From Bacillus sp. F19 (GTDB lineage Bacteria; Bacillota; Bacilli; Bacillales; Bacillaceae): a stretch of DNA of 64,000 bases. The stretch is from NCBI GenBank assembly GCA_023823795.1, contig CP085710.1:646001-710000 (forward strand). The letters run 5' to 3'. The translations under genes were made by a program, and so were the position numbers. The notes beneath the pieces are model-generated. The model did no database searches. It had not been told where the DNA came from and worked only from the letters and a program-made list of their open reading frames with translations. The first letter of the stretch is position 1; each line of letters starts with the position of its first letter. This document shows positions 1-64,000 of this stretch, piece by piece.

Positions 1-1010
1 AATTCGCTTCAGGTGAAGAGCCGGATATTTTCAACAACGGCGGATTTAAAGAATTAGAGCTTTGGAAAGAAAAGTTAGCTGATCTATCAGGCGAGCCATG
101 GGTTGAGCATGTTCTTCCAATCGGAAAAGTGCCAATGACAGATGCAGACGGCAAGCTTTATGGTATGCCTGTAAACCTTGAAGGATATGGATTTGTTTAC
201 AACAAAGATTTATTTAAAAAAGCGGGTATTACAGAGCCGCCTAAAACGATTGACGAATTAAAAGCCGCTGCGAAAAAGCTTGAAGCTAAAAAGATCACTC
301 CATTCTCTGCCGGTTATGGCGAGTGGTGGGTAATTGGACAGCATTTACTTAACATTCCATTTGCTCAGCAAGAAGATCCAGAAGCATTTATCGCTGGATT
401 ATATGATGGTTCTGAGAAAATCCCAGGCAACAAGCAGTTTAAAGAATTTAAAGAAGTATTAGACACAGAGCTTAAATATGCAAACGATAATCCATTAACA
501 ACAGATTACAATACTCAAGTTACACTGTTTGCTTCTGGTGAAACAGCAATGCTTCAACAAGGAAACTGGACTGAGAACATGATCACTGAAATCAATCCTG
601 AAATCAACATGGGCTTCCTTCCAATTCCAATCAGCAATGATGATAGTGCAGGAAACCTTCCTGTAGGCGTTCCGAATAACTGGGTATTGAATAAAAACTC
701 AGAGCACCTTGAAGAAGCTAAAACATTCTTAAACTGGATGGTTTCTTCTGAAACTGGTAAACGCTTCATCACAGAAGAATTTGCATTCATTCCAGCATTT
801 GATAACATTGAGCCAGCAGGTCTTGGCGATCTGGGAACATCAATCCTTGATTACTCTAAGGAAGAAAAAACAATTCCTTGGACTTGGTTCAAATGGCCGG
901 ATGGAGCGAATAAAGAATTCGCAGCAGCTATACAGGAATACGCTGCAGGCAAAATTGATTATGATACACTGCTTGAGAGATTCCAGACCTCATGGGATAA
1001 CTTGAAGTAA
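1..1010 (+). CDS. Sugar ABC transporter substrate-binding protein (3' part)
   Basis: The reading frame is already open at base 3 and runs to the TAA at 1008-1010, so the start lies before the window; the ATG at 129 is internal. The sequence has the features of family 1 extracellular solute-binding proteins: an early DIFNNGG-type segment, a YNKDLFKKAGI segment, a GWWVIGQ-like aromatic region and a C-terminal TWFKWPDG segment. Such lipoproteins bind mono- or oligosaccharides outside the membrane and deliver them to MalF/MalG-type permeases. The YesM/YesN-type two-component pair downstream is a common regulatory partner of such transporters, though a repeat array separates them. The sugar cannot be told from the sequence. 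Confidence 0.85.
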   Translation, partial: FASGEEPDIFNNGGFKELELWKEKLADLSGEPWVEHVLPIGKVPMTDADGKLYGMPVNLEGYGFVYNKDLFKKAGITEPPKTIDELKAAAKKLEAKKITPFSAGYGEWWVIGQHLLNIPFAQQEDPEAFIAGLYDGSEKIPGNKQFKEFKEVLDTELKYANDNPLTTDYNTQVTLFASGETAMLQQGNWTENMITEINPEINMGFLPIPISNDDSAGNLPVGVPNNWVLNKNSEHLEEAKTFLNWMVSSETGKRFITEEFAFIPAFDNIEPAGLGDLGTSILDYSKEEKTIPWTWFKWPDGANKEFAAAIQEYAAGKIDYDTLLERFQTSWDNLK

Positions 1011-1016
1011 TAGATT

Positions 1017-1055
1017 GAAAGAAAGCATGCCTGTTAGAGGTATGCTTTCTTTTCT
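1017..1055 (+). terminator. Rho-independent terminator of the binding-protein gene
   Basis: An 11-bp stem (GAAAGCATGCC at 1021-1031 with GGTATGCTTTC at 1039-1049, one G-T pair) with a 7-nt loop is followed by a T-rich run. It lies 10 bases after the stop codon. Confidence 0.85.
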
Positions 1056-1084
1056 TGCCAACCCATATTGTTGATTCAATAGGC

Positions 1085-1760
1085 GCGATGCAGCACTTTC
1101 TAGAGAAGTCAGTATCGAGTTGTGGTATCAAAAAGCGAAATGCAGCACTTTCCTAAGCAGTCAACATCGATTTGTGGTATTAAAAAGCGAAATGCAGCAC
1201 TTTCTAAAGAAGAAAGCATCGATTTGTTGTATCAAAAAGCGAAATGCAGCACTTTCCAAAGCAGTCAACATCGAGTTGTGGTATTAAAAAGCGAAATGCA
1301 GCCCTTTCCAAAGCAGTCAGCATCGATTTGTGGTATCAAAAACCAAAATGCAGCACTTTCTAAAGAAGAAAGCATCGAGTTGTGGTATCAAAAAGCGAAA
1401 AGCAGCACTTTCTGAAGAAGTCAGCATCGATTTGTGGTATCAAAAAGCGAAAAGCAGCACTTTCTGAAGAAGTCAGCATCAAGTTGTGGTATCAAAAACC
1501 AAAATGCAGCCCTTTCTGAAGAAGTCAGCATCAAGTTGTGGTATCAAAAACCAAAATGCAGCCCTTTCTAAAGAAGTCAGCATCGAGTTGTGGTATCAAA
1601 AACCAAAATGCAGCACTTTCAGAAGAAGTCAGCATCAAGTTGTGTTATCAAAAACCAAAATGCAGCCCTTTCTAAAGAAGTCAGTATCGAGTTGTGGTAA
1701 CAAAAACCGAAATGCCGCACTTACCAAAGGAGTCTTATCAAGTTGTTGCATCAACTCAAT
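1085..1760. repeat. 52-bp tandem repeat array 1 (13 units)
   Basis: The motif TGCAGC recurs at 1089, 1141, 1193 and onward to 1713 with a constant 52-bp period, giving 13 units. Units differ by scattered substitutions (for example AAAAAGC against AAAAACC before the ATGCAGC core) and the last is degenerate. Because 52 is not a multiple of 3, open frames across the array are by-products, not genes. There are no variable spacers, so this is not CRISPR. Two more arrays in the window (15757-16280 and 40040-40795) have the same unit length. Confidence 0.95.
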
Positions 1761-1895
1761 CCGCACTTATCACACCAAATAGAATATCCCCATTCAAACC
1801 TCGAGGTATTTGCAGGAAGATTCAAAAAAGTCCTTTTAAGAGTATGAACCTCACTATATACTAAAAGTTAAGTATGACCTGGGAGGTCCGTCCCC

Positions 1896-3707
1896 ATGCT
1901 GAAGAAAAGCATCCGGAATAAGCTAATTGTTTTATTAATGATTACGACAATTGTGCCTTTTGGCAGTTCGATCATTATTACCTATTTATATACGAAAGGC
2001 TCCATGGAGGACCAAGTCGTCCAGGAAAGCAGCAATCTGCTGTATCAGGGCAAGGTTAACCTGGAGAGTTACCTTAATGAGCTGAATGGTTTAACTCTTT
2101 CTCTCTACAATAATCCTGATTTCATTAACTATATGAGATCACCGGATACTGAGAATAATTATTTAACCATAGGAATTGTTAAAAATGTGATGCTGACAAT
2201 TCTTTATACAGCGGATACCATTAATGAAGTGAAAATTTCATTTGCAAAGGATGACCGGGTTATTTCTGCAACGAAACGTTCCACAATTGTTTTTTCCACA
2301 AGCAAAGAAGATTCCAGGAATGAAGCGTTCAACAGTGCAGAACGCAGTCCTTATAACATGTATATTGAACCAATCTATGCAAGCCACGAGAACAACACAA
2401 GAGGTGCAAGAGACATCATAAAGATCCACAGAGCACTGACGAATGTTCCTGGCAATGATGTCCTTGGCTATATTACACTTGGGATTTCACCTGATAAGAT
2501 AATCGATTTAAGCAGAAATTTATATAATCGTGATACAGAAGAATTCTATCTATTATCATCAGAAGGCGAGCTTATTTACAGCTCAGATACAGATATTTCT
2601 GACAATCAAAATGATCATAAATGGATTGACCGCGTTCTGGGAGCAGAAAAATCTTCAGGAACCATGGAGTGGAAGGAAGACTCTTTTAATGGGGTGATGA
2701 TGTACGATCAGCTTTCGGCTTCATCTGGAGGATGGATTTTAGTGAAAAGGGTTCCATATCACAACTTATATGAAAGTGCTTATAGTGTAGCCAAAATTAA
2801 TATTCTATTTGGGGTTATTGGATTATCATTGGTTGTATTAGCTACCTTGTTTGTTTCATTTAAAATCACATCGCCTATTCGAATTTTGCTTCAAAATATT
2901 GAACAAGTGGAAAAAGGAAATATGAAGGTTCCGGTTCAGTCCTTTGGTTCAGATGAAATCGGGATTCTTGGATACAGGTTTCAGCAAATGATTGAACGGA
3001 TCAATCACTTGATTACCCGTGAATATAAGCTTGAACTGGAAAACAAGACGAATCAGCTAAAAGTGCTGCAATCACAGATCAACCCGCACTTTTTATACAA
3101 TGCGCTGCAATCAATCGGTACAGTTGCTTTAAAAAATAAAGTTCCGCAAATTTATTCCTTAATTACGCACTTATCTAAAATCATGAGATATGGAATGAAC
3201 ATGGAGGAAGATTTAGTTCCTTTGAGTAAAGAAATAAATTATACGAACGCGTTTCTTCTTTTGCAAAAGGAACGCTTTGGCGAAAATCTTGATTACACTG
3301 TAGATGTCGATGAAAACGTTCAAGAGGTTCAGGTTCCAAAAATGATTTTGCAGCCGATTATTGAAAATTATTTTAAACATGGGTTTGATATTCGTGAAGG
3401 TGTCGGGAGCATCCGGCTAAGATGCTGCAGGGAAAACGATGAGCTTGTCATGAAAATAAGCGACAATGGAATCGGAGTGACGGAAAACAGGTTAAATGAG
3501 ATATATGAACATTTTAAAGCAGAGGCATTGAATAAAAAAGGAGAAGAAACAAATATAGGGCTGAAAAATGTGTATGTCAGGCTAAAGCTCTATTATAATC
3601 TGCAAGCTGATCTAAAGCTTGAAAACCAAGAAGAAGGAGGCTTTATGGTAACCATGAGGCTGCCTATATGGATGGAAGGTGAAGGAAATGAAAGCAATCA
3701 TCATTGA
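1896..3707 (+). CDS. YesM-family sensor histidine kinase
   Basis: 603 residues. TM segment at about 12-32, a large extracellular sensor region to about 290, a second TM at about 296-318, then a HAMP linker. The His_kinase domain has the phospho-acceptor motif NPHFLYNALQSI (His398), and the HATPase_c domain has an N-box near IENYFKHG and a SDNGIGV G-box. This layout is the LytS/YesM class that senses extracellular sugars or binding-protein complexes and phosphorylates an AraC-type regulator. The ATG at 1896 follows a GGGAGG site. The 3' end overlaps the next gene, so both are cotranslated. The likely target is a nearby sugar transporter, possibly the one ending at 1010; this is inference. Confidence 0.92.
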   Translation: MLKKSIRNKLIVLLMITTIVPFGSSIIITYLYTKGSMEDQVVQESSNLLYQGKVNLESYLNELNGLTLSLYNNPDFINYMRSPDTENNYLTIGIVKNVMLTILYTADTINEVKISFAKDDRVISATKRSTIVFSTSKEDSRNEAFNSAERSPYNMYIEPIYASHENNTRGARDIIKIHRALTNVPGNDVLGYITLGISPDKIIDLSRNLYNRDTEEFYLLSSEGELIYSSDTDISDNQNDHKWIDRVLGAEKSSGTMEWKEDSFNGVMMYDQLSASSGGWILVKRVPYHNLYESAYSVAKINILFGVIGLSLVVLATLFVSFKITSPIRILLQNIEQVEKGNMKVPVQSFGSDEIGILGYRFQQMIERINHLITREYKLELENKTNQLKVLQSQINPHFLYNALQSIGTVALKNKVPQIYSLITHLSKIMRYGMNMEEDLVPLSKEINYTNAFLLLQKERFGENLDYTVDVDENVQEVQVPKMILQPIIENYFKHGFDIREGVGSIRLRCCRENDELVMKISDNGIGVTENRLNEIYEHFKAEALNKKGEETNIGLKNVYVRLKLYYNLQADLKLENQEEGGFMVTMRLPIWMEGEGNESNHH

Positions 3708-5265
3708 TGATGAAAAGCATGTTCGTGAAGGTCTGCTTTTATTGGCGGATTGGGATAGGCACGGAATTCACACCATTCTTGAGGCTGAGGATGGCGAGGA
3801 AGCGGTAGAGCTGATCACAAAGCACAGGCCGGAAATTATTTTTACGGATATGAGTATGCCAAGAAGAGATGGAATAAGTCTGTTAAAATGGCTTTATTCC
3901 TCTGATTTAGGCAGCAAAACGATTGTCGTAAGCGGATATGATGACTTTGATTATATGCGAAATGCCATAGCTTACAAGAGCTTTGATTATATTTTAAAGC
4001 CCATTGAGCCTGATGTCTTAAATGAAACATTGGAACGGGCCGTGACAGAATGGAAAGAGCAGGCCCGTTCCCGAAACTCTCTGGCTGAGGAAAGCCGGGT
4101 TATGAATGAAGTGAAGCCTCTCTATTGGGACCAGCTGTTCTCAGGTCTCTGTACAAAAAAGGAAATACCACAATCAGCAGAAGAGAAAATTGAAAAAGAA
4201 TTTGGCATTTCAATAACGCTCGCTGAAAAAACAGCTGCCATCCTTCCAATAAAATCAATTGTCATGAAATCATTCCAGGGTAATTATGAGCTTGCCTATT
4301 CTGCACTTTCAAACATGTGCAGCGGATTATTAAGAAAACAGAATGACGGTGTATGTTTCCGGAACATTAATAAGGAAGAAGAGCTCGTTATCCTCTTTTG
4401 GAAGAATAAGAATGTAGCCTATCTTTTAGAAGAAATCAGCGCTTTCATTTATCAATCTTATAAAATTAATTGTATTCTTGCTTTGGGAAAAAGATCGATT
4501 GATTTAAATGAAGCCTATGTTTCTTCTGAGCAAGTATATATAAAACATAATTTATTGAGTAAGCAAAAGATTGTGACAAGTAATGATGTTGATTTAAAGC
4601 CGCTCCTTCATCTGTTTGATTTTTCAAACGAACTGAAATGGGCGCTTAAATCGGGCAGTGCTGCCCAGGCGGAAATACAGCTGGATCAAATTTTCACAAA
4701 GCTGATCAATGATCATACGCTGTCATTAGAGCAGATTAAACTATGGGAAAATCAATTTGACTTATTGAGAAGCAATTGGATCAAAGAATATGAGGTCCAT
4801 CATCATCCGGCTTTTTATTCTGGTACGGATTATTGGAAGGAAGACGGTTCTTTTTCTTTTGAAAAGTTCAAAGAAGAAAAGAAAAAAGAATGCGCTCAGC
4901 TAATCAATTTTCTCTCTCATGTGAAGTATCAGAAAGAAAAAAACAACATGCAGCAAATTGAAGAATACCTGCAGCAGCATTATCAGGAGGACATCAATCT
5001 CCAGGATATTGCCGATCGGTTTTTCTTAAGCCGTGAATACATTTCAAGGAAATTTAAACAGGATTATCATGCAACACTAACAGATTATCTGACAAATATC
5101 CGCATGGAAAAAGCAAAAAAGCTGCTTGAGAATCCTTATTTAAAAATATATGAAGTGGCCTATGGTGTAGGCTATCAAAATGAAAAGTACTTCAGTAAGG
5201 TGTTTAAGAAACAAGTTGGGATTACACCAAATGAATACCGGCATTCTCTGACTTCTAAACCGTAA
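3688..5265 (+). CDS. YesN-family response regulator with AraC-type DNA-binding domain
   Basis: 525 residues from ATG 3688, preceded by GGAAGG 7 bases away; a GTG nine bases upstream is also in frame but less well placed. The receiver domain occupies 1-120 with the acidic pair DD near the N-terminus, phospho-acceptor Asp54 in the TDMSMP segment, and a KP motif in YILKPIEP. A long middle region of about 130-400 is typical of YesN. The C-terminal AraC HTH pair (about 415-525) contains FFLSREYISRKFKQ and VGYQNEKYFSKVFKK. The start overlaps the kinase gene by 20 bases, making a two-component operon. It should activate sugar-uptake genes when phosphorylated. Confidence 0.92.
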   Translation: MKAIIIDDEKHVREGLLLLADWDRHGIHTILEAEDGEEAVELITKHRPEIIFTDMSMPRRDGISLLKWLYSSDLGSKTIVVSGYDDFDYMRNAIAYKSFDYILKPIEPDVLNETLERAVTEWKEQARSRNSLAEESRVMNEVKPLYWDQLFSGLCTKKEIPQSAEEKIEKEFGISITLAEKTAAILPIKSIVMKSFQGNYELAYSALSNMCSGLLRKQNDGVCFRNINKEEELVILFWKNKNVAYLLEEISAFIYQSYKINCILALGKRSIDLNEAYVSSEQVYIKHNLLSKQKIVTSNDVDLKPLLHLFDFSNELKWALKSGSAAQAEIQLDQIFTKLINDHTLSLEQIKLWENQFDLLRSNWIKEYEVHHHPAFYSGTDYWKEDGSFSFEKFKEEKKKECAQLINFLSHVKYQKEKNNMQQIEEYLQQHYQEDINLQDIADRFFLSREYISRKFKQDYHATLTDYLTNIRMEKAKKLLENPYLKIYEVAYGVGYQNEKYFSKVFKKQVGITPNEYRHSLTSKP

Positions 5266-5270
5266 TTGAT

Positions 5271-5310
5271 GATAGAGAAAAAGCAGAAATTCCTGTTTTT
5301 TCTTTATCGT
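5271..5310 (+). terminator. Terminator after the YesN-type regulator
   Basis: A 16-bp near-perfect stem (GATAGAGAAAAAGCAG with CTGTTTTTTCTTTATC) with a short loop lies just after the stop codon. The right arm is T-rich. Confidence 0.7.
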
Positions 5311-5337
5311 AATTTCGACAAAATCTGATTTTTTAGG

Positions 5338-5366
5338 TTGAAGAAGGGTCCATTTTTTGCTATAAT
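5338..5366 (+). promoter_or_regulatory. SigA promoter of tRNA-Gly
   Basis: A TTGAAG -35 box (5338-5343) and TATAAT -10 box (5361-5366) are separated by 17 bases. The -10 ends 16 bases before the tRNA, leaving a very short leader. Confidence 0.75.
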
Positions 5367-5382
5367 ATCTTTATTACCTTTT

Positions 5383-5456
5383 GCGGGTGTAGTTTAATGG
5401 TAAAACTCTAGCCTTCCAAGCTAATGTCGTGGGTTCGATTCCCATCACCCGCTCCA
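5383..5456 (+). tRNA. tRNA-Gly (anticodon TCC)
   Basis: A 71-nt cloverleaf plus encoded CCA. The acceptor stem is GCGGGTG with CACCCGC, the T arm has GTGGGTTCGATTCCCAT, and the anticodon TCC (5415-5417) sits in the loop CTTCCAA. It reads GGA/GGG codons. The first base pair of the anticodon stem appears as C-A instead of a Watson-Crick pair; the rest of the fold is canonical. It stands alone as a single-gene unit with its own promoter and terminator. Confidence 0.96.
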
Positions 5457-5465
5457 TACATATAC

Positions 5466-5512
5466 AACGCAGTGTTTCGTTTTTTGACAAACGGGGCATT
5501 GCGTTTTTTATA
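5466..5512 (+). terminator. Terminator of tRNA-Gly
   Basis: A 9-bp stem (AACGCAGTG with CATTGCGTT, one G-T pair) is followed by TTTTTT, starting 10 bases past the CCA end. Confidence 0.8.
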
Positions 5513-5572
5513 TTTTTGTTAAAAACTAAATCCCTCCCTGTAAATCAGGGAGGGAATGCTGTGTCAGGTGCA

Positions 5573-6241
5573 TTATTTTACTAAACTGTATTTTCCATCC
5601 CCGCCATGAATCTGAAGGAACATTTTCGTTAATGATGATAACATTTCATCCGCATTTTCATCATTCATGCTTGGCTGGAGATAGATCAAGTGAAGTGCGT
5701 TTGAAGTTTCTTCAGTGACAGCAGTCCGCTTTGAGTCCACATAAGGGCTTCCAAAGGCACCTGTCTCATCTGATGAAAGCAGTTTTCCGTTCATGGATAT
5801 ATCCCGTCCATTGATGGCCATATAAGCATCAGATTCCTTGCCAACCCTGATTTCAATATTCCCGGACATCTTATCGGTATCGTAAATGCCGAATGGGATT
5901 TGATGCTGCAGGGAGAAGAAGTTATTTAAATCAACGGCTGAATGGATTGGTTCAAGATACTGCTGCTTTTGAATTCTGCGGTACAGCGCTTCGCTTGAAG
6001 GACGATACCGTCCTGGATCTGCGCCAAGCTTTTTAAAAATGCTTCGCCATTCCTGAATCGGTTTTAGATCCTGTACTTTTTTGTCTTCCATTTCAAAAAA
6101 GATTGATTCCTGGAAGAGCCGCATTCTTCCTTTAAGCATTTGCGGGGATTCTGATACACTTATTGCTGTATACTCAATAACGCCCAGCTTAAACTCAGGA
6201 AAATGCTGTTTGATTTGAGGGCGTATAGAAATTTCCATCAT
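5573..6241 (-). CDS. B3/B4 tRNA-binding domain protein
   Basis: 222 residues from the ATG at 6241, which has a GGAGG site 6 bases upstream; a GTG at 6253 is in frame but overlaps that site. The protein is essentially one B3/B4 domain as found in the phenylalanyl-tRNA synthetase beta chain. Visible segments are WRSIFKKLGADPGRYRPSSEAL, the DLNNFFSLQHQIPFGIYD core and a C-terminal LHLIYLQPS. Stand-alone proteins of this family (COG3382) are proposed to act in tRNA quality control, for example hydrolysis of mischarged tRNA, but the substrate is not established here. It is transcribed divergently from queG. Confidence 0.8.
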   Translation of the reverse strand: MMEISIRPQIKQHFPEFKLGVIEYTAISVSESPQMLKGRMRLFQESIFFEMEDKKVQDLKPIQEWRSIFKKLGADPGRYRPSSEALYRRIQKQQYLEPIHSAVDLNNFFSLQHQIPFGIYDTDKMSGNIEIRVGKESDAYMAINGRDISMNGKLLSSDETGAFGSPYVDSKRTAVTEETSNALHLIYLQPSMNDENADEMLSSLTKMFLQIHGGDGKYSLVK

Positions 6242-6325
6242 TTTATCCTCCACTTTTTAATGTACTTATTTTACCATATAAGATAATGTCTTTTCGAAAA
6301 TATAAACCGAAGGGAGGTGCAGGAC

Positions 6326-7459
6326 ATGAATTATTTAGAGCTTAAACAGGATATTCTTTCATTCAGCAAGAGCATTGGCATTGATAAAATCGGGTTTGCA
6401 CAGGCGTCTGTATTTGATGAACTGAAGCAGCGGCTGATTGTTCACGAACAAAAAGGATATCATTCCGGTTTTGAAGAGCCTGATCTTGAGAAGCGGACAA
6501 ATCCCGATCTTCTTCTGCCAGGGGCGAAATCGATTATTTCCATTGCGCTTGCTTATCCATCCAAGCTGAAGAATGCACCAAAAAGCACGAAGGAAGATAG
6601 AAGAGGTATCTTCTGCAGAGCTTCGTGGGGACAGGACTATCACCATGTGTTAAGGGATCGTCTGAATAAGCTCGAGGCATATATACGGGAGCGGGTTCCT
6701 AACGCAGAGCTTAAGTCAATGGTTGATACAGGGGAACTGTCAGACCGGGCTGTGGCAGAGAGAGCAGGCATTGGCTGGAGCGGAAAAAACTGCGCGATCA
6801 TCACTCCGGAATTTGGTTCGTATGTATACTTGGGCGAAATTGTCACAAATATCCCATTTTCGCCGGATACACCAATGGAAGACCGCTGCGGCAGCTGCAA
6901 TATCTGTGTGGATGCTTGTCCGACAGGGGCGCTTGTACAGGGCGGCCAGCTTGATTCTACTAAATGCATCGCCTTTTTAACGCAGACGAAGGGCTTTTTA
7001 GCAGATAAATACCGTAAGAAGCTGGGAAACCGTTTATATGGCTGTGATACTTGCCAAACAGTATGTCCAGAGAACAAAGGCAAGGATTTTCATCTTCATG
7101 CAGAAATGGAGCCGGACCCTGAGATTGCAAAGCCGAAGCTAAAGCCCCTTCTTACCATGAGCAACCGGGAATTTAAAGAGAAGTTTGGACATGTATCGGG
7201 GTCATGGAGAGGGAAAAAACCGATTCAGAGAAATGCGATTATTGCACTCGCGCACTTTAAGGACCAAACTGCTATCCCGGAATTAATACAGCTGATGCAC
7301 AAAGATGCGCGTCCGGTCATTCGCGGAACGGCTGCATGGGCAATCGGATCGATTGGTGAAAAAGATAGTCTGATCGACCTGCAAAAAGCCCTTCAGTTTG
7401 AAGAAGACGAAGAAGTCCGGAAAGAAATCAAAAAAGGAATATCGCTTATAGATGCGTAA
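6326..7459 (+). CDS. queG: Epoxyqueuosine reductase QueG
   Basis: 377 residues from ATG 6326 (GGGAGG 8 bases upstream; an in-frame GTG at 6317 overlaps that site and is unlikely). QueG is the cobalamin-dependent enzyme that reduces epoxyqueuosine to queuosine at tRNA position 34 in the cytoplasm. The N-terminal half has the DUF1730-type region with the conserved VDTGELSDRAVAERAGIGW segment. Two [4Fe-4S] motifs follow, CGSCNICVDACPTGAL (about 188) and CDTCQTVCPENKG (about 240). The C-terminus carries HEAT repeats (about 300-375), as in the long form of the family. B. subtilis has the same order queG(yhbA)-yhbB-cspR(trmL). Confidence 0.96.
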   Translation: MNYLELKQDILSFSKSIGIDKIGFAQASVFDELKQRLIVHEQKGYHSGFEEPDLEKRTNPDLLLPGAKSIISIALAYPSKLKNAPKSTKEDRRGIFCRASWGQDYHHVLRDRLNKLEAYIRERVPNAELKSMVDTGELSDRAVAERAGIGWSGKNCAIITPEFGSYVYLGEIVTNIPFSPDTPMEDRCGSCNICVDACPTGALVQGGQLDSTKCIAFLTQTKGFLADKYRKKLGNRLYGCDTCQTVCPENKGKDFHLHAEMEPDPEIAKPKLKPLLTMSNREFKEKFGHVSGSWRGKKPIQRNAIIALAHFKDQTAIPELIQLMHKDARPVIRGTAAWAIGSIGEKDSLIDLQKALQFEEDEEVRKEIKKGISLIDA

Positions 7460-7524
7460 GTTTCATACTTGCCAATCTCCTTTCATATGGTCTTACTAAA
7501 GACAAATATGGCGGTGAGGCATTG

Positions 7525-8415
7525 ATGAAAAATAATCTTTCAGCTGCAATAAAAGCTAGGTTAGAGCTGCTAATCAACAATCGGCGTGCTAAAGAGCTTG
7601 ATATAATAGAAGACAGCAAAGTGCTGCTGCGGAAAAAAAAGATTCTGGAAAACAGGAATGTCGAGATGGTAAAAGGAAATGTCTCCGTTCAATTGCAGCA
7701 TATCGAAAAAGTATCTAAACGGGAGAAGCGTGTTTCCTACCAGTGTCATTATAAGTATTTTCATAAAGATCAGGAATCCTTTTATCTTGAAGAAAAAACG
7801 GAAGACCGTATCGCTGTATTTCAAAATGGAACAATCATCAGAGATTATAAGGTAGAGCATCAGTATGATGAAACATTTGCAGAAAGCGATGATTCTTCTA
7901 ATGAAAGAGTATCTTTCTTTTACGACAGACTTGCTGCCGTTCAATATGCCGAGAGATGGTGGAACACCCACAATCCCAAGTTTAAAAATTTCGATGTAAA
8001 CTGCACGAACTATGTTTCCCAGTGTCTTCATGCAGGCGGAGCTCCAATGAGAGGGTACCCGGGGCGGTCAGCCGGGTGGTGGATGCAGAACAATATCTGG
8101 AGCTACAGCTGGACGGTTGCCCATTCTCTCACCCTGCATCTCGGGAATTCTAAAACAGGCTTGAGAGCGATAGCAGTGGGAGCACCAGAAGCGTTAATGC
8201 CGGGGGATGTCATCTGCTACGATTTTCAAGGCGATGGCAGGTTTGATCATACAACCATTGTTGTCGCGAAGGATCAGGCAAACATGCCTCTTGTGAATGC
8301 AAATACGTACAACAGCAGAATGCGTTATTGGGATTATGAAGACTCAACAGCTTACACACCGAACATTAAGTATAAATTTTTTCATATCGAGGATGATTCG
8401 GGTTCTAAAAAATAA
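7525..8415 (+). CDS. yhbB: YhbB-like putative amidase-domain protein
   Basis: 296 residues from ATG 7525 (GGTGAGG 5 bases upstream). The C-terminal half is the Amidase_6 fold. It has the probable catalytic Cys in NCTNYVSQCLHAGG, the GDVICYDFQGDGRFDHTTIVV segment with the His, and a later Asn/Asp position. The N-terminal 120 residues are charged and show no signal peptide. The family is thought to act on amide bonds, possibly in cell-wall or spore material, but the substrate is unknown. Its place between queG and trmL matches yhbB of B. subtilis. Confidence 0.85.
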   Translation: MKNNLSAAIKARLELLINNRRAKELDIIEDSKVLLRKKKILENRNVEMVKGNVSVQLQHIEKVSKREKRVSYQCHYKYFHKDQESFYLEEKTEDRIAVFQNGTIIRDYKVEHQYDETFAESDDSSNERVSFFYDRLAAVQYAERWWNTHNPKFKNFDVNCTNYVSQCLHAGGAPMRGYPGRSAGWWMQNNIWSYSWTVAHSLTLHLGNSKTGLRAIAVGAPEALMPGDVICYDFQGDGRFDHTTIVVAKDQANMPLVNANTYNSRMRYWDYEDSTAYTPNIKYKFFHIEDDSGSKK

Positions 8416-8459
8416 ACAGTGGTATAATACGGGTAACAGATTTTGATGAGGTGAAGAAA

Positions 8460-8945
8460 GTGGCATTACATGTCGTACTCTATCAGCCGGAAATTCCGGC
8501 AAACACAGGAAATATTGCACGAACTTGCGCTGCAACCAATACAACACTGCACTTAATCCGTCCTCTTGGCTTTTCAACGGATGACAAAATGCTTAAGCGT
8601 GCGGGCCTAGATTATTGGGAATATGTGAATGTGGTTTATCATGATTCCTTAGATGAGCTGTTTGAAGCATATCCGCAGGGCGAATTCTACTATATAACGA
8701 AATTCGGAGAAAAACCGCATACAACATTTGATTACAGCAACCATGAGGAAGATACCTTCTTTGTTTTCGGGAAAGAAACAACAGGACTTCCGAAAGACTT
8801 AATCGCAGAAAACCTGGAAAGATGTCTGCGTTTGCCGATGACAGGTAATGTAAGATCCCTGAACTTATCGAACACCGCTGCGATTTTAATCTATGAAGCA
8901 TTAAGGCAGCAGAACTATCCAGGATTACTCAAAAAAACGACCTGA
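8460..8945 (+). CDS. trmL: tRNA (cytidine(34)-2'-O)-methyltransferase TrmL (CspR)
   Basis: 161 residues from GTG 8460, chosen because AGGTGA lies 5 bases upstream and the family starts MALH(V/I)VLYQPEIP. It is a small SPOUT methyltransferase that methylates the ribose of the wobble base of tRNA-Leu. The visible motifs are PEIPANTGNIARTCAA, the knot region FVFGKETTGLP and RSLNLSNTAAILIYE. It is syntenic with B. subtilis cspR. The stop codon lies inside the left arm of the terminator. Confidence 0.96.
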   Translation: MALHVVLYQPEIPANTGNIARTCAATNTTLHLIRPLGFSTDDKMLKRAGLDYWEYVNVVYHDSLDELFEAYPQGEFYYITKFGEKPHTTFDYSNHEEDTFFVFGKETTGLPKDLIAENLERCLRLPMTGNVRSLNLSNTAAILIYEALRQQNYPGLLKKTT

Positions 8946-8972
8946 GAAGCGAATCTCAGGTCGTTTTTTTAT
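8937..8972 (+). terminator. Strong terminator of trmL
   Basis: A perfect 10-bp stem (ACGACCTGAG with CTCAGGTCGT) with an 8-nt loop is followed by seven Ts. The trmL stop codon TGA is part of the left arm. Confidence 0.95.
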
Positions 8973-8976
8973 ATGT

Positions 8977-9069
8977 TTATTTTTTTAAGCCTGGCTTATC
9001 ATTGTATCCAGCAGTGAATATAGAAACTAAGAAAGTGATGCATACCCCTAAAACTAATGCCGTTTTCAT
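8977..9069 (-). CDS. 30-residue small membrane peptide
   Basis: On the minus strand an ATG at 9069 with a strong AGGGAGGA site about 9 bases upstream opens a 30-codon frame: an N-terminal Lys, a hydrophobic stretch ALVLGVCITFLVSIFTAG, then YNDKPGLKK. That is one predicted membrane-spanning helix with a short basic tail. It converges with trmL and shares its terminator region. I do not recognise the family. The strong ribosome site, clear TM segment and tight position argue that it is real. Confidence 0.6.
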   Translation of the reverse strand: MKTALVLGVCITFLVSIFTAGYNDKPGLKK

Positions 9070-9298
9070 CGTGCTGATTCCTCCCTTATATGTAAATGAT
9101 GACCCTTACATAGCTAGTCCTATTATATCCTATCCCAAATATCATGTGAATAAAAATGGGAAGATTTCCTGAATTATCTTTTTTTGAGATCTGCAGGCTA
9201 ATCATGAAGTTATTCACCGGCTAATAATGGACATTTTCGAATAGAAAAATGATATTTAGAATCGAAACGTTCATCTGCGGATCATATCGGAAAATCAA

Positions 9299-9506
9299 GG
9301 CTAAATCAAAATTTAGAAAATCTAAATAAATGCCAAAACCGGCTAAATCTTTTTAAAATCCGGCTACTAAAATTTCAATTTCCGCTAATAAAACTTCGAT
9401 TTCCGCTAGATATGTACCCTGGCCGAAAAAAATTCATAATCGGCCGTAAGATTTTAAAAATTGACCGTAAAATTCGTCATTTTGACCGTATGGCGGGCTC
9501 AGGCCG
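9299..9506. repeat. 21-bp phased CTAA / CCG repeats
   Basis: CTAA-type cores occur at 9301, 9322, 9343, 9364, 9385 and 9406, exactly 21 bases apart. The series then continues as CCG(T/A)A cores at 9423, 9444, 9465 and 9486. The bases between the cores are AT-rich and not conserved, so only the phase is kept. No gene is visible in 9070-9785. B. subtilis has yhbD, yhbE and yhbF here; this genome has repeats instead. Confidence 0.85.
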
Positions 9507-9532
9507 TTATCAGGGGGCACGCTTTTTTTATT

Positions 9533-9702
9533 GAATTCTTATCTGCCTGTCGGGGCTGAACAGTCGGTTCCGCTTTTCTCATTGTCTTGCTCCACCTCCT
9601 AACCCCTCGGTCAGAACAAATTCCCCGAAAAAGTCAAAACCGGACTTTTCCGGTGAATTCTTTTCTGCCTGTCGGGGCTGAACAGTCGGTTCCGCTTTTC
9701 TA
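9533..9702. repeat. Dispersed hairpin element, family D (one and a half copies)
   Basis: A segment GAATTCTTATCTGCCTGTCG...CCGCTTTTC occurs at 9533 and again at 9655 (period 122). Between them lies the CTCGGTCAGAACA...AAAAAGTC part. Two overlapping hairpins are possible at 9629-9654: AAAAGTC with GACTTTT, or ACCGGA with TCCGGT. Related copies are at 37309-37425, 44471-44668 and about 63625-63738, all intergenic. Confidence 0.85.
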
Positions 9703-9712
9703 TACAAAAAGA

Positions 9713-9741
9713 GAATGTTAAAGGACATCCTTGCATAAAGT
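9713..9741 (+). promoter_or_regulatory. Candidate SigE promoter of prkA
   Basis: GAATGTT (9713-9719) and CATAAAGT (9734-9741), 14 bases apart, resemble the mother-cell SigE consensus (KMATATT, 13-15, CATACAMT). B. subtilis prkA is known to be SigE-dependent. The match is imperfect. Confidence 0.45.
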
Positions 9742-9785
9742 GTATTAATCGCGCTCAAGTATCACCAATGATGGAGGAGGTCCTT

Positions 9786-11681
9786 ATGGATATCTTAAAA
9801 AAAATTGAAAAGTACAGAGAAGATGAACAGCGACTGAAGTGGGAAGGAACCTTCGTTGAGTATTTAGAGATGTTAAAAGAGAAACCATGGGTTGCACAAT
9901 CGGCTCATTCACGAGTTTACAATATGATCAAAGATGCCGGTATAGAGGAAGAAAACGGATCAAGGCGCTACAAGTTCTTTGATCATAAGCTGTTTGGACT
10001 TGAAGAGTCGCTTGAGAAACTTGTGGAGGAGTACTTCCACCCGGCAGCAAAGAGATTAGATGTCCGGAAACGGATTTTGCTGCTTATGGGTCCTGTCAGC
10101 GGGGGGAAATCAACGCTCGTGACCATGCTGAAAAGAGGTCTTGAGACGTATTCTCTGACAGATCGCGGTGCTGTGTTTGCGATTAAAGGCTGCCCAATGC
10201 ATGAGGATCCTTTGCATTTAATTCCCCATCATCTAAGAGAAGATTTCTTTCAGGAATACGGTATTCGCATTGAGGGGAATCTGTCGCCTCTAAACCTGAT
10301 GAGACTTGAGCAGGAGTACGGAGGCCGCATTGAAGATGTGCTGATTGAGCGGATCTTTTTCTCAGAGGATAAACGGACAGGAATCGGAACGTTCAGCCCG
10401 TCTGATCCGAAATCACAGGATATTGCAGACTTGACTGGAAGCATTGATTTTTCAACCATTGCGGAGTTTGGTTCAGAGTCTGATCCCCGAGCTTATCGTT
10501 TTGACGGCGAGCTGAATAAGGCAAACCGCGGGATGATGGAGTTTCAGGAGATGCTGAAATGTGATGAGAAATTCTTGTGGCACTTGCTGTCTCTTACGCA
10601 GGAAGGCAATTTTAAAGCAGGGCGATTTGCCTTAATTTCCGCTGATGAGCTCATAGTGGCGCACACCAATGAAACTGAGTACCGCTCCTTTATTTCCAAC
10701 AAGAAAAACGAGGCACTCCATTCAAGGATTATCGTGATGCCTGTTCCTTATAACTTAAGAGTTTCTGAAGAAGAAAGAATTTATGAAAAGATGATTATGG
10801 AAAGTGATGTAGCAAATGTTCATATTGCACCTCACACGATGCGTGTTGCGGCTATGTTTACCATTTTAACGAGATTGAAGGATCCGAAGCGCGGCGACAT
10901 TGATCTCGTCAAAAAGATGCGCTTGTATGATGGCGAGAATGTAGAAGGCTACAATAACGTCGATGTAGAGGAGCTGCAAAAGGAACATGTAGATGAAGGA
11001 ATGAGCGGAATTGATCCGCGGTATGTCATCAACCGAATTTCTTCGACCATCATCAGAAAAGAAATTCCTTCTATTAATGCACTCGATGTCCTCAGATCTT
11101 TAAAAGAAGGATTGGATCAGCACGCATCCATCTCAAATGAAGACCGCGAACGCTACTTGAACTTTATCTCCGTTGCAAGAAAAGAATACGATGATCTTGC
11201 GAAGAAAGAAGTGCAGAAGGCATTCGTTTATTCTTACGAGGAGTCTGCCAAAACGCTTATGGATAACTACCTGGATAATGTGGAGGCTTATTGCAATAAA
11301 AATAAGATCCGCGATCCGCTGACTGGGGAAGAAATGAATCCGGACGACAAACTGATGCGCTCAATTGAAGAGCAGATCGGAATCTCTGAAAATGCGAAAA
11401 AAGCATTCAGGGAAGAAATTTTAATCCGAATCTCTGCTTATGCCCGGAAAGGAAAACGATTTGATTACAACTCTCATGAGCGTCTTCGCGAAGCCATTCA
11501 GAAAAAACTGTTTGCTGATCTGAAGGATGTAGTGAAAATTACAACGTCCTCAAAAACACCGGATGAGCTGCAGCTGAAAAAGATCAATGAAGTTGTGAAA
11601 AGACTCATCGATGAGCACGGCTATAACTCAACATCTGCAAATGACCTGCTGCGCTATGTGGGCAGTCTGTTAAATCGGTAA
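9786..11681 (+). CDS. prkA: Serine protein kinase / AAA+ protein PrkA
   Basis: 631 residues from ATG 9786 (GGAGGAGG 5 bases upstream), the same start and length as B. subtilis PrkA; two ATGs at 9768/9771 would lie ahead of the ribosome site. The N-terminal AAA+ module has a Walker A-like GPVSGGKST at about 103, and the C-terminal half is the kinase-like PrkA domain. In Bacillus the protein acts in the mother cell during sporulation; both kinase and ATP-dependent protease activities have been proposed. The downstream yhbH (DUF444) is its usual partner. A stem-loop follows the stop. Confidence 0.96.
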   Translation: MDILKKIEKYREDEQRLKWEGTFVEYLEMLKEKPWVAQSAHSRVYNMIKDAGIEEENGSRRYKFFDHKLFGLEESLEKLVEEYFHPAAKRLDVRKRILLLMGPVSGGKSTLVTMLKRGLETYSLTDRGAVFAIKGCPMHEDPLHLIPHHLREDFFQEYGIRIEGNLSPLNLMRLEQEYGGRIEDVLIERIFFSEDKRTGIGTFSPSDPKSQDIADLTGSIDFSTIAEFGSESDPRAYRFDGELNKANRGMMEFQEMLKCDEKFLWHLLSLTQEGNFKAGRFALISADELIVAHTNETEYRSFISNKKNEALHSRIIVMPVPYNLRVSEEERIYEKMIMESDVANVHIAPHTMRVAAMFTILTRLKDPKRGDIDLVKKMRLYDGENVEGYNNVDVEELQKEHVDEGMSGIDPRYVINRISSTIIRKEIPSINALDVLRSLKEGLDQHASISNEDRERYLNFISVARKEYDDLAKKEVQKAFVYSYEESAKTLMDNYLDNVEAYCNKNKIRDPLTGEEMNPDDKLMRSIEEQIGISENAKKAFREEILIRISAYARKGKRFDYNSHERLREAIQKKLFADLKDVVKITTSSKTPDELQLKKINEVVKRLIDEHGYNSTSANDLLRYVGSLLNR

Positions 11682-11683
11682 AT

Positions 11684-11714
11684 GAAAGCCGGGTAAATGT
11701 GCCCGGCTTTCACT
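11684..11714 (+). terminator. Stem-loop after prkA
   Basis: A perfect 10-bp stem (GAAAGCCGGG with CCCGGCTTTC) with an 8-nt loop lies two bases after the prkA stop. The following T run is poor, so termination may be partial. Confidence 0.55.
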
Positions 11715-11925
11715 TGTAAATGGGTTTGGCTGATTTTGAAAGACGGCGGTAATAATCGAAAAAAAGCTGAAAGATTGAAGAACCGTAATTTAGACAGCGT
11801 GGATCCAGGGTTTGTCATTTATCCCCCATCCTGGCCCAAGAACCTAATCCAGTTCGCATATCACCTTCAGGTTTCAATATGGATAATACCGGGAAAAGTA
11901 AAATTAATACAGGGAGGTGCTTACC

Positions 11926-12090
11926 ATGACGAAAGAAAATGAAACAGAAACAGAAAACGGTTCAATGGTGCGCAATATGAAGGATTTAGTAGAGCATTCG
12001 AAGATCATGGAGCATATGAAAACAAATCAGGAAGTGATAAAAAGCGGCAAAAAACCTGATCCTGCTCAGCATGAAGATCAAAATAAATAA
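11926..12090 (+). CDS. 54-residue acidic/polar small protein
   Basis: ATG 11926 follows a strong AGGGAGGTG at 6 bases, opens a 54-codon frame and ends at TAA 12088-12090, directly before a terminator. The product is highly charged and without hydrophobic segments: MTKENETETENG at the start, a Met/Lys/His-rich middle and a Pro-Asp-Lys tail. The family is not recognised. An overlapping 81-codon frame in another phase (11697-11942) has no ribosome site and is a by-product. Lying between prkA and yhbH, it may be expressed during sporulation; this is inference. Confidence 0.7.
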   Translation: MTKENETETENGSMVRNMKDLVEHSKIMEHMKTNQEVIKSGKKPDPAQHEDQNK

Positions 12091-12124
12091 AAACTCTCTG
12101 ATGTGACTGTCAGAGAGTTTTTTT
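12091..12124 (+). terminator. Terminator of the 54-residue protein gene
   Basis: An 11-bp perfect stem (AAACTCTCTGA with TCAGAGAGTTT) and 8-nt loop is followed by Ts, starting one base after the stop. Confidence 0.92.
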
Positions 12125-12442
12125 CTGTCCTTTTTTACACTATGACATAGCGTGATTATAAAGGGATGCATATATATAAAACCAGGTTTTACATGAAAGG
12201 CCATATTAATTCGCTTTTCTGAATAAACCCAATCATAACTTCAATAAATATACAGAATGTAACTTGTCTATTTTTTAAAAGGACAAGTCTAATTTTCTAA
12301 ATTATTTGTCAATTATCTCTTTTTTCAGCATAGGATAGAGTAATCTAAACAATACCGAATCTAGACCCAAAGCTATTTTATGTATATAGGTGCAGTTTGG
12401 TGAATCTATTCCAAAATTTTTTTTGGAGGGGGAGAAAATAAG
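12125..12442. other. Intergenic region before yhbH
   Basis: No gene is visible. A 7-bp inverted repeat (ACTTGTC 12262-12268 with GACAAGT 12282-12288) sits about 155 bases before yhbH and could be an operator or hairpin. I found no convincing SigA or SigE promoter. Confidence 0.4.
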
Positions 12443-13615
12443 ATGATAGAAGGAAATGGGCGCAACTTTGTCATTTCGAATGAAGATTGGTCCCTCCATC
12501 GCAAAGGCCACGATGATCAGAAACGTCACCAGGAGAAGGTTCAGGAAGCTATCCGCAGCAATTTGCCAGATCTAATTACGGAAGAAAATATTGTGATGTC
12601 AAACGGTAAAGATGTCGTTAAGATTCCGATCAGGTCACTGGATGAATATAAAATCAGATACAATTATGATAAAAACAAACATGTTGGTCAAGGAAATGGA
12701 GACAGTAAAGTCGGCGATGTTGTAGCAAGAGATGGTTCTCAGCAGAATGCAAATGGTCCCGGTAAAGGGCAGGGAGCAGGCGATCAGGCAGGCGAGGATT
12801 ATTATGAAGCAGAGGTTTCACTGATGGAGCTTGAGGTGGCGCTTTTCAAGGAGCTTGAGCTGCCGAATCTGAAGAGAAAAGAAATGGATCAGATTGTTGT
12901 AGAAAATATTGAATTTAATGATATACGAAGAACAGGATTGATGGGAAACATTGATAAAAAGCGGACGATGCTCTCTGCTTATAAACGCAATGCTATGTCA
13001 GGAGCACCGAAGTTTCATCCAATTTATCCTGAGGATTTAAAGTTTAAAACGTGGAATGAAGTTGTGAAGCCTGAATCACGCGCTGTCGTTTTAGCGATGA
13101 TGGACACAAGCGGATCAATGGGTATTTGGGAGAAGTATATGGCAAGAAGCTTTTTCTTTTGGATGACAAGATTTTTGCGCTCCAAGTACGAAAAAGTAGA
13201 AATTGAATTTATTGCCCATCATACAGAAGCAAAGGTTGTCTCGGAGGAAGACTTCTTTTCAAAAGGGGAAAGCGGAGGAACGATCTGTTCATCTGCATAC
13301 CGGAAAGCACTTGAAATTATTGAAGAAAAGTACCAGCCGAGCCGCTATAATATCTATCCTTTCCATTTTTCAGATGGAGATAATTTAACATCTGACAACG
13401 CCCGCTGCGTCAAGCTGGTGGGAGAACTGATGAAGGTTTCAAACATGTTTGGATACGGGGAAGTTAATCAGTACAATCGCCATTCTACTTTAATGTCCGC
13501 TTATAAGAATATCTCTGATGAAAGATTCCGCCACTATATCCTCAAGCAAAAAGTCGATGTGTTCCACGCGATGAAAGGATTTTTCCGGAAAGATGAAGAG
13601 CAGATGTATGCATAG
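12443..13615 (+). CDS. yhbH: Sporulation protein YhbH (DUF444, VWA-like)
   Basis: 390 residues from ATG 12443, with a GGAGGGGG site upstream. The protein has a charged N-terminal region, a Gly/Gln-rich linker at about 85-115 and a von Willebrand A-like fold with the metal-binding MIDAS motif DTSGSMG at about 220. Family members (E. coli YeaH, B. subtilis YhbH) work with PrkA/YeaG; in Bacillus the gene belongs to the SigE regulon. It is near prkA, separated only by the 54-residue gene. A strong terminator follows. Confidence 0.95.
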
Positions 13616-13647
13616 AAAAAGAGGACGAAACATCGTCCTCTTTTTCT
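13615..13647 (+). terminator. Terminator of yhbH
   Basis: A 14-bp stem (AAAAAGAGGACGA with TCGTCCTCTTTTT) with a 4-nt loop overlaps the stop codon and ends in five Ts. Confidence 0.93.
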
Positions 13648-13747
13648 GCTTTTCTATAAAAAAAATGACCTTTCAATAAAGCGTAAAAATAGGTAAAATA
13701 GGATAGTTCATATCGCACATAGAATTTACATATATCCGGAGGGTCGA

Positions 13748-15133
13748 ATGTCAGAGCATATACACAGAAAAGAACATATTTATTTTATTATCCTGCTTTT
13801 AATCAGTATCCCGATATATTTATTATTTATCTTCACGGGAGTCGGACTTTTAATTTTACTTCCTATTATACTGATCCCGCTCATTGCTCATTTGCTTTCC
13901 ATCGGAATGATCCGCGGCAATGGAGTGAAGGTTACCCCTTATCAGTTTCCTGAGATTTATACAAAGGTGAATGATCTTGCAGTTAAAATGGAAATGAAGA
14001 AGCTGCCCGATATTTTTATCATTGAATCTGAGGGCATGCTGAATGCGTTTGCGGCAAGATTTTTGGGGAGAAACATGGTTGTACTTTATTCGGGATTAGC
14101 CGAGCTGCACGTAAAGGGAGGAAAAGATGAACTTGATTTTGTCATTGCGCACGAGCTTGCACATATTAAAAGAAATCATCTATTAAAAAATTTCTTCGTT
14201 CTGTTTGGAAACTGGGTGCCATTCCTCGGCAGCGCCTATTCAAGAGCCTGCGAGTATACTTGTGACGCCATCGCTCATTATTATACGGAAGACCTGGATG
14301 CCTCAAAACGCGCATTGACTGTCCTTGCTATTGGTTCAGTACTATATAAACATGTTAACGAGACTGAGTATCTGCAAGAAAGCAGCCGCGAAAAAAACCT
14401 GTTTGTCTGGTTTAGTGAAAAATTATCTACACACCCTGTTCTGCCAAAGCGGATTCATCAATTAAATGTGAAATTTGGCGAGCATGATCCATCCATCTCA
14501 TTTAAGACGACTGCATGGTTTAAAGCGGGTTTAGCAGGAGCACTTGCATTGATCTTGCTTCTCTGCGCATCAAGTTTCTATTTATTTCAAATGCTGGCTG
14601 ACACAAGTCTTTACAGTGATTTTGTGCTGGACAGCGAGGAAACTACCCAGCTTATGCTTGCAGCGTCAGAAAATGACTTAGAGCGTGCAGAAGAGCTCAT
14701 AGAAGATGGTCAAGATGTAAACGCTCAGGATGCATTTGGCATGACTCCGCTTATGTATGCAAGTTATCCACCCGCAGATGAGTATGAAGAAGAGTTGATC
14801 ATCAACACTGAAATGGTTGAGCTGCTCCTTAAACATGGGGCAGATCCAAACATCATTTCAGAAAATGGAGATTTGGCTACTGTAGATATCATTTACTCAG
14901 GCAATCTTGATTTAGCTGAACTGCTTATTGAGAAAAATGCCGATATCAATCTAGAAGACGGCTACGGGCAAACAGCGCTTACTGCTGCTGTATATGAGGG
15001 AGATGTGAAAATGGTTGAACTTCTGCTGAATGCAGGGGCAGATCCTGATTATGTCACAAGCGAAGATGAAACAGCCCGCTCAATTGCCAAGGAAGTAAAG
15101 GTGCCAGAAATTACTGCCATGTTAAAGAAGTAG
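13748..15133 (+). CDS. Membrane M48 metalloprotease with C-terminal ankyrin repeats
   Basis: 461 residues from ATG 13748 (CCGGAGGG upstream). Two N-terminal TM segments (about 10-30 and 32-50) precede an HtpX-type M48 peptidase domain with the zinc motif HELAH at 134-138 and a downstream Glu in RACEYTCDAIAHY. A third TM follows at about 258-280. The C-terminus (about 295-461) is a set of ankyrin repeats: LERAEELIEDGQDVNAQD, MVELLLKHGADPNII, LAELLIEKNADINLED and MVELLLNAGADPDYV. HtpX-like proteases degrade misfolded membrane proteins. The ankyrin part probably selects or anchors substrates. The fusion is unusual; the topology of the ankyrin part depends on whether all three hydrophobic segments span the membrane. 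Confidence 0.9.
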   Translation: MSEHIHRKEHIYFIILLLISIPIYLLFIFTGVGLLILLPIILIPLIAHLLSIGMIRGNGVKVTPYQFPEIYTKVNDLAVKMEMKKLPDIFIIESEGMLNAFAARFLGRNMVVLYSGLAELHVKGGKDELDFVIAHELAHIKRNHLLKNFFVLFGNWVPFLGSAYSRACEYTCDAIAHYYTEDLDASKRALTVLAIGSVLYKHVNETEYLQESSREKNLFVWFSEKLSTHPVLPKRIHQLNVKFGEHDPSISFKTTAWFKAGLAGALALILLLCASSFYLFQMLADTSLYSDFVLDSEETTQLMLAASENDLERAEELIEDGQDVNAQDAFGMTPLMYASYPPADEYEEELIINTEMVELLLKHGADPNIISENGDLATVDIIYSGNLDLAELLIEKNADINLEDGYGQTALTAAVYEGDVKMVELLLNAGADPDYVTSEDETARSIAKEVKVPEITAMLKK

Positions 15134-15134
15134 C

Positions 15135-15162
15135 TTGCTAATTTTATAGAAAATGATATAAT
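15135..15162 (+). promoter_or_regulatory. SigA-like promoter ahead of the candidate RNA
   Basis: TTGCTA (15135-15140) and TATAAT (15157-15162), 16 bases apart, lie directly after the M48 stop codon, where no protein gene follows. Confidence 0.5.
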
Positions 15163-15167
15163 TTTGA

Positions 15168-15345
15168 TAATTTACAGTCGAAAGGGAGATACACCGTGTA
15201 ATTTTTGCAAGCCGCTTCAGGTAATATGGCTGTCATCCAGTCTTATCAGGAACTGCGTCCAAGCTAAATTTGTACTCCCGGCTTACAGATGAGAAAAAAA
15301 GAATAGTAATTAAAGGTCCAAATCCCATTGATTTGGACTTTTCTT
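15168..15345 (+). ncRNA. Candidate structured RNA, about 175 nt
   Basis: This segment has its own promoter and ends in a terminator. GGGAGaUAC (15184-15192) can pair with GUACUCCC (15272-15279), with one bulged A, as a closing helix. Inside it, AAUUU (15200-15204) with AAAUU (15266-15270), AGCC with GGCU (15210-15231) and CAGU with ACUG (15238-15255) can form, giving a branched fold. The only start after the AAAGGGAG site is a GTG followed at once by TAA, so no protein is made. It does not match the consensus of the common Bacillus riboswitches I know. It could be a small RNA or an orphaned leader. Confidence 0.4.
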
Positions 15346-15346
15346 A
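15313..15346 (+). terminator. Terminator at the end of the candidate RNA
   Basis: An 11-bp stem (AGGTCCAAATC with GATTTGGACTT) with a 5-nt loop is followed by TTTCTT. Confidence 0.75.
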
Positions 15347-15499
15347 GCTTCAGCGGCACATGCTCCGTTTGGCGGAATGAAGCTGCCTTGGAAGCGAAGG
15401 CAGTACGGAAGGCATCGAGCCATACTAAGAATTTATATCAATCAGAATTTTATAGAAGTGTTCAACTTTCAATTAGACAAAAAAATAGCGGAAACTAAC

Positions 15500-15541
15500 G
15501 CCTAATTTCTTACATGAAACACAGAGAAATTAGGCTTTTAG
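15500..15541 (+). terminator. Isolated hairpin terminator
   Basis: A perfect 11-bp stem (GCCTAATTTCT with AGAAATTAGGC) with a 14-nt loop is followed by TTTTA. No gene ends here, so it may mark a lost gene. The 15350-15755 stretch otherwise holds no gene I can support. Confidence 0.5.
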
Positions 15542-15756
15542 TATGTGTATACCCTTAACTCCTTCATTTCCATTAAATCTCTGCCTCCTGAAATTCCCCA
15601 GTTTTTCTCCTGCCCTATATCCTTTTAGTACATGCCCAGGATCATTTGATGAATACGATCACGGTCCGCGAGCTGACACAGGAGATTATCTATTTGCACA
15701 TAAAGATCGAAGAAAAAAACTGAAAAAAGAGAGAGAGGGAGAACGATGTGTTAACG

Positions 15757-16280
15757 CACGTATGATTCCTCTTTTTTGGCTCACTCCTGGATTTGGGTAC
15801 TCATAGGGTGCGTATGATTCCTCTTTTTTGGCTCACTCCTGGATTTGGGTACTCATAGGGTGCGTATGATTCCTCTTTTTTTGCTCAATCCTGGATTTGG
15901 GTACTCATAGAGTGCGTATGATTCCTCTTTTTTGGCTCAATCCAGGATTTGGGTACTCATAGGGTGCGTATGATTCCCCTTTTCAGGCTCAGACCTGGAT
16001 TTGGATACTCATAGAGTGCGTATGATTCCCCTTTTCAGGCTCGATCCTGGAGTTGGATACTCATAGAGTGCGTATGATTCCCCTTTTCAGGCTCACTCCT
16101 GGAGTTGGATACTCATAGAGTGCGTATGATTCCTCTTTTTTGGCTCACTCCTGGATTTGGATACTCATAGAGTGCGTATGATTCCCCTTTTCAGGCTCAC
16201 TCCTGGATTTGGCTACTCATAGGGTGCGTATGATTCCCCTTTTCAGGCTCACTCCTGGAGTTGGGTACTCATTGCGTGCG
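15757..16280. repeat. 52-bp tandem repeat array 2 (10 units)
   Basis: The motif TATGATTCC recurs at 15761, 15813, 15865, 15917, 15969, 16021, 16073, 16125, 16177 and 16229: ten units, all exactly 52 bases apart. Units alternate between CTCTTTTTTGG and CCCTTTTCAGG variants. Each contains GGGTACTCATAG(A/G)GTGCG. That core closely resembles the unit of array 3 (40040-40795). It is noncoding and lies upstream of the GH4 gene. Confidence 0.95.
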
Positions 16281-16359
16281 TCTCCTTTCTTTTTTTGAAG
16301 GAATAGGGAAATAAAAGCTTTTGCGCATTGAAGGCGAGCGCAATCGCCAACCTTCGACA

Positions 16360-16403
16360 AATCTGTCATACAGTAGCTAAACAGGCACTTGCGCTTTTCT
16401 TAT
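16360..16403. repeat. Tail fragment of a dispersed Bacillus-type intergenic repeat
   Basis: CTAAACAGGCACTTGCGCTTTTC resembles the 3' end of the family D elements (GGGCTAAACAGTCGGTTCCGCTTTTC), with a more GC-rich variant. It lies immediately before the GH4 gene. Confidence 0.45.
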
Positions 16404-16424
16404 TAATTTGATGAGGTGAATGGG

Positions 16425-17726
16425 ATGAAAATAGTAACAATCGGCGGCGGTTCAAGCTATACACCGGAATTAATTGAAGGACTTATCAAACGCTACAGCG
16501 AGATTCGTGTATCGGAAATCTGGCTCGTTGACATCGAAGCCGGCAAGGAAAAGCTGGAGATTGTCGGACAATTGGCCAAGAGAATGATTGAAAAAGCAGG
16601 ACTTCCAATAAAGGTTTCTCTAACAACAGATCGAAGACTTGCACTGAAAGGTGCGGATTTTGTAACCACCCAAATGCGTATCGGCTCCATAGATGCCCGA
16701 ATATTGGATGAGAAAATTCCGCTTAAATATGATGTCATCGGACAAGAGACGAATGGTTCAGGCGGCTTATTTAAAGGTCTTCGGACGATTCCGGTCATCC
16801 TTGATATTTGCCGTGACATGGAGGAACTTTGTCCGAATGCCTGGCTGATTAACTTTACTAATCCAGCAGGAATGGTCACAGAAGCTGTTTTAAGATACAG
16901 CAAGATTAAGAAGGCAGTAGGCTTGTGCAATGTTGCAAAAGTCCTGAATGTTGAAAGCGCACGAATTCATATTGATTTTGCAGGATTGAATCATATGGTA
17001 TTCGGATTGCGTGTATATTTAGATGGGAAGGACAAAACAGCGGAGATTATCGATAAACTGACAGCCGAGGATCAGCAAATGTCGATGCAAAACATAGCCT
17101 CGCTTGAATGGGAGCCTCAATTTTTGAAAGCGCTGCAGGTGATTCCGTGTCCATATCACCGCTATTACTATAAAACAAGGGAAATGCTTAAGCATGAGAA
17201 GGAAGAAGCAGCTGTAAAAGGGTGCAGAGGAGAAGTCGTGAAACAGCTTGAAAAAGATCTGTTTGAACTTTATAAAGACCCAAATCTGTCGATCAAGCCG
17301 CCGCAGCTGGAAAAACGCGGAGGAGTGTATTACAGTGATGCCGCCTGCAGCTTAATTAACTCCATTTACAATAATAAAGGGGACATTCAGCCAGTGAATG
17401 TTCAAAATAATGGAGCGATTACAAGTCTTCCTTTTGACTCAGCAGTAGAAGTGGACTGCATCATTACAAAAGAAGGTCCGAAGCCGATTGCGATGGGAGG
17501 GCTGCCTGTGACTGTTAACGGGCTTGTTCAGCAAATTAAATCGTTTGAAAGAGTGGCGGCAGAGGCAGCAGTTTCAGGCAGCTATGAAACGGCTTTGCTC
17601 GCCATGACCATTAATCCTCTCGTTCCTTCAGACCGTGTGGCAAAGCAAATCTGGAAGCACATAATGAACACCTTCCGCAGTTTTTCAAGGAAGCATCTTT
17701 TCGTTAATAGTATTTTTAAAGTTTGA
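16425..17726 (+). CDS. GH4 family 6-phospho-beta-glucosidase, 3' end frameshifted
   Basis: 433 residues as read from ATG 16425 (GAGGTGA upstream). The N-terminal NAD-binding motif is KIVTIGGGSSYTPELIEG, followed by the GH4 signatures QETNGSGGLFKGLRTIP, NFTNPAGMVTEA and GLCN. GH4 enzymes hydrolyse phosphorylated beta-glucosides with NAD and a divalent metal after PTS uptake. After about residue 408 the frame leaves the family pattern. The next frame reads LEAHNEHLPQFFKEASFR and stops at 17705-17707, which is the expected C-terminus, so one base appears to be missing near 17650. The last 25 residues of the annotated frame are therefore artefactual. No PTS genes are adjacent. Confidence 0.85.
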   Translation: MKIVTIGGGSSYTPELIEGLIKRYSEIRVSEIWLVDIEAGKEKLEIVGQLAKRMIEKAGLPIKVSLTTDRRLALKGADFVTTQMRIGSIDARILDEKIPLKYDVIGQETNGSGGLFKGLRTIPVILDICRDMEELCPNAWLINFTNPAGMVTEAVLRYSKIKKAVGLCNVAKVLNVESARIHIDFAGLNHMVFGLRVYLDGKDKTAEIIDKLTAEDQQMSMQNIASLEWEPQFLKALQVIPCPYHRYYYKTREMLKHEKEEAAVKGCRGEVVKQLEKDLFELYKDPNLSIKPPQLEKRGGVYYSDAACSLINSIYNNKGDIQPVNVQNNGAITSLPFDSAVEVDCIITKEGPKPIAMGGLPVTVNGLVQQIKSFERVAAEAAVSGSYETALLAMTINPLVPSDRVAKQIWKHIMNTFRSFSRKHLFVNSIFKV

Positions 17727-17809
17727 TATTGGCGAAGGAAATGCGGTCTGTCATTTTCAAGAAAATAACTATGCGAAAAACAGCCCTATCAGAAGACAGG
17801 AGGAATCTT

Positions 17810-18499
17810 ATGCCTCGTTTTATTATCAATGCAGATGATTTTGGCTATTCACGGGGTGTAAATTACGGAATCATTGATGCACATACTGATGGCATTGTAA
17901 ATTCAGCGACAATGATGGTGAATATGCCTGGTGCACAGCACGCCGTTTCGCTTGCTAAGGAGCATCCTGAGCTGCAGATTGGCATTCACTTAACGCTCAC
18001 TTGCGGGAGGGCTGTAAGCGATCAAGTATCTTCTTTAATAGATGATAACGGCTACTTTAAGATTAAGAATGATCCTAACCAAAATCAGAATTTAAATGTT
18101 GCCGAAGTTGAGATTGAATGGGAGACGCAAATTCAGCGGTTTTTGTCATTTGGCCTTACTCCTTCTCATCTTGACAGTCATCATCATGTTCATTCATGGC
18201 CAGTACTAGAACAGGTTATAATGAATCTGGCAAATAAGTATGATTTGCCGGTAAGGCGTTTTTGGGAAGGGGAAAAGGAAGGACTGCAAGCATTCTCTGA
18301 TGTATTTGTGCATACTTTTTACGGTGATGATTTAAATCCGGATTATTTTACGGATTTGAAAGAATCATATCAAGGGGATATTCGTGTTGAAGTCATGTGT
18401 CATCCTGCTTATATTGATGAAGCTCTATTAAAGGGTTCTTCCTACTGCTTGCAGAGAAGCAATGAACTGTCTATATTAATGGCAGCTCGACGTGTATAG
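17810..18499 (+). CDS. chbG: ChbG/YdjC family carbohydrate deacetylase, short C-terminus
   Basis: 229 residues from ATG 17810, with AGGAGGAA upstream. The sequence has the N-terminal FIINADDFGYSRGVN metal site, the IGIHLTLT segment, HLDSHHHVHSWP with metal-binding histidines and VEVMCHPAY. ChbG removes one acetyl group from chitobiose/chitooligosaccharide phosphates so that a GH4 enzyme can act, which fits its position after the GH4 gene. The final residues MAARRV replace the family's longer C-terminal helix, so the 3' end may be frameshifted or truncated. Confidence 0.82.
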   Translation: MPRFIINADDFGYSRGVNYGIIDAHTDGIVNSATMMVNMPGAQHAVSLAKEHPELQIGIHLTLTCGRAVSDQVSSLIDDNGYFKIKNDPNQNQNLNVAEVEIEWETQIQRFLSFGLTPSHLDSHHHVHSWPVLEQVIMNLANKYDLPVRRFWEGEKEGLQAFSDVFVHTFYGDDLNPDYFTDLKESYQGDIRVEVMCHPAYIDEALLKGSSYCLQRSNELSILMAARRV

Positions 18500-18664
18500 C
18501 TTGCGACCAGCTAAATTAAGCGATTTTCAGACAGAAAAAAATTCAGAATAGATAAAGAATGCTGAAGAATCTCAGTCCAATATTAAATGAAGGTATTTTC
18601 AGCCTGGTATCACTTTTAAATTGCTGGTATCTCTAGCAGTATAGAATCTTTTATCATTTCATTT

Positions 18665-19681
18665 TTATCCTCTAAATGACTGTTTTAAATATTGAAGAAA
18701 ACTATATGCAAAATACGAAATAAAAAAAATAAACAGGGTATATAGTAGGGTCCAAATTAAATTTTCTGTCATACTTTTCAGTCCCCAAGTATTTACTCCC
18801 ATTTCAACGATTTTTATGAAAAAAACATGGATAATATAAATACCAAGAGCATTACTGCCAACTTTTGTTATAAACAAACCCTTTCCTAACTGTTTGTTAT
18901 TCAGTGCAAAGGAAAATAAAAACACGGTTAGAAAAATTGTGGATATAAAATATTCTCCATGACTGCCTGATAATAACTTTTCTAAAATGTAGCCCTCCAT
19001 CACTTGCAGAAATGAAAAAACAAAAAATAAATATAAATAAATATTTGCGTTTATTTTCAGGGATTTAATTATTTGTGAATTAAAAGCAAAGAAAAATCCT
19101 AACGTTATATAAAATAAACCGAAGAATATAGCATCTCTAGTACTGATTGAAATTTTGCAGAACATTGAATAGGATTGTCCGAAAAGCCCTATTATGTTCA
19201 AAATAAAACTAAGGATTAATAGCACATTTATTTTTTTTAGTCTATAAAAAATAAACAGAATGATGATACTCCAAATTAAGGACGTTAAAAACCATAATTG
19301 ATATCCGCTGGTCCCTTTGCCAAAATATAAAAGATTCAGCATTGTAAATTCATCAAAATACTTCATTAATTTCTGTTGTACATTAGAATCACTTTGATAT
19401 ATGACGAGAACATCGTATATTGTATAAAAAATGAGCCAGCAAACGTAGATTTTAGCTATTTTTATAACATACCTTTTAAAATATACAACAGACTCTCTGG
19501 TATTTAATATTTTAATTCCGAACAAATAACCTGAAGCAACAAAGAAAAAAGGAACAGCGAATCTAGAAAGGTTATCAAGAATAAATAATCCAATCTGACT
19601 ATCTAATGGGAAAGTATGTATCACTACTACAGCAAAGATCGCAAAAAATTTTATAAAGTCTATTGCATAATTTCTCTCCAT
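18665..19681 (-). CDS. Acyltransferase family 3 membrane protein
   Basis: 338 residues with about ten hydrophobic segments. The N-terminal signature is RNYAIDFIKFFAIFAVVVIHTFPL, followed by RFAVPFFFVASGYLFG, which is characteristic of Acyltransferase_3 (OatA/NodX/WecH type). These integral membrane enzymes transfer acyl groups (mostly acetyl) to cell-envelope glycans. The acceptor is unknown. The gene stands alone; its AT-rich composition differs from the flanks, suggesting transfer. A bidirectional terminator lies upstream at 19757-19798. Confidence 0.85.
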   Translation of the reverse strand: MERNYAIDFIKFFAIFAVVVIHTFPLDSQIGLFILDNLSRFAVPFFFVASGYLFGIKILNTRESVVYFKRYVIKIAKIYVCWLIFYTIYDVLVIYQSDSNVQQKLMKYFDEFTMLNLLYFGKGTSGYQLWFLTSLIWSIIILFIFYRLKKINVLLILSFILNIIGLFGQSYSMFCKISISTRDAIFFGLFYITLGFFFAFNSQIIKSLKINANIYLYLFFVFSFLQVMEGYILEKLLSGSHGEYFISTIFLTVFLFSFALNNKQLGKGLFITKVGSNALGIYIIHVFFIKIVEMGVNTWGLKSMTENLIWTLLYTLFIFFISYFAYSFLQYLKQSFRG

Positions 19682-19756
19682 TATTTAACCCCTTCGTTTT
19701 AATCTTTTACCTTGTTTTAGAATTGTCTTATTATTAACAAATATTGCTTTTATAAT

Positions 19757-19798
19757 TAAAAAACGTCCGTCTGGCTTACCTCAGACGGACGTTTTTTC
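19757..19798. terminator. Bidirectional terminator
   Basis: A perfect stem of about 16 bp (AAAAAACGTCCGTCTG with CAGACGGACGTTTTTT) with an 8-nt loop has Ts on both strands. It lies after the minus-strand regulator remnant. Confidence 0.85.
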
Positions 19799-19799
19799 A

Positions 19800-20300
19800 G
19801 TTTTAGCACTGCTCTCATTTTTTAATAAGAAATCCATAATGAAACATACTTCATCATTCGGAATGGCAATTTGATAAGATTCTTCGATTTTATTGAGCGC
19901 TTTTCTGATTTTTAAATGAGAAGATAATGTTCATTGATTTTCGCATCTTTATTTTCCGACGCCTGTTTCACCGAAAATGAGCGTATGCATGATATTGAGA
20001 GGATAAAGAATAGCTGATTTAGCCTGATCAATGGCTGTCCGTAAACTGCGGTTTTCCTTTTGAAAAGAGTCAAATAAACTGCCCCCTGAGTTTATCAGCT
20101 GCCGGATCACGATCAGCAATTAAAAAGAAAACGACAGGTCTTGATGAAGACTTTGACAGCAGGCCTTCTTTCACGAGTCTATTCAGATCGCTGCTTACAT
20201 TTGCGCGGTCAAGCTGAAGCAATTCTGAAATTTAAGCGGCAGAATAGGAGACCCTGCTCTGCTGCTTAAATAAGCTGTAAATCAAATCCTTTCTTTTCAT
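19800..20300 (-). pseudogene. Remnant of a LevR/CelR-type PTS-domain transcriptional activator
   Basis: Starting at an ATG at 20300 the minus strand reads MKRKDLIYSLFKQQSR, a TAA, then ISELLQLDRANVSSDLNRLVKEGLL: the N-terminal winged helix of SigL-dependent LevR/CelR regulators. A frameshift near 20085 leads into SFQKENRSLRTAIDQAKSAI and LIFGETGVGK, the start of the sigma-54 interaction AAA+ domain with Walker A, followed at once by TAA. The remainder jumps to ALNKIEESYQIAIPNDEVCF, the end of a PRD. Most of the AAA+, EIIA and EIIB parts are deleted. Such proteins activate PTS sugar operons, so this was probably the regulator of the GH4/chbG locus. Confidence 0.78.
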
Positions 20301-20468
20301 AAAATACAACAGCCTCCTTTACACAAACCGGTATAAAGCGCTTACAATAAATGGCGGGAATCTCCTGTTTTCAGGGGAATAATCTACTATGAAAATAGCA
20401 TAGAGTCTGTAAAATAGATCTAATGGAATAGGCCCGTTCCGGAAGTGGACGAGCCTGGTTAAAAGAAT

Positions 20469-22196
20469 TTAAAGCGGGAATTTAAGCGTAATGACTGTAC
20501 CTTTGCCAAGCTCGCTCCAGACGGCGATCTCGCCATTATGAGCAAGAATAAGCTGCTTTGCAATGGCAAGTCCGAGTCCGGTCCCTTTTGTTGAGTCTTC
20601 TGTGTTTGTTCCTCTGAAATAACGGTCAAACAGATTATCCTTTGTTTCCGCATCCATCCCATTGCCAGAGTCATTAATCAGGATAGAGAAGTACTCTTCT
20701 TCTTTTTTCAGAGAAATTCCAACCACTGTTGAAGATGGATTATGCTTGAATGCGTTAGCAACAAGGTTTTCAATAATGCGCTGAAACCATCTTTTATCAA
20801 TAGGATAATAGATTGCATCTTCCGAAGGGTGAAAATCTATTTCCCGTTCTTGATAAAGCGGGTCATTTAAAAAATGCACGATGGATCTTCTGATTGTTTC
20901 ATTCATTTCCTCTGTTTCAATATGAAGCGGAAGAGCATTATTTTTCAGCCGATAGGTCAGATTGAAGTCTTCAATCAAAGATGTCATATAGCTTGCTTTG
21001 TCTTTCATAATTCCTGCGAAATCCTGAATCTCTTCCTTTGTCCAGTCATATTGATCAGACTCCAGCATATATGCATAGCCGTAAAGAGAGCTTAAAGGCG
21101 TCTTCAAATCATGAGACAGTCCTGTAATCCACCCTTCTCTTCTTTCATCCATCATGGCCCTGTCTTTATCTTTTTGAATTAAGTTAGAGGTAAGCACATT
21201 GAGAGAGTAGATAATGTCGTGATAAATTCTAAAAGAATTTTTTAACTTTCCGTTTTGTCTCGAGCTTGCCCGGACGCCTTTTTTAGAAAGAGGCTCCTCA
21301 TATCGTCCAGTGGCGAGATTTTCAAGCCATAGAATCGTATGAAGCAGCGGCTTTCCAAGCTTATTTGAATACCAGATAGAGATAATGAAAAATAAGATTC
21401 CAGTGAAAAGCACGAAAACGATTATCCATTTGAATAAAGAGATCATGAGACTGCTGTCAAACTGATCGTCGGGGAAGTACTCTTTATTTGGCGAACCAAT
21501 GACATATATATAGCCGGTTGCCGGATCGGCATAAGTGGAAATAGCCGTTTTATGATTCCACGGTTCTTTTTTATAAGACATGATCTCGAAGTATTTTGGC
21601 AGATTTTTATTCTGTTTATTATGAGAGTAAATTAATGAGTACTCAGAATCATAAACCGCAAGCCAGGCTTTTTGTTTTGAAAAATCGGCCTGCATTTCTT
21701 TTGAAAGCACTGGCTTTTCATTAAATGAAAGGCCGTTATCTATAAGGTCAGTCATAAGATCGGTATTTGCAGAATGCTTTCCGTAGAGGACTATATAGGA
21801 ATCTTCTTCCTGGTGAAGCATCCAGTACGTCTGGTCATAGTGAAAGGTTCTTTCAACATCTGCAAAAAAGTGCGGCAGTGAATATTTCTTCGGAATGGAA
21901 GAAGGTGTCAAGTACGAAAAGACTACGGCCCCTTCCTCATCAATTACCTGCAGCCAGCCATTCTGTTTTTTAATTGCATCTCTGGCAGACTTGTCAAGCG
22001 AGATGTCATCATCTGAAAACTGAAAAATATCTCCTATGTACAGCGGGTCAATACGTTTCACTTCTTTTTCAAGCATGCTATTGAAATCCTGTGTCATTAA
22101 GATCACGAGTGATGCTCCCGTGATGGTCAAAAAGAGAATAAACCAGACAATCATATGAAAAATAAAAAAACGAGTGAGCTTTCTTTTTAAGTTCAT
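20469..22196 (-). CDS. Membrane sensor histidine kinase (HisKA/HATPase)
   Basis: 575 residues. TM1 is at about 12-32, there is a large extracellular sensor region of about 200 residues, and TM2 is at about 250-272. A linker follows, then HisKA with the phospho-acceptor in GLSHDLKTPLSSLYGY (His362). The HATPase domain has an N-box VANAFKHNP, G1 box INDSGNGMD and G2 box TKGTGLGLAI. The gene overlaps the response regulator by 4 bases (ATGA), so the pair is translationally coupled. The stimulus is unknown. Confidence 0.92.
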   Translation of the reverse strand: MNLKRKLTRFFIFHMIVWFILFLTITGASLVILMTQDFNSMLEKEVKRIDPLYIGDIFQFSDDDISLDKSARDAIKKQNGWLQVIDEEGAVVFSYLTPSSIPKKYSLPHFFADVERTFHYDQTYWMLHQEEDSYIVLYGKHSANTDLMTDLIDNGLSFNEKPVLSKEMQADFSKQKAWLAVYDSEYSLIYSHNKQNKNLPKYFEIMSYKKEPWNHKTAISTYADPATGYIYVIGSPNKEYFPDDQFDSSLMISLFKWIIVFVLFTGILFFIISIWYSNKLGKPLLHTILWLENLATGRYEEPLSKKGVRASSRQNGKLKNSFRIYHDIIYSLNVLTSNLIQKDKDRAMMDERREGWITGLSHDLKTPLSSLYGYAYMLESDQYDWTKEEIQDFAGIMKDKASYMTSLIEDFNLTYRLKNNALPLHIETEEMNETIRRSIVHFLNDPLYQEREIDFHPSEDAIYYPIDKRWFQRIIENLVANAFKHNPSSTVVGISLKKEEEYFSILINDSGNGMDAETKDNLFDRYFRGTNTEDSTKGTGLGLAIAKQLILAHNGEIAVWSELGKGTVITLKFPL

Positions 22197-22909
22197 GGTT
22201 TGACCATGTCATCCACAAATTTGTAGCCAAGACCTCTGATTGTTTTGATGTATCTCGGCTGACTTGGATTTTCTTCAATTTTCTCGCGGAGCTTTCTGAT
22301 GTGGACCATTACCGTATTATCATCGACCATGTAATGCTCATTCCAGACGTTTTCATAAAGCTGATGTTTGGTAAATACACGATTTGGATGTTTGCAGAAG
22401 AAAATCAGCAGCTGAAAAAGCTGCGCGGAGCAGTCAACAGTCCGATTAGCTACGGTCAGTTCTGCTGAAGATACATTTATGCTGAAGCGTTCATACTCAT
22501 ACCGCTCCTCTGCCGCAGTCTTTTGATTGGATTGAGGCATGGTGCGTTTTAAAAGGGCTTTAGCGCGTGCTGCAACTTCAAGAGGGTTAAAAGGCTTTGT
22601 AATATAGTCATCAGCGCCATATGCAAAGCCTGATAACTTGTCGAGATCACTGCTTTTTGCGCTTAAAAAGATAATTGGAGCATCTGTTTTTTGTTTAATA
22701 AGCGGGCAAAGCTCAAATCCGCTTATATCAGGCAGCATGATATCAAGTACAATTAAGTCATATTGTCTATTCTCAATTGCCTTAAGAGCGCTCGCTCCCG
22801 TTAAGGATTCATCTATATGTAAAAAGCCTTCTTTTTGCATAACAGTTCGGACGAGCTTGATAATGGCTTCTTCATCGTCCACTAATAGAATTTTGCATGT
22901 ATGAATCAA
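22193..22909 (-). CDS. OmpR/PhoB-family response regulator
   Basis: 238 residues from a TTG at 22909, which has AAGGGGAAG about 6 bases upstream; an ATG at 22936 gives nine more residues but lacks a good site. The receiver domain has KILLVDDEEAI, phospho-acceptor Asp in LIVLDIMLPD, and ITKPFNPLEV. The C-terminal winged helix ends DDNTVMVHIRKLREKI and RYIKTIRGLGYKFV. It forms an operon with the kinase downstream. Its targets are unknown. Confidence 0.92.
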   Translation of the reverse strand: MIHTCKILLVDDEEAIIKLVRTVMQKEGFLHIDESLTGASALKAIENRQYDLIVLDIMLPDISGFELCPLIKQKTDAPIIFLSAKSSDLDKLSGFAYGADDYITKPFNPLEVAARAKALLKRTMPQSNQKTAAEERYEYERFSINVSSAELTVANRTVDCSAQLFQLLIFFCKHPNRVFTKHQLYENVWNEHYMVDDNTVMVHIRKLREKIEENPSQPRYIKTIRGLGYKFVDDMVKP

Positions 22910-22936
22910 GGAAATCTTCCCCTTTCTGTCCTTCAT

Positions 22937-23525
22937 TACCTTAATTCAAATCAGTGCATTTGTTAAGGGTTTCTTGCATGTTTCCATTTCTTTTTTTTGT
23001 GTCACATGACAACCTATATTTCCGGTGAGACCGCCAAAAAACAAAGCCGCCTCTTGCGAATGCTCATCAAAAATGTCTTGAAATCATTAATATACATGCA
23101 GCAGTTGCGGTAAACCTGAAAATACATTCATTTAGTCAGCTCCTATTCTTGCACTCTCACAAAGTCTATCAGGTGAAGCTTTACACATTTTTATCAAAAC
23201 CTTAAAAGCAGCTTAATTGTTAAAAAAAGGATAAATATACAAATTTAAGGGTGATTTTATCGTTATTTTTAATGATTGCAACAAGATTCATGAAGGTCTA
23301 TATCTTTTTTTACGGAGCGAGCAGTATGGCAGTAGAATTTTCAGGGATACCTATAAAACATATCTCGATTACTTTACTTAAAGTGGATGACTATTTTTAC
23401 ATGTCAATCTGGTTTTGTTTAATGATCTTTTACTTGCTGAAATTTCCCAATCACAAATAACCGGCATATTCTCTCTCTTTAAAAATATAATTCTATCAAT
23501 GATTTATTTAAGGGGAGAAAATTTA
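22937..23525. other. Intergenic region without a supported gene
   Basis: I see no convincing gene. A 69-codon frame at 23251-23460 starts with GTG, is hydrophobic in parts and lacks a clear ribosome site, so I leave it uncalled. The region is AT-rich and contains the promoters for both flanking genes. Confidence 0.4.
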
Positions 23526-23945
23526 ATGCATAGCTATTATCGTGCAAATCAGGCTGAAATAGATCAAATTGCAAAAGCACTTGCTGGAGAATATAATGCG
23601 ATTCAGTGTTATGAACAGATGGCAAATTTGGCGAAGAATGAGGAAGAAAAAAAGCAAATCATGGAGATTAGAAATGATGAAATAAACCACTATCAGACAT
23701 TCGCTGCTATTTATCAGAATCTGTCCGGGATGCAATACAATCCAAAACAAACGGAAGAATGCCCTGGGGATTATTTTAGTGCGCTGATAGCGGCTTTTAG
23801 AGACGAGCAGGAGACTGTGGATTTTTATCTTGATATTGCTGAAAATGCAAGTAGCCCTTATATTCGAAAACAATTTAAAAGAGCATCAGCAGATGAACAG
23901 AATCATGCCGTGTGGTTCCTGTATTACTTCATGCAGAACAAGTGA
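23526..23945 (+). CDS. Ferritin-like di-iron domain protein (YhjR-like)
   Basis: 139 residues from ATG 23526 (AAGGGGAG 8 bases upstream); longer frames starting at 23415 ignore this site. Four helices carry the ferritin/rubrerythrin pattern: EYNAIQCYEQMA, RNDEINHYQTF, FRDEQETVDFY and ADEQNHAVWF, which supply E, ExxH, E and ExxH ligands for a di-iron centre. There is no rubredoxin domain. Relatives in Bacillus (for example YhjR) are thought to act in oxidative protection or in the spore. It converges with a lipoprotein gene. Confidence 0.8.
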   Translation: MHSYYRANQAEIDQIAKALAGEYNAIQCYEQMANLAKNEEEKKQIMEIRNDEINHYQTFAAIYQNLSGMQYNPKQTEECPGDYFSALIAAFRDEQETVDFYLDIAENASSPYIRKQFKRASADEQNHAVWFLYYFMQNK

Positions 23946-23974
23946 GGCAGAAATTTCATCGCTGATGCCGGCCG

Positions 23975-24427
23975 TTACTTCAATTGATAATCGACCTTGC
24001 TGTACAGCTTCGTTCCGTTATGAAGACCAAGCCTTTTTTCCTGATTTTCATCAAGGCCGTTAATGCTGATGACAATTTCGTCTCCTCGAAGGGAGATCGT
24101 TCCTTCAACCGGCTTTTCAAGTGCAGGATCCTCTATTGTAAAAGGGCCATCGCCATTTCCTTGAATGGTCGTTTTTGTTTTGGTCTCACGCAGAATCTTG
24201 TTATCCTTCGATTTCAGTCCAAGTGTCAGCTCAGCAACTTGTCCATTCTCTGGAAAATTGACGATGACAAAATTGCCTTCCTCTTTCACTTTTACCCGGT
24301 CAACCCAAGTTCCGTTATATATACCCTGCATACTGTAATCTTCATTCTTAAGCTGCGGACGGTTGCATCCTGCGAGAATGACTGCAGCAACAGCAATGAA
24401 CAAAAGACTTACTTTTAAATTCTTCAT
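23975..24427 (-). CDS. Lipoprotein of unknown function
   Basis: 150 residues from ATG 24427 (GGAAGGGAT upstream); the frame extends further 5' but without a start site. The signal sequence MKNLKVSLLFIAVAAVILAGC has a lipobox with the lipidated Cys at position 21. The mature part is a small beta-rich domain (GIYNGTWVDRVKVKEE, GTISLRGDEIVISINGLDE) of no recognised family. It is anchored outside the membrane. Confidence 0.8.
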   Translation of the reverse strand: MKNLKVSLLFIAVAAVILAGCNRPQLKNEDYSMQGIYNGTWVDRVKVKEEGNFVIVNFPENGQVAELTLGLKSKDNKILRETKTKTTIQGNGDGPFTIEDPALEKPVEGTISLRGDEIVISINGLDENQEKRLGLHNGTKLYSKVDYQLK

Positions 24428-24574
24428 AGCAGATCCCTTCCTGTTCCAAATCTCACTTTTATTATCGCCTAAAAAGGGGGAAAGAAGCAATGGATAGGGA
24501 GCTTCCGGCCAGATATTGAATGCAGGCTGAAAGTATGCTGGAAAATGGCGCATTATGCAGAGCGTCAGAATCGG

Positions 24575-24912
24575 TACCGGGGAGGCCAACTCGCAAAAAT
24601 CACTGGTCAATTAGTGAAAATGCAACTCCAACTCGCAGGAATCCCGTTTCAACTCGCAGAAAGGGGCATTCAATTCGCAAGGCTCAAATTCCAATGAAAA
24701 AACCTCATAATAATGCCTATTTCTAGCTGCCGTTGGCCAGTTAAAAAAGATTCAGCATAAAATTAAAGAGTTTCGGGTGTGTATAGAGCATCAGACATGG
24801 TACCGGGGAGCCCAACTCGCAAAAATCGCTGGCCAATTAGCGAAAATGCAACTCCAACTTGCAGGAATCCCGTTTCAACTCGCAGAAAGGGGCATTCAAT
24901 TCGCAAGGCTCA
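24575..24912. repeat. Family C repeat, left cluster (one and a half units)
   Basis: A unit of about 227 bp is found here and in four copies at 32873-33776. Its second half contains five 21-bp subunits beginning CAA(C/T)T(C/T)GCA, at 24813, 24834, 24855, 24876 and 24897 (and 24587, 24608, 24629, 24650 and 24671 in the first copy). The first half contains CCTCATAATAATGCC. The unit stops abruptly after GGCTCAA at 24913, where the accessory segment begins. Confidence 0.92.
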
Positions 24913-25999
24913 ATGCTTCAGTTTGATAACCGAAGCTTATAAAATGAAAAATTGATACTAACATTATAGATTGGCGCATAAGAAGGTGAATATCACCTGT
25001 TTCCTCCATTAAATTGGTAGCATATGTATGACTTAATTTATGAGGGGACATGGATTTATTGTTTTTATAGGCCTTTGTATATTTCTTTACTAAACTTTCT
25101 ATTGCACGATTAGAAAGGGGAGAGGAAGCATTATGTACTTTAGCAACAAAGACATACTCATTTTCTTCATTGCTTGCTTTGTATCTTTCTTGACGTATGT
25201 CTAGATATGTTTTCACGTCCTGCATAGATTCAGGTACGACAGATACTGTATCCTGTTTACCACCTTTTCTAATAACGTTGATACGATTTTCATTAAAATC
25301 TAAATCTCTTAGACGTAGGTTTGAGAGCTCATTTACACGAATCCCACTACTTAAAAATAAGGATAGGATAGCAATATCACGTTCCTTGTCCCTCTTGAAG
25401 TATACCTTCTTTCTTGGTTCATTCTCTAACTCATTTTCATATTCCTGTTGAATATATTGTAAAAAGTGAATGTCATCATCATTGTGAAATATTTCAGTGG
25501 AAATTTTACTTGCTCGAGCACCAAGAGTCTCTTTTACTTTGTTTACTTCAATTTTTAACATAACATTACGATAGAAGTAGGGTTCTCCATCATCATTTTC
25601 CGTTTGAGTGGTTAAATATTTAAACAGTGATCGTAAAGCAGATATTTTACGGTTAATTGAAACTTTTTCTGGCTTTTTCGTTTCATCTCTTTGTACCTTA
25701 ATATCACGTCTTTGGAGATATTTAAAAAAGTTTTTCGCATCATCCAACTTCAAATTCTCAAGCACGGATAGAGGAATGTCTTTTTTGTTAGATACCCCAG
25801 CAATCTTTTTATCTACTAACCATTCAAAAAAAAGTTTATAGTCGTGTAAATAATTCAAAAGAGTGGAGGGAGAGCGATTGTCAATCTTATCGTCAACATA
25901 TTCACCAACATAGGAGGGCATCATTTTGACCATTTCCATAAGTTTCTTTTCGTGTATCTGATGTTGTCTTGATTCAGCCAAAATAGTACTCCTTGTCAA
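24896..25999 (-). pseudogene. XerS-like tyrosine recombinase, inactive and truncated
   Basis: 367 codons open. The N-terminal SAM-like core-binding domain (about 25-165) and part of the catalytic domain are recognisable: box I has the catalytic Arg in SGIRVNELSNLRLRDLD, followed by the beta-strand Lys in RKGGKQDTV. Box II reads SPHKLSHTYAT, where the family has HKLRHTYAT, so the essential Arg is Ser. After HLLMRQ the sequence leaves the family: the second His/Trp and the nucleophilic Tyr are missing. Both changes should abolish recombination. The frame ends inside the family C repeat. It is probably the remains of an integrase for this segment. Confidence 0.82.
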
Positions 26000-26099
26000 A
26001 AAAATGTCGATTCATGCGTAAAATTCAATTTTTCAGCACAGTTCAATACTATTAATGTAGAAGAATCGTTTTCGTGTACTGCATAAAGTCAATCAGGTG

Positions 26100-26444
26100 T
26101 TAATCCAATATTTTTTGTAAAATCACTAAGTTAATCTCTTGATAATCATGGACAGCAATATTACGGAAGCCAACCATTGCTTTCATTTTCTGCGAAAGGG
26201 AAGAGGGGATGATTCCTTCTGATTCTAATAATGTAAAAGCGTCACGACTATTTTGTGGTAATCCTAGTTTTCGTTCTGCTACAATATGCATGCCTAAATC
26301 AATACTAGCTTCACAAGCTCTCTGTAGGTTTAATACAATGGAATCTTGCTTCGTAAAATTCTCTAAATTGGAAGGATTATTTTCATATTCTTCATGGATC
26401 CGTTTCATACACCGTTCTATGATACTAACTTTGTTTAATATCAC
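26100..26444 (-). CDS. HepT-like (DUF86) HEPN ribonuclease toxin, C-terminally truncated
   Basis: 114 residues with a GTG start at 26444 and no strong ribosome site. The helices match HepT/YutE proteins, including the active-site motif RNIAVHDY (R-x4-H-x-Y). The usual length is about 140 residues; here about 25-30 C-terminal residues are missing after LQKILD. HepT toxins cleave or are AMPylated on RNA/protein partners with the nucleotidyltransferase antitoxin MntA. No mntA is adjacent, so this copy is probably inactive debris. The HEPN motif itself is intact. Confidence 0.7.
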   Translation of the reverse strand: MILNKVSIIERCMKRIHEEYENNPSNLENFTKQDSIVLNLQRACEASIDLGMHIVAERKLGLPQNSRDAFTLLESEGIIPSSLSQKMKAMVGFRNIAVHDYQEINLVILQKILD

Positions 26445-26504
26445 ATCATTTTTTATTGTTAATAATCAATAAAGTCCCTTCTATAATTAATAAACATAAC
26501 GATA

Positions 26505-26930
26505 TTAATTTTCAATCGGCTTAGGCTGCTGGATCACCATATCTTTTTTTGCGGACTCTTCCATTCTTTCTGCAAGGGTTTGAATATAAGATTCTGTCAG
26601 TTTAGCAGGATAGTATCCAATCCGTTCTCGGACAAGGTTTTCAAGAACAAAGCATTTTCGAGTGGCTTTTTCATATTCACTAAAGGTGTATTGCTCCGCT
26701 TCTGTAAACTCGTCTGCTCCTTCATTCATCGCTCGAATAAAGATATACCGTTGATTGTAAATGTCCGATCGTTCCTTTCTAGCAAATTTTAAAAGGAACA
26801 GTAGTTCAACAGTTGAAAGACACATAAGCTCAGGCGTGCCTTTGTTCAAATCAGACAGAGAAGGCTGAGAAGACGGCAAAAGATTTTTTCTTTTTCCATT
26901 TTCCTGAACATCCTCATCTTTCAGCTTCAT
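26505..26930 (-). CDS. Hypothetical protein, 141 residues, plasmid-like context
   Basis: I do not recognise the family. The protein is charged, with a Ser/Pro-rich N-terminus and a predicted helical middle (VELLLFLLKFARKERSDIYN, SEYEKATRKCFVLENLVRER). There is no signal peptide or TM segment. Its ATG overlaps the stop of the ArdC stub upstream by ATGA, so the two are read as one operon on the minus strand. Confidence 0.6.
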   Translation of the reverse strand: MKLKDEDVQENGKRKNLLPSSQPSLSDLNKGTPELMCLSTVELLFLLKFARKERSDIYNQRYIFIRAMNEGADEFTEAEQYTFSEYEKATRKCFVLENLVRERIGYYPAKLTESYIQTLAERMEESAKKDMVIQQPKPIEN

Positions 26931-27094
26931 CTTACAAAAAGAGCAATAGCAATCATACCTATTAATAGATGTAACAGAGCTTCCAAACTAGAAAGGAATT
27001 GTAACCACTCCTGAAACTTCTCACTCGTCATAACCTCTTGAATTCCTTGATCCAATTGTTCTTGGATTTCTTCTAATGCTTTGTTTTTAACCAA
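26927..27094 (-). pseudogene. N-terminal stub of an ArdC-like antirestriction protein
   Basis: A TTG at 27094 with AGGGAGGAAAAAAC upstream opens 55 codons. The start, KALEEIQEQLDQGIQEVM then TSEKFQEWLQFLS, matches the first helices of ArdC-type single-stranded-DNA-binding domains carried by conjugative plasmids. The family then continues with a (S/K)FHxYSxxN segment. Here it changes to SLEALLHLLIGMIAIALFVR, a hydrophobic tail that may span the membrane. It is either a truncated gene or a new short membrane protein made from the N-terminus. Confidence 0.5.
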
Positions 27095-27210
27095 TGTTTT
27101 TTCCTCCCTTGTTTTTGCGCTGTGAGCGATTCATTTCCCTTAAGGGGATTATTTTTCGCCCTTTTGACGTGGAGAACGAACAAAGAGCATAGGCAGACGG
27201 TCAAGGGATG

Positions 27211-27283
27211 AGCACAAAAAGTTTTTTGATGTTACGAATGTGTGGTTAATCAAAAAACTTTTTTGTCCCTTGACTGGCTGACT
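27211..27283. repeat. Long inverted repeat (24-bp arms)
   Basis: CAAGGGA plus ACAAAAAGTTTTTTGAT on the left pairs with ATCAAAAAACTTTTTTGT plus CCCTTG on the right; the left arm carries a 5-base insertion. It lies upstream of the ArdC stub in a gene-free stretch (27095-27536). It could be a plasmid origin or transfer-origin structure, or an attenuator. Confidence 0.7.
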
Positions 27284-27405
27284 ATCCGACTTAGCTTTCA
27301 GCAGGTGGAGGGCGGTAGCCTAGGAGGCTCGGGCGTGCTGGAAGGTTAGCTCGGATTGTGTACTTGTACGATTCGCAGCGCAAAAGGGTGGAAAAAACAA
27401 AATAA

Positions 27406-27431
27406 AAAGCAGCCGTTCGGCTGCTTTCCTT
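27406..27431 (-). terminator. Terminator, minus strand
   Basis: A perfect 9-bp stem (AAAGCAGCC with GGCTGCTTT) and 4-nt loop. On the minus strand it is followed by TTTTTATTTTGTTTTTT, so it ends transcripts from the small ORFs at 27537-28011. Confidence 0.8.
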
Positions 27432-27628
27432 TTAGTCTCTTTTCTTTGCTCGTTCGGTATGGCCGATAGGTAAAGGAAATCGGAATCTAGAGGGAGTTTG
27501 ACTGGAGGGAATTAGTCCCCCTGGTTAGCTTTTTCTTTAATGCCGAAGTGACGCGAACAGAATGATAGAAAGCGTATAGCTTCCTGATCCGTCTGTAGTG
27601 CTGCCGCCCTCCTGATTCATTGCTTCCT

Positions 27629-27730
27629 TTATCCCTTATACTTTGCTCTTTGTAACATTCGGTCAATGGTTCTTCCGTATAGGATGGTTGACTGACATGA
27701 AATTCTCATGATCCAATTAAACGCCATCAT
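27629..27730 (-). CDS. Small ORF c, 33 residues
   Basis: ATGATG at 27730 overlaps the end of small ORF b and opens 33 codons (MMAFNWIMRISCQ, ILYGRTIDRMLQRAKYKG). A second frame of 27 codons starts at 27620 after AAGGAAGC. Overlap and RBS-like sequences suggest translation-coupled small genes, but the family is not recognised and it may be the tail of a decayed gene. Confidence 0.3.
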   Translation of the reverse strand: MMAFNWIMRISCQSTILYGRTIDRMLQRAKYKG

Positions 27731-27857
27731 ACGTTTTTTTCCAAAAGTCGCTTTCTTTCTCCGTTCTGATTACGAATTTAAACGTATTTGTGCCGATGAC
27801 TTCCTCTTTAGTGATTAAAAACCATTTTAAACCTTCATCGAGATTCCTGAACTTCAT
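27717..27857 (-). CDS. Small ORF b, 46 residues
   Basis: ATG 27857 follows an AAAGGGT site and opens 46 codons with an aromatic, charged product (LDEGLKWFLITKEEV, FKFVIRTEKESDFW). It lies 13 bases after small ORF a. The family is not recognised. The composition looks like a real protein, of the kind seen on Bacillus plasmids and integrative elements. Confidence 0.5.
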   Translation of the reverse strand: MKFRNLDEGLKWFLITKEEVIGTNTFKFVIRTEKESDFWKKTYDGV

Positions 27858-27870
27858 ACCCTTTGTTTCC

Positions 27871-28011
27871 TTACAACGTTTTCAATCGATTTTTTTCTTT
27901 TTCACAATACGCTTGAGCCGTTGCTTTTGACCAATATTTTATACCGCCTACAATAAGATCCGGCTGCGGTACTTTTCCTCGATCGTAATATAAATGGAGT
28001 TTTTGGGTCAT
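27871..28011 (-). CDS. Small ORF a, 46 residues
   Basis: ATG 28011 follows GGAGAAAGGG and opens 46 codons (MTQKLHLYYDRGKVPQPD, GGIKYWSKATAQAYCEKEKN). The function is unknown. With ORFs b and c it forms a small minus-strand operon ending at the terminator near 27406. Confidence 0.55.
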   Translation of the reverse strand: MTQKLHLYYDRGKVPQPDLIVGGIKYWSKATAQAYCEKEKNRLKTL

Positions 28012-28165
28012 ATCGTAACCCTTTCTCCGTTAAATATTCTGCAAATTGACTTTGATTTAAATAACAAGAAGGTATTCGAAAAAAATCTAAAAACTCTTAT
28101 TAAACATAAAATAACATTTGTTCCTGCTTATCCCTATAGAACAGAGATATAAAGTTTTAAAAAAA

Positions 28166-28270
28166 CCGGTAACGTATGAAGCGTCACCGGTCCTTGTTAA
28201 TCATGTAATTCATCTAGAGCCAATCTGTAGTTTGTACATGAGATGTTGTCAACATATCTAATTGGCTCTA
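28166..28270. repeat. Two inverted repeats after the subtilase gene
   Basis: ACCGGTAACGT at 28166 pairs with GCGTCACCGGT (one mismatch, short loop), a terminator-like hairpin. TAGAGCCAAT (28215-28224) and ATTGGCTCTA (28261-28270) form a perfect 10-bp inverted repeat around 36 bases. The second could be the ends of a tiny element. Confidence 0.5.
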
Positions 28271-28308
28271 AAATAGTTATTTCAATGCGTACAATAGAAC
28301 TGGACTGC

Positions 28309-31300
28309 TTATTTTTTCGGCTCTAGACCAATTGCACGCAAGAAATCTTCTAATCTTTTGTTTCCTAATTTTTCTTTCGGTTTCTTATTTTTAGGTACAT
28401 CCGGGCCAACTTTCAAGTAGTTCTTTTCGATAAGGCGAATATCCGATTCGTTCACAATGCCATCCTGGTTAATATCTGCCATTTTATTTTCCTTGCCGTA
28501 AAAGGCGACAACCTGTTGGACATCATAAATATCAATCATCGCGTCCTGATTCACATCACCGGCTACTGCAACTGGTTGAGCACCTTGTTTTTGTATATAC
28601 TCACCGACGACTTCGCCCCACGGTGTTTTCGTACCAGGAAGCGTCAGTTTCTGAATGCTTTTCAAGTGTCCAGGTGCTTCGACGACAATTTCGATTGGAT
28701 CTTTCGACAAAGGAAGATGCTTGATATCTACAAAACCGTTTTTGGCAATCGTTCCTGGCACTTTTGTCCCGTCTGTCAATTGCGCGTATGCTTTCGCTCC
28801 TATGATTGAATAATCCATCGTCCAGTTCATATAGAACGCTTCAAGGTGGAGAAAAGATACCACATGATTGTCCTTTGGTATGATTTTATAATGGTTCATT
28901 TGGTTGAATGATGGGATGACAACCGGTTCTTGCTCACCGTATTGTGTATACGTGAATGGCACTGTATTATCTTCGACGTTCATCGTGTCATAGTAGGATC
29001 CGTACTTACCGTCATCATACAGTTTAAATGTCACATCAAGGAATGGCATGTTATCGAAGTCGACTCCTTCGAAGTTAGCACCGCCGCTGATATGAGCGCC
29101 CGCATTCACCATGTCTTTATTACCTGGATATTCAGGGTGATCCTTCACAGTTGGTTCATCAACACTGACTGTTAATCCGTTTGCATCCGCATACTGCTGG
29201 AATTCTGGGTTCACTTTTACGCTTTGGAACTGGAAGAGCCAATCATAGAATCCAACATTGTAGTTTCCAGCCATCAAATCCTTTACGTTATTTAGATTTA
29301 ATGTCATCGTCAACGTATCATCTAGATAAACTTTTTCCTTATCGTAAGATGGTACCACATAAGGTGTGCCTTTTTTGACGAATGCATATGAATAGGATTC
29401 ATTTAAAAGTTCCGCATTTCTCGCCATATCCATAGGTATTAGTTTGACTGTTGCTGGACCATTCTCAATATCAGATTGTTCAATTCCGATTTTTGTATCT
29501 CCGTTTGCATCAAGTGGGAAATCGCCGTTCGCTGTAGCTTTTTGATTGAAGTAATAGTATAGCTTATTATCAGACTGTGTGAAGCCTAAAGGTGCTAATT
29601 TTGCCGTTCCTTCGTCCCATACATTCGGATGAAGCCAAAACGCATGGTACGTATTTCCGTCTTGCCCCTGTTCATCTGTAAAGTCCGAATCACTTAGCTC
29701 ATAGACGCCAGGTTTACGGTCGTCTTTAAACGTCAACTTCGGTAACGTGTTATCGATGATAAACTTTTGATTCGCGACCTCGTATCTCACCGCATCTGCA
29801 TCTGTTGTACGAAGTTTGATTGTATAATCACCTTCTGGCAGTTTCGCCATTGGCTGATTGATGTCTGTTTTTTCATCATTCGGATCGCCGATAAACGGAT
29901 AATACGATGGCGAGAATACTGTTCTTAGTTCCGTATCAAGAGGCGCACCGTTTAAGCTAAATGGTTTTAACGAACTTGCTCCAAGTACTTTGCCGTCTTT
30001 ATCATAGATGATCGCCCATAAATCTTTCATCGGGCTGTTTAATCTGAATTTGATATAGCGAGTTTGAGGTGCCATCCATGGATGACGCCAAGGCATCGTT
30101 GTGATTGCTGGACCCGAGATCTCAACGTCTCCGATTCCTTTTTCAACGAAGCGAGTCGCGAACGGAATGCGATAGTGTTCGTTTGGATTGTCATGGTTGA
30201 CAATGTTCACATACCCTTCATATTGTCCCATCTCTGCGCTCGCAGGTATGTTAACCGTTGCCGTTACATTTGTTGCCCCCCCTGCAGCGACCGTCACAGA
30301 TGCTGAAGAAGTCGTTACGGTTACATTGTTCGCTACTGCGTCACTTACATGTGCACTTACATTATCAATCGGTTTACTATATTCTGCCGAAACGTCGAAT
30401 GTTTTCGCTTGGGTACCGCGGTTTTTAAAGACAATCGTACGGTTTGTTGTGTTTGTGCTATCGTCTTTTTTGTAAACCGCACCAAACGTCAATGCGCCTT
30501 TTTCATACGCGTTCTCTATAAATCCACCATTTCCATCACCTATTATCGTGGTGTCTTGTACCTTGAATGCCATCACGTTATGAACGGCTTCTGCTACATC
30601 TACTTCACCTGCGCCTACTTCGTACACGGAATAGTCGCCGTTTAGTTTGTCCGCACTATTCATCAACGCTGCTTTGACATCAGCCGGTTTGTAATCTGGG
30701 TGTGCTTGTAAAATCAGTGCAGCAATCCCTGCTACGTGCGGAGAAGCCATTGATGTACCCGAAATACGAGCATATGCTTGTGAGTAATCAATTCCTGGTT
30801 CTGGACTGTGGATAAATTCTGGATACGTCGAGTAAACCGATACCCCAGGAGCCACAACGTCCGGTTTAATGTCATAGGTTGACGTAACGGGTCCTCTTGA
30901 ACTGAAGCTAGCCAAATGGTTACCTTCTGTTACTATTGACCCGATTTCAGTAAACGTGATCGACGCAGTTTCTGCTGCTGCTTTTAAGCGTTCGCCGTCT
31001 GCTTTTGACATGCGGAATGTTGGGATAAACCCAATATTACTTGCTAAATAGTTATCGATGTCGCCGTCGATATTGTTATACATGATTGCCGCCACTGCGC
31101 CTGCTTTTTGTGCATTCACAATTTTTTCACTAAGCGCATAGGTTCCACGCGCTATCAATGCTATTTTTCCGTGCAAATCAACATCTTTGAAATCATCCTC
31201 GCCACCTAAGCCAACAAACACAACTGGATACGTTTTATTCGCAAGTGTTTCCACGTGGTCATTGAACCCTTTTCCAAGCAATTTAAAGTTGGTGAACGTT

Positions 31301-32619
31301 TCGTTTCCAACTGTCGCCGTTGCGGTCGGAATCGACATCGCGAAGTCACTTGCACCAACCGTAATCGGAAGCGCTGCTGCTCCAGGTGTGCCAAGTGTAT
31401 ATGCATAATTACCTGAGTTTCCTGCTGCAATGACGCACGTTACACCAGCTAATGTCGCATTGTTAACCGCGATTGCTTCTGCTGATAGTGGATTGTTACT
31501 CGATGCACCAAGAGACATGTTAATGACTTTCATGCCGTCACTAACTGACTTGTCAATTCCTGCAACAATCCCGCTCGAAGAACCAGAACCGTAAGGACCT
31601 AGTACGCGGTAGACATATAAATCAACGCCAGGGGCAACCCCTTGTCCCGGATATTCGACATTGGCTTTCGATTGTGCTGCGATTGTTCCAGATACGTGCG
31701 TACCGTGGGACGTCGGGTATTCACGGCCTGGTATTCCTGGCTTACCTGCATTCACCCAGTCATCATATGTTGTTTCCATCGGATCTGCATCGTTATCGAC
31801 GAAATCCCACCCTTTAACCGAACTCGGGTTAATCTTAGTTGGATCAACGCCTTCTTGTTTTCGGTACCCTTTATACACATCCGTTAAATCCGGATGGTTG
31901 TAATCAATTCCTGTATCTAAAACGCCGACTTTCACGCCGTTCCCTTTAATGCCTTCGTTATGAATCGCATCAATACCAGGAAGTGGGATACTATTTTCTT
32001 CTAGTCCTTCCACGCTTTTTTGTGACACAGCCGTTGGTTTAATCGGGTCGATTGTGACCTTTTCGTCCGCAAGGACATGTCTGACAAGACCGGAATCAAA
32101 CAGTCTCTCGACCATTGTTCCTGGAAGTGTCATCGCTACCCCGTTCAACGCGTTCTGAAACTCATGCGTAATTTGGATATCAGATGAAGTTCCAGCTGCA
32201 TTTTTTGCAGTGACCGCATTGACGCTCGCTTGACGCGTAGACAACCCTTCGATAAATGAACGGAATTGTTTGTGCGCATCACTTACTGCTTGTTTCTCTT
32301 CTTTTAAGGTTGTCTCATCTCCAGCTACTTGTGCCTGCATCACCGCTACTTTTGCCGGTGCTTGCATGAATTCAACAATGACGCGAACAGGTTCCGCGCT
32401 TGATGTGTTGATGTTCGGCGAAATTTTCGGACCACCTATGCTGATCTGATTCAATGCCGCAATTTGTTCTTTCGTCAACTGTGGAGCGCTTGCTTCCTGA
32501 CGAAGAGGATCGATCGGTGTTGATGTCGCTGCCAACACGTTGTACGGAATGACAGATGACAGTAATAAAGCACTCATCGTCATAGTTGCTAAAATGTTCT
32601 TTAACTTACGGTTTGCCAA
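28309..32619 (-). CDS. Large secreted S8 subtilase with PA insert and dockerin
   Basis: 1436 residues from a TTG at 32619, with AGGGGGA 6 bases upstream and a promoter just ahead; an in-frame ATG at 32742 lies upstream of that promoter. There is a signal peptide with cleavage near NVLAAT. An I9-like propeptide is followed by the S8 triad: Asp in VGVLDTGIDYNHPDL (about 235), His in SHGTHVSGT (about 304) and Ser in GTSMASPHVAG (about 621), with a PA domain at about 456-545. C-terminal beta-sandwich modules follow. Residues about 1353-1400 are a dockerin-like pair of calcium loops, DVNQDAMIDIYD and DINQDGIVNESD. No sortase signal is present. It digests extracellular protein. Confidence 0.93.
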   Translation of the reverse strand: MANRKLKNILATMTMSALLLSSVIPYNVLAATSTPIDPLRQEASAPQLTKEQIAALNQISIGGPKISPNINTSSAEPVRVIVEFMQAPAKVAVMQAQVAGDETTLKEEKQAVSDAHKQFRSFIEGLSTRQASVNAVTAKNAAGTSSDIQITHEFQNALNGVAMTLPGTMVERLFDSGLVRHVLADEKVTIDPIKPTAVSQKSVEGLEENSIPLPGIDAIHNEGIKGNGVKVGVLDTGIDYNHPDLTDVYKGYRKQEGVDPTKINPSSVKGWDFVDNDADPMETTYDDWVNAGKPGIPGREYPTSHGTHVSGTIAAQSKANVEYPGQGVAPGVDLYVYRVLGPYGSGSSSGIVAGIDKSVSDGMKVINMSLGASSNNPLSAEAIAVNNATLAGVTCVIAAGNSGNYAYTLGTPGAAALPITVGASDFAMSIPTATATVGNETFTNFKLLGKGFNDHVETLANKTYPVVFVGLGGEDDFKDVDLHGKIALIARGTYALSEKIVNAQKAGAVAAIMYNNIDGDIDNYLASNIGFIPTFRMSKADGERLKAAAETASITFTEIGSIVTEGNHLASFSSRGPVTSTYDIKPDVVAPGVSVYSTYPEFIHSPEPGIDYSQAYARISGTSMASPHVAGIAALILQAHPDYKPADVKAALMNSADKLNGDYSVYEVGAGEVDVAEAVHNVMAFKVQDTTIIGDGNGGFIENAYEKGALTFGAVYKKDDSTNTTNRTIVFKNRGTQAKTFDVSAEYSKPIDNVSAHVSDAVANNVTVTTSSASVTVAAGGATNVTATVNIPASAEMGQYEGYVNIVNHDNPNEHYRIPFATRFVEKGIGDVEISGPAITTMPWRHPWMAPQTRYIKFRLNSPMKDLWAIIYDKDGKVLGASSLKPFSLNGAPLDTELRTVFSPSYYPFIGDPNDEKTDINQPMAKLPEGDYTIKLRTTDADAVRYEVANQKFIIDNTLPKLTFKDDRKPGVYELSDSDFTDEQGQDGNTYHAFWLHPNVWDEGTAKLAPLGFTQSDNKLYYYFNQKATANGDFPLDANGDTKIGIEQSDIENGPATVKLIPMDMARNAELLNESYSYAFVKKGTPYVVPSYDKEKVYLDDTLTMTLNLNNVKDLMAGNYNVGFYDWLFQFQSVKVNPEFQQYADANGLTVSVDEPTVKDHPEYPGNKDMVNAGAHISGGANFEGVDFDNMPFLDVTFKLYDDGKYGSYYDTMNVEDNTVPFTYTQYGEQEPVVIPSFNQMNHYKIIPKDNHVVSFLHLEAFYMNWTMDYSIIGAKAYAQLTDGTKVPGTIAKNGFVDIKHLPLSKDPIEIVVEAPGHLKSIQKLTLPGTKTPWGEVVGEYIQKQGAQPVAVAGDVNQDAMIDIYDVQQVVAFYGKENKMADINQDGIVNESDIRLIEKNYLKVGPDVPKNKKPKEKLGNKRLEDFLRAIGLEPKK

Positions 32620-32664
32620 TTCAATCCCCCTATTTTCGTAATCTTTTGAATATTCACAGTTCTC

Positions 32665-32693
32665 ATTATAATTCGAATTATTCATGTCGTAAA
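32665..32693 (-). promoter_or_regulatory. SigA promoter of the subtilase gene
   Basis: On the minus strand TTTACG (32693-32688) and TATAAT (32670-32665) are 17 bases apart, about 45 bases before the TTG start. This supports TTG 32619 over the upstream ATG. Confidence 0.65.
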
Positions 32694-32872
32694 TTGGGGG
32701 AATTTGCATTGAAACCCTCAATTCCATGTAGAATTTTGGCATAAAATATCGTTAAATTTTTGTATAATCTATATTTATTGGGACTTTTCATAATAATTTA
32801 TATTGGGGGAATCTAAGGACGGGTTCATTTTTAATAGCTTCCTATATTACCAGAAACAAAGTAGGGAGCGAA

Positions 32873-33776
32873 AATTCCAAAAAACCTCATAATAATGCCT
32901 ATTTCTAGCTGCCGTTGGCCAGTTAAAAAAAGATTCAGCATAAAATTAAAGAATTTCGGGTGTGGATAGAGCATCAAACATGGTACCGGGGATCCAACTT
33001 GCAGAAATCGCTATTCAATTAGCGAAAATGCAACTCCAACTCGCAGGAATCCCGTTTCAACTCGCAGAAAGGGGCATTCAATTCGCAAGGCTCAAATTCC
33101 AAGGAAAAACCTCATAATAATGCCTATTTCTAGCTGCCGTTGGCCAGTTAAAAAAAGTTTCAGCATAAAATTAAAGAGTTTCGGGTGTGTATAGAGCATC
33201 AAACATGGTACCAGGGAGGCCAACTCGCAAAAATCACTGGTCAATTAGTGAAAATGCAACTCCAACTCGCAGGAATCCCGTTTCAACTCGCAGAAAGGGG
33301 CATTCAATTCGCAAGGCTCAAATTCCAATGAAAAAACCTCATAATAATGCCTATTTTCTAGCTGCCGTTGGCTAGTTAAAAAAAGATTCAGCATAAAATT
33401 AAGGAGTTTCAGCTGTGTATAGAGCATCAGACATGGTACCGGGGAGCCCAACTCGCAAAAATCGCTGGCCAATTAGCGAAAATGCAACTCCAACTTGCAG
33501 GAATCCCGTTTCAACTCGCAGAAAGGGGCATTCAATTCGCAAGGCTCAAATTCCAATGAAAAAACCTCATAATAATGCCTATTTCTAGCTGCCGTTGGCC
33601 AGTTAAAAAAAGATTCAGCATAAAATTAAAGAGTTTCAGCTGTGTATAGAGCATCAGACATGGTATCGGGGAGCCCAACTCGCAAAAATCGCTGGCCAAT
33701 TAGCGAAAATGCAACTCCAACTCGCAAGAATCCCGGTTCAACTCGCAGAAAGGGGCATTCAACTTCGCAAGCAAAA
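32873..33776. repeat. Family C repeat, right cluster (four 227-bp units)
   Basis: CCTCATAATAATGCC recurs at 32885, 33110, 33337 and 33565 (periods 225-228). Each unit also holds the five 21-bp CAACTCGCA subunits. The first unit begins in mid-sequence (AATTCCAA...) at the point complementary to where the left cluster stops. Open frames in the block are by-products of the 21-bp (7-codon) phase. Confidence 0.93.
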
Positions 33777-33922
33777 TTTAGGTGTAAAAAAACACAGAAT
33801 AGATAGAAAGCAGAGATAACAGTTATCTAAAATAACCGGTGAGTTGCCCGTTTTAAAGTAAAAAAAAGGGTATACATATAGCTTACGACAAGAAAATTGC
33901 AGAAGACGAGAGGATACCAAAA

Positions 33923-34755
33923 ATGAAATTAAAAAAGAATATCGCACTTATAGCAGCTATCAGTTTAGCAGCAATCGTTTTTATCGTTCAGTCTATAAAG
34001 CCTGAGATTACAAATGGAGCCAGTGATGTAAAGCACGAAGGAACGCCGACGGTCTTTGTGCATGGCTATAGAGGCACGCTGAATTCGTTCGAAGGCATGA
34101 TGGAAAGATTTCAGTCGGATTATGAATGGGGAGAAAAAACTCTTGTTTGCACCTCTGATAAGAGAGTCGCGGAGTGTAAGTCTCTGACAGACGAAAAAGT
34201 GAAAAATCCCCTTATCCAGGTTTATTTTGAAGACAGCGATTCGAATTTTGAGAAGACAAGCATAGAACTCGGCAATATCTTTAAACTTTTAAAAGAAAAA
34301 TATGGTTACGATAAAATTAATATCGTTGCACATTCAATGGGAGGCTTAGTTTCTGTCAATTATATTCAGGAAACAAGACAGGAAAAAGAGTTTCCTAAAG
34401 TAGAAAAGCTCGTTACAATCGGAACTCCTTTTAAAGGCATTAAGAGGGAAGTATTTGAAAAACGATATCATGAGAAAAAGCATGATCTAATTGCCGGTTC
34501 ACAGGCGATTCAGGAATTATATTCAGAAAAGGATAACTTTGATACAAATACACAAGTGTACTCATTGCAGGTAAAATCAGTAAAAAAGAAGATGGCGACG
34601 GTCTGGTCTCAGTCAAGAGTGCAACTTCCTTAAAAAATGTAGTCGACACAGATCATTACCGGGAACAAGTCATCGTGTCGAAGAAAGCAACACATAATGG
34701 ATTGCATGAGAATAAAGAAGTCGATGAGGAAGTCGGCAGATTTTTGTGGAAGTAG
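33923..34755 (+). pseudogene. DUF915 alpha/beta hydrolase, single-base frameshift
   Basis: The frame from ATG 33923 has an N-terminal TM/signal segment, the VFVHGYRGTLNSF oxyanion region and the nucleophile motif VAHSMGG typical of secreted DUF915 hydrolases. After VYS (about 34563) the frame is lost and stops at 34633. The next frame gives the expected family C-terminus, IAGKISKKEDGDGLVS then ATSLKNVVDTDHYREQ and the catalytic His in KKATHNGLHEN, ending at TAG 34753-34755. One base is missing near 34563. It is either a recent pseudogene or a sequencing error. Confidence 0.85.
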
Positions 34756-34762
34756 AAGAAGT

Positions 34763-34790
34763 GAGAGTCCATTGCGGGCTCTTTTTTTGG
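34763..34790 (+). terminator. Terminator of the DUF915 gene
   Basis: A 6-bp stem (GAGTCC with GGGCTC, one G-T pair) and 5-nt loop is followed by seven Ts. Confidence 0.75.
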
Positions 34791-34868
34791 GAATCAAAAG
34801 CAAATTGCTCAAGTATGTTTCAAGAATTGATATCTCTCAAGGGTAGAAAAAAATTAATTATTACCATA

Positions 34869-34897
34869 TTGTAAATGCTTTCATAAGGTGGTACTAT
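34869..34897 (+). promoter_or_regulatory. Promoter of the LacI regulator with overlapping cre-like site
   Basis: TTGTAA (34869-34874) and TACTAT (34892-34897) are 17 bases apart. TGTAAATGCTTTCA at 34870-34883 matches the CcpA cre consensus except for the central C, so glucose repression is likely. Confidence 0.6.
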
Positions 34898-34905
34898 AAA
34901 TTTAC

Positions 34906-34917
34906 GAAAACGTTTAC
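34906..34917 (+). promoter_or_regulatory. LacI-type operator O1 (autoregulation)
   Basis: GAAAACGTTTAC is the GTAAACGTTTAC palindrome with one change. It lies just after the -10 box of the regulator gene. Confidence 0.65.
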
Positions 34918-34941
34918 GTGAAAGCAGGGAGAAGATGGGAA

Positions 34942-35952
34942 ATGAATTATACCATCAAAGATGTAGCAAAAAAGGCGAATGTTTCGATTGCAACTGTTTC
35001 AAGGATTCTGAATAATCAGAAGGGTTACTCTGAAAAAACAAAACGGAAGGTTCTTGAAGCGATTGAAGAATTGGACTACCATCCAAATGCCATTGCAAGA
35101 GGACTTATCAATAAGAAAACGTCGACGATTGGTGTATTATTTCCGGCACTTTCGAGTATGCTCGTAACGGAACTGTTAGCCGGAATAGAAAAAGCAGCTC
35201 ATCAGCTTGGATCAAGCGTGATTGTCTGCCATACAGAGTCCAATGGTTCAAAAACAATGAAATACCTGCAATTGCTCAATGAAAAGCGTGTTGACGGAAT
35301 TATTTTCACAAGTGAAATTCTAAAAGAGGAGTACTATGAATTTATTCAGAAAATGAATATTCCCCTAGTCCTTTTATCGACGGAATCACGTGCTTATTCA
35401 GTGCCATACGTCAAAGTGGATGACAGGCATGCGGCGTACTCTGCCGCTCAGTACTTAATTAAGAAAGGCCACACGCGCATCGGCATGATCAGCGGAAATC
35501 AAAATGATCTTATAGCAGGAAAACCAAGAATTGATGGATTTATGAATGCGTTAATAGATCACGGCTTGCCTGTTCATGACAGACAGATTGTCTGCAGTGA
35601 AGGATTTACCTTTGCAGACGGCATAGAAGGATTAAAGAAAATGAGACAGCAGGCACCTGAAGTGACAGCTATCTTTGCGGCAAGCGATGAAATTGCTTTT
35701 GGAGCGATTTCAGAAGCTTATCAGCAGGGCATAAGAATACCCGAGGAATTATCGATTATCGGCTACGATAACTTGAGTATTGCCGAAATGTCGATACCCC
35801 CGTTAACTTCACTTGCTCAGCCCTTTTATGAAATGGGAGAAAAGGCAGCAAAAATGATATTTGACATGATCAATGGTGATCAGCTCGTAGAAAGCCGGAT
35901 TATGCCGCATTCCATTAAGGAAAGAAGCAGTGTAATAAAAAAAGAGGAATAG
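34942..35952 (+). CDS. LacI-family sugar operon repressor
   Basis: 336 residues from ATG 34942; a GTG at 34918 would sit in the operator. The N-terminal HTH reads YTIKDVAKKANVSIATVSRILNN, with the hinge helix HPNAIARGLINKKT. The effector domain (about 60-330) is of the periplasmic-binding-protein type. The protein should bind the three GTAAACGTTTAC palindromes around its own gene and before the sugar-binding protein gene, releasing them when the transported sugar or its product binds. It precedes the ABC operon in the same direction. Confidence 0.93.
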   Translation: MNYTIKDVAKKANVSIATVSRILNNQKGYSEKTKRKVLEAIEELDYHPNAIARGLINKKTSTIGVLFPALSSMLVTELLAGIEKAAHQLGSSVIVCHTESNGSKTMKYLQLLNEKRVDGIIFTSEILKEEYYEFIQKMNIPLVLLSTESRAYSVPYVKVDDRHAAYSAAQYLIKKGHTRIGMISGNQNDLIAGKPRIDGFMNALIDHGLPVHDRQIVCSEGFTFADGIEGLKKMRQQAPEVTAIFAASDEIAFGAISEAYQQGIRIPEELSIIGYDNLSIAEMSIPPLTSLAQPFYEMGEKAAKMIFDMINGDQLVESRIMPHSIKERSSVIKKEE

Positions 35953-35973
35953 CTTCTTCTTTTTTGTAAATGA

Positions 35974-35987
35974 CGTAAACGTTTACG
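35974..35987 (+). promoter_or_regulatory. LacI-type operator O2
   Basis: CGTAAACGTTTACG is a perfect 14-bp palindrome, 22 bases after the regulator stop codon. Confidence 0.75.
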
Positions 35988-36022
35988 CGGGAAGAGCGCC
36001 AATTATTTTTTTGCTGAAAAGA

Positions 36023-36034
36023 GTAAACGTTTAC
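36023..36034 (+). promoter_or_regulatory. LacI-type operator O3
   Basis: GTAAACGTTTAC is a perfect 12-bp palindrome. Its centre is 48 bases from O2, which would allow looping or cooperative binding upstream of the ABC operon. Confidence 0.75.
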
Positions 36035-36060
36035 TTATTCTGAACTGGGAGGCGAAATGA

Positions 36061-37293
36061 ATGATCAAGAAAATTACTGTACTTGCCGCAGGCATGGTGC
36101 TTGGGGCTGCCATATTGGCGGGGTGCTCTTCAGGGGAAGAAGCGGACGGGAAAGTCACGCTGAATCTTTTCTCCAACAAATCTGAAAATATCAATACATA
36201 TAAAGGTCTGATAGAAGAGTTTGAAGCAGAAAATCCAGATATCAGGATCAAATTTGATTCTCCTCCGGAAGCAGAAACCGTGCTGCGGACAAAGCTTATT
36301 AAGAATGACATTCCTGACGTTATGCTGATTGCAGGAAATGCTACATACGGTGAATTGGGAAGAGCAGGAGTACTTGAGGATTTTGCGGATACAGAACTTA
36401 TCGATTCCATCCAGCCTTCCTATCTCGACATGATTGACCGCTTAGTAGGCCCTGAAAAAGATGGGGTCTACGGACTGCCATATGCGACAAACGCAAACAC
36501 GGTGATCTATAACAAACTGAAGTTTGAAGAGCTTGGCCTTGAAGTTCCGAAAACGTGGGATGAATTTATCGCCGTATTGGAAAAAGCAAAAGCTGCTGGC
36601 GAAATACCAATCTATTTGACTCTTAAAGATGCATGGACTGGAATGATTTCCTTGAACTCTCTTGGAGGAAATCTGGCAGGCGAAGAATTTGCAGAAAAGA
36701 AAAGCTCTGGACAGACGTCATTTGTAAAGAGCTACGATGAAGTCGCAGACAAGATGCTGACCCTTACAGAATACGGACACAAAGACAACTTTGGAATTGC
36801 CTACGGCGATGGCAACAATGCGTTCGCAGCAGGCGAGGGTGTCATGTATATTCAGGGGAACTGGGCGATTCCTGAGATTTTAAAAGCAAATCCTGAAGCA
36901 GAGCTTGGCGTTTTTCCGATGCCTGTAACCAACGACCCAGAGAAAAACAATCTTGTTTCAGGTGTTGATGTTCTGCTGACCATCAGCAAAGACAGCGAGC
37001 ACAAAAAAGAAGCCGAAAAATTCCTTGCGTTTATGCTGAAGAAAGAGACAGCAAAACGTTACATTGATGAGCAAAAGGCTTTCTCTGCAATAAAGGGAGT
37101 TTATCAGGAGGATCCGGTTTTCGAAGGAATAAAAGAAAACTTTGAAAAAGGAAAAATCACCAGTTTCCAAGATCACTATTTTCCAGCAGGAATGGGAGCA
37201 GAAAACATTCTTCAGGAATTTCTGATCGAGAAAAAGAAAAACGCTTTCTTGAAGAAAATGGATAGAGAGTGGGAGAAGGTTGAGGATCGCTAA
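36061..37293 (+). CDS. Sugar ABC transporter substrate-binding lipoprotein
   Basis: 410 residues from ATG 36061, with GGGAGGCG upstream. The signal sequence has a lipobox AAILAGC (Cys22). Family 1 solute-binding protein features are GVYGLPYATNANTVIYNKLKFEELGL, MYIQGNWAIPEI and a C-terminal LKKETAKRYID region. It captures an unidentified carbohydrate and hands it to the two permeases downstream. No ATPase gene is present, as is usual in Bacillus where MsmX serves several importers. Confidence 0.93.
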   Translation: MIKKITVLAAGMVLGAAILAGCSSGEEADGKVTLNLFSNKSENINTYKGLIEEFEAENPDIRIKFDSPPEAETVLRTKLIKNDIPDVMLIAGNATYGELGRAGVLEDFADTELIDSIQPSYLDMIDRLVGPEKDGVYGLPYATNANTVIYNKLKFEELGLEVPKTWDEFIAVLEKAKAAGEIPIYLTLKDAWTGMISLNSLGGNLAGEEFAEKKSSGQTSFVKSYDEVADKMLTLTEYGHKDNFGIAYGDGNNAFAAGEGVMYIQGNWAIPEILKANPEAELGVFPMPVTNDPEKNNLVSGVDVLLTISKDSEHKKEAEKFLAFMLKKETAKRYIDEQKAFSAIKGVYQEDPVFEGIKENFEKGKITSFQDHYFPAGMGAENILQEFLIEKKKNAFLKKMDREWEKVEDR

Positions 37294-37308
37294 TAATTTT
37301 TATTTTGT

Positions 37309-37425
37309 CCAGCTGCACCGCCTACCCCCTCGGTCAGAACAGATTCTCAGAAAAAGTCACAACCGGACTTTTCCGGTGAATCCATATCTGCCATGCCTGG
37401 GCTAAACATGCGGTTCCGCATTTCT
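37309..37425. repeat. Family D element inside the ABC operon
   Basis: CCCCTCGGTCAGAACAGATT, the AAAAAGTC...GACTTTT hairpin and ...CCGCATTTC match the elements at 9533 and 44471. It separates the binding-protein gene from the permease genes and its hairpins may tune transcript levels between them. Confidence 0.85.
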
Positions 37426-37443
37426 ATGAAGGGAGATAAATCA

Positions 37444-38307
37444 ATGAATAATAAAAACAAAGTATTCCTCATCATGACTGTTCCTGCTGTTCTCTTATTC
37501 TTTATTTTTCATACGTATCCTGCCCTTCAGGGGATATTCTACAGTTTTACGGACTGGAGAGGATACGGGGAGTGGAACTTTGTCGGTCTGAAAAACTATC
37601 TGAATGTATTTAAAGATGAAAGAGCACTCAATGCGTACGGCTTCACCTTTCAGTTTGCCATTATTTCTACGATTCTTGTGAATTTTTTCAGCTTGCTTGT
37701 GGCAATGGGGCTTAATGCAAAGATTAAGTTTCAAAAAACACTTCGAGCTGTCTATTTCATGCCTTATATCTTAAGTATTCTGATCGTTGGTTTTATCTTC
37801 AACTTCATTTTCACGCATTTTCTGCCTGATATCGCAGGCGGCCTTGGAATCGAGGCATTATCTAAAAATATTCTGGGTGATCCGAACCTTGCCTGGGTTG
37901 GTATCGTTATCGTAGCTGTTTGGCAGGCAATCGCGTTCAATACAATCTTGTACCTTGCAGGTCTTGTAACCATTACTGAGGATTTATATGAAGCTGCAAG
38001 CATTGACGGTGCTGGAATTTGGACAAAGTTCTGGAAAATCACCTTTCCGCTGATTGCACCATTTTTTACAATTAATATGATTTTGTCGATGAAAGGTTTT
38101 CTGATGGTTTTTGACCAGATCGTTGCCCTTACAGGCGGAGGACCCGGTCAATCAACAGAATCGATTTCGCTTCTGATCTATAGAGGCGGCTTTCAGGGCG
38201 GAGAATTTGCCTATCAGTCTGCAAATGCGGTCATTTACTTTATTGTTATTGTTATCTTTTCTATCTTTCAGCTTAAGATTCTTGAAAAAAGAGAGGTGGG
38301 CAACTGA
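37444..38307 (+). CDS. Carbohydrate ABC transporter permease (MalF/UgpA type)
   Basis: 287 residues from ATG 37444 (AAGGGAGA upstream). Six TM segments, starting VFLIMTVPAVLLFFIFHTYPA. The EAA loop that contacts the ATPase reads EAASIDGAGIWTKFWKITFPLIAP. It forms a heterodimer with the next gene product, and its TGA overlaps the next ATG. Confidence 0.93.
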   Translation: MNNKNKVFLIMTVPAVLLFFIFHTYPALQGIFYSFTDWRGYGEWNFVGLKNYLNVFKDERALNAYGFTFQFAIISTILVNFFSLLVAMGLNAKIKFQKTLRAVYFMPYILSILIVGFIFNFIFTHFLPDIAGGLGIEALSKNILGDPNLAWVGIVIVAVWQAIAFNTILYLAGLVTITEDLYEAASIDGAGIWTKFWKITFPLIAPFFTINMILSMKGFLMVFDQIVALTGGGPGQSTESISLLIYRGGFQGGEFAYQSANAVIYFIVIVIFSIFQLKILEKREVGN

Positions 38308-39128
38308 TGATCAGCAAAAAGACAAACTGGCCTGTCACCATACTCTTGATTTTAGGGGCAATGTTCATTATCCTGCCGCTGTACTTAACCATTACCATTG
38401 CCTTTAAAACACCGCAGGAGCTTGCGGGAAACTTGCTTGCTCTGCCGCAGTCATGGTCTTTTGACAACTTTGCGAAAGCGATAGAAATGACGAATTTCTT
38501 CAATGCATTAAAAAACAGCGTTTTCGTCACTGTATTAGTCGTTATTTTTACTGTCCTGACGAATTCTATGGTCGCTTATGCGATTGCACGCAACATGCAT
38601 AAAAAGTTTTATAAATTCACATTTTACTATTTTGTTAGTGCGATGTTCATCCCTTTCCCGATCATTATGCTTCCAATCGTAAGACAAACAGCATTGTGGG
38701 GCATGGATAATCTTGTGGGATTAGTCATTTTGTACATTGTCTACAATCTATCTTTCAATATCTTTATCTATGTAGGATATATAAGATCCATTCCGAAAGA
38801 ATTGGAAGAAGCTGCAATAGTAGACGGCGCAACAACATGGGGAGTATTCTGGAAGGTCATTTTCCCGCTGCTTGCACCAATGAATGCAACTGTGGCCATC
38901 CTTACATGTCTTGGGGCATGGAACGATTTTCTGCTGCCGCTCGTCGTTCTGAGCGACAGTGACATGGCAACATTGCCGCTTGTGCAGTATATTTTCCAAT
39001 CACAGTTCAGCACAGACTATAACCTGGCATTTGCCTCGTATCTGCTTGCACTGATTCCGATGATTATTGTCTATGTTTTTGCACAAAAATGGATCATCAG
39101 CGGAGTAATGAAAGGGTCAATTAAATAA
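38307..39128 (+). CDS. Carbohydrate ABC transporter permease (MalG/UgpE type)
   Basis: 273 residues; the ATG overlaps the previous stop. Six TM segments and the EAA motif EEAAIVDGATTWGVFWKVIFPL. The C-terminus IISGVMKGSIK is typical of MalG-type permeases. Confidence 0.93.
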   Translation: MISKKTNWPVTILLILGAMFIILPLYLTITIAFKTPQELAGNLLALPQSWSFDNFAKAIEMTNFFNALKNSVFVTVLVVIFTVLTNSMVAYAIARNMHKKFYKFTFYYFVSAMFIPFPIIMLPIVRQTALWGMDNLVGLVILYIVYNLSFNIFIYVGYIRSIPKELEEAAIVDGATTWGVFWKVIFPLLAPMNATVAILTCLGAWNDFLLPLVVLSDSDMATLPLVQYIFQSQFSTDYNLAFASYLLALIPMIIVYVFAQKWIISGVMKGSIK

Positions 39129-39219
39129 TTTGGCTTAATTAATAGGCTGGAATATTGTATATTGAAATAGAAAGATTAGCTTAAATATTAAAAATAATTC
39201 ATTATAGGGAGATTTCACA

Positions 39220-39942
39220 ATGAAAATTACAGTTTGGAACGAAAACCGCCATGAACAAAAAAATCCAAAAGTAGCAGAAATTTACCCTGATGGCATTCAC
39301 GGTGCCATCGCTAATTTCTTAAAAGAAAACGGAATGGATGCAGCAACTGCAACACTTGATCAGCCTGAGCACGGGTTAACAGAAGAAGTATTAAGCGAGA
39401 CTGACGTTCTTTTCTGGTGGGGACACCTTGCACATGATGAGGTCTCTGATGAAATCGTTGAGCGAGTTCAAAAACGTGTACTTGAAGGAATGGGCTTAGT
39501 TGTTCTTCATTCAGGACATTTCTCAAAAATCTTTAAAAAGCTGATGGGTACATCTTGTGATCTTAAATGGCGCGAAGCCGACGACAAAGAGCGTCTATGG
39601 GTTGTTGATCCTTCTCATCCAATTACTGAAGGAATCGGCGAGTACATCGAAATTGAAAAAGAAGAAATGTACGGAGAGCATTTTGATATTCCGGCACCAG
39701 ATCAATTAGTATTTGTCAGCTGGTTTGAAGGCGGAGAAGTATTCCGTTCAGGATGCACATACCAAAGAGGAAACGGAAAGATTTTCTATTTCCGCCCTGG
39801 TCATGAAACATACCCGACTTACCATAACAAAGAAATTCAAAAGGTATTAGTGAATGCAGCTATTTGGGCAGCACCGACAAAACGCGAGTATCCGGTTTAC
39901 GGAAATGCTCAGCCGCTTGAGAAAATTACTGTTAAGTCATAA
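39220..39942 (+). CDS. ThuA-domain protein (sugar metabolism)
   Basis: 240 residues from ATG 39220 (TATAGGGAG upstream). The ThuA/class I glutamine-amidotransferase-like fold has the segments [39 protein letters not shown] and [15 protein letters not shown]. ThuA proteins are found in trehalose and other disaccharide operons, where they help convert 3-keto-sugars, but the exact reaction is not settled. It closes the LacI-controlled operon and is followed by a strong terminator. Confidence 0.9.
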
Positions 39943-39944
39943 TG

Positions 39945-39988
39945 AAAAAGGGTACGAAATTCCACAGCAATTTCGCACCCTTTTTTTG
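39945..39988 (+). terminator. Terminator of the sugar operon
   Basis: A stem of about 17 bp (AAAAAGGGTACGAAATT with AATTTCGCACCCTTTTT, one mismatch) and 7-nt loop is followed by Ts. Confidence 0.9.
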
Positions 39989-40039
39989 TTGTTTTGACAG
40001 CTTGATGCTGTGGGGGAGAAAAGGTGAATTAGAGGATGA

Positions 40040-40795
40040 ACCGCTATATATGAGTTCCCAAATACCGGAGAACAGTCCTGTTTGGAGACTCAAAGAGTAG
40101 CTATGAGTCTCCAAATCGAGAGAGAAGTCATGTTTGATTACTCAAATGGCAGTTATGATTCCTGTTTGGGTACTCAAAGAGTAGCTATGAGTCCCTAAAA
40201 TTACGTGAGAAGTTCAGTTTGAGTACTCAAAGAGTAGCTATGATTCCTCAAATCGAGAGAACAGTCCTGTTTGGGTACTCAAAGAGTAGCTATGAATCCC
40301 CAATCCGCGCTAGAAATCCTGTTCGGGTACTCAAAGGGTAGCTATGAGTACCCAATCCGCGCTAGAAATCCTATTTGAGTACTCAAAGAGTAGCTATGAG
40401 TCCCCAAATCGAGAGAACAGTCCTGTTTAAGTACTCAAAGAGTAGCTATGAGTCCCCAAATCGAGAGAACAGTCCTGTTTGAGTACTCAAAGGGCAGATA
40501 TGATTCCTCAAATAGAGAAAGAAACCCTGTTTGAGTACTCAAAGAGTAGCTATGAGTCCCCAAATCGAGAGAACAGTCCTGTTTAAGTACTCAAAGAGTA
40601 GCTATGAGTCCCCAAATCGAGAGAGAAGTCCAGTTTGGGTACTCAAAGGAACAGTCCTGGTTGAGTACTCAAAGGGCAGCTATGCTATGATTCCTCAAAT
40701 AGAGAAAGAAATCCTGTTTGGATACTCAAAGGGTAGATATGATTCCCAAAATTGAGGGAGAAGTCCTGTTTGAGTGCTCAAGGATAACTATGAAC
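40040..40795. repeat. 52-bp tandem repeat array 3 (about 15 units)
   Basis: CTCAAAGAGTAGC-type cores recur at 40089, 40141, 40173, 40226, 40278, 40330, 40382, 40434, 40486, 40538, 40590, 40642, 40668, 40725 and 40777. Most steps are 52; three units carry deletions (32, 26) or a small duplication (57). The core TACTCAAAGAGTA is itself a short inverted repeat. The unit resembles array 2 (GGGTACTC...TATGATTCCTC). No gene is present. Confidence 0.95.
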
Positions 40796-40802
40796 TATGC
40801 AA

Positions 40803-41498
40803 CTAAGCTCTTCCTGAAATAAGATACTTGTTGACAGGCCTCCCGACACCGCCATATTGAATATCAATCTCTAATTTTCCTTCTCGTTCAAGGTGTTCAA
40901 GATATCGTCTTGCTGTTACTCTGGCAATTCCCACGCTTGAGGCTACATTCTCAGCTGATGCAGGAGCGCTTTGATCTTTGAGATAGGTGAGAATTTTATA
41001 AAGAGTCACCTCATGCAATCCTTTTGGCAAATCCTTTTTCTCTTTAAGCTCTTCTTTTTGAAACCTGATTGAATCAAGTTCATTTTGTGTCAGCCGGGAT
41101 TTATCTTTCAGCTTGCTGCGGTAGGCTGAATAGTTTTCAAGTGATTGCTTCAGCCGTTCGAATTTGAATGGTTTCATTAAATAATCCACGGCTCCGTGAA
41201 GCAGAACATTTCGGACTGTTTCCATATCACTTGCGGCCGTTATCGCAATAATATCAGAGGCATGTCCTTCAGCCCGAATGGCTTGAATGGTCTCAAGACC
41301 ATTCATTTTGGGCATATACATATCAATCAAAATCAAATCAGGAGCAAGCATTCGCACAAGCTCCAGGCCTTCGGCACCATTTGATGCGATGCCAATAACC
41401 TCAAAACCATTCACTCTATTTAAAAACTCCCGATTCACTTCCTGAACCATTAAATCATCTTCAATCAGAAGTACGGAAACTGGTTTGACCTGCATCAA
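40803..41498 (-). CDS. dctR: C4-dicarboxylate response regulator DctR
   Basis: 231 residues. The CitB/DcuR-type receiver domain has VLLIEDDLMVQEVN, phospho-acceptor Asp in LILIDMYMPKMNG, and DYLMKPF. The C-terminal HTH is VASSVGIARVTARRYLEHLE, typical of the CitT/DctR class. It overlaps dctS by 4 bases. In B. subtilis DctRS activates the dicarboxylate transporter dctP in response to fumarate, malate or succinate. Confidence 0.9.
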   Translation of the reverse strand: MMQVKPVSVLLIEDDLMVQEVNREFLNRVNGFEVIGIASNGAEGLELVRMLAPDLILIDMYMPKMNGLETIQAIRAEGHASDIIAITAASDMETVRNVLLHGAVDYLMKPFKFERLKQSLENYSAYRSKLKDKSRLTQNELDSIRFQKEELKEKKDLPKGLHEVTLYKILTYLKDQSAPASAENVASSVGIARVTARRYLEHLEREGKLEIDIQYGGVGRPVNKYLISGRA

Positions 41499-43072
41499 AT
41501 CTCCTCCATATAAAAAGTAACTGTAAAACTTGTTCCCGCACCTTCTTCAGACTCCGCCATGATCGTGCCATTTGCCTGCTGAACAAGCTGATTGACTAAA
41601 TAAAGCCCGATTCCCCGTTCCCGGCCTCCCTTTGTAGAAAAGCCCTGTTCAAAAATGCGGGGGTAATCTGCTGCTTTTATTCCGCTTCCATTATCCTCGA
41701 CTATGAGTGTCAGTATTTCTGCATCCTGCTCGATGCTGATAAAAATATGAGGGAAGGGAACTTGATGGTGTTTAAAAGAATCAAATGCATTTTCAATCAG
41801 GTTCCCAAGGATAAGAACAAAATCATGATGATCAAGCTTATCTGGGAACCTATTAAACTGGCTGTTGCGGTCAATTTCCACGCTGATTCCAAGTTCGGTC
41901 CCCCGGCGGATTTTACTGAGCAGCAATCCCGCCATACTCTCATCTTTGATGTTCTTACTCAAAAATTGAATCAGTTCTTCTTGCTCTTCAGTCGTTTGAA
42001 AGACAAATTGGAGCGCTTTTTCGTGATTCCCGAGCTGTATCAGACCTGCAATCGTATGGAGCTTATTATTGTATTCATGATTTTGGACACGTAAAGCGTT
42101 TACAAAGGCCCGTACGCCAGTTAATTCTTCCGCCATCTTTTTCACCTCGGTCCGGTCCTGAAAGATGGCCACAGCTCCAACCGTTTGGCCGCTCACTTTA
42201 ATCGGAACCCGGTTGCTTAAAATGTTCAGGTTGCCGACATTGAGTTCTTTGCTGTATATCGCATGATCAAGTTTGAGAATTTCAGGCAAGGCGGTATCTG
42301 GAATGACTTCTCTGATGGATTTTCCAATCACGTGACCGTTAATCCGCATCATTTTCATGGCTTTATTATTAAAAATAGTAATCTTTTCATTCGTATCAAT
42401 AGCTATTACACCTTCGTGCATGGCATTGAATGTTTCAGTGCGCTCGACAAGGAGCCTTGCAATTTCATGCGGCTCCAGGTGAAACATCTGTCTTTTAATT
42501 TGCCGTGCCAGAATCCAGGCGCCCCAGCCCCCAAATAATAAAGAGAGACTTGATGTGATGAAGATTTCAAACACAAGGCTTTGCAGCACTTCTATAAAGA
42601 CTGGAAGTTTGTAACCCGCAAGGACGACTCCAATCTGTTCATGGTCATCGTTCATGACAGGGACAAATGCACGCATGACGGTCCCGATTTCTCCATTTGC
42701 CTTAGATGTGTAGGAGTGTTCTGCAAAGGCCGGGCCCTCATCGTTTCCCTGTGAGCGGGTACCAATCCTGTCATGTACGGGATGTGTCAGTCTTTCGCGA
42801 TCCATGTTTAAAACAACAATATAATTTGCGTTGTTGATGATTCTTAGGCGGTCGATTACTTTATTAAGATTATTCTGTCTGCTTTCAAGAGCTTCTTTCA
42901 CTTCAGGAAGTTCGGCGATCGTCTGCGCTGTTACGAATGAACGCGCCTTTAACTCTTCTTCTTTTCCGCTTATATAATTGCCGATTAAAACAATTCCTGC
43001 CAGAAAAAGAGAAAACCCTAATATAAAGAAGATTAAGCCTGTAATTTTCCATAAGATTGAAATTCGTCTCAT
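41495..43072 (-). CDS. dctS: C4-dicarboxylate sensor histidine kinase DctS
   Basis: 525 residues. TM1 is at about 10-30, followed by a periplasmic-type sCache sensor domain (about 35-165), TM2 (about 170-190), a PAS domain (about 210-310, EGVIAIDTNEKITIFNNKAM) and the DcuS-type phospho-acceptor in RVQNHEYNNKLHTIAGLIQL. The HATPase domain has NLIENAFDSF, VEDNGSGI and GGRERGIGLYLV. It is translated just before dctR and diverges from the dctB gene, as expected for a dicarboxylate-sensing unit. Confidence 0.92.
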   Translation of the reverse strand: MRRISILWKITGLIFFILGFSLFLAGIVLIGNYISGKEEELKARSFVTAQTIAELPEVKEALESRQNNLNKVIDRLRIINNANYIVVLNMDRERLTHPVHDRIGTRSQGNDEGPAFAEHSYTSKANGEIGTVMRAFVPVMNDDHEQIGVVLAGYKLPVFIEVLQSLVFEIFITSSLSLLFGGWGAWILARQIKRQMFHLEPHEIARLLVERTETFNAMHEGVIAIDTNEKITIFNNKAMKMMRINGHVIGKSIREVIPDTALPEILKLDHAIYSKELNVGNLNILSNRVPIKVSGQTVGAVAIFQDRTEVKKMAEELTGVRAFVNALRVQNHEYNNKLHTIAGLIQLGNHEKALQFVFQTTEEQEELIQFLSKNIKDESMAGLLLSKIRRGTELGISVEIDRNSQFNRFPDKLDHHDFVLILGNLIENAFDSFKHHQVPFPHIFISIEQDAEILTLIVEDNGSGIKAADYPRIFEQGFSTKGGRERGIGLYLVNQLVQQANGTIMAESEEGAGTSFTVTFYMEEI

Positions 43073-43178
43073 ATTGGTTCCTCATTATTCTGAAGAATAA
43101 AATATCTTTCATTGTAACATGCACCAAAATCTCATGATACAATGAATCTACTAAAAAATTGTTGAAACGGTGGATAGT

Positions 43179-44207
43179 ATGAAATGGTTTATTAGCTCAA
43201 GTCTTTTAACTGTGCTCTTTTTAGTGGCAGTTTTTTCACATGATCCCATGCACGAAATAGAAGATGACGATGAACAGCATGGTTTGAGTGATCAAATTGT
43301 CATTAAGTTCAGTCATGTGGTTGCTGAAAATACACCTAAGGGACGGGCTGCAGAAAAATTTGCTGAGATTATTGCAGACCGGACTGATGGAAAAATAAAA
43401 GTGGAAGTTTTTCCGAACGAAATTATGTATTCAGATGAAAAAGAGCTGAATGCGCTTAAAAAGGGCGACGTTCAAATGATTGCTCCTTCTTATTCAAAAA
43501 TGACAGAGGTCATCCCTGAATGGCAAGTGCTTGATTTGCCTTTTATTTTTCAGGATGAGCAGCATGTACAAAACGTATATACAGGGGAAGTTGGAGAACG
43601 GCTGCTGGCTGAACTTGAAAGTGAAAATATTAAGGGCCTCGCTTTGTGGGGAAATGGCTTCAAACAAATGACAAGCAGCAACGGGGCGTTGATCGAGCCT
43701 GAGGATTTTTCAGGACAGCGCTTTAGAATAATGCCAAGTGATATAATTGCAAAACAGTTTGAATTGCTGGGTGCCATTCCAAAAGCTTCTTCCTTCAATG
43801 ATGTTTACATCGCTCTGGAAGGAAATGAATTTGACGGCCAGGAAAATACGATTTCAAATATTTATTCAAAAGGATTTTATCGACTGCAAAAAGACATGAC
43901 GGTTTCGAACCATGGCTATTTAGGCTATTCTGTCTTAATGAATGCAGAATTCTGGAACAGTCTGGAACCTGAACTGCAAACTCAAATTCAAAAAGCCATG
44001 GATGAAACGACTGAGTGGATGCTTAAAGAATCAAAAAAGATGAATGACTCACAGCTAATTAGAATGAAACAAAATTCCAAGATGAAAATCTATGAACTGA
44101 GTGAAGCCGAAAAAGATAGGTGGCGTAAGGTGTTCAAGCCGCTTTATGAAACGTATTCCACTGAGTATGGGAATCGTTGGATTGAGGATATTCGGAATGT
44201 ACGATAA
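43179..44207 (+). CDS. dctB: TRAP-type dicarboxylate-binding protein DctB
   Basis: 342 residues from ATG 43179 (GGTGG 5 bases upstream; a GTG at 43170 overlaps it). The N-terminal signal anchor (FISSSLLTVLFLVAVFSH) precedes a DctP-family domain with IKFSHVVAENTPKGRAAEKF, GLALWGNGFKQMTSS, the conserved Arg in GQRFRIMPSD and EFDGQENTISNIYSKGF. In B. subtilis DctB is a co-sensor of DctS and not part of a TRAP importer. No DctM/Q genes are nearby, which fits that role. Confidence 0.9.
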   Translation: MKWFISSSLLTVLFLVAVFSHDPMHEIEDDDEQHGLSDQIVIKFSHVVAENTPKGRAAEKFAEIIADRTDGKIKVEVFPNEIMYSDEKELNALKKGDVQMIAPSYSKMTEVIPEWQVLDLPFIFQDEQHVQNVYTGEVGERLLAELESENIKGLALWGNGFKQMTSSNGALIEPEDFSGQRFRIMPSDIIAKQFELLGAIPKASSFNDVYIALEGNEFDGQENTISNIYSKGFYRLQKDMTVSNHGYLGYSVLMNAEFWNSLEPELQTQIQKAMDETTEWMLKESKKMNDSQLIRMKQNSKMKIYELSEAEKDRWRKVFKPLYETYSTEYGNRWIEDIRNVR

Positions 44208-44218
44208 TAAATGATTGG

Positions 44219-44246
44219 CCGCTGCCTGTAATGCAGCGGTTTTTCT
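44219..44246 (+). terminator. Terminator of dctB
   Basis: A perfect 7-bp stem (CCGCTGC with GCAGCGG) and 7-nt loop is followed by TTTTTC. Confidence 0.85.
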
Positions 44247-44349
44247 ATTAATGAAGCATTCGGCAAGATTTAGCTAAAATGACAGAATAAATGATAATAG
44301 AAAAGGAAAACGACTAAATAAGCAAAATTTAGAAGAAATCAAAAAAATC

Positions 44350-44460
44350 ATTTGGCTAAATAAAACCTGAAAATGGCTAAATGCATCAAGAAAACGGCTA
44401 ATAAAGTCAATAAATCCGCTATAAAAATCTCCATTTTCGCTATAAAGAGATTGGTGAAGC
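44350..44460. repeat. 21-bp phased GCTA repeats
   Basis: GCTA occurs at 44355, 44376, 44397, 44418 and 44439, exactly 21 apart, with a CTAAATA at 44314 that is 42 before the first. The rest of each unit is AT-rich and unconserved. It is similar in design to 9299-9506. Confidence 0.85.
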
Positions 44461-44470
44461 GTGCGGCTTC

Positions 44471-44668
44471 AAAGTCAAACCCGGACTTTTCTGGCGAATT
44501 CTTATCTGCCTGTCGGCGCTGAACAGTCGGCTCCGCTTTTCGTGATGTCTAGCTCCACCTCCTAACCCCTCGGTCAGAACAGATTCCCCGAAAAAGTCAA
44601 ACCCGGACTTTTCCGGTGAATCCTTATCTGCCTGTCGGGGCTAAACAGTCGGTTCCGCTTTTCGTGAC
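44471..44668. repeat. Family D element, two tandem copies
   Basis: Two copies of the ...AAAGTCAAACCCGGACTTTTC...CTGTCGG(G/C)GCTGAACAGTCGG... element lie between dctB and dctP. The second copy includes the CCTCGGTCAGAACAGATTCC part. Confidence 0.88.
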
Positions 44669-44741
44669 CAAAAAGACCAAAAAGAACAATAATACCAAAA
44701 CGAAATGATGTCTAAATTATCAGTTAATATAAAGGTATTCT

Positions 44742-44755
44742 TGTAAGCGCTAACA
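44742..44755 (+). promoter_or_regulatory. cre site (CcpA) before dctP
   Basis: TGTAAGCGCTAACA fits the consensus TGWAANCGNTNWCA at every position. It lies 22 bases before the dctP start, so glucose repression is expected, as known for B. subtilis dctP. Confidence 0.8.
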
Positions 44756-44776
44756 ATAAAAAGAATGGAGGATACT

Positions 44777-46039
44777 ATGAAAATTAACTTTAAGAATTTA
44801 ACGGTTCAGGTCATTATCGGAATTATTTTAGGTATTGCTGTTGGTTTTTTGTTTCCAAGCTTTGGGATTGAGCTGAAAGTTTTAGCGGATGTCTTTATCA
44901 AAATGATTAAAATGGTGATTGCGCCAATTATCTTTTTTACGGTTGTAATCGGAATTGGCAGCATGGGTGACTTAAAGAAGGTCGGAAGAATCGGAGGCAA
45001 GGCCCTCCTGTATTTTGAAATTGTGACGACCTTTGCGCTTGCAATCGGACTTATTGTAGTAGGAATTGTAAAGCCTGGCGAAGGCTTCAACACAGATGCC
45101 GTTGAGGGCGGAGATGTATCTCAGTATACGGAACAGGCAGAAGAAACAAGTCATGGTTTCATTGACTTTGTAGTCGGCATTATTCCTGAGAATGTTGTAG
45201 GCGCAATGGCTGAGGGAGAACTGCTCCCGATCTTATTCTTTGCTGTCTTGTTTGGAATCTCAATGGCCTCTATTGGGGAAAAAGCAAAACCGGTTGTCGT
45301 TTTGTTTGAAAGGCTGACAGATATTTTCTTCGGTGTTGTAAACATGATTATGAAAGTTTCACCATTCGCGGCTTTCGGTGCAATGGCGTACACGATTGGA
45401 CAATTTGGATTAGGATCGCTTGTTGCTCTCGGTAAGCTGATGGGATCTGTGTATATCACCATGTTCCTATTTATCATCTTTGTCTTAGGGGCAATTGCAA
45501 AATATTATGGCTTCAGCATTATAAAATTTATCGCTTTTATTAAAGAAGAGATCCTGCTTGTACTTGGAACATCTTCATCAGAATCCGCACTTCCGAAGAT
45601 GATGGAGAAGATGGAGAAATACGGATGCTCAAAATCTGTTGTGGGACTGGTCATTCCGACAGGCTACTCCTTTAACTTGGACGGCACTTCAATCTATTTA
45701 TCAATGGCGGCCATGTTTATTGCACAGGCATATGGAGTAGATCTCAGTATTTGGCAGCAGCTGACCCTTCTTGGAATTCTGATGCTGACATCTAAAGGGG
45801 CAGCAGGAGTAACAGGATCCGGCTTTATCACATTGGCAGCAACGCTTGCTGCATTCCCGATGATTCCGGTTGAAGGCATCGCCTTACTGCTCGGAGTGGA
45901 CCGTTTCATGTCTGAAGCCCGGGCGATCACAAATCTCATTGGAAATGGTGTTGCAACTGTTGTTGTTTCTAAAATGGAAGATGAATTTCATCCTCCGGCT
46001 GAACACGCTGAACCTGCAAAAATTTCAATTGCTAAGTAA
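44777..46039 (+). CDS. dctP: C4-dicarboxylate/proton symporter DctP (DAACS family)
   Basis: 420 residues from ATG 44777 (GGAGGA 4 bases upstream; an ATG at 44765 overlaps the site). About eight TM segments plus two re-entrant loops. Signatures are the serine-rich hairpin [40 protein letters not shown] and [19 protein letters not shown]. It imports succinate, fumarate and malate with cations. Regulation is probably by DctRS and by the cre site just upstream. A strong terminator follows. Confidence 0.95.
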
Positions 46040-46040
46040 A

Positions 46041-46068
46041 AAAAGCGGAGTTTCCGCTTTTTTTTTGC
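46041..46068 (+). terminator. Terminator of dctP
   Basis: A 9-bp stem (AAAAGCGGA with TCCGCTTTT) with a short loop is followed by a long T run. Confidence 0.88.
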
Positions 46069-46260
46069 GTTTTTTAAAATTTCGTAAATTTATTTAGAAA
46101 TCAATACCATAGAAATATTTTAATAATATTAATACTTTGTAAAGATATTGTAAAAATTAACGACAAAGTCTTTTCGGATTCGACATTAACGTATATACTT
46201 TTTAAGTTGCAAATAAAAGAGAGAAAAACAAAAATATATGGCTCCATGGAGGAATAAGCA

Positions 46261-46881
46261 ATGGCTATCAAAAGAAGAAAAGATAAGTTTTCTGAAATGT
46301 TAAGTCAGATATCTGAGAACTTAAAAGAAACTGGGCAGTATTTTGTTGATTTCAAAATCAATAATGCCAATGATCTAAAAGTATTCTCAGAAACAATTAA
46401 GGATTATGAGTCAAAAGGCGACACGTTTGTTCATACCATCATCATGGAACTGAACAAAGCATTCATTACTCCGATTGAGCGTGAAGACATTCTTCAGCTC
46501 GCAGTGATTATGGACGATGTTTTGGATGGCATCGAACATTCTGCTGCATTGTTTGAAATGTATTCTGTTACACAGCCGACTGACTACATGGTAAAGTTTG
46601 TTGACACAATTAATGAGTGTACAATCGAAATTGCTAAATCAATTGATTTGCTTTCAAACAAAAAGCTAAGCGAAATCCGCACTCATGCTATCCGTTTAAA
46701 AGAACTTGAGTCAAACTGTGATAATTACTTGCGTACAGCTGTGAAAAATTTATTTGCAATTGAAAAAGACCCGATTAAAATCATTCAATATAAAGAGATA
46801 TATGAAACACTTGAAGAGATTGCTGATAGCTGTCAAGGTGTTGCCAACACACTTGAAACTATCATCATGAAGAACGCGTAA
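46261..46881 (+). CDS. ykaA: DUF47 PhoU-like Pit accessory protein YkaA
   Basis: 206 residues from ATG 46261, with GGAGGAAT upstream. All-helical PhoU/DUF47 fold with metal-coordinating acidic motifs: IKDYESKGDTFVHTI and RLKELESNCDNYLRT. Members are encoded with Pit phosphate transporters and are thought to control them at the cytoplasmic face. It is separated from pit by 11 bases, as in B. subtilis ykaA-pit. Confidence 0.92.
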   Translation: MAIKRRKDKFSEMLSQISENLKETGQYFVDFKINNANDLKVFSETIKDYESKGDTFVHTIIMELNKAFITPIEREDILQLAVIMDDVLDGIEHSAALFEMYSVTQPTDYMVKFVDTINECTIEIAKSIDLLSNKKLSEIRTHAIRLKELESNCDNYLRTAVKNLFAIEKDPIKIIQYKEIYETLEEIADSCQGVANTLETIIMKNA

Positions 46882-46892
46882 GAGGCGATATT

Positions 46893-47891
46893 ATGGATAC
46901 TACATTAATTCTTACCATTCTTGTTGTTATTTTTGCCTTAGGGTTTGACTTTATTAACGGATTTCATGATACGGCAAATGCAATTGCAACATCTGTATCA
47001 ACTAAAGCCCTTAAACCAAGACAGGCAATCATCCTTGCATCTGTCATGAACTTCGTCGGTGCAATGACATTTACAGGGGTTGCAAAAACCATCACAAAGG
47101 ACATTGTTGACCCGTTTACCCTGCAAAATGGATCTGTTGTTATATTAGCTGCATTGATTGCAGCCATCACGTGGAATTTAATTACTTGGTATTATGGAAT
47201 TCCAAGCAGCTCCTCACATGCGATTATTGGTTCAATCGCAGGTGCTGCGATTGCTGCGGCAGGATTTAATTCTCTAAACTATTCAGGGTTTTTGAAAATC
47301 CTTCAGGCGCTTATCATTTCGCCGATCTTAGCGTTTATTGTCGGTTATATTATTTACAGTATTTTTAAAGTTGTCTTTAAAAACAATAATCTGACAAAAA
47401 CAAACAAAAACTTCCGTGCGATTCAGGTGGCAACAGCTGCTTTGCAATCTTACACTCACGGTACAAATGATGCTCAAAAAGCAATGGGTATTATCACGAT
47501 GGCCCTTATTGCAGGGAATCTTCAAGACTCAACAGATATTCAATGGTGGGTTCAATTCTCATGTGCACTTGCAATGGGAATTGGTACAAGTGTCGGCGGC
47601 TGGAAAATCATTAAAACCGTTGGCGGAAAGATCATGAAGATTCGTCCAGTTAACGGTGTAGCAGCAGACTTAACTGGAGCAGCCGTTATATTTGGCGCTT
47701 CGATTATTCACTTGCCAGTCAGTACAACACATGTTATTTCATCTTCAATACTTGGCGTAGGCTCTGCACATCGAATCAAAGGTGTAAAATGGGGAACGGC
47801 TAAAACGATGGTCATCACATGGTTCATCACCTTGCCGATATCTGCAACATTAGCAGCGATTTCCTACTTTATATTAAATTTATTCTTTTAA
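46893..47891 (+). CDS. pit: Low-affinity inorganic phosphate transporter Pit
   Basis: 332 residues, about ten TM segments. The two Pit repeats are visible as GFDFINGFHDTANAIATSVSTKAL near the N-terminus and YTHGTNDAQKAMGI / PVSTTHVISSSILGVG further on. It imports metal-phosphate with protons. The operon partner ykaA precedes it and a terminator follows. Confidence 0.95.
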   Translation: MDTTLILTILVVIFALGFDFINGFHDTANAIATSVSTKALKPRQAIILASVMNFVGAMTFTGVAKTITKDIVDPFTLQNGSVVILAALIAAITWNLITWYYGIPSSSSHAIIGSIAGAAIAAAGFNSLNYSGFLKILQALIISPILAFIVGYIIYSIFKVVFKNNNLTKTNKNFRAIQVATAALQSYTHGTNDAQKAMGIITMALIAGNLQDSTDIQWWVQFSCALAMGIGTSVGGWKIIKTVGGKIMKIRPVNGVAADLTGAAVIFGASIIHLPVSTTHVISSSILGVGSAHRIKGVKWGTAKTMVITWFITLPISATLAAISYFILNLFF

Positions 47892-47898
47892 TTAGCAT

Positions 47899-47926
47899 AC
47901 CCTCCTTAACTGGAGGGTTTTTTTAT
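47899..47926 (+). terminator. Terminator of ykaA-pit
   Basis: A 7-bp perfect stem (ACCCTCC with GGAGGGT) and 6-nt loop is followed by seven Ts. Confidence 0.88.
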
Positions 47927-48009
47927 TTAGGAAATTATAGTTTGATAAAATGTTCGTATATAACATGAGGAATGCTAGTGCATGAAGTCTCAAAGCTTAG
48001 AATGGAGCA

Positions 48010-48120
48010 GAAAAACGCCTCCAGCTTAATAAAAGTGCGCGAAAGCAAGTGAATGCCGCAAAAAAAAACGCGCCCGCCTTGAAAAAAGTGCATCAAAGCG
48101 GTGATGGTGCAAAAAAGTTG
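48010..48120. repeat. Two diverged copies of a 53-bp repeat
   Basis: AAAAACGCCTCC...AAAAGTGCGCGAAAGC is followed 53 bases later by AAAAACGCGCCC...AAAAAGTGCATCAAAGC. The copies are about two-thirds alike. There is no gene in 47892-48346 apart from promoter sequence at the right end. Confidence 0.55.
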
Positions 48121-48269
48121 ACTATCTGCTCAGCAGTTTTTTCCTGACGGGTAATGCAGCTTAAAATCATTCACACTTCTTAGGTCCGCTTCCTACCCGA
48201 GCCTCGAAGGAATACAATTTCTCTCCTTCAATAAAGAAGTCGCCTGCGTATTTTTTTACTTGTCTAAAA

Positions 48270-48298
48270 TTGACGAAAAAAATACAGAGTGATACTAT
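48270..48298 (+). promoter_or_regulatory. SigA promoter of the nitroreductase gene
   Basis: TTGACG (48270-48275) and TACTAT (48293-48298) are 17 bases apart. Confidence 0.8.
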
Positions 48299-48308
48299 TG
48301 TTTTAGAT

Positions 48309-48327
48309 GATAGTGAAAATCGTTATC
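48309..48327 (+). promoter_or_regulatory. Fur box
   Basis: GATAGTGAAAATCGTTATC matches the 19-bp Fur consensus GATAATGATAATCATTATC at 15-16 positions. It overlaps the likely transcription start, so repression by iron-loaded Fur is expected. Confidence 0.7.
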
Positions 48328-48346
48328 AATTGGAGGGTAAAAAAAG

Positions 48347-48898
48347 ATGTTTCAACAGCAATCTATTTCAGCAGTAATACGGGAAAGAATCTCAATCAAA
48401 TCAAATTACCTTCCTCTCGAGGTAAAAGAAGAAGATATTGTAATCCTGCTTAATGACGCTGTCTGGGCGCCTAACCATGGTCTAAGAGAGCCTTGGCGGT
48501 TTTTATTTGTAAGCGGAGATCGGAAAGAAGCTTTTATTCAGACTGTTCTTGCATGCTACGAAGCAAAAGCACATGAAAAAGTGAGGTCAAAGCTGGCAGA
48601 CGTTCCTGCATTTTTAGTTGCCATTATGCCTGAAGATCCCCGCCAAAAAATATGGGAAGAGGATTTTGCGGCAATCAGCACCCTTATTCAGAATCTGCAG
48701 CTGCTTGGCTGGGAAAAAGAGCTTGGAATGGTTTGGAAAACGCCAAATCACATCTATGACCCGAAATTCCGCCGTGCCATCGGAGTTCAAAATGGCGAAA
48801 AAATTGTTGGCATTCTGCAGCTTGGCTATTTTGATCCTGCCCTGCATGTGAAAGATAGAAAGCGGACGAATGCATTGGAAAAAATGAGTTCATTTTGA
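48347..48898 (+). CDS. Nitroreductase-family protein, probably iron-regulated
   Basis: 183 residues from ATG 48347 (GGAGGG upstream). FMN-dependent nitroreductase fold: SAVIRERISIKS N-terminal FMN-binding pattern, DAVWAPNHGLREPWRF and GILQLGYFDP. Closest in layout to B. subtilis YfhC. The strong promoter with an overlapping Fur box suggests a role under iron limitation, for example in flavin-dependent iron release; the substrate is unknown. Confidence 0.88.
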   Translation: MFQQQSISAVIRERISIKSNYLPLEVKEEDIVILLNDAVWAPNHGLREPWRFLFVSGDRKEAFIQTVLACYEAKAHEKVRSKLADVPAFLVAIMPEDPRQKIWEEDFAAISTLIQNLQLLGWEKELGMVWKTPNHIYDPKFRRAIGVQNGEKIVGILQLGYFDPALHVKDRKRTNALEKMSSF

Positions 48899-49096
48899 GA
48901 AAGATCTGTGAATAATACTTGGTAAATTCAATGATATATCCCATACTTAAAAAATCTGTATTTTTTTCCTGGCTCGAACCAGGGAAATATGAATAAATAT
49001 CATGACGGCAACTGCAAAATAGAAAAATATCACACAAAATCATAATATTCTCATACTCCGCAAACAATAATAAAAAAGCGATTTTAGGAGAATGAA

Positions 49097-49687
49097 ATGA
49101 ATATATTGATTATTTATGCTCATCCGAATCCGGAAAGCTTTAATGCAGCGATATGTGATGCCGTGGAAAAAGAATTTACAAGCAAAGACTTTCAGGTGAG
49201 AAAAAGAGATCTATATCAGATGAAGTTCAACCCCATTTTGACAGAGGACGACTATACATCCTTTTATCAGGATAAAGTTCCGGCTGATATTCAGGCGGAA
49301 CAGAGTGAACTTATATGGGCAAATATTCTTGTCTTTGTTTTTCCAACATGGTGGGCCGGGATGCCGGCTATTTTAAAAGGGTATTTTGACAGAGTTTTTA
49401 CCAACGGTTTTGCTTTTCGATATTCTGATGAAGGTCCGGAGGGCTTGCTGAAAGAAAAACAGGCACTAATTTTCCAGACTACAGGGCAGCCTGAGAAGTC
49501 TTTGAAGCCCCCGCAATTGACCATGGCCATGCAGGCATCGTTTGATGTTGGTATTATGAATTTTTGCGGAATCGAAACGCTTGCCCACAAGTTTATTTAT
49601 TCGGTTCCATATGTTGATGAAGAGACACGGAAATTTATGCTGAATGAAGTCAAAGAAGTTGTTGAAATGATTGGGAAACAAAAATAA
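49097..49687 (+). CDS. NAD(P)H-dependent flavodoxin-fold oxidoreductase (YwrO/MdaB type)
   Basis: 196 residues from ATG 49097. The N-terminal FMN-binding segment is ILIIYAHPNPESFNAAI, followed by the quinone reductase signature VFVFPTWWAGMPAILKGYFDRVF. Such enzymes reduce quinones by two electrons. A strong terminator lies at the stop codon. The 48899-49096 gap holds a small inverted repeat (CCTGG...CCAGG near 48970) and nothing else I can support. Confidence 0.9.
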   Translation: MNILIIYAHPNPESFNAAICDAVEKEFTSKDFQVRKRDLYQMKFNPILTEDDYTSFYQDKVPADIQAEQSELIWANILVFVFPTWWAGMPAILKGYFDRVFTNGFAFRYSDEGPEGLLKEKQALIFQTTGQPEKSLKPPQLTMAMQASFDVGIMNFCGIETLAHKFIYSVPYVDEETRKFMLNEVKEVVEMIGKQK

Positions 49688-49726
49688 AAAAAGATCTTCC
49701 TGTAAACGGGAAGATCTTTTTTTACG
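49687..49726 (+). terminator. Terminator of the oxidoreductase gene
   Basis: A 14-bp stem (AAAAAAGATCTTCC with GGAAGATCTTTTTT) and short loop is followed by Ts. Confidence 0.9.
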
Positions 49727-49799
49727 CACAGCGTTTATTTTATAGAACTTTCGGCGAGCAAGAGCTGCAAGACTGAGGGATCTCTCTATCATAAGACTC

Positions 49800-50206
49800 A
49801 TGAGACATGCTGCCAACAGTGGCTGGAGTATGATTTCATATGTGAGAAAACCTTTTCAATTACAAACGAAGCAAAAGCACTCAGAACAAATGAAAAAGCA
49901 GCTTATACGTTTCATGCTGCAAGCGGCAAACGCTTGAGGATTGCTCTGGCATGGACAGATTATCCGGGAAATCCATCAGCATCTGTTTCGTTAGTCAATG
50001 ATTTGGATCTTGTCATTAAATCACCTAGCGGAAAAACTTACACAGGAAACGATTTCACTTCTCCATACAACAATCAATGGGATGGAAGAAATAATGCAGA
50101 AACGGTTATTCTGCCAAATGCGGAAGCCGGGGCTTATACGATTGAAGTGCAGGCTTACAATGTTCCGTCAGGCACTCAGGATTTCTCTTTTGCAGTTGTA
50201 CAATAG
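49800..50206 (+). pseudogene. 3' remnant of a KP-43-type alkaline subtilase
   Basis: From about 49850 the frame reads EKTFSITNEAKALRTNEKAA, then RIALAWTDYPGNPSASVSLV, NDLDLVIKSPSGK and WDGRNNAETV, ending at TAG 50204-50206. This is the C-terminal jelly-roll domain of KP-43-like proteases. The protease domain is absent; upstream (49800-49850) only a weak GWSMISY-like trace is seen in another frame. The ATG at 49934 is internal to the domain. The gene tail has kept its terminator. Confidence 0.82.
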
Positions 50207-50213
50207 AACAGAT

Positions 50214-50254
50214 AAAAGGAGCCGCTTCATGCAGAAGCGGCTCCTTTTTTTAAT
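50214..50254 (+). terminator. Terminator after the protease remnant
   Basis: A 14-bp stem (AAAAGGAGCCGCTT with AAGCGGCTCCTTTT) with a 7-nt loop is followed by Ts. Confidence 0.9.
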
Positions 50255-50342
50255 ATTGATGACATCATATCCATTATTGAATTTTTCCAGATTGATTTTT
50301 TTGCAATAAGAGATTGACAGATAAGGAAATAAAGAATATAAT

Positions 50343-50360
50343 TACTTTGAATTCAAGATA
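50343..50360 (+). promoter_or_regulatory. MhqR-like operator 1
   Basis: TACTTTGAATTCAAGATA has a perfect TTGAATTCAA centre and resembles the MhqR box TATCTCGAATTCGAGATA (14 of 18). Confidence 0.5.
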
Positions 50361-50427
50361 TTTTAATTAAAAGTAATTTCCCTGCAAGGTCTGCATATAA
50401 GTTAAAGAGTAAATTTTTTTAAGAATA

Positions 50428-50445
50428 TATCTCGAATTAAAAATA
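50428..50445 (+). promoter_or_regulatory. MhqR-like operator 2
   Basis: TATCTCGAATTAAAAATA has a complete left MhqR half-site TATCTCGAATT and a weak right half. It ends 21 bases before the DoxX start. Confidence 0.5.
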
Positions 50446-50466
50446 ATTGAAAGAAGGATGATCAGA

Positions 50467-50868
50467 ATGTTAGTAGACTTAGGACTTTTACTTATTCGTT
50501 TAGTGATTGGACTTTCGTTCATGGCTCATGGAGCACAAAAACTGTTTGGTTCATTTGGAGGTCACGGCATTAAAGGCACAGGGGGCTTCTTTGAATCCAT
50601 TGGAATTAAACCTGGAGTTGCAATGGCGGTACTTGCGGGCCTGGCTGAGTTTGCTGGCGGAGCTTTTTTTGCAGCAGGCTTCCTTACTCCGCTTGCAGGA
50701 GCTGCATTAGCTGGCACAATGCTTGTTGCGATTGTTAAAGTTCATGCACCAAACGGCTTCTGGGCTGCTCAAAATGGCTATGAATTCAACCTGACTTTGC
50801 TCGCTGTTGCAATTGGTGTAGCTTTAACAGGTGCAGGCGCATATTCACTTGATGCATTAATCTTCTAA
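50467..50868 (+). CDS. DoxX-family membrane protein (MhqP-like)
   Basis: 133 residues from ATG 50467 (GAAGG about 9 bases upstream; an ATG at 50458 is too close to the site). Four TM segments, with IGLSFMAHGAQKLFGSFGGHGIKGTGGFF and GFWAAQNGYEFNL, the usual DoxX signatures. Members such as B. subtilis MhqP and CatD protect against quinones and thiol stress. Two MhqR-like sites upstream support this. Confidence 0.88.
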   Translation: MLVDLGLLLIRLVIGLSFMAHGAQKLFGSFGGHGIKGTGGFFESIGIKPGVAMAVLAGLAEFAGGAFFAAGFLTPLAGAALAGTMLVAIVKVHAPNGFWAAQNGYEFNLTLLAVAIGVALTGAGAYSLDALIF

Positions 50869-50940
50869 ATATAAAAAAAGGAACTCAGCGGTTAACCAGT
50901 TCTGTACAGAGGTGCAAAACAGTATATCGCAATGTAAGTT

Positions 50941-50976
50941 GCCCGCCATTTAGCAGTTAAAATGGCGGGCTTTTTC
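50941..50976 (+). terminator. Terminator after the DoxX gene
   Basis: A perfect 10-bp stem (GCCCGCCATT with AATGGCGGGC) and 10-nt loop is followed by TTTTT. Confidence 0.88.
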
Positions 50977-51146
50977 CTTTATATATTGCGGCAGGTTATT
51001 GGACATTTATGCTAATGTGGAAATATAAGTTATTTCATTAAAAGGATTGTGGAATAAGGAGATAGTGAAACAAGCATCAAAGTACTGAAAAAGTCATGTG
51101 TTGAAAGGAAAATAAATAATTTCATAAGAAAAGGAGACATTTTAAA

Positions 51147-51440
51147 ATGACAACTTCAGAAAAAAATTTAAGGACTTGTAATAAAGGACACAAATATTAT
51201 AAAAGCAGCGATTGTCCAACCTGTCCGACTTGTGAGCAAGAACGTAAACCTGCTAATGGATTTCTTTCATTGCTCTCGGCACCAGCAAGACGAGCATTGG
51301 AAAACAATGGGATCACTTCTTTGCAGGAGCTATCAAAATGCAGTGAAAAAGAGATTTTGCAATTGCATGGTATGGGACCGGCTTCTTTACCTAAACTTAG
51401 GACTGCTATGAAGGAAAATGGGTTATCATTCAGAAACTAA
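51147..51440 (+). CDS. Small zinc-ribbon / RpoA-CTD-like helix-hairpin-helix protein
   Basis: 97 residues from ATG 51147 (AAGGAGAC upstream). The N-terminal 35 residues hold CNKGHKYYKSSDCPTCPTC, a probable zinc knuckle. The C-terminus (PARRALENNGITSLQELSKC, LQLHGMGPASLPKLRTAM) matches the helix-hairpin-helix of the RNA polymerase alpha C-terminal domain. Such small proteins are thought to bind DNA, but no target is known. Confidence 0.82.
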   Translation: MTTSEKNLRTCNKGHKYYKSSDCPTCPTCEQERKPANGFLSLLSAPARRALENNGITSLQELSKCSEKEILQLHGMGPASLPKLRTAMKENGLSFRN

Positions 51441-51511
51441 ACACCAAGAATTAATACTGGAGTATGATATTATTTGATTTTTTTCTTCAAGTAAATATTA
51501 AGATTATTATT

Positions 51512-51542
51512 AATCGTTGATAAATTTTCAGCGATTTTTTTG
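51512..51542 (+). terminator. Hairpin terminator before the PadR gene
   Basis: A 9-bp stem (AATCGTTGA with TCAGCGATT, one G-T) with a 7-nt loop is followed by TTTTTT. Confidence 0.7.
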
Positions 51543-51673
51543 TTTATTACAAACGAACTTTTGTTCCATTTAATAATTTGATCAACGTTCATGCAGTTAA
51601 GTCTGTCACATAATGATGTCACCGTAGAAAATATGCCAATATTTCCTCATTTTGTAGAATGTAAGGAGGATAT

Positions 51674-52003
51674 ATGAAGGATTTAACTGAAATGCTTAAG
51701 GGAGTTCTTGAAGGTGTGGTACTTCAAAAGATTCAATTAGGCGAAACCTATGGGTATGAAATAACTAGGTATCTAAATGAGTTAGGTTTTGATGATATTG
51801 TGGAAGGAACTGTCTATACCATTCTTGTTCGAATAGAGAAAAAAGGGCTCGTGGAGATTGAGAAGAAAAAATCTGAGCTTGGGCCCGCGAGAAAATTCTA
51901 CACACTAAATGCCAAAGGAGAACAAGAATTAAATGATTTTTGGCAACGATGGTCATTTTTAGAAGAAAAAATGAATGAAATAAAGGAGCAAAGAAATGTT
52001 TAA
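51674..52003 (+). CDS. PadR-family transcriptional regulator
   Basis: 109 residues from ATG 51674 (AAGGAGG upstream). Winged helix with the PadR signatures VVLQKIQLGETYGYEITRYL, EGTVYTILVRIEKKGLVEIE and GPARKFYTLNAKGEQEL. It overlaps the DUF1048 gene by 8 bases. PadR-DUF1048-ABC cassettes usually export a drug or antimicrobial peptide, with PadR as repressor. Confidence 0.92.
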   Translation: MKDLTEMLKGVLEGVVLQKIQLGETYGYEITRYLNELGFDDIVEGTVYTILVRIEKKGLVEIEKKKSELGPARKFYTLNAKGEQELNDFWQRWSFLEEKMNEIKEQRNV

Positions 52004-52310
52004 AAAGATGATTCAAGAAAAAAGGGAATTTCGTGCATATCAAAAAAGAGTGAATGAATTACCTGAAGAATACAAAAAGGCTATGAAAGCAATTGAAAAT
52101 TATATGTGGAACTTTGCTAAGGGATCAGGCATGTTGGAGCTTTTAAAGAATATTTTAGAGATGTTCGAGAATAGTGCCAGTGATGGATTAAGCGTACGAG
52201 ATGTAGTAGGAAATGATATAGCAGAATTTGCAGACTCATTCCTAGCCGAGTTTCCAGAAGAAACATGGATTGACAAATTAAGAAAGAAATTAAGAGATTC
52301 TATTAAATAA
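51996..52310 (+). CDS. DUF1048 family protein
   Basis: 104 residues, all-helical, no TM segment. DUF1048 proteins are nearly always encoded between a PadR regulator and an ABC exporter; their role is unknown. The start overlaps padR and the stop is 11 bases before the ABC gene. Confidence 0.88.
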   Translation: MFKKMIQEKREFRAYQKRVNELPEEYKKAMKAIENYMWNFAKGSGMLELLKNILEMFENSASDGLSVRDVVGNDIAEFADSFLAEFPEETWIDKLRKKLRDSIK

Positions 52311-52321
52311 AGGAGCGAGCC

Positions 52322-52738
52322 ATGAATTCAACAGTCCTTGAAATCAAAAATGTAAAAAAGAGTTTTAAAGGAAATGAGGTTTTAAAAGATGTCAATATCA
52401 CTGTGAAGCAAGGTTCCATTTATGCCTTATTAGGGGCGAACGGTGCTGGGAAAAGTACCCTATTAAAAATCGTTACGGGGCTACTTAATAGTGATGGCGG
52501 CAAGGTGACCATTCATGATATTAATGTTGCTGACAATCCTATGGCGGCACAAAAGCTATTTAGTTTTAGTTCACAAAATACCACCGTTGACGGTGTACTC
52601 ACAGGATATGAAAACCTTCATTTGATTGCAAAATTGCGGCATGTGCACAATCCCAGAAAAGTTGCTGAAAGTCTGTTAGATAAGTTTGATCTGACCGAGG
52701 CCAAAGATAAAGCTGTTTCCATGCTATCATTTTTTTAA
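52322..52738 (+). pseudogene. ABC exporter ATPase, truncated
   Basis: 138 codons from ATG 52322 (AAGGAGCG upstream). Walker A GANGAGKSTLLKIV and Q-loop FSSQNTTV are intact. The frame ends at SMLSFF and TAA, exactly where the LSGGxxRR signature should follow, so the signature, Walker B and switch His are missing. The permease gene is also absent. An ATPase without these parts cannot hydrolyse ATP. The cassette appears broken by a deletion or insertion at about 52730. Confidence 0.85.
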
Positions 52739-52926
52739 GGGCGCAAGAGCTATAAAATAATACAAAGAGTCAACCAATTAGTCAAACAAGAAATACTCTT
52801 TCGGTTGTTCAACTGAAAAACCAAGAATCCTGTGTCAACAATGACGTTAGGGTGCTTGGTTTTATAGGACGTGTTTTGGATTGTTTTGGATTTATTTACA
52901 TATGAATAAATTATAGAAAAAAGCAA
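52739..52926. other. Deletion scar with inverted repeats
   Basis: Includes AAACCAAG at about 52816 with CTTGGTTT at about 52855, a terminator-like pair of a type often left by insertion sequences. No gene is present. Confidence 0.35.
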
Positions 52927-53844
52927 TTATGGCAGTACATTACCTGCAGCACGATAGATGCCATACCACTCCTCGCGAGTAAGAAGGATATCACTTGCCT
53001 TACAGCAATCCTTTAAACGGCCTTCATTCATCGTACCGATAACCGGTTGCATGTTTGCTGGATGTCGCAATAACCACGCGATAGCTATGGTTGAGTTGCT
53101 TACTTCATATTTGTTCGCGACTTCATCAATCTTTTGATTCAATTCAGGAAACTTGTCATTACCTAGGAATACTCCCTCAAAGAACCCGTATTGGAAAGGG
53201 GACCATGGCTGAATGGTAATATCGTTCAGTCTGCAATAATCAAGTATGCTGCCATCTCTGTTCACAGCAGAATCATTTTCCATGTTCACATTAAATCCAT
53301 TAGAGATCATATTTGCATTGGTAATACTTAATTGAAGTTGATTAGCAACGATTGTTTGCTTCACTGACTTCTTAAGTAATTCGATCTGCATTGGATTCTG
53401 ATTTGAAACACCAAAGTGACGAACTTTTCCTGAACTTTTAAGAATATCGAAAGCCTCTGCCACTTCTTCGGGTTCTACCAATGTATCCGGACGGTGTAAC
53501 AGCAGAATATCTAGGTAATCTGTATTCAATCTCTTTAAGCTTCCGTCAACTGATTCTAAAATATGTTCTTTTGAAAAGTCGAACATTCCTTCTCGAATAC
53601 CGCACTTAGATTGCAAAAAAATCTTTTCACGGATATCATCGTTCATATGGATGGCTTCAGCAAATATTTCCTCGCATGTTCCAGCCCCATAAATATCAGC
53701 ATGGTCGAAGAAATTTGCACCTAATTCAAGTGCTGATTGGACAAAGTGCTCAGCCTCGGCCTTTTCCAGAGAATTAATGCGCATACAGCCGACTGAAACA
53801 ACCGGCACCTCTAAAGTGCTTTTTCCAAGTTTCATAGTCCTCAT
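52927..53844 (-). CDS. Aldo/keto reductase (YcsN/YdhF type)
   Basis: 305 residues from ATG 53844 (AAGGAGGAT upstream). TIM-barrel oxidoreductase with FFDHADIYG containing the catalytic Asp/Tyr pair, the Lys in FLQSKCGIRE, the His in ILLLHRPDTL and the C-terminal cofactor region WLLRHPANMQPVIGTM. It reduces aldehydes or ketones with NADPH. The substrate is unknown. Confidence 0.9.
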   Translation of the reverse strand: MRTMKLGKSTLEVPVVSVGCMRINSLEKAEAEHFVQSALELGANFFDHADIYGAGTCEEIFAEAIHMNDDIREKIFLQSKCGIREGMFDFSKEHILESVDGSLKRLNTDYLDILLLHRPDTLVEPEEVAEAFDILKSSGKVRHFGVSNQNPMQIELLKKSVKQTIVANQLQLSITNANMISNGFNVNMENDSAVNRDGSILDYCRLNDITIQPWSPFQYGFFEGVFLGNDKFPELNQKIDEVANKYEVSNSTIAIAWLLRHPANMQPVIGTMNEGRLKDCCKASDILLTREEWYGIYRAAGNVLP

Positions 53845-53989
53845 GATAGATCCTCCTTAATGTAATTGTGTAATTTCATATAATGCGTTTGAACTTTTCT
53901 TCCACGATGGCGGCAAAGGTATTTGTATACAATAAAAATTGAAAATTCGGTTATGTATCCCTTATTGATTGTGACACACTGGTACAGCG

Positions 53990-54370
53990 TTTTCAAGAAA
54001 TTACTACGCAGTATTCAAGCTTGTCCTCCATACAGAAGGCAGTTGCTTTTTCCCATAAGGCAGTCCATCTTTTATTGATATAAACACTAATTCCCTTTAC
54101 CCTATTGCCATTAGCAAAAGAGCTCCAATTGTAGGTGCAAAGCTTCCTAGAAAAGAAGTTTCGATTAGCTTTCCAAGTTTCATTCCAGCTAATAATAAAG
54201 AAGAACAAGAAGCACCATACCCTAAACAACAGAAACAGTGAACTTAATAAAAAATCTGTTTGTTTGGTCTTGCTTATTTGACACAAATAGGACATTAAAA
54301 AGGAAGAAACGTTGTGAAAGAATATAAAAAAAGGAGCTACAATCGTTATAAAAAGAGGGTTAAACATGAA
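53990..54370 (-). pseudogene. Possible remnant of a membrane protein gene
   Basis: In the minus strand one frame reads GMKLGKLIETSFLGSFAPTI and GALLLMAIG, resembling the first TM region of CPBP-type membrane proteins. The 124-codon frame in the other phase has no family pattern. Frameshifts break any longer reading. This is a weak call; nothing else is visible in 53845-54527 except promoter-like sequence for glpP. Confidence 0.25.
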
Positions 54371-54527
54371 TAAGTATTATCATGGGCAAATAATAATTTG
54401 GGTTCTCAAAAAGTCGCTATTTTCTGTATTAATTATAAAATGAATTTAAATCTTAATAATCCTTTACAAAAAGTAACTTAAACGATTAATAAAGAAATGA
54501 TAAAACTAAATATCTGGAGGTGAAATA

Positions 54528-55112
54528 ATGGAGAAAAAAAACCTTGTAAAAAATAATCCAATTATAGCTGCTGTACGTGATGTTTCCTTAATTGATAAAG
54601 CAGTTCTTTCACCTGTAGAAACGATATTTTTAATGTCCGGTGATATTTTTACAGTTGAACATTGTGTTGAAGAAAGCAGAAAAAACAACAAATCTATTTT
54701 TTTGCATATTGATCTTATAAAAGGGATAGCCAATGACCGTGAAGGAATAAAATACTTGTCAAAAAAAGTGAAGCCAGATGGAATTGTTTCAACAAAAAAT
54801 CAGTTGATTCAAGCAGCTAAAAAAGAGGGATTACTAACCATCCAGCATTTATTTATGATAGATACACAAGCTTATGAAAGTGGTATACGAAATATTTCTA
54901 ATGTAAATCCCGATGCAATTGAAATTATGCCAGGATTAATGCCACGAATGATACGAGAATTTTATGAAAAAATTGATTGCCCTATTATTACAGCGGGATT
55001 AATTAAACATCCCAATGAAATAAGAGAGGCAGTAGATGCTGGAGCACATGGAGTAGCCGTAGGAGCACCTGAGTTATGGGATCTGGACTATAAAACCTAT
55101 TTTAAAAAATAG
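54528..55112 (+). CDS. glpP: Glycerol-3-phosphate-responsive antiterminator GlpP
   Basis: 194 residues from ATG 54528 (GGAGGTG upstream). TIM-barrel regulator with NNPIIAAVRD, FLMSGDIFTVE, FLHIDLIKGIANDREGI, DAIEIMPGLMPRMI and ITAGLIKHPNEIREAVDAGA. GlpP binds glycerol-3-phosphate and prevents termination in the leaders of glpF/K and glpD. Neither is in this window, so it acts at a distance or is an extra copy. Confidence 0.93.
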   Translation: MEKKNLVKNNPIIAAVRDVSLIDKAVLSPVETIFLMSGDIFTVEHCVEESRKNNKSIFLHIDLIKGIANDREGIKYLSKKVKPDGIVSTKNQLIQAAKKEGLLTIQHLFMIDTQAYESGIRNISNVNPDAIEIMPGLMPRMIREFYEKIDCPIITAGLIKHPNEIREAVDAGAHGVAVGAPELWDLDYKTYFKK

Positions 55113-55327
55113 CAGGTGGAATGAACTTTTTATTAAAATAAAAATGAATAATTTATTTACTTATAACAATTCTATTTTAATAGAAGAGTCTAATGAATGC
55201 CTAGTCCAAAGCATTTGTTGCCGAGAAAGATTGCAGCGACACTAGCTGGATCAGAGGACCCGTTTTCGGTGTTAAGTTCTATTTACAAGGACCATCAATC
55301 AGTAAAATAAAAGAAATCGTAATAATT

Positions 55328-55339
55328 CTTTACGTAAAG
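55328..55339. promoter_or_regulatory. 12-bp palindrome upstream of tatA
   Basis: CTTTACGTAAAG is a perfect palindrome in the 55113-55549 gap, a possible operator. No gene is visible in this gap. Confidence 0.35.
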
Positions 55340-55423
55340 CTTATATAGAATTTACAATGCTTTGTCAAAATAGCATTATAAGCAACAACAACTGCACACT
55401 TAACATATCCGGGTGGGAGTATA

Positions 55424-55508
55424 TGGAGAAAACCCAGGTATAGTTACTAGTTCTAATAAACATATAACCGTATGTCTATTAGGGCTGACTATACTTGGGT
55501 TTTTTGTT
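55424..55508 (+). terminator. Long-loop inverted repeat before tatA
   Basis: AAACCCAGGTATAGT pairs with ACTATACTTGGGTTT, one mismatch, with a loop of about 50 nt and then a T run. It could be a leader terminator or attenuator of the tatA-phoD unit. A similar ACTATACTTG(T)GTTTTTT lies at about 58595. Confidence 0.55.
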
Positions 55509-55549
55509 GTTCAGCTTATAAAATATCAGTTAAATTAGGAGGGGAAAAA

Positions 55550-55732
55550 ATGCCTTTTGGTAACATTGGAATTCCTGGATTAATTTTAATCATCATTCTA
55601 GCCCTTATCATTTTTGGTCCCTCAAAGCTTCCTGAGCTTGGAAGAGCAGCTGGAAATACACTGAAGGAATTTAAGAATGCAACAAGAGATCTTATGAGTA
55701 CGGACAAAGAAACGAATAAGGATCAAAAATAA
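55550..55732 (+). CDS. tatA: Twin-arginine translocase subunit TatA
   Basis: 60 residues from ATG 55550 (AGGAGGGG upstream). TM helix [26 protein letters not shown] with the conserved FGPxKLPELG hinge, then an amphipathic helix and a charged tail. In B. subtilis tatAd lies next to phoD and tatCd and exports PhoD; the same order is visible here, but tatC is broken. Confidence 0.95.
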
Positions 55733-55788
55733 GATTTTCGAAAACAAGTCTAGAAATCTATTAGGTTCCAGGGTAGAGGTGACGTAGT

Positions 55789-56008
55789 ATGAACGATCAT
55801 GAGATAGAACTAATTGCTCACTTAGAAGAGTTGAGAAAGCGACTGATGGTTGTTCTTGACGTATTTTTACATAAGAGTAACGTCTGTTCTTATTACTCCG
55901 CCTGATTTGATTTCAGATAGTTCTAGAGTTCATCTCGTTCTGATCTATGAGGCAAGTATTACTCTGTCTGCTTTTGTCTATCAGGAAAAAATTGTGAAAG
56001 CTAGCTAG
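55789..56008 (+). pseudogene. tatC: tatC with internal deletion
   Basis: ATG 55789 opens MNDHEIELIAHLEELRKRLM, the conserved TatC N-terminus. The frame then stops. In the next frame VLITPPDLISD, then LIYEASITLSAFVYQEK, are the TatC C-terminus, ending at 56008. About 170 central residues (TM2-TM5) are missing. A fragment resembling the missing middle is found at 58620-58764. Confidence 0.82.
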
Positions 56009-56110
56009 AATCTGGGGATGCAATCTAAGTATTGCAGTAGATATATATCGGAAAATTAGTGATCTAGCAATTTCCTTACCTTTAAAAACGATCAAAAGGG
56101 AGAGATACAG

Positions 56111-58441
56111 TTGAATTACGAAAATTGGTTAAAGGATTTTAACTCTAAAAAGATGACACGCCGAAGCTTTTTAGAATCCACTGGAAAAACAGCTGCCGTT
56201 ACAGCACTCGGCTTCTCGCTGCCTACAATCAAATCGGTTCAAGCAGAGGAGGCACCAATTTTTTCTGCTTACCCATTCACTCTTGGCGTTGCCTCTGGTG
56301 ATCCATTGTCAGACAGTGTTGTTTTATGGACAAGGCTTGCTCCAAACCCTCTAGCAGAGGACGGAAACGGAGGAATGGACAATCGGTACGTCCCGGTCGA
56401 ATGGGAGATTGCAGAAGACGAGCAGTTCAAAAAGGTTGTTCGAAGCGGTAAAGAAGTTGCAGGCCCAGAGTTAGGTCATTCAGTGCATGCAGAGGTCTTT
56501 GGTTTAAGACCATGGAGAGAGTATTATTATCGTTTCAAGGCTGGAACAGAAATTAGTCCAATTGGCCGGACGAAGACTGCTCCTGAGGAGGGAGACCATC
56601 TGAAGAGTCTCTCGTTTGCAATCGCTTCATGCCAATCCTGGACAGGAGGTCGCTTTGCAGCTTATAAAAATATGGCACAAGAGGATTTAGATGTTGTTTT
56701 CCACCTTGGAGACTATATCTACGAAAAGGGCAATACAGAAACGCTGACAGATTATCGCCTTCTACATGCTCAATACAAAACATCACCAGATCTGCAGGAA
56801 GCCCATCTAGCCTTTCCGTTTATCGTGACGTTTGACGATCATGAGGTAGACAACGATTGGGCGAATGATATTTCGGATCCGAATTTTCCGGAAGGGGAGC
56901 GTGAGCGTTTTCTGGCAATGCGTGCGGCAGCATTCCAGGCGTATTATGAGCACATGCCGCTTAGACGTCGTTCGAAGCCAAACGGCCCTGATATGCTTCT
57001 TTACCGTAAATTTACCTTTGGAGATCTTGCAGAGTTTAGTGTATTGGACACAAGACAGTATCGGGATAATCAAGTCGGCACAGGATTCCCGGGAGGACCG
57101 CTTGATCCAGAAGCTTCGAATCCAGAACGAACAATCATGGGTTCTGAGCAAGGAGCTTGGCTAATCAATAACCTTAGTCGTTCACGTGCAAAATGGAATG
57201 TGTTAGCACAGCAAACGATGATGGCACAATATGACTATGACACAGGCGAGGGCATCAGTGTAAATCATGACCAGTGGGATGGGTATTCCGCTGATCGGGA
57301 CCGCCTTTTTGAATTCATTAAAAAACGCCGGCCATCCAACCCGGTTGTTTTAGGTGGCGATTGGCATTCAAGCTGGGTCAATGATCTAAAGGAGGACTTT
57401 AACAATCCTAAGTCTGAAACACTAGCAACTGAGTTTATTGGAACGTCAATCAGTTCTGGCTGTGGCTGGAAGGACAAGGTAGAAGAGGCGCTATCCGTTA
57501 ATCAGCATGTAAAGTTCTTTGACGGTGACTATCGTGGATATGTACGTTTCCATGTCACACATAAATCTTGGCAAAGCGATTATCGTGCTGTTTCTTCAGC
57601 TAGTGATCCAAATGCTGTCGCTAGCTCCCTAGCCTCTTTTCTTGTGAAGAATGGAAAACCTGGGGCAATTCGAATCGGTGGAATCGATGTGTCCAATATT
57701 GTTGCGAAAACAATGTTCTCAGGAAAACCAAACCCTGTTTCAGTTGACCTTGGCAACGGGACAGAAAAAGCAGTTGCAGTAAAGGTGGGCATAAAGGTTC
57801 CGAAAGAATGGAAGTGCGAGTTCAAAAATATCGTCCTTGAACCGGGCAGTACGACAACAGTGGAGTTCATGGTAATCCCCCCTCCCCACATGCCGGCTGC
57901 TGAAAAACTTAGCTTAGATATAAAAGCTGGCAATACTGTTATTTATGGAGTGTCTAGAGAACTATTCGCTGTCTCAGTTCCATCAAGTGACGAGCTTGTA
58001 CTCGCGCTCGATTCAGGAGGTACTTCAAGTCCGATTCTTCCATCTTATGCCAGACTTTCTCCTGATGATAAATGGGATGAGGCCAAAGGGTATGGATGGA
58101 TCGGAACTGTACCGGACTTTAGAGACAGAAATAAGCTAGATGAACTGAAGCGTGATTTTACTTTATCTCGTAACGGAACAACCATTCTTAGACTTAAGGT
58201 ACCTGCAGGGGTTCATAAAACTTCTATACTGACAGGAGATGCTTCTTTTTCTTCTGGAAATACAATCATAAGATCGGAGAGTAATCTTCTAGGTGAATCC
58301 GGAGAAGAATTATATCCTGGTCAATTTAAATGGATTACCTTTGACTTAGACGGAGGAGCACTGGGCAGAGAAATAGATCTTGAAATTACCGGGGCTTTGA
58401 AGGAAGGGTTTTGGCGTATTGTTTCCTTAATTATGATGTAA
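56111..58441 (+). CDS. phoD: PhoD-type alkaline phosphatase with extra C-terminal domains
   Basis: 776 residues from TTG 56111 (AAGGGAGAG upstream). Tat signal with TRRSFLEST and a hydrophobic h-region, cleaved near VQAEE. PhoD Ig-like N-terminal domain, then the metallophosphatase core with FHLGDYIYEKG, FDDHEVDNDW, VLDTRQYRDNQ and LGGDWHSSW. This matches the phosphodiesterase/phosphatase PhoD, usually about 550-580 residues. Here about 250 residues are added: a NEW3/CARDB-like beta domain (about 526-615) and a second domain (about 620-776) with YARLSPDDKWDEAKGYGW that recalls the beta-sandwich of rhamnogalacturonan acetylesterase-like proteins. The signal requires Tat export. Confidence 0.9.
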   Translation: MNYENWLKDFNSKKMTRRSFLESTGKTAAVTALGFSLPTIKSVQAEEAPIFSAYPFTLGVASGDPLSDSVVLWTRLAPNPLAEDGNGGMDNRYVPVEWEIAEDEQFKKVVRSGKEVAGPELGHSVHAEVFGLRPWREYYYRFKAGTEISPIGRTKTAPEEGDHLKSLSFAIASCQSWTGGRFAAYKNMAQEDLDVVFHLGDYIYEKGNTETLTDYRLLHAQYKTSPDLQEAHLAFPFIVTFDDHEVDNDWANDISDPNFPEGERERFLAMRAAAFQAYYEHMPLRRRSKPNGPDMLLYRKFTFGDLAEFSVLDTRQYRDNQVGTGFPGGPLDPEASNPERTIMGSEQGAWLINNLSRSRAKWNVLAQQTMMAQYDYDTGEGISVNHDQWDGYSADRDRLFEFIKKRRPSNPVVLGGDWHSSWVNDLKEDFNNPKSETLATEFIGTSISSGCGWKDKVEEALSVNQHVKFFDGDYRGYVRFHVTHKSWQSDYRAVSSASDPNAVASSLASFLVKNGKPGAIRIGGIDVSNIVAKTMFSGKPNPVSVDLGNGTEKAVAVKVGIKVPKEWKCEFKNIVLEPGSTTTVEFMVIPPPHMPAAEKLSLDIKAGNTVIYGVSRELFAVSVPSSDELVLALDSGGTSSPILPSYARLSPDDKWDEAKGYGWIGTVPDFRDRNKLDELKRDFTLSRNGTTILRLKVPAGVHKTSILTGDASFSSGNTIIRSESNLLGESGEELYPGQFKWITFDLDGGALGREIDLEITGALKEGFWRIVSLIMM

Positions 58442-58559
58442 TATAAGGCTCTTTGATCCTATAAAATGGGGTGGTGGCAGTATTGTCACCACCTTAGTAA
58501 TATTTACGTTAGGAAAATAAAGAATTTACAATTAAATGCTAGAATAGTTCTTAGTTCGA

Positions 58560-58625
58560 TGTGACATAAACTATAGAGTTTGTGTTTATTCTGACTAACT
58601 ATACTTGTGTTTTTTCTGTTTTCTT
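58560..58625. other. Sequence resembling the tatA leader
   Basis: GACTAACTATACTTGTGTTTTTT (58590-58612) resembles GACTATACTTGGGTTTTTT before tatA. TTTACGT and AGAATTTACAAT also recur in the same order in both places. It may be a second, decayed copy of the tat leader. Confidence 0.4.
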
Positions 58626-58764
58626 TCATAGAAGACTAGCAAGTGATGGCTTTCAAAAATTTTTCACATCAGAAAAATCCTTTAGTTTTTTAATTAGCTT
58701 AGCGGTTCCGTTCGGCTTACTTTTCGAGCTTCCAGCTAGAGTCAAGAGTCACCATTACATTTGA
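58620..58764 (+). pseudogene. Internal tatC fragment
   Basis: The frame reads RRLASDGFQKFFTSEKSFSF then LISLAVPFGLLFELP, which matches the central part of TatC (FxTxxxYFxFxxxLxLPFGxLFEMP). It lacks start and end. It lies after phoD, 2.6 kb from the tatC pseudogene that lacks this part. Either a second tatC copy decayed here or the gene was rearranged. Confidence 0.7.
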
Positions 58765-58816
58765 ACCAGTTGGAGCCTGTTTGAAACTTTTTGCACCTTT
58801 CAAAAGAACCCGTTGC

Positions 58817-59653
58817 TCAGCGCTGAGTTCCTTTTTCTTCTATTATCATCGCTGGATCAGACTCCAGCCTTTCAAGAATTCTTCTTTTCTGATATAACAT
58901 AATCCCTGTTTCAGCAATATCCTTAACCATCGAACGATTTGTATATGCTCCGAACAGCATGCCGGCAACAGGCACCATCTGCAGCAATTTTTTCAGTCCC
59001 AAATGGTCACGGTATGTATAAACAACCTCGCGCCATCCCTGAAGCTTAGACATCATTTCTGCAGGCTCCATGCTGCGGTTATAAAAACCCGATAGTTCGT
59101 TTAGGATCGCTTGTTTGCCGACAATATCCGCTGATGCAAATTGGAGGCACTTTACGATGAAAATCCGCTCTTCCTTGTCTTCAGGATCATAGCCATAAGC
59201 AATTGCAATTTCCTGAAGCGTTTTTAGAGAAAGTCCGAGCAGGACAGGAATGTCTGCGGCGAGTGTGAAAATTCCTCCAAATCCGGTTGTCGCACCCTGA
59301 ACTGTGGCAACATTTCCCCGGTTTGTCCTCAGATCCCCGCTTACGAGGTTCATGACCTTTAAAGGTACTTTTTTCAAATCATTTATAGTACTAACCGTCT
59401 CATCCGGAACAAGCAGCTGGACTTTTTTCAGAATGCCGTTTTTTTGTGTTAAATACTTGCCGCCGCTTTGAATGAAGCTTCCCAGTTCATCAAGCATAAC
59501 ACCAATTTTCTTTTGAACAAAAGCAGGTGTCAGCTTATCTAATAATTTAAAGGGAATCCGGCCGATTTTCTCCCAGAAAAATAACCCTTTTTGATCATCT
59601 TCCCATTTTTTAATTTCTTTTAATTGAATGAGGAGCTGTTCTTTCGTTTCCAT
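58817..59653 (-). CDS. EcsC-family protein
   Basis: 278 residues. EcsC domain with FWEKIGRIPFKLLDKLTP, TGFGGIFTLAADIPVLLGLSLKTLQEIAIAYGYDP and PVAGMLFGAYTNRSMVKDI, with two weakly hydrophobic segments. EcsC proteins accompany EcsAB exporters in Bacillus; stand-alone members are of unknown function. Confidence 0.9.
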   Translation of the reverse strand: METKEQLLIQLKEIKKWEDDQKGLFFWEKIGRIPFKLLDKLTPAFVQKKIGVMLDELGSFIQSGGKYLTQKNGILKKVQLLVPDETVSTINDLKKVPLKVMNLVSGDLRTNRGNVATVQGATTGFGGIFTLAADIPVLLGLSLKTLQEIAIAYGYDPEDKEERIFIVKCLQFASADIVGKQAILNELSGFYNRSMEPAEMMSKLQGWREVVYTYRDHLGLKKLLQMVPVAGMLFGAYTNRSMVKDIAETGIMLYQKRRILERLESDPAMIIEEKGTQR

Positions 59654-59794
59654 TCACAAACCGCACCCTTTCGCATAATAATCTTTTTTCATTTTAGCAA
59701 AAAGGAGATAGAAATAGGAAAAATGAGGCATATTTTTTGGTTTTTGCAGAAGTTTATCAGATAATGAAGATAAAAGCTGAAAGGGGAATGATAT

Positions 59795-60625
59795 ATGGCG
59801 AAAAATCTGCAGGATACAACTTTATTACATAATGGCGTGAAAATGCCTTGGTTCGGGCTTGGGGTATTCAAGGTAGAAGAAGGATCTGAAGTTGTCAATT
59901 CAGTAAAATGGGCAATTGAAGCAGGATACAAAAGCATTGATACTGCTGCTGTCTATGGAAATGAAGAAGGCGTAGGCCAAGGGATTAAAGAAAGCCGAGT
60001 TCCCCGCGAAGAGTTATTCATCACAACAAAAGTGTGGAATGCTGATCAAGGATATGAATCCACATTAAAAGCATTTGATGAAAGCATGAAAAAGCTAGGT
60101 TTGGAATACTTAGATTTATATCTTGTTCACTGGCCTGTAAAAGGAAAGTATAAAGATACATGGAGAGCGCTTGAGACGCTTTATAAAGAAGGAAAAGTAA
60201 AAGCAATTGGCGTGAGCAACTTTCAGATTCACCATCTTGAGGATGTGATCAAGGATGCTGAGATTGTGCCGATGGTTAATCAGGTAGAATACCACCCACG
60301 GCTAACTCAAAAAGAACTTCAGGCATTCTGCAAGCAGCACAGCATTCAGCTTGAAGCCTGGTCACCGCTTATGCAGGGAAAACTTCTTGATGATGAAACG
60401 TTAACTGAAATTGCTGAAAAGCACGGTAAATCTGTAGCTCAAGTCATCTTGCGCTGGGATCTTCAGAACGAAGTTGTAACGATTCCAAAGTCCGTAAAAG
60501 AACATCGCATCTATGACAATGCATCGATCTTTGATTTTGAATTATCACAAGAAGAGGTGGAACGCATCGATGGATTAAACCGCGATGAGCGTGTAGGTCC
60601 TGATCCGGATAATTTTGATTTTTAA
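59795..60625 (+). CDS. Aldo/keto reductase, YvgN/glyoxal reductase type
   Basis: 276 residues from ATG 59795 (AAAGGGGA upstream). [18 protein letters not shown] carries the catalytic Asp and Tyr, then Lys in [12 protein letters not shown], His in [12 protein letters not shown] and the NADPH region [13 protein letters not shown]. Close in layout to B. subtilis YvgN, which reduces glyoxal and methylglyoxal. Confidence 0.93.
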
Positions 60626-60825
60626 TTAATAAGTGAGACAGACTGCCCAATGCGGATAGCCTGTTTTTTCTCGTTTATTAGTAAAAAATTTATCAGCATC
60701 CAAATCAAGCGGCCCTGACTCTTAATCCTGTCCATTTATTTTCGGAAAATTCTGATGTGTAATTTAGTCATATTTGATATAATCAGATTGATTAAATGCG
60801 CGGACAAAGGGGAAGTGCCGATTCC

Positions 60826-61413
60826 ATGATTATATTCAAAACCTTTTCACTCTTATTAATTATCGGAGGCCTTCTTTTTACGGGATATGGTGTATGGCAG
60901 ATTGTTGAGACAAATGTAAAAACAAATCAGTCATTGGCAGACGCACAAGCTGCGATCAGGTCATCAGAGGAAAAGAAAATGCCTTCTCCATCACAAGAGA
61001 AAAGGTATGAACCGGAGATTGGGGATGCTGTCGGTATTCTTAAAATTGACCGCTTAAATGCAGAGCTGCCGATTGTAGAAGGAACAGATCCGGATGATCT
61101 GGAAAAAGGAGTAGGGCATTATAAGGGGAGCTACTTTCCGAATGAAAACGGCCAGATCGTGCTGTCAGGGCACAGAGATACAGTGTTCCGTAAAGCGGGA
61201 GATCTGATAATTGGCGATTCATTAAAAATTCTACTGCCATATGGCGAATTTGAATACAAAATAAAGTCCACTAAAATTGTCGATGCAGATGACATGAGCA
61301 TTATCACGCTTCAAAATGAAAAAGAAGAGCTCATTTTAACAACGTGCTACCCTTTCAGTTTTGTCGGTAATGCGCCCGAGCGCTACATTATTTATGCGGA
61401 AAAAGTAAATTAG
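60826..61413 (+). CDS. Class D sortase (YhcS/SrtD-like)
   Basis: 195 residues from ATG 60826; AAGGGGAA is about 12 bases upstream and a TATAAT at 60778-60783 precedes it. An N-terminal signal anchor is followed by a sortase beta barrel with catalytic His in LSGHRDTVF, Cys in LTTCYPF and Arg in APERYII. Sortases anchor LPXTG-type proteins to peptidoglycan. Together with yhcT and yhcU nearby this is the yhcSTU neighbourhood of B. subtilis. No LPXTG substrate is present in the window; the subtilase at 28309-32619 lacks one. Confidence 0.92.
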   Translation: MIIFKTFSLLLIIGGLLFTGYGVWQIVETNVKTNQSLADAQAAIRSSEEKKMPSPSQEKRYEPEIGDAVGILKIDRLNAELPIVEGTDPDDLEKGVGHYKGSYFPNENGQIVLSGHRDTVFRKAGDLIIGDSLKILLPYGEFEYKIKSTKIVDADDMSIITLQNEKEELILTTCYPFSFVGNAPERYIIYAEKVN

Positions 61414-61433
61414 CAGCGGAAGGAGGTTTTTTC

Positions 61434-61859
61434 ATGATTGCTATTCGGGAGATTGAAGAGGAAGATAACTTTAAGAAAGCTTATCCAGTTATGTCTCAAT
61501 TGCGCACACAGCTTAGCGAGAAAGAGTATCTTAATTTGCTCGAGCCGATGAGGAAGCAGGGATACCGTTTAATAGCCCTATATGAAGATGAACAGGTTAA
61601 GGCGTTAGCAGGTATCATCGAGCTTACAAATTTCTATAACGATAAGCACATTTATGTATATGATTTAGTCACAGATGGAGCATCTCGATCACGCGGATTT
61701 GGGGAAATGCTGTTAAACTACGTTGAAGAACTTGCTAAGGAAGCAGGCTGCGGCATGATTACATTAAGCTCAGGCAATCAGCGTATTGATGCCCATCGTT
61801 TTTATGAAGAGAAGATGGGTTTTGACCGCGTCAGTCATGTATTTAATAAGAGATTATAA
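61434..61859 (+). CDS. GNAT-family N-acetyltransferase
   Basis: 141 residues from ATG 61434 (AAGGAGG upstream). Motif A for acetyl-CoA is visible at VTDGASRSRGFGEMLLNYVE, followed by ITLSSGNQRIDAHRFYEEKMGF. The acceptor is unknown. It may be inserted in the yhcS-yhcT region. Confidence 0.9.
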   Translation: MIAIREIEEEDNFKKAYPVMSQLRTQLSEKEYLNLLEPMRKQGYRLIALYEDEQVKALAGIIELTNFYNDKHIYVYDLVTDGASRSRGFGEMLLNYVEELAKEAGCGMITLSSGNQRIDAHRFYEEKMGFDRVSHVFNKRL

Positions 61860-61860
61860 A

Positions 61861-61894
61861 AGAATGCCCCAGAATTTCTGGGGCATTTTCTTTT
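61861..61894 (+). terminator. Terminator of the GNAT gene
   Basis: A stem of AATGCCCCAGA with TTCTGGGGCATT followed by TTCTTTTT. Confidence 0.88.
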
Positions 61895-61920
61895 TGTTAG
61901 GAGGAAACTGGAAAAAAGAA

Positions 61921-62015
61921 AGTAATCTGATCTTTCCGGCTAGTAAATTTTATTTTATGGAAAGTAAAATCCTTTTTCCAGCAAGTAAATCGGGTTATCT
62001 GGACAGTATTTCACA
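61921..62015. repeat. 21-bp phased AGTA repeats
   Basis: AGTA(A) occurs at 61921, 61942, 61963, 61984 and 62005, exactly 21 apart. The other bases differ between units. It lies between convergent genes. Confidence 0.85.
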
Positions 62016-62035
62016 ATCCCCTGCAATTTGAACGG

Positions 62036-62944
62036 TTAAAATTGCAGTTTTGCCAATAATTTTTTCATATCTTCTGGGAAATCCGCGCTCACTGACACTT
62101 TTTCAGCTGTAAAAGGATGCATAACCGTTATTTCTGACGCATGCAGAGCTTGGCGGTTTATCAAGTTTTTGTTCCCGCCATATAAGTCATCCCCTGAAAT
62201 CGGATAGCCAATGTGGCTCAGATGGACACGAATCTGATGGGTTCGACCGGTTTCCAGCTGCAGTTTAACAAGTGATACATCAAAACGAGTATTGTAATCT
62301 TCCGTTTTAAAATGAGTTAGTGCAGGCTGTCCGCTCGGAGATACTCTCCGACGGGTCGAATGATGACGGTCCTTTCCGATCGGCTGATCAATCTTTCCGT
62401 TTTTCTGCTTCAATTTCCCTTGTACGATGGCTGTATAAGTTCTTTTGATCAGCCGTTCTTCAAGGAGGCGGTCCAGGATAGCATGTGATAAGGCATGTTT
62501 GGCAAAAACGATTGCACCTGAGGTATCGTGATCAAGTCTGTGAATATGTCTTATTTTTCTAGTCATCCCCTGCATCTGTAAATGAAAGGCGGCTCCATTA
62601 GCGAGTGTGCCGGTTTGACCCGGTTCATTTGGATGTGTATCCATTCCGGCAGGTTTATTGACGATTAAAAAATGCTCGTCCTCAAATAGTAAATCAAGCT
62701 CCATGTATTCTGGGATGATATCAAGATCTTCATCTTGAAATAAACGAATCATAATGGAGTCTTTTTCATTTAATGGCGCCGTCCAATTTGGCAGGGAGTC
62801 ATTTATTTTTACTTCATGTTCCATCCGCCATTTATGAATGAGCGTCTTTGGTGCATTCAGTTTTTCTTTCAGAAATTGCTGAAGGGAAATCCCTGTCCAT
62901 TCTTTCTTAACCGGAAATTCCATCCATTCTCCTTTAATTTTCAT
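62036..62944 (-). CDS. yhcT: RluA-family pseudouridine synthase YhcT
   Basis: 302 residues. RluD-like catalytic motif HRLDHDTSGAIVFAK with the catalytic Asp, then RVSPSGQPALTHF and LETGRTHQIRVHL. It converts uridine to pseudouridine in rRNA or tRNA. It matches yhcT in position between the sortase and yhcU; here it is on the opposite strand. Confidence 0.93.
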   Translation of the reverse strand: MKIKGEWMEFPVKKEWTGISLQQFLKEKLNAPKTLIHKWRMEHEVKINDSLPNWTAPLNEKDSIMIRLFQDEDLDIIPEYMELDLLFEDEHFLIVNKPAGMDTHPNEPGQTGTLANGAAFHLQMQGMTRKIRHIHRLDHDTSGAIVFAKHALSHAILDRLLEERLIKRTYTAIVQGKLKQKNGKIDQPIGKDRHHSTRRRVSPSGQPALTHFKTEDYNTRFDVSLVKLQLETGRTHQIRVHLSHIGYPISGDDLYGGNKNLINRQALHASEITVMHPFTAEKVSVSADFPEDMKKLLAKLQF

Positions 62945-63102
62945 TGCAATCCCCTATCTATCAGTAGTCTTACAAGTATACTAAAGATGCTAATTGGATG
63001 TCCAAGCTAGAAACGGAAACACTTACCTCTCCTTCGGGCATTAGAGCTATGTTATTCTAGCAGTAAGATAAATGCCCGATCGCAGCAAAGAGGTGAATGA
63101 AT

Positions 63103-63504
63103 TTGAGAATTGTTTTTGCATCAACCGAGGAGCAGGAGCAGTACATTGAAGAACTGATTGAAACTATGTATGAAGAAATATTCCCGCAGTATTTTTCAGA
63201 TGAAACGATTGATCAGCTGGATGAACTTGCCGTTTTAAAGCCGCAAACAGAAGACATGCAGTATAATGGCACGTTAAAAGAAGCTTTTCAAATCATGTCC
63301 AGTCTTCAAGCCCTTACAGCATTGCTTAATCATTTGGATCAGCAATCTGAAGAGGAAAACAGGGATCTTTACGACCGCAATATCAATATCTTAAAGAAGT
63401 ACGGCTATCAATTCCCCCTTACATTTGATCACTTTCTTTCTTCAAAAGAGAAGGCTGAACAAGTAAGCAAATATGGTAAACCGTCAAATAAGTGGATTGT
63501 ATAA
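63103..63504 (+). CDS. yhcU: YhcU-like protein (DUF5365)
   Basis: 133 residues from TTG 63103, seven bases after GAGGTGA; the ATG at 63097 is too close to that site. Acidic, helical protein beginning MRIVFASTEEQEQYIEELIE, no TM segment. It is syntenic with yhcU of B. subtilis, whose function is unknown. Confidence 0.85.
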   Translation: MRIVFASTEEQEQYIEELIETMYEEIFPQYFSDETIDQLDELAVLKPQTEDMQYNGTLKEAFQIMSSLQALTALLNHLDQQSEEENRDLYDRNINILKKYGYQFPLTFDHFLSSKEKAEQVSKYGKPSNKWIV

Positions 63505-63540
63505 AAAAAGGGTACACGGTCGTGTACCCTTCTTTTTTGT
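63505..63540 (+). terminator. Terminator of yhcU
   Basis: A stem of AAGGGTACACG with CGTGTACCCTT and a 2-nt loop is followed by CTTTTTT. Confidence 0.9.
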
Positions 63541-63624
63541 ATTTAGAACCCGTATTTTCGGTCGATAGAGCCTGGATGTATGTTATTTTCGTTATTTAGT
63601 GTGCCCTATCTGCCTTTAAATAAC

Positions 63625-63738
63625 GTTATTGTCCAGCTCCATCGACCAGAACACCTCTGCCTATAAAGTCAAACCCGGACTTTTCTGTCAGAGCCTTATC
63701 TGTCTGTCGGGGCTAAATGGATGATTCCGCTTTTCTTA
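63625..63738. repeat. Family D element, diverged copy
   Basis: GTCCAGCTCCATCGACCAGAAC, AAAGTCAAACCCGGACTTTTC and CTGTCTGTCGGGGCTAAATG...CCGCTTTTC match the other D elements. Confidence 0.8.
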
Positions 63739-64000
63739 TTTCCAATTACTCAATAAATTCTTAAAATAAGCCTCATCATTATAGCCTTCTACACGTTCTA
63801 CTTCTTTTCCGTTCTGATAGCGGACAAGTGTTGGAGTAACTTCGATTCCGTACTGCTGCCAGCCGTCTTCAAACTCAAGCAGGTTTAATTGGCCGATTTC
63901 TACCCCTGCTTCTTCTGCAGCAGGCATTAATTCAGGAGTCGTTCTTTTGCAGTGTTCACAAGTTGGACTGAAGTAATAAATAACAAAGTCCTCTTTTTTA
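63736..64000 (-). CDS. Thioredoxin-like protein (3' part, gene runs off the window)
   Basis: The minus-strand frame is open to the right edge, so the start is outside; the Met at 63927 is internal. The visible 87 codons include FVIYYFSPTCEHCKRTTPEL with the redox motif CEHC, and cis-Pro in IEVTPTLVRYQNGKEV. This is a small thioredoxin-fold reductase of the bdbA/YtpP kind. Confidence 0.85.
   Translation of the reverse strand, partial: KKEDFVIYYFSPTCEHCKRTTPELMPAAEEAGVEIGQLNLLEFEDGWQQYGIEVTPTLVRYQNGKEVERVEGYNDEAYFKNLLSNWK

Follow-up and report, generated by a model that had tools for sequence, protein, structure and literature searches.

Why should intergenic repeats with different cores share one step of 21 bp, or two turns of the helix, and what would hold that step in place? 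The question is raised by positions 9299..9506 of the window, i.e. the whole stretch of 64,000 nucleotides analysed here (C1:646001-710000 of the source genome, G000, which comprises 5.59 Mb in two contigs). An earlier note, made from the letters of the window, had proposed that sequence-unrelated repeats keep an exact 21-bp phase while the bases between their cores drift, and had suggested phased protein binding or intrinsic curvature. This proposal is followed here through the source genome, its genus and more distant genomes.

Arrays in the window

Direct reading of the letters finds the cores where they had been placed, small corrections apart (Table 1). Of the six cores given as CTAA between 9301 and 9406, four are CTAA, while the unit at 9364 carries CTAC and that at 9406 CTAG. 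The positions of the CAAYTYGCA series at 24813-24897 hold, except that the unit at 24834 reads CAATTAGCG. The arrays at 9301 and 44355, taken for unrelated families, both belong to the GCTA family (F1), and the window therefore contains four core families and not five. Self-match at lag 21 is 0.50-0.68 per window array, compared to shuffle means of 0.24-0.33. The F7 array at 9423 is out of phase with the F1 array, its first core lying 17 bp beyond the last CTA. Weaker units lie immediately upstream of the F1 array at 44355..44459, and the leader of array D directly 3' of the terminator of a GNAT gene.

Copies of the F2 array are found on both sides of an island of ~8 kb (24900-32900) that carries a tyrosine integrase, a HepT-like RNase and an S8 peptidase. 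The left and right flanks of this island are contiguous in G006, which suggests that it was inserted into an F2 array. An interspersed, hairpin-like repeat (GTCCAGCTCCACCTCC ... CGGTTCCGCTTTTC) adjoins arrays at 9540-9710 and 44490-44665, and is found again at the same loci in related species.

Table 1. Arrays and accompanying features in the window, followed by the core sequences of the array families.
Feature	Position	Strand	Details
GCTA-family (F1) array, six 21-bp units	9300..9425	+	CTA at 9301, 9322, 9343, 9364, 9385, 9406
CCGTA-family (F7) array	9423..9506	+	cores at 9423, 9444, 9465, 9486
CAATTCGCA-family (F2) array, first copy, five units	24587..24691	+	
F2 array, second copy, five units	24813..24917	+	
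F2 array copy	32995..33099	+	inside 228-bp tandem repeat
F2 array copy	33221..33325	+	
F2 array copy	33449..33553	+	
F2 array copy	33676..33780	+	
GCTA-family (F1) array, five units	44355..44459	+	between DctP and SDF genes
F3 leader, TTAGGAGG..TGGAAAAAAG	61897..61917	+	similar in six F3 rows
AGTA-family (F3) array D, five units	61918..62022	+	in six species, missing from two (presence by eye)
52-bp array (second period class)	1088..1734		
52-bp array	15759..16281		
52-bp array	40126..40781		
F1 core			GCTAATAAA
F2 core			CAATTCGCAAAAA
F3 core			GnAAGTAAA
F4 core			TTAATTCCGAGACTTT, tail CCGTATAAATGTGAAC
F5 core			ACTGATAAA; in G001 and G004
F6			lone GATAAAT array, L057
F7 core			CCGTA
Further core			GGCTGATAAA; L165

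Core families and structure of the units

At least seven core families have the step of ~21 bp in common. Most arrays comprise about five units as judged by eye, within a range of four to about eleven; in G001, an F4 array contains some ten or eleven units, one of its steps being below 21 bp. Between 7 and 16 of the 21 columns are conserved per unit. Outside the units, the F3 leader (TAGGAGn...) is common to the six F3 rows and directly follows a terminator in four of the six (by eye). The TTAGGAGG segment of this leader (61897-61917; also L025, L082, L091, L109) looks like a ribosome-binding site ahead of a very short reading frame, which often terminates within the first core (AAGTAA). Arrays of the 52-bp class differ in sequence from locus to locus, and an inverted-repeat structure of their units, tested against shuffles, proved not to be general.

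Periodicity in intergenic DNA of the genome and the genus

The 21-bp spacing is real. With windows, thresholds and a local shuffle picked after inspection of the data, and genes taken as mechanical ORFs of at least 90 aa, lag 21 appears in 22 of 603 intergenic regions of G000 (a 1.264-Mb sample in 20-kb stretches) against one after shuffling, at least four of the 22 (L001, L026, L038 14836, L042 1676) resembling, by eye, unlisted coding or A/T-rich sequence. Multiples of the step accompany it in the same 603 regions, with lag 42 in 14 and lag 63 in 6 against none shuffled. Lags 51, 52 and 53 are present in 4, 16 and 7 regions (none shuffled), and lags 20 and 22 in only 2 and 1. In an earlier sample of 464 kb, consisting of the window and 20 stretches at regular intervals, lag 21 was detected in 26 windows against 0 shuffled, 8 of the 26 falling in open frames. 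Simple duplication, for which the earlier note had asked a correction, does not remove the excess: each region is counted once, so that the tandem copies at 32.9-33.8 kb add no inflation.

A scan of 900 intergenic regions from five species of the genus for five consecutive units, agreeing at least 4/5 in enough columns, yielded 33 regions with period 21, and none after shuffling. Period 20 rose slightly (8 against 4 shuffled) and period 22 was found in 0 against 3. By species, observed and shuffled counts for period 21 are 21 and 1 in G000, 8 and 0 in both G001 and G006, and 1 and 0 in both G004 and G007; in G000 alone, period 20 occurs in 8 regions against one shuffled. The step is not exactly 21 bp throughout. 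Steps of 19 bp occur in F4, where unit pairs of G000, among the matches listed, are 21 bp apart in 7 of 10 and 19 bp apart in 3 of 10 cases; outside the genus, the step is 20 bp in G014 and a mixture of 20 and 21 bp in G032.

Conservation and turnover between species

In array D, comparison of G004, the most distant species, with the other five (19 unit pairs, non-independent, with 20- and 22-bp units excluded) gives identities of 95-100% at core positions 1 and 4-7, 53% and 84% at positions 2 and 3, and 5-53% at positions 8-21, spacers being near random. Spacers of this array are more similar among closer species. Three F1 arrays shared by G000 and G006 differ at 1 of 112 core letters and at 24 of 224 others; ten of these 24 changes sit in one end unit past a breakpoint, and a hand count with two end units left out gives 0 of 98 core against 12 of 196 other changes. 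The proposed drift of sequence under a constant phase applies to the spacers but not to the cores, which in array D are conserved across species. Core conservation is observed at one locus in six species and at three loci in two, and selection on cores at fixed steps is its simplest reading.

Occupancy of a given site varies, as assessed by eye. Upstream of prkA, G000 and G006 have F1 and F7 arrays and the sister species G001 an F5 array, none was seen in G002, G004, G005 and G007, and the contig of G003 starts there. Upstream of the SDF gene, F1 is present in G000 and G006, another 21-bp array (CATGAATTAATT) in G005 and a 52-bp-type array in G003 and G007, with no clear array in G001, G002 and G004. 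Because arrays are absent from some species at a given site, any single array is dispensable. Flanks of filled and empty sites of array D are too diverged to define any target-site duplication.

Helical register, predicted bend and position near gene ends

The A/T tracts of the arrays are in helical register. Their Fourier power at 10.5 bp is 11.3 in 31 representative arrays, against 4.8 after column permutation (the 21 columns shuffled alike across all units) and 3.05 in random intergenic DNA. The 31 arrays were chosen by eye, partly from a list of 57 matches including duplicates and low-complexity stretches, with one further entry without position left out. The best-fit A/T period is 10.5 bp in 21-bp arrays and 10.4 bp (52/5) in 30 arrays of the 52-bp class from five species, the latter having a power of 15.95 at one-fifth of the period against 6.24 permuted. 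Taken singly, 16 of 31 arrays of the 21-bp class and 13 of 30 of the 52-bp class lie above 90% of their own permutations.

The register extends to columns in which no letter is preferred: of 32 arrays, 26 have the A/T content of these columns in phase with the core (p 0.0005), and the mean cosine, 0.39, exceeds the highest value reached by 300 permutations, 0.35. These 32 are the arrays with enough conserved and variable columns among the 36 used. F2 is the main exception, four of its seven arrays being negative. At other harmonics the corresponding counts are 22 of 32 (7 bp) and 9 of 32 (5.25 bp); 10.5 bp is the strongest departure from chance, yet not the sole one.

The median bend predicted by a wedge model is 89 degrees per 105 bp compared to 43 in random intergenic DNA and 50 in permuted arrays; the p-values of this comparison treat the 31 arrays as independent, which they are not (several share a family, and D and L091 represent a single locus seen in two species). 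Phased A-tracts and raised predicted curvature, as the earlier note had suggested, are supported for the arrays as a set and with controls, but the very pair at 9299..9506 is not unusually curved: its two arrays reach 38 and 47 degrees, and are surpassed by 28% and 63% of random intergenic windows. Curvature is not unusual in the remaining two F7 arrays and in several F2 and F3 arrays either, and arrays of the 52-bp class exceed their permuted versions in curvature only slightly (6 of 30, p 0.049).

Arrays are enriched near terminators. Of the 31 arrays, 17 have a terminator-like hairpin directed towards them at a distance of up to 120 bp, and 8 have one at up to 40 bp, compared to 20.5% and 10.9% of random placements; hairpins were located by a simple custom script, and random placements come from G000 only.

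Arrays outside the genus

A pattern of three GATAAA cores, each gap being free between 5 and 27 bp, extends the comparison to a sister genus. Two 21-bp steps are spanned by 17 of 24 matches in G004 and by 7 of 9 in G001, and two 20-bp steps by 47 of 54 in G014, a member of another genus. In G032, of the same genus as G014, there are 99 matches against 0 for the reversed control, with spans mostly of 46-48 among the matches listed. Matches overlap within an array, so that one array is counted more than once; under a simple base-composition model ~0.5 triples are expected by chance per 3.9-Mb genome, and genomes of genus g6 have 0-7 each. In six arrays of G014 with the 20-bp step, A/T tracts are 10 bp apart (power 13-21 against 5-7 permuted), and curvature exceeds 90% of own permutations in 5 of 10 arrays of this comparison. 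Core and step thus vary by lineage, while the half-step A/T geometry is retained.

Stretches from 20 genomes outside the genus, one each, disclosed lag 21 in one (G028), lag 20 in G026 and G022 and lag 52 in G044. The F2 pattern retrieved 115 stretches from genome contigs, and 119 spacings from 80 of them peak at lags 21 (23) and 42 (21), many of the stretches being coding repeats, or near-perfect ones, from unrelated taxa. Among them, L205 of Neobacillus soli is, by eye, the clearest example of an array like those studied here. Cores of TTTGCGA type at steps of 20-21 or 41-42 bp were noticed in L205, L262 (a Metasolibacillus MAG), L208 (Bhargavaea) and L263 (Aerococcus). A reversed control with two AAATAGTCAGA cores gave 14 and 8 matches in G019 and G016 (genus g2), and these may represent a further family of arrays built on a different core. 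Matches to F4 number 76 in G000 and 0 in 397 other genomes of the class, a set that does not include G001, which also has F4 arrays.

A phage origin was considered and rejected: six viral contigs match a three-core pattern and none resembles the arrays by eye, five of the matches lying inside open frames of 326-920 codons and the sixth (L316) being a near-perfect repeat in a contig of 27% GC. The sister-genus pattern found no match in the viral collection, and neither the SDF region nor a composed sister-genus query had plasmid matches.

Proposed role and rival explanations

We propose, with a probability of roughly 0.47, that the arrays are mostly bent platforms for a putative architectural protein near the ends of transcription units. 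An array would be a compact stretch of intergenic DNA in which about five sites stand close to two helical turns apart, each site consisting of a lineage-specific core and a spacer free in its letters, with A/T content mostly in helical register. Owing to this register, arrays would tend to an intrinsic bend, and a putative sequence-specific DNA-binding protein might read the cores side by side, perhaps cooperatively, on one face of the bent DNA. The array could in this way fix a loop, a plectoneme tip or a spot favoured by topoisomerase near the ends of transcription units, a putative topological role. Cores that vary by lineage and recur at many loci per genome (ACTGATAAA in G001 and G004, GATAAAT-N6-AATCG in G014) point to a factor acting in trans.

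Other explanations can be set against the same evidence. According to one, arrays are selfish or neutral interspersed repeats, non-autonomous, which spread between genes and settle behind terminators where they are harmless, the core being a signal for the copying machinery and the host gaining nothing. It accounts for dispersal and for empty sites, such as that of array D, and it is favoured by the occupation of one locus by unlike families in sister species, by conservation of the F3 leader and the F4 tail, which lie outside the units, and by the restricted occurrence of F4 noted above. We nevertheless rate it somewhat less probable than the proposed role: array D keeps its cores in six species despite the drift of spacers, unlike a dead copy, spacers mostly hold A/T in register, and in the five regions checked no inverted pair encloses an array as terminal inverted repeats would. 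Decidedly less plausible is a wrapping site for gyrase or a nucleoid protein, chosen by bendability alone in a BIME-like role and with no reader of cores. The A/T register, seen in both period classes (21 and 52 bp) as well as in the sister genus, would fit, as would enrichment near terminators, but the core letters of array D are conserved far beyond the needs of bending, cores differ by lineage and curvature is not raised in several arrays.

An RNA element acting in transcripts is very improbable. Its position near gene ends would be suitable and a single strand, from an F2 array, is more stably folded than its shuffles (z -2.44), but the remaining 13 of 14 folded strands, from seven arrays, range from z -0.77 to +1.62, and one tRNA excepted, no Rfam match at gathering scores occurs in the window. 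Palindromic units were not found by a repeat search of five regions or in the fold z-scores of the seven arrays. Virtually no weight is given to the arrays being remnants or working copies of a gene coding for heptad repeats, 21 bp being equal to seven codons, an alternative that the earlier note had named and that turns out unsupported. At least one frame is open in 27 of 31 arrays compared to 65% of column-permuted controls, and some arrays translate as QLAKxxx or xxxESLG heptads. Yet the open frame varies between arrays of one family, and three translated stretches have no Pfam match at E 0.01. In array D the coding reading is contradicted, as no frame is open across all six species, two of which have a 20- or 22-bp unit. 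In G014, the step of 20 bp is not a multiple of three.

Comparison with known systems

Arrays of this kind are not described in titles or abstract openings of the open-licence literature searched, and the closest systems share some of their features. TIGR-Tas and CRISPR arrays alternate constant and variable stretches, as do the arrays studied here, which differ in being many, dispersed and built on several unrelated cores. TIGR-Tas itself was rejected, with no Nop-domain match in G000, G001, G004 and G014. Two Nop-domain matches barely above the cut-off were noticed in G032 (G032:C1:545361 and 4978858), in frames of 412 aa that we presume could be an IS110-type recombinase. Iterons of plasmid origins are protein-read direct repeats about two helical turns apart, and the arrays are like them in repeat orientation and spacing but occupy many loci per chromosome, with no replication initiator among the 13 window proteins submitted. 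REP and BIME elements are short repeats interspersed between genes, close to gene ends, and may have a role in topology; the arrays have a similar intergenic dispersal near gene ends, but REP and BIME are palindromic while the arrays consist of direct repeats with no bracketing inverted pair in five regions.

Curved DNA with phased A-tracts, and the 10-11 bp A-tract periodicity across bacterial genomes (PMC516772, PMC3940949, PMC7537859; see also PMC3431218), are similar in having A/T tracts in helical register, mostly in intergenic DNA. Intergenic helical periodicity is reported in E. coli (PMC516772), with mention of a submitted study in which curvature peaks downstream of E. coli coding sequences. 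PMC3940949 links A-tract periodicity with bridging nucleoid proteins and calls its role in bacterial chromosomes an open question, and a periodicity database leaves Bacillus unnamed in its main text (PMC5274682). In PMC7537859, periodicity is argued to be under selection, with core motifs other than those responsible for DNA bending, and this weighs against bending as the sole explanation. The signal in these sources is statistical and genome-wide, whereas here it resides in discrete arrays with conserved cores, narrow steps and families. Concentrated in discrete, countable and evolving elements, periodicity becomes a testable question, as cores can be scrambled and spacings shifted. If the arrays are read by a protein, they would constitute a new chromosome-organising system in Bacillaceae; if not, they would be a remarkable helix-phased selfish repeat.

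More speculatively, and against the odds in our estimate, these arrays might represent a bacterial chromosome element of dozens of dispersed "helical rulers" per genome with a fast-evolving architectural reader, in which core and step (20 or 21 bp) vary while the two-turn geometry and an A/T patch at every turn are kept. If that were true, helical rulers would parallel, in their style of evolution, satellite repeats and their reader proteins, as a counterpart in bacteria.
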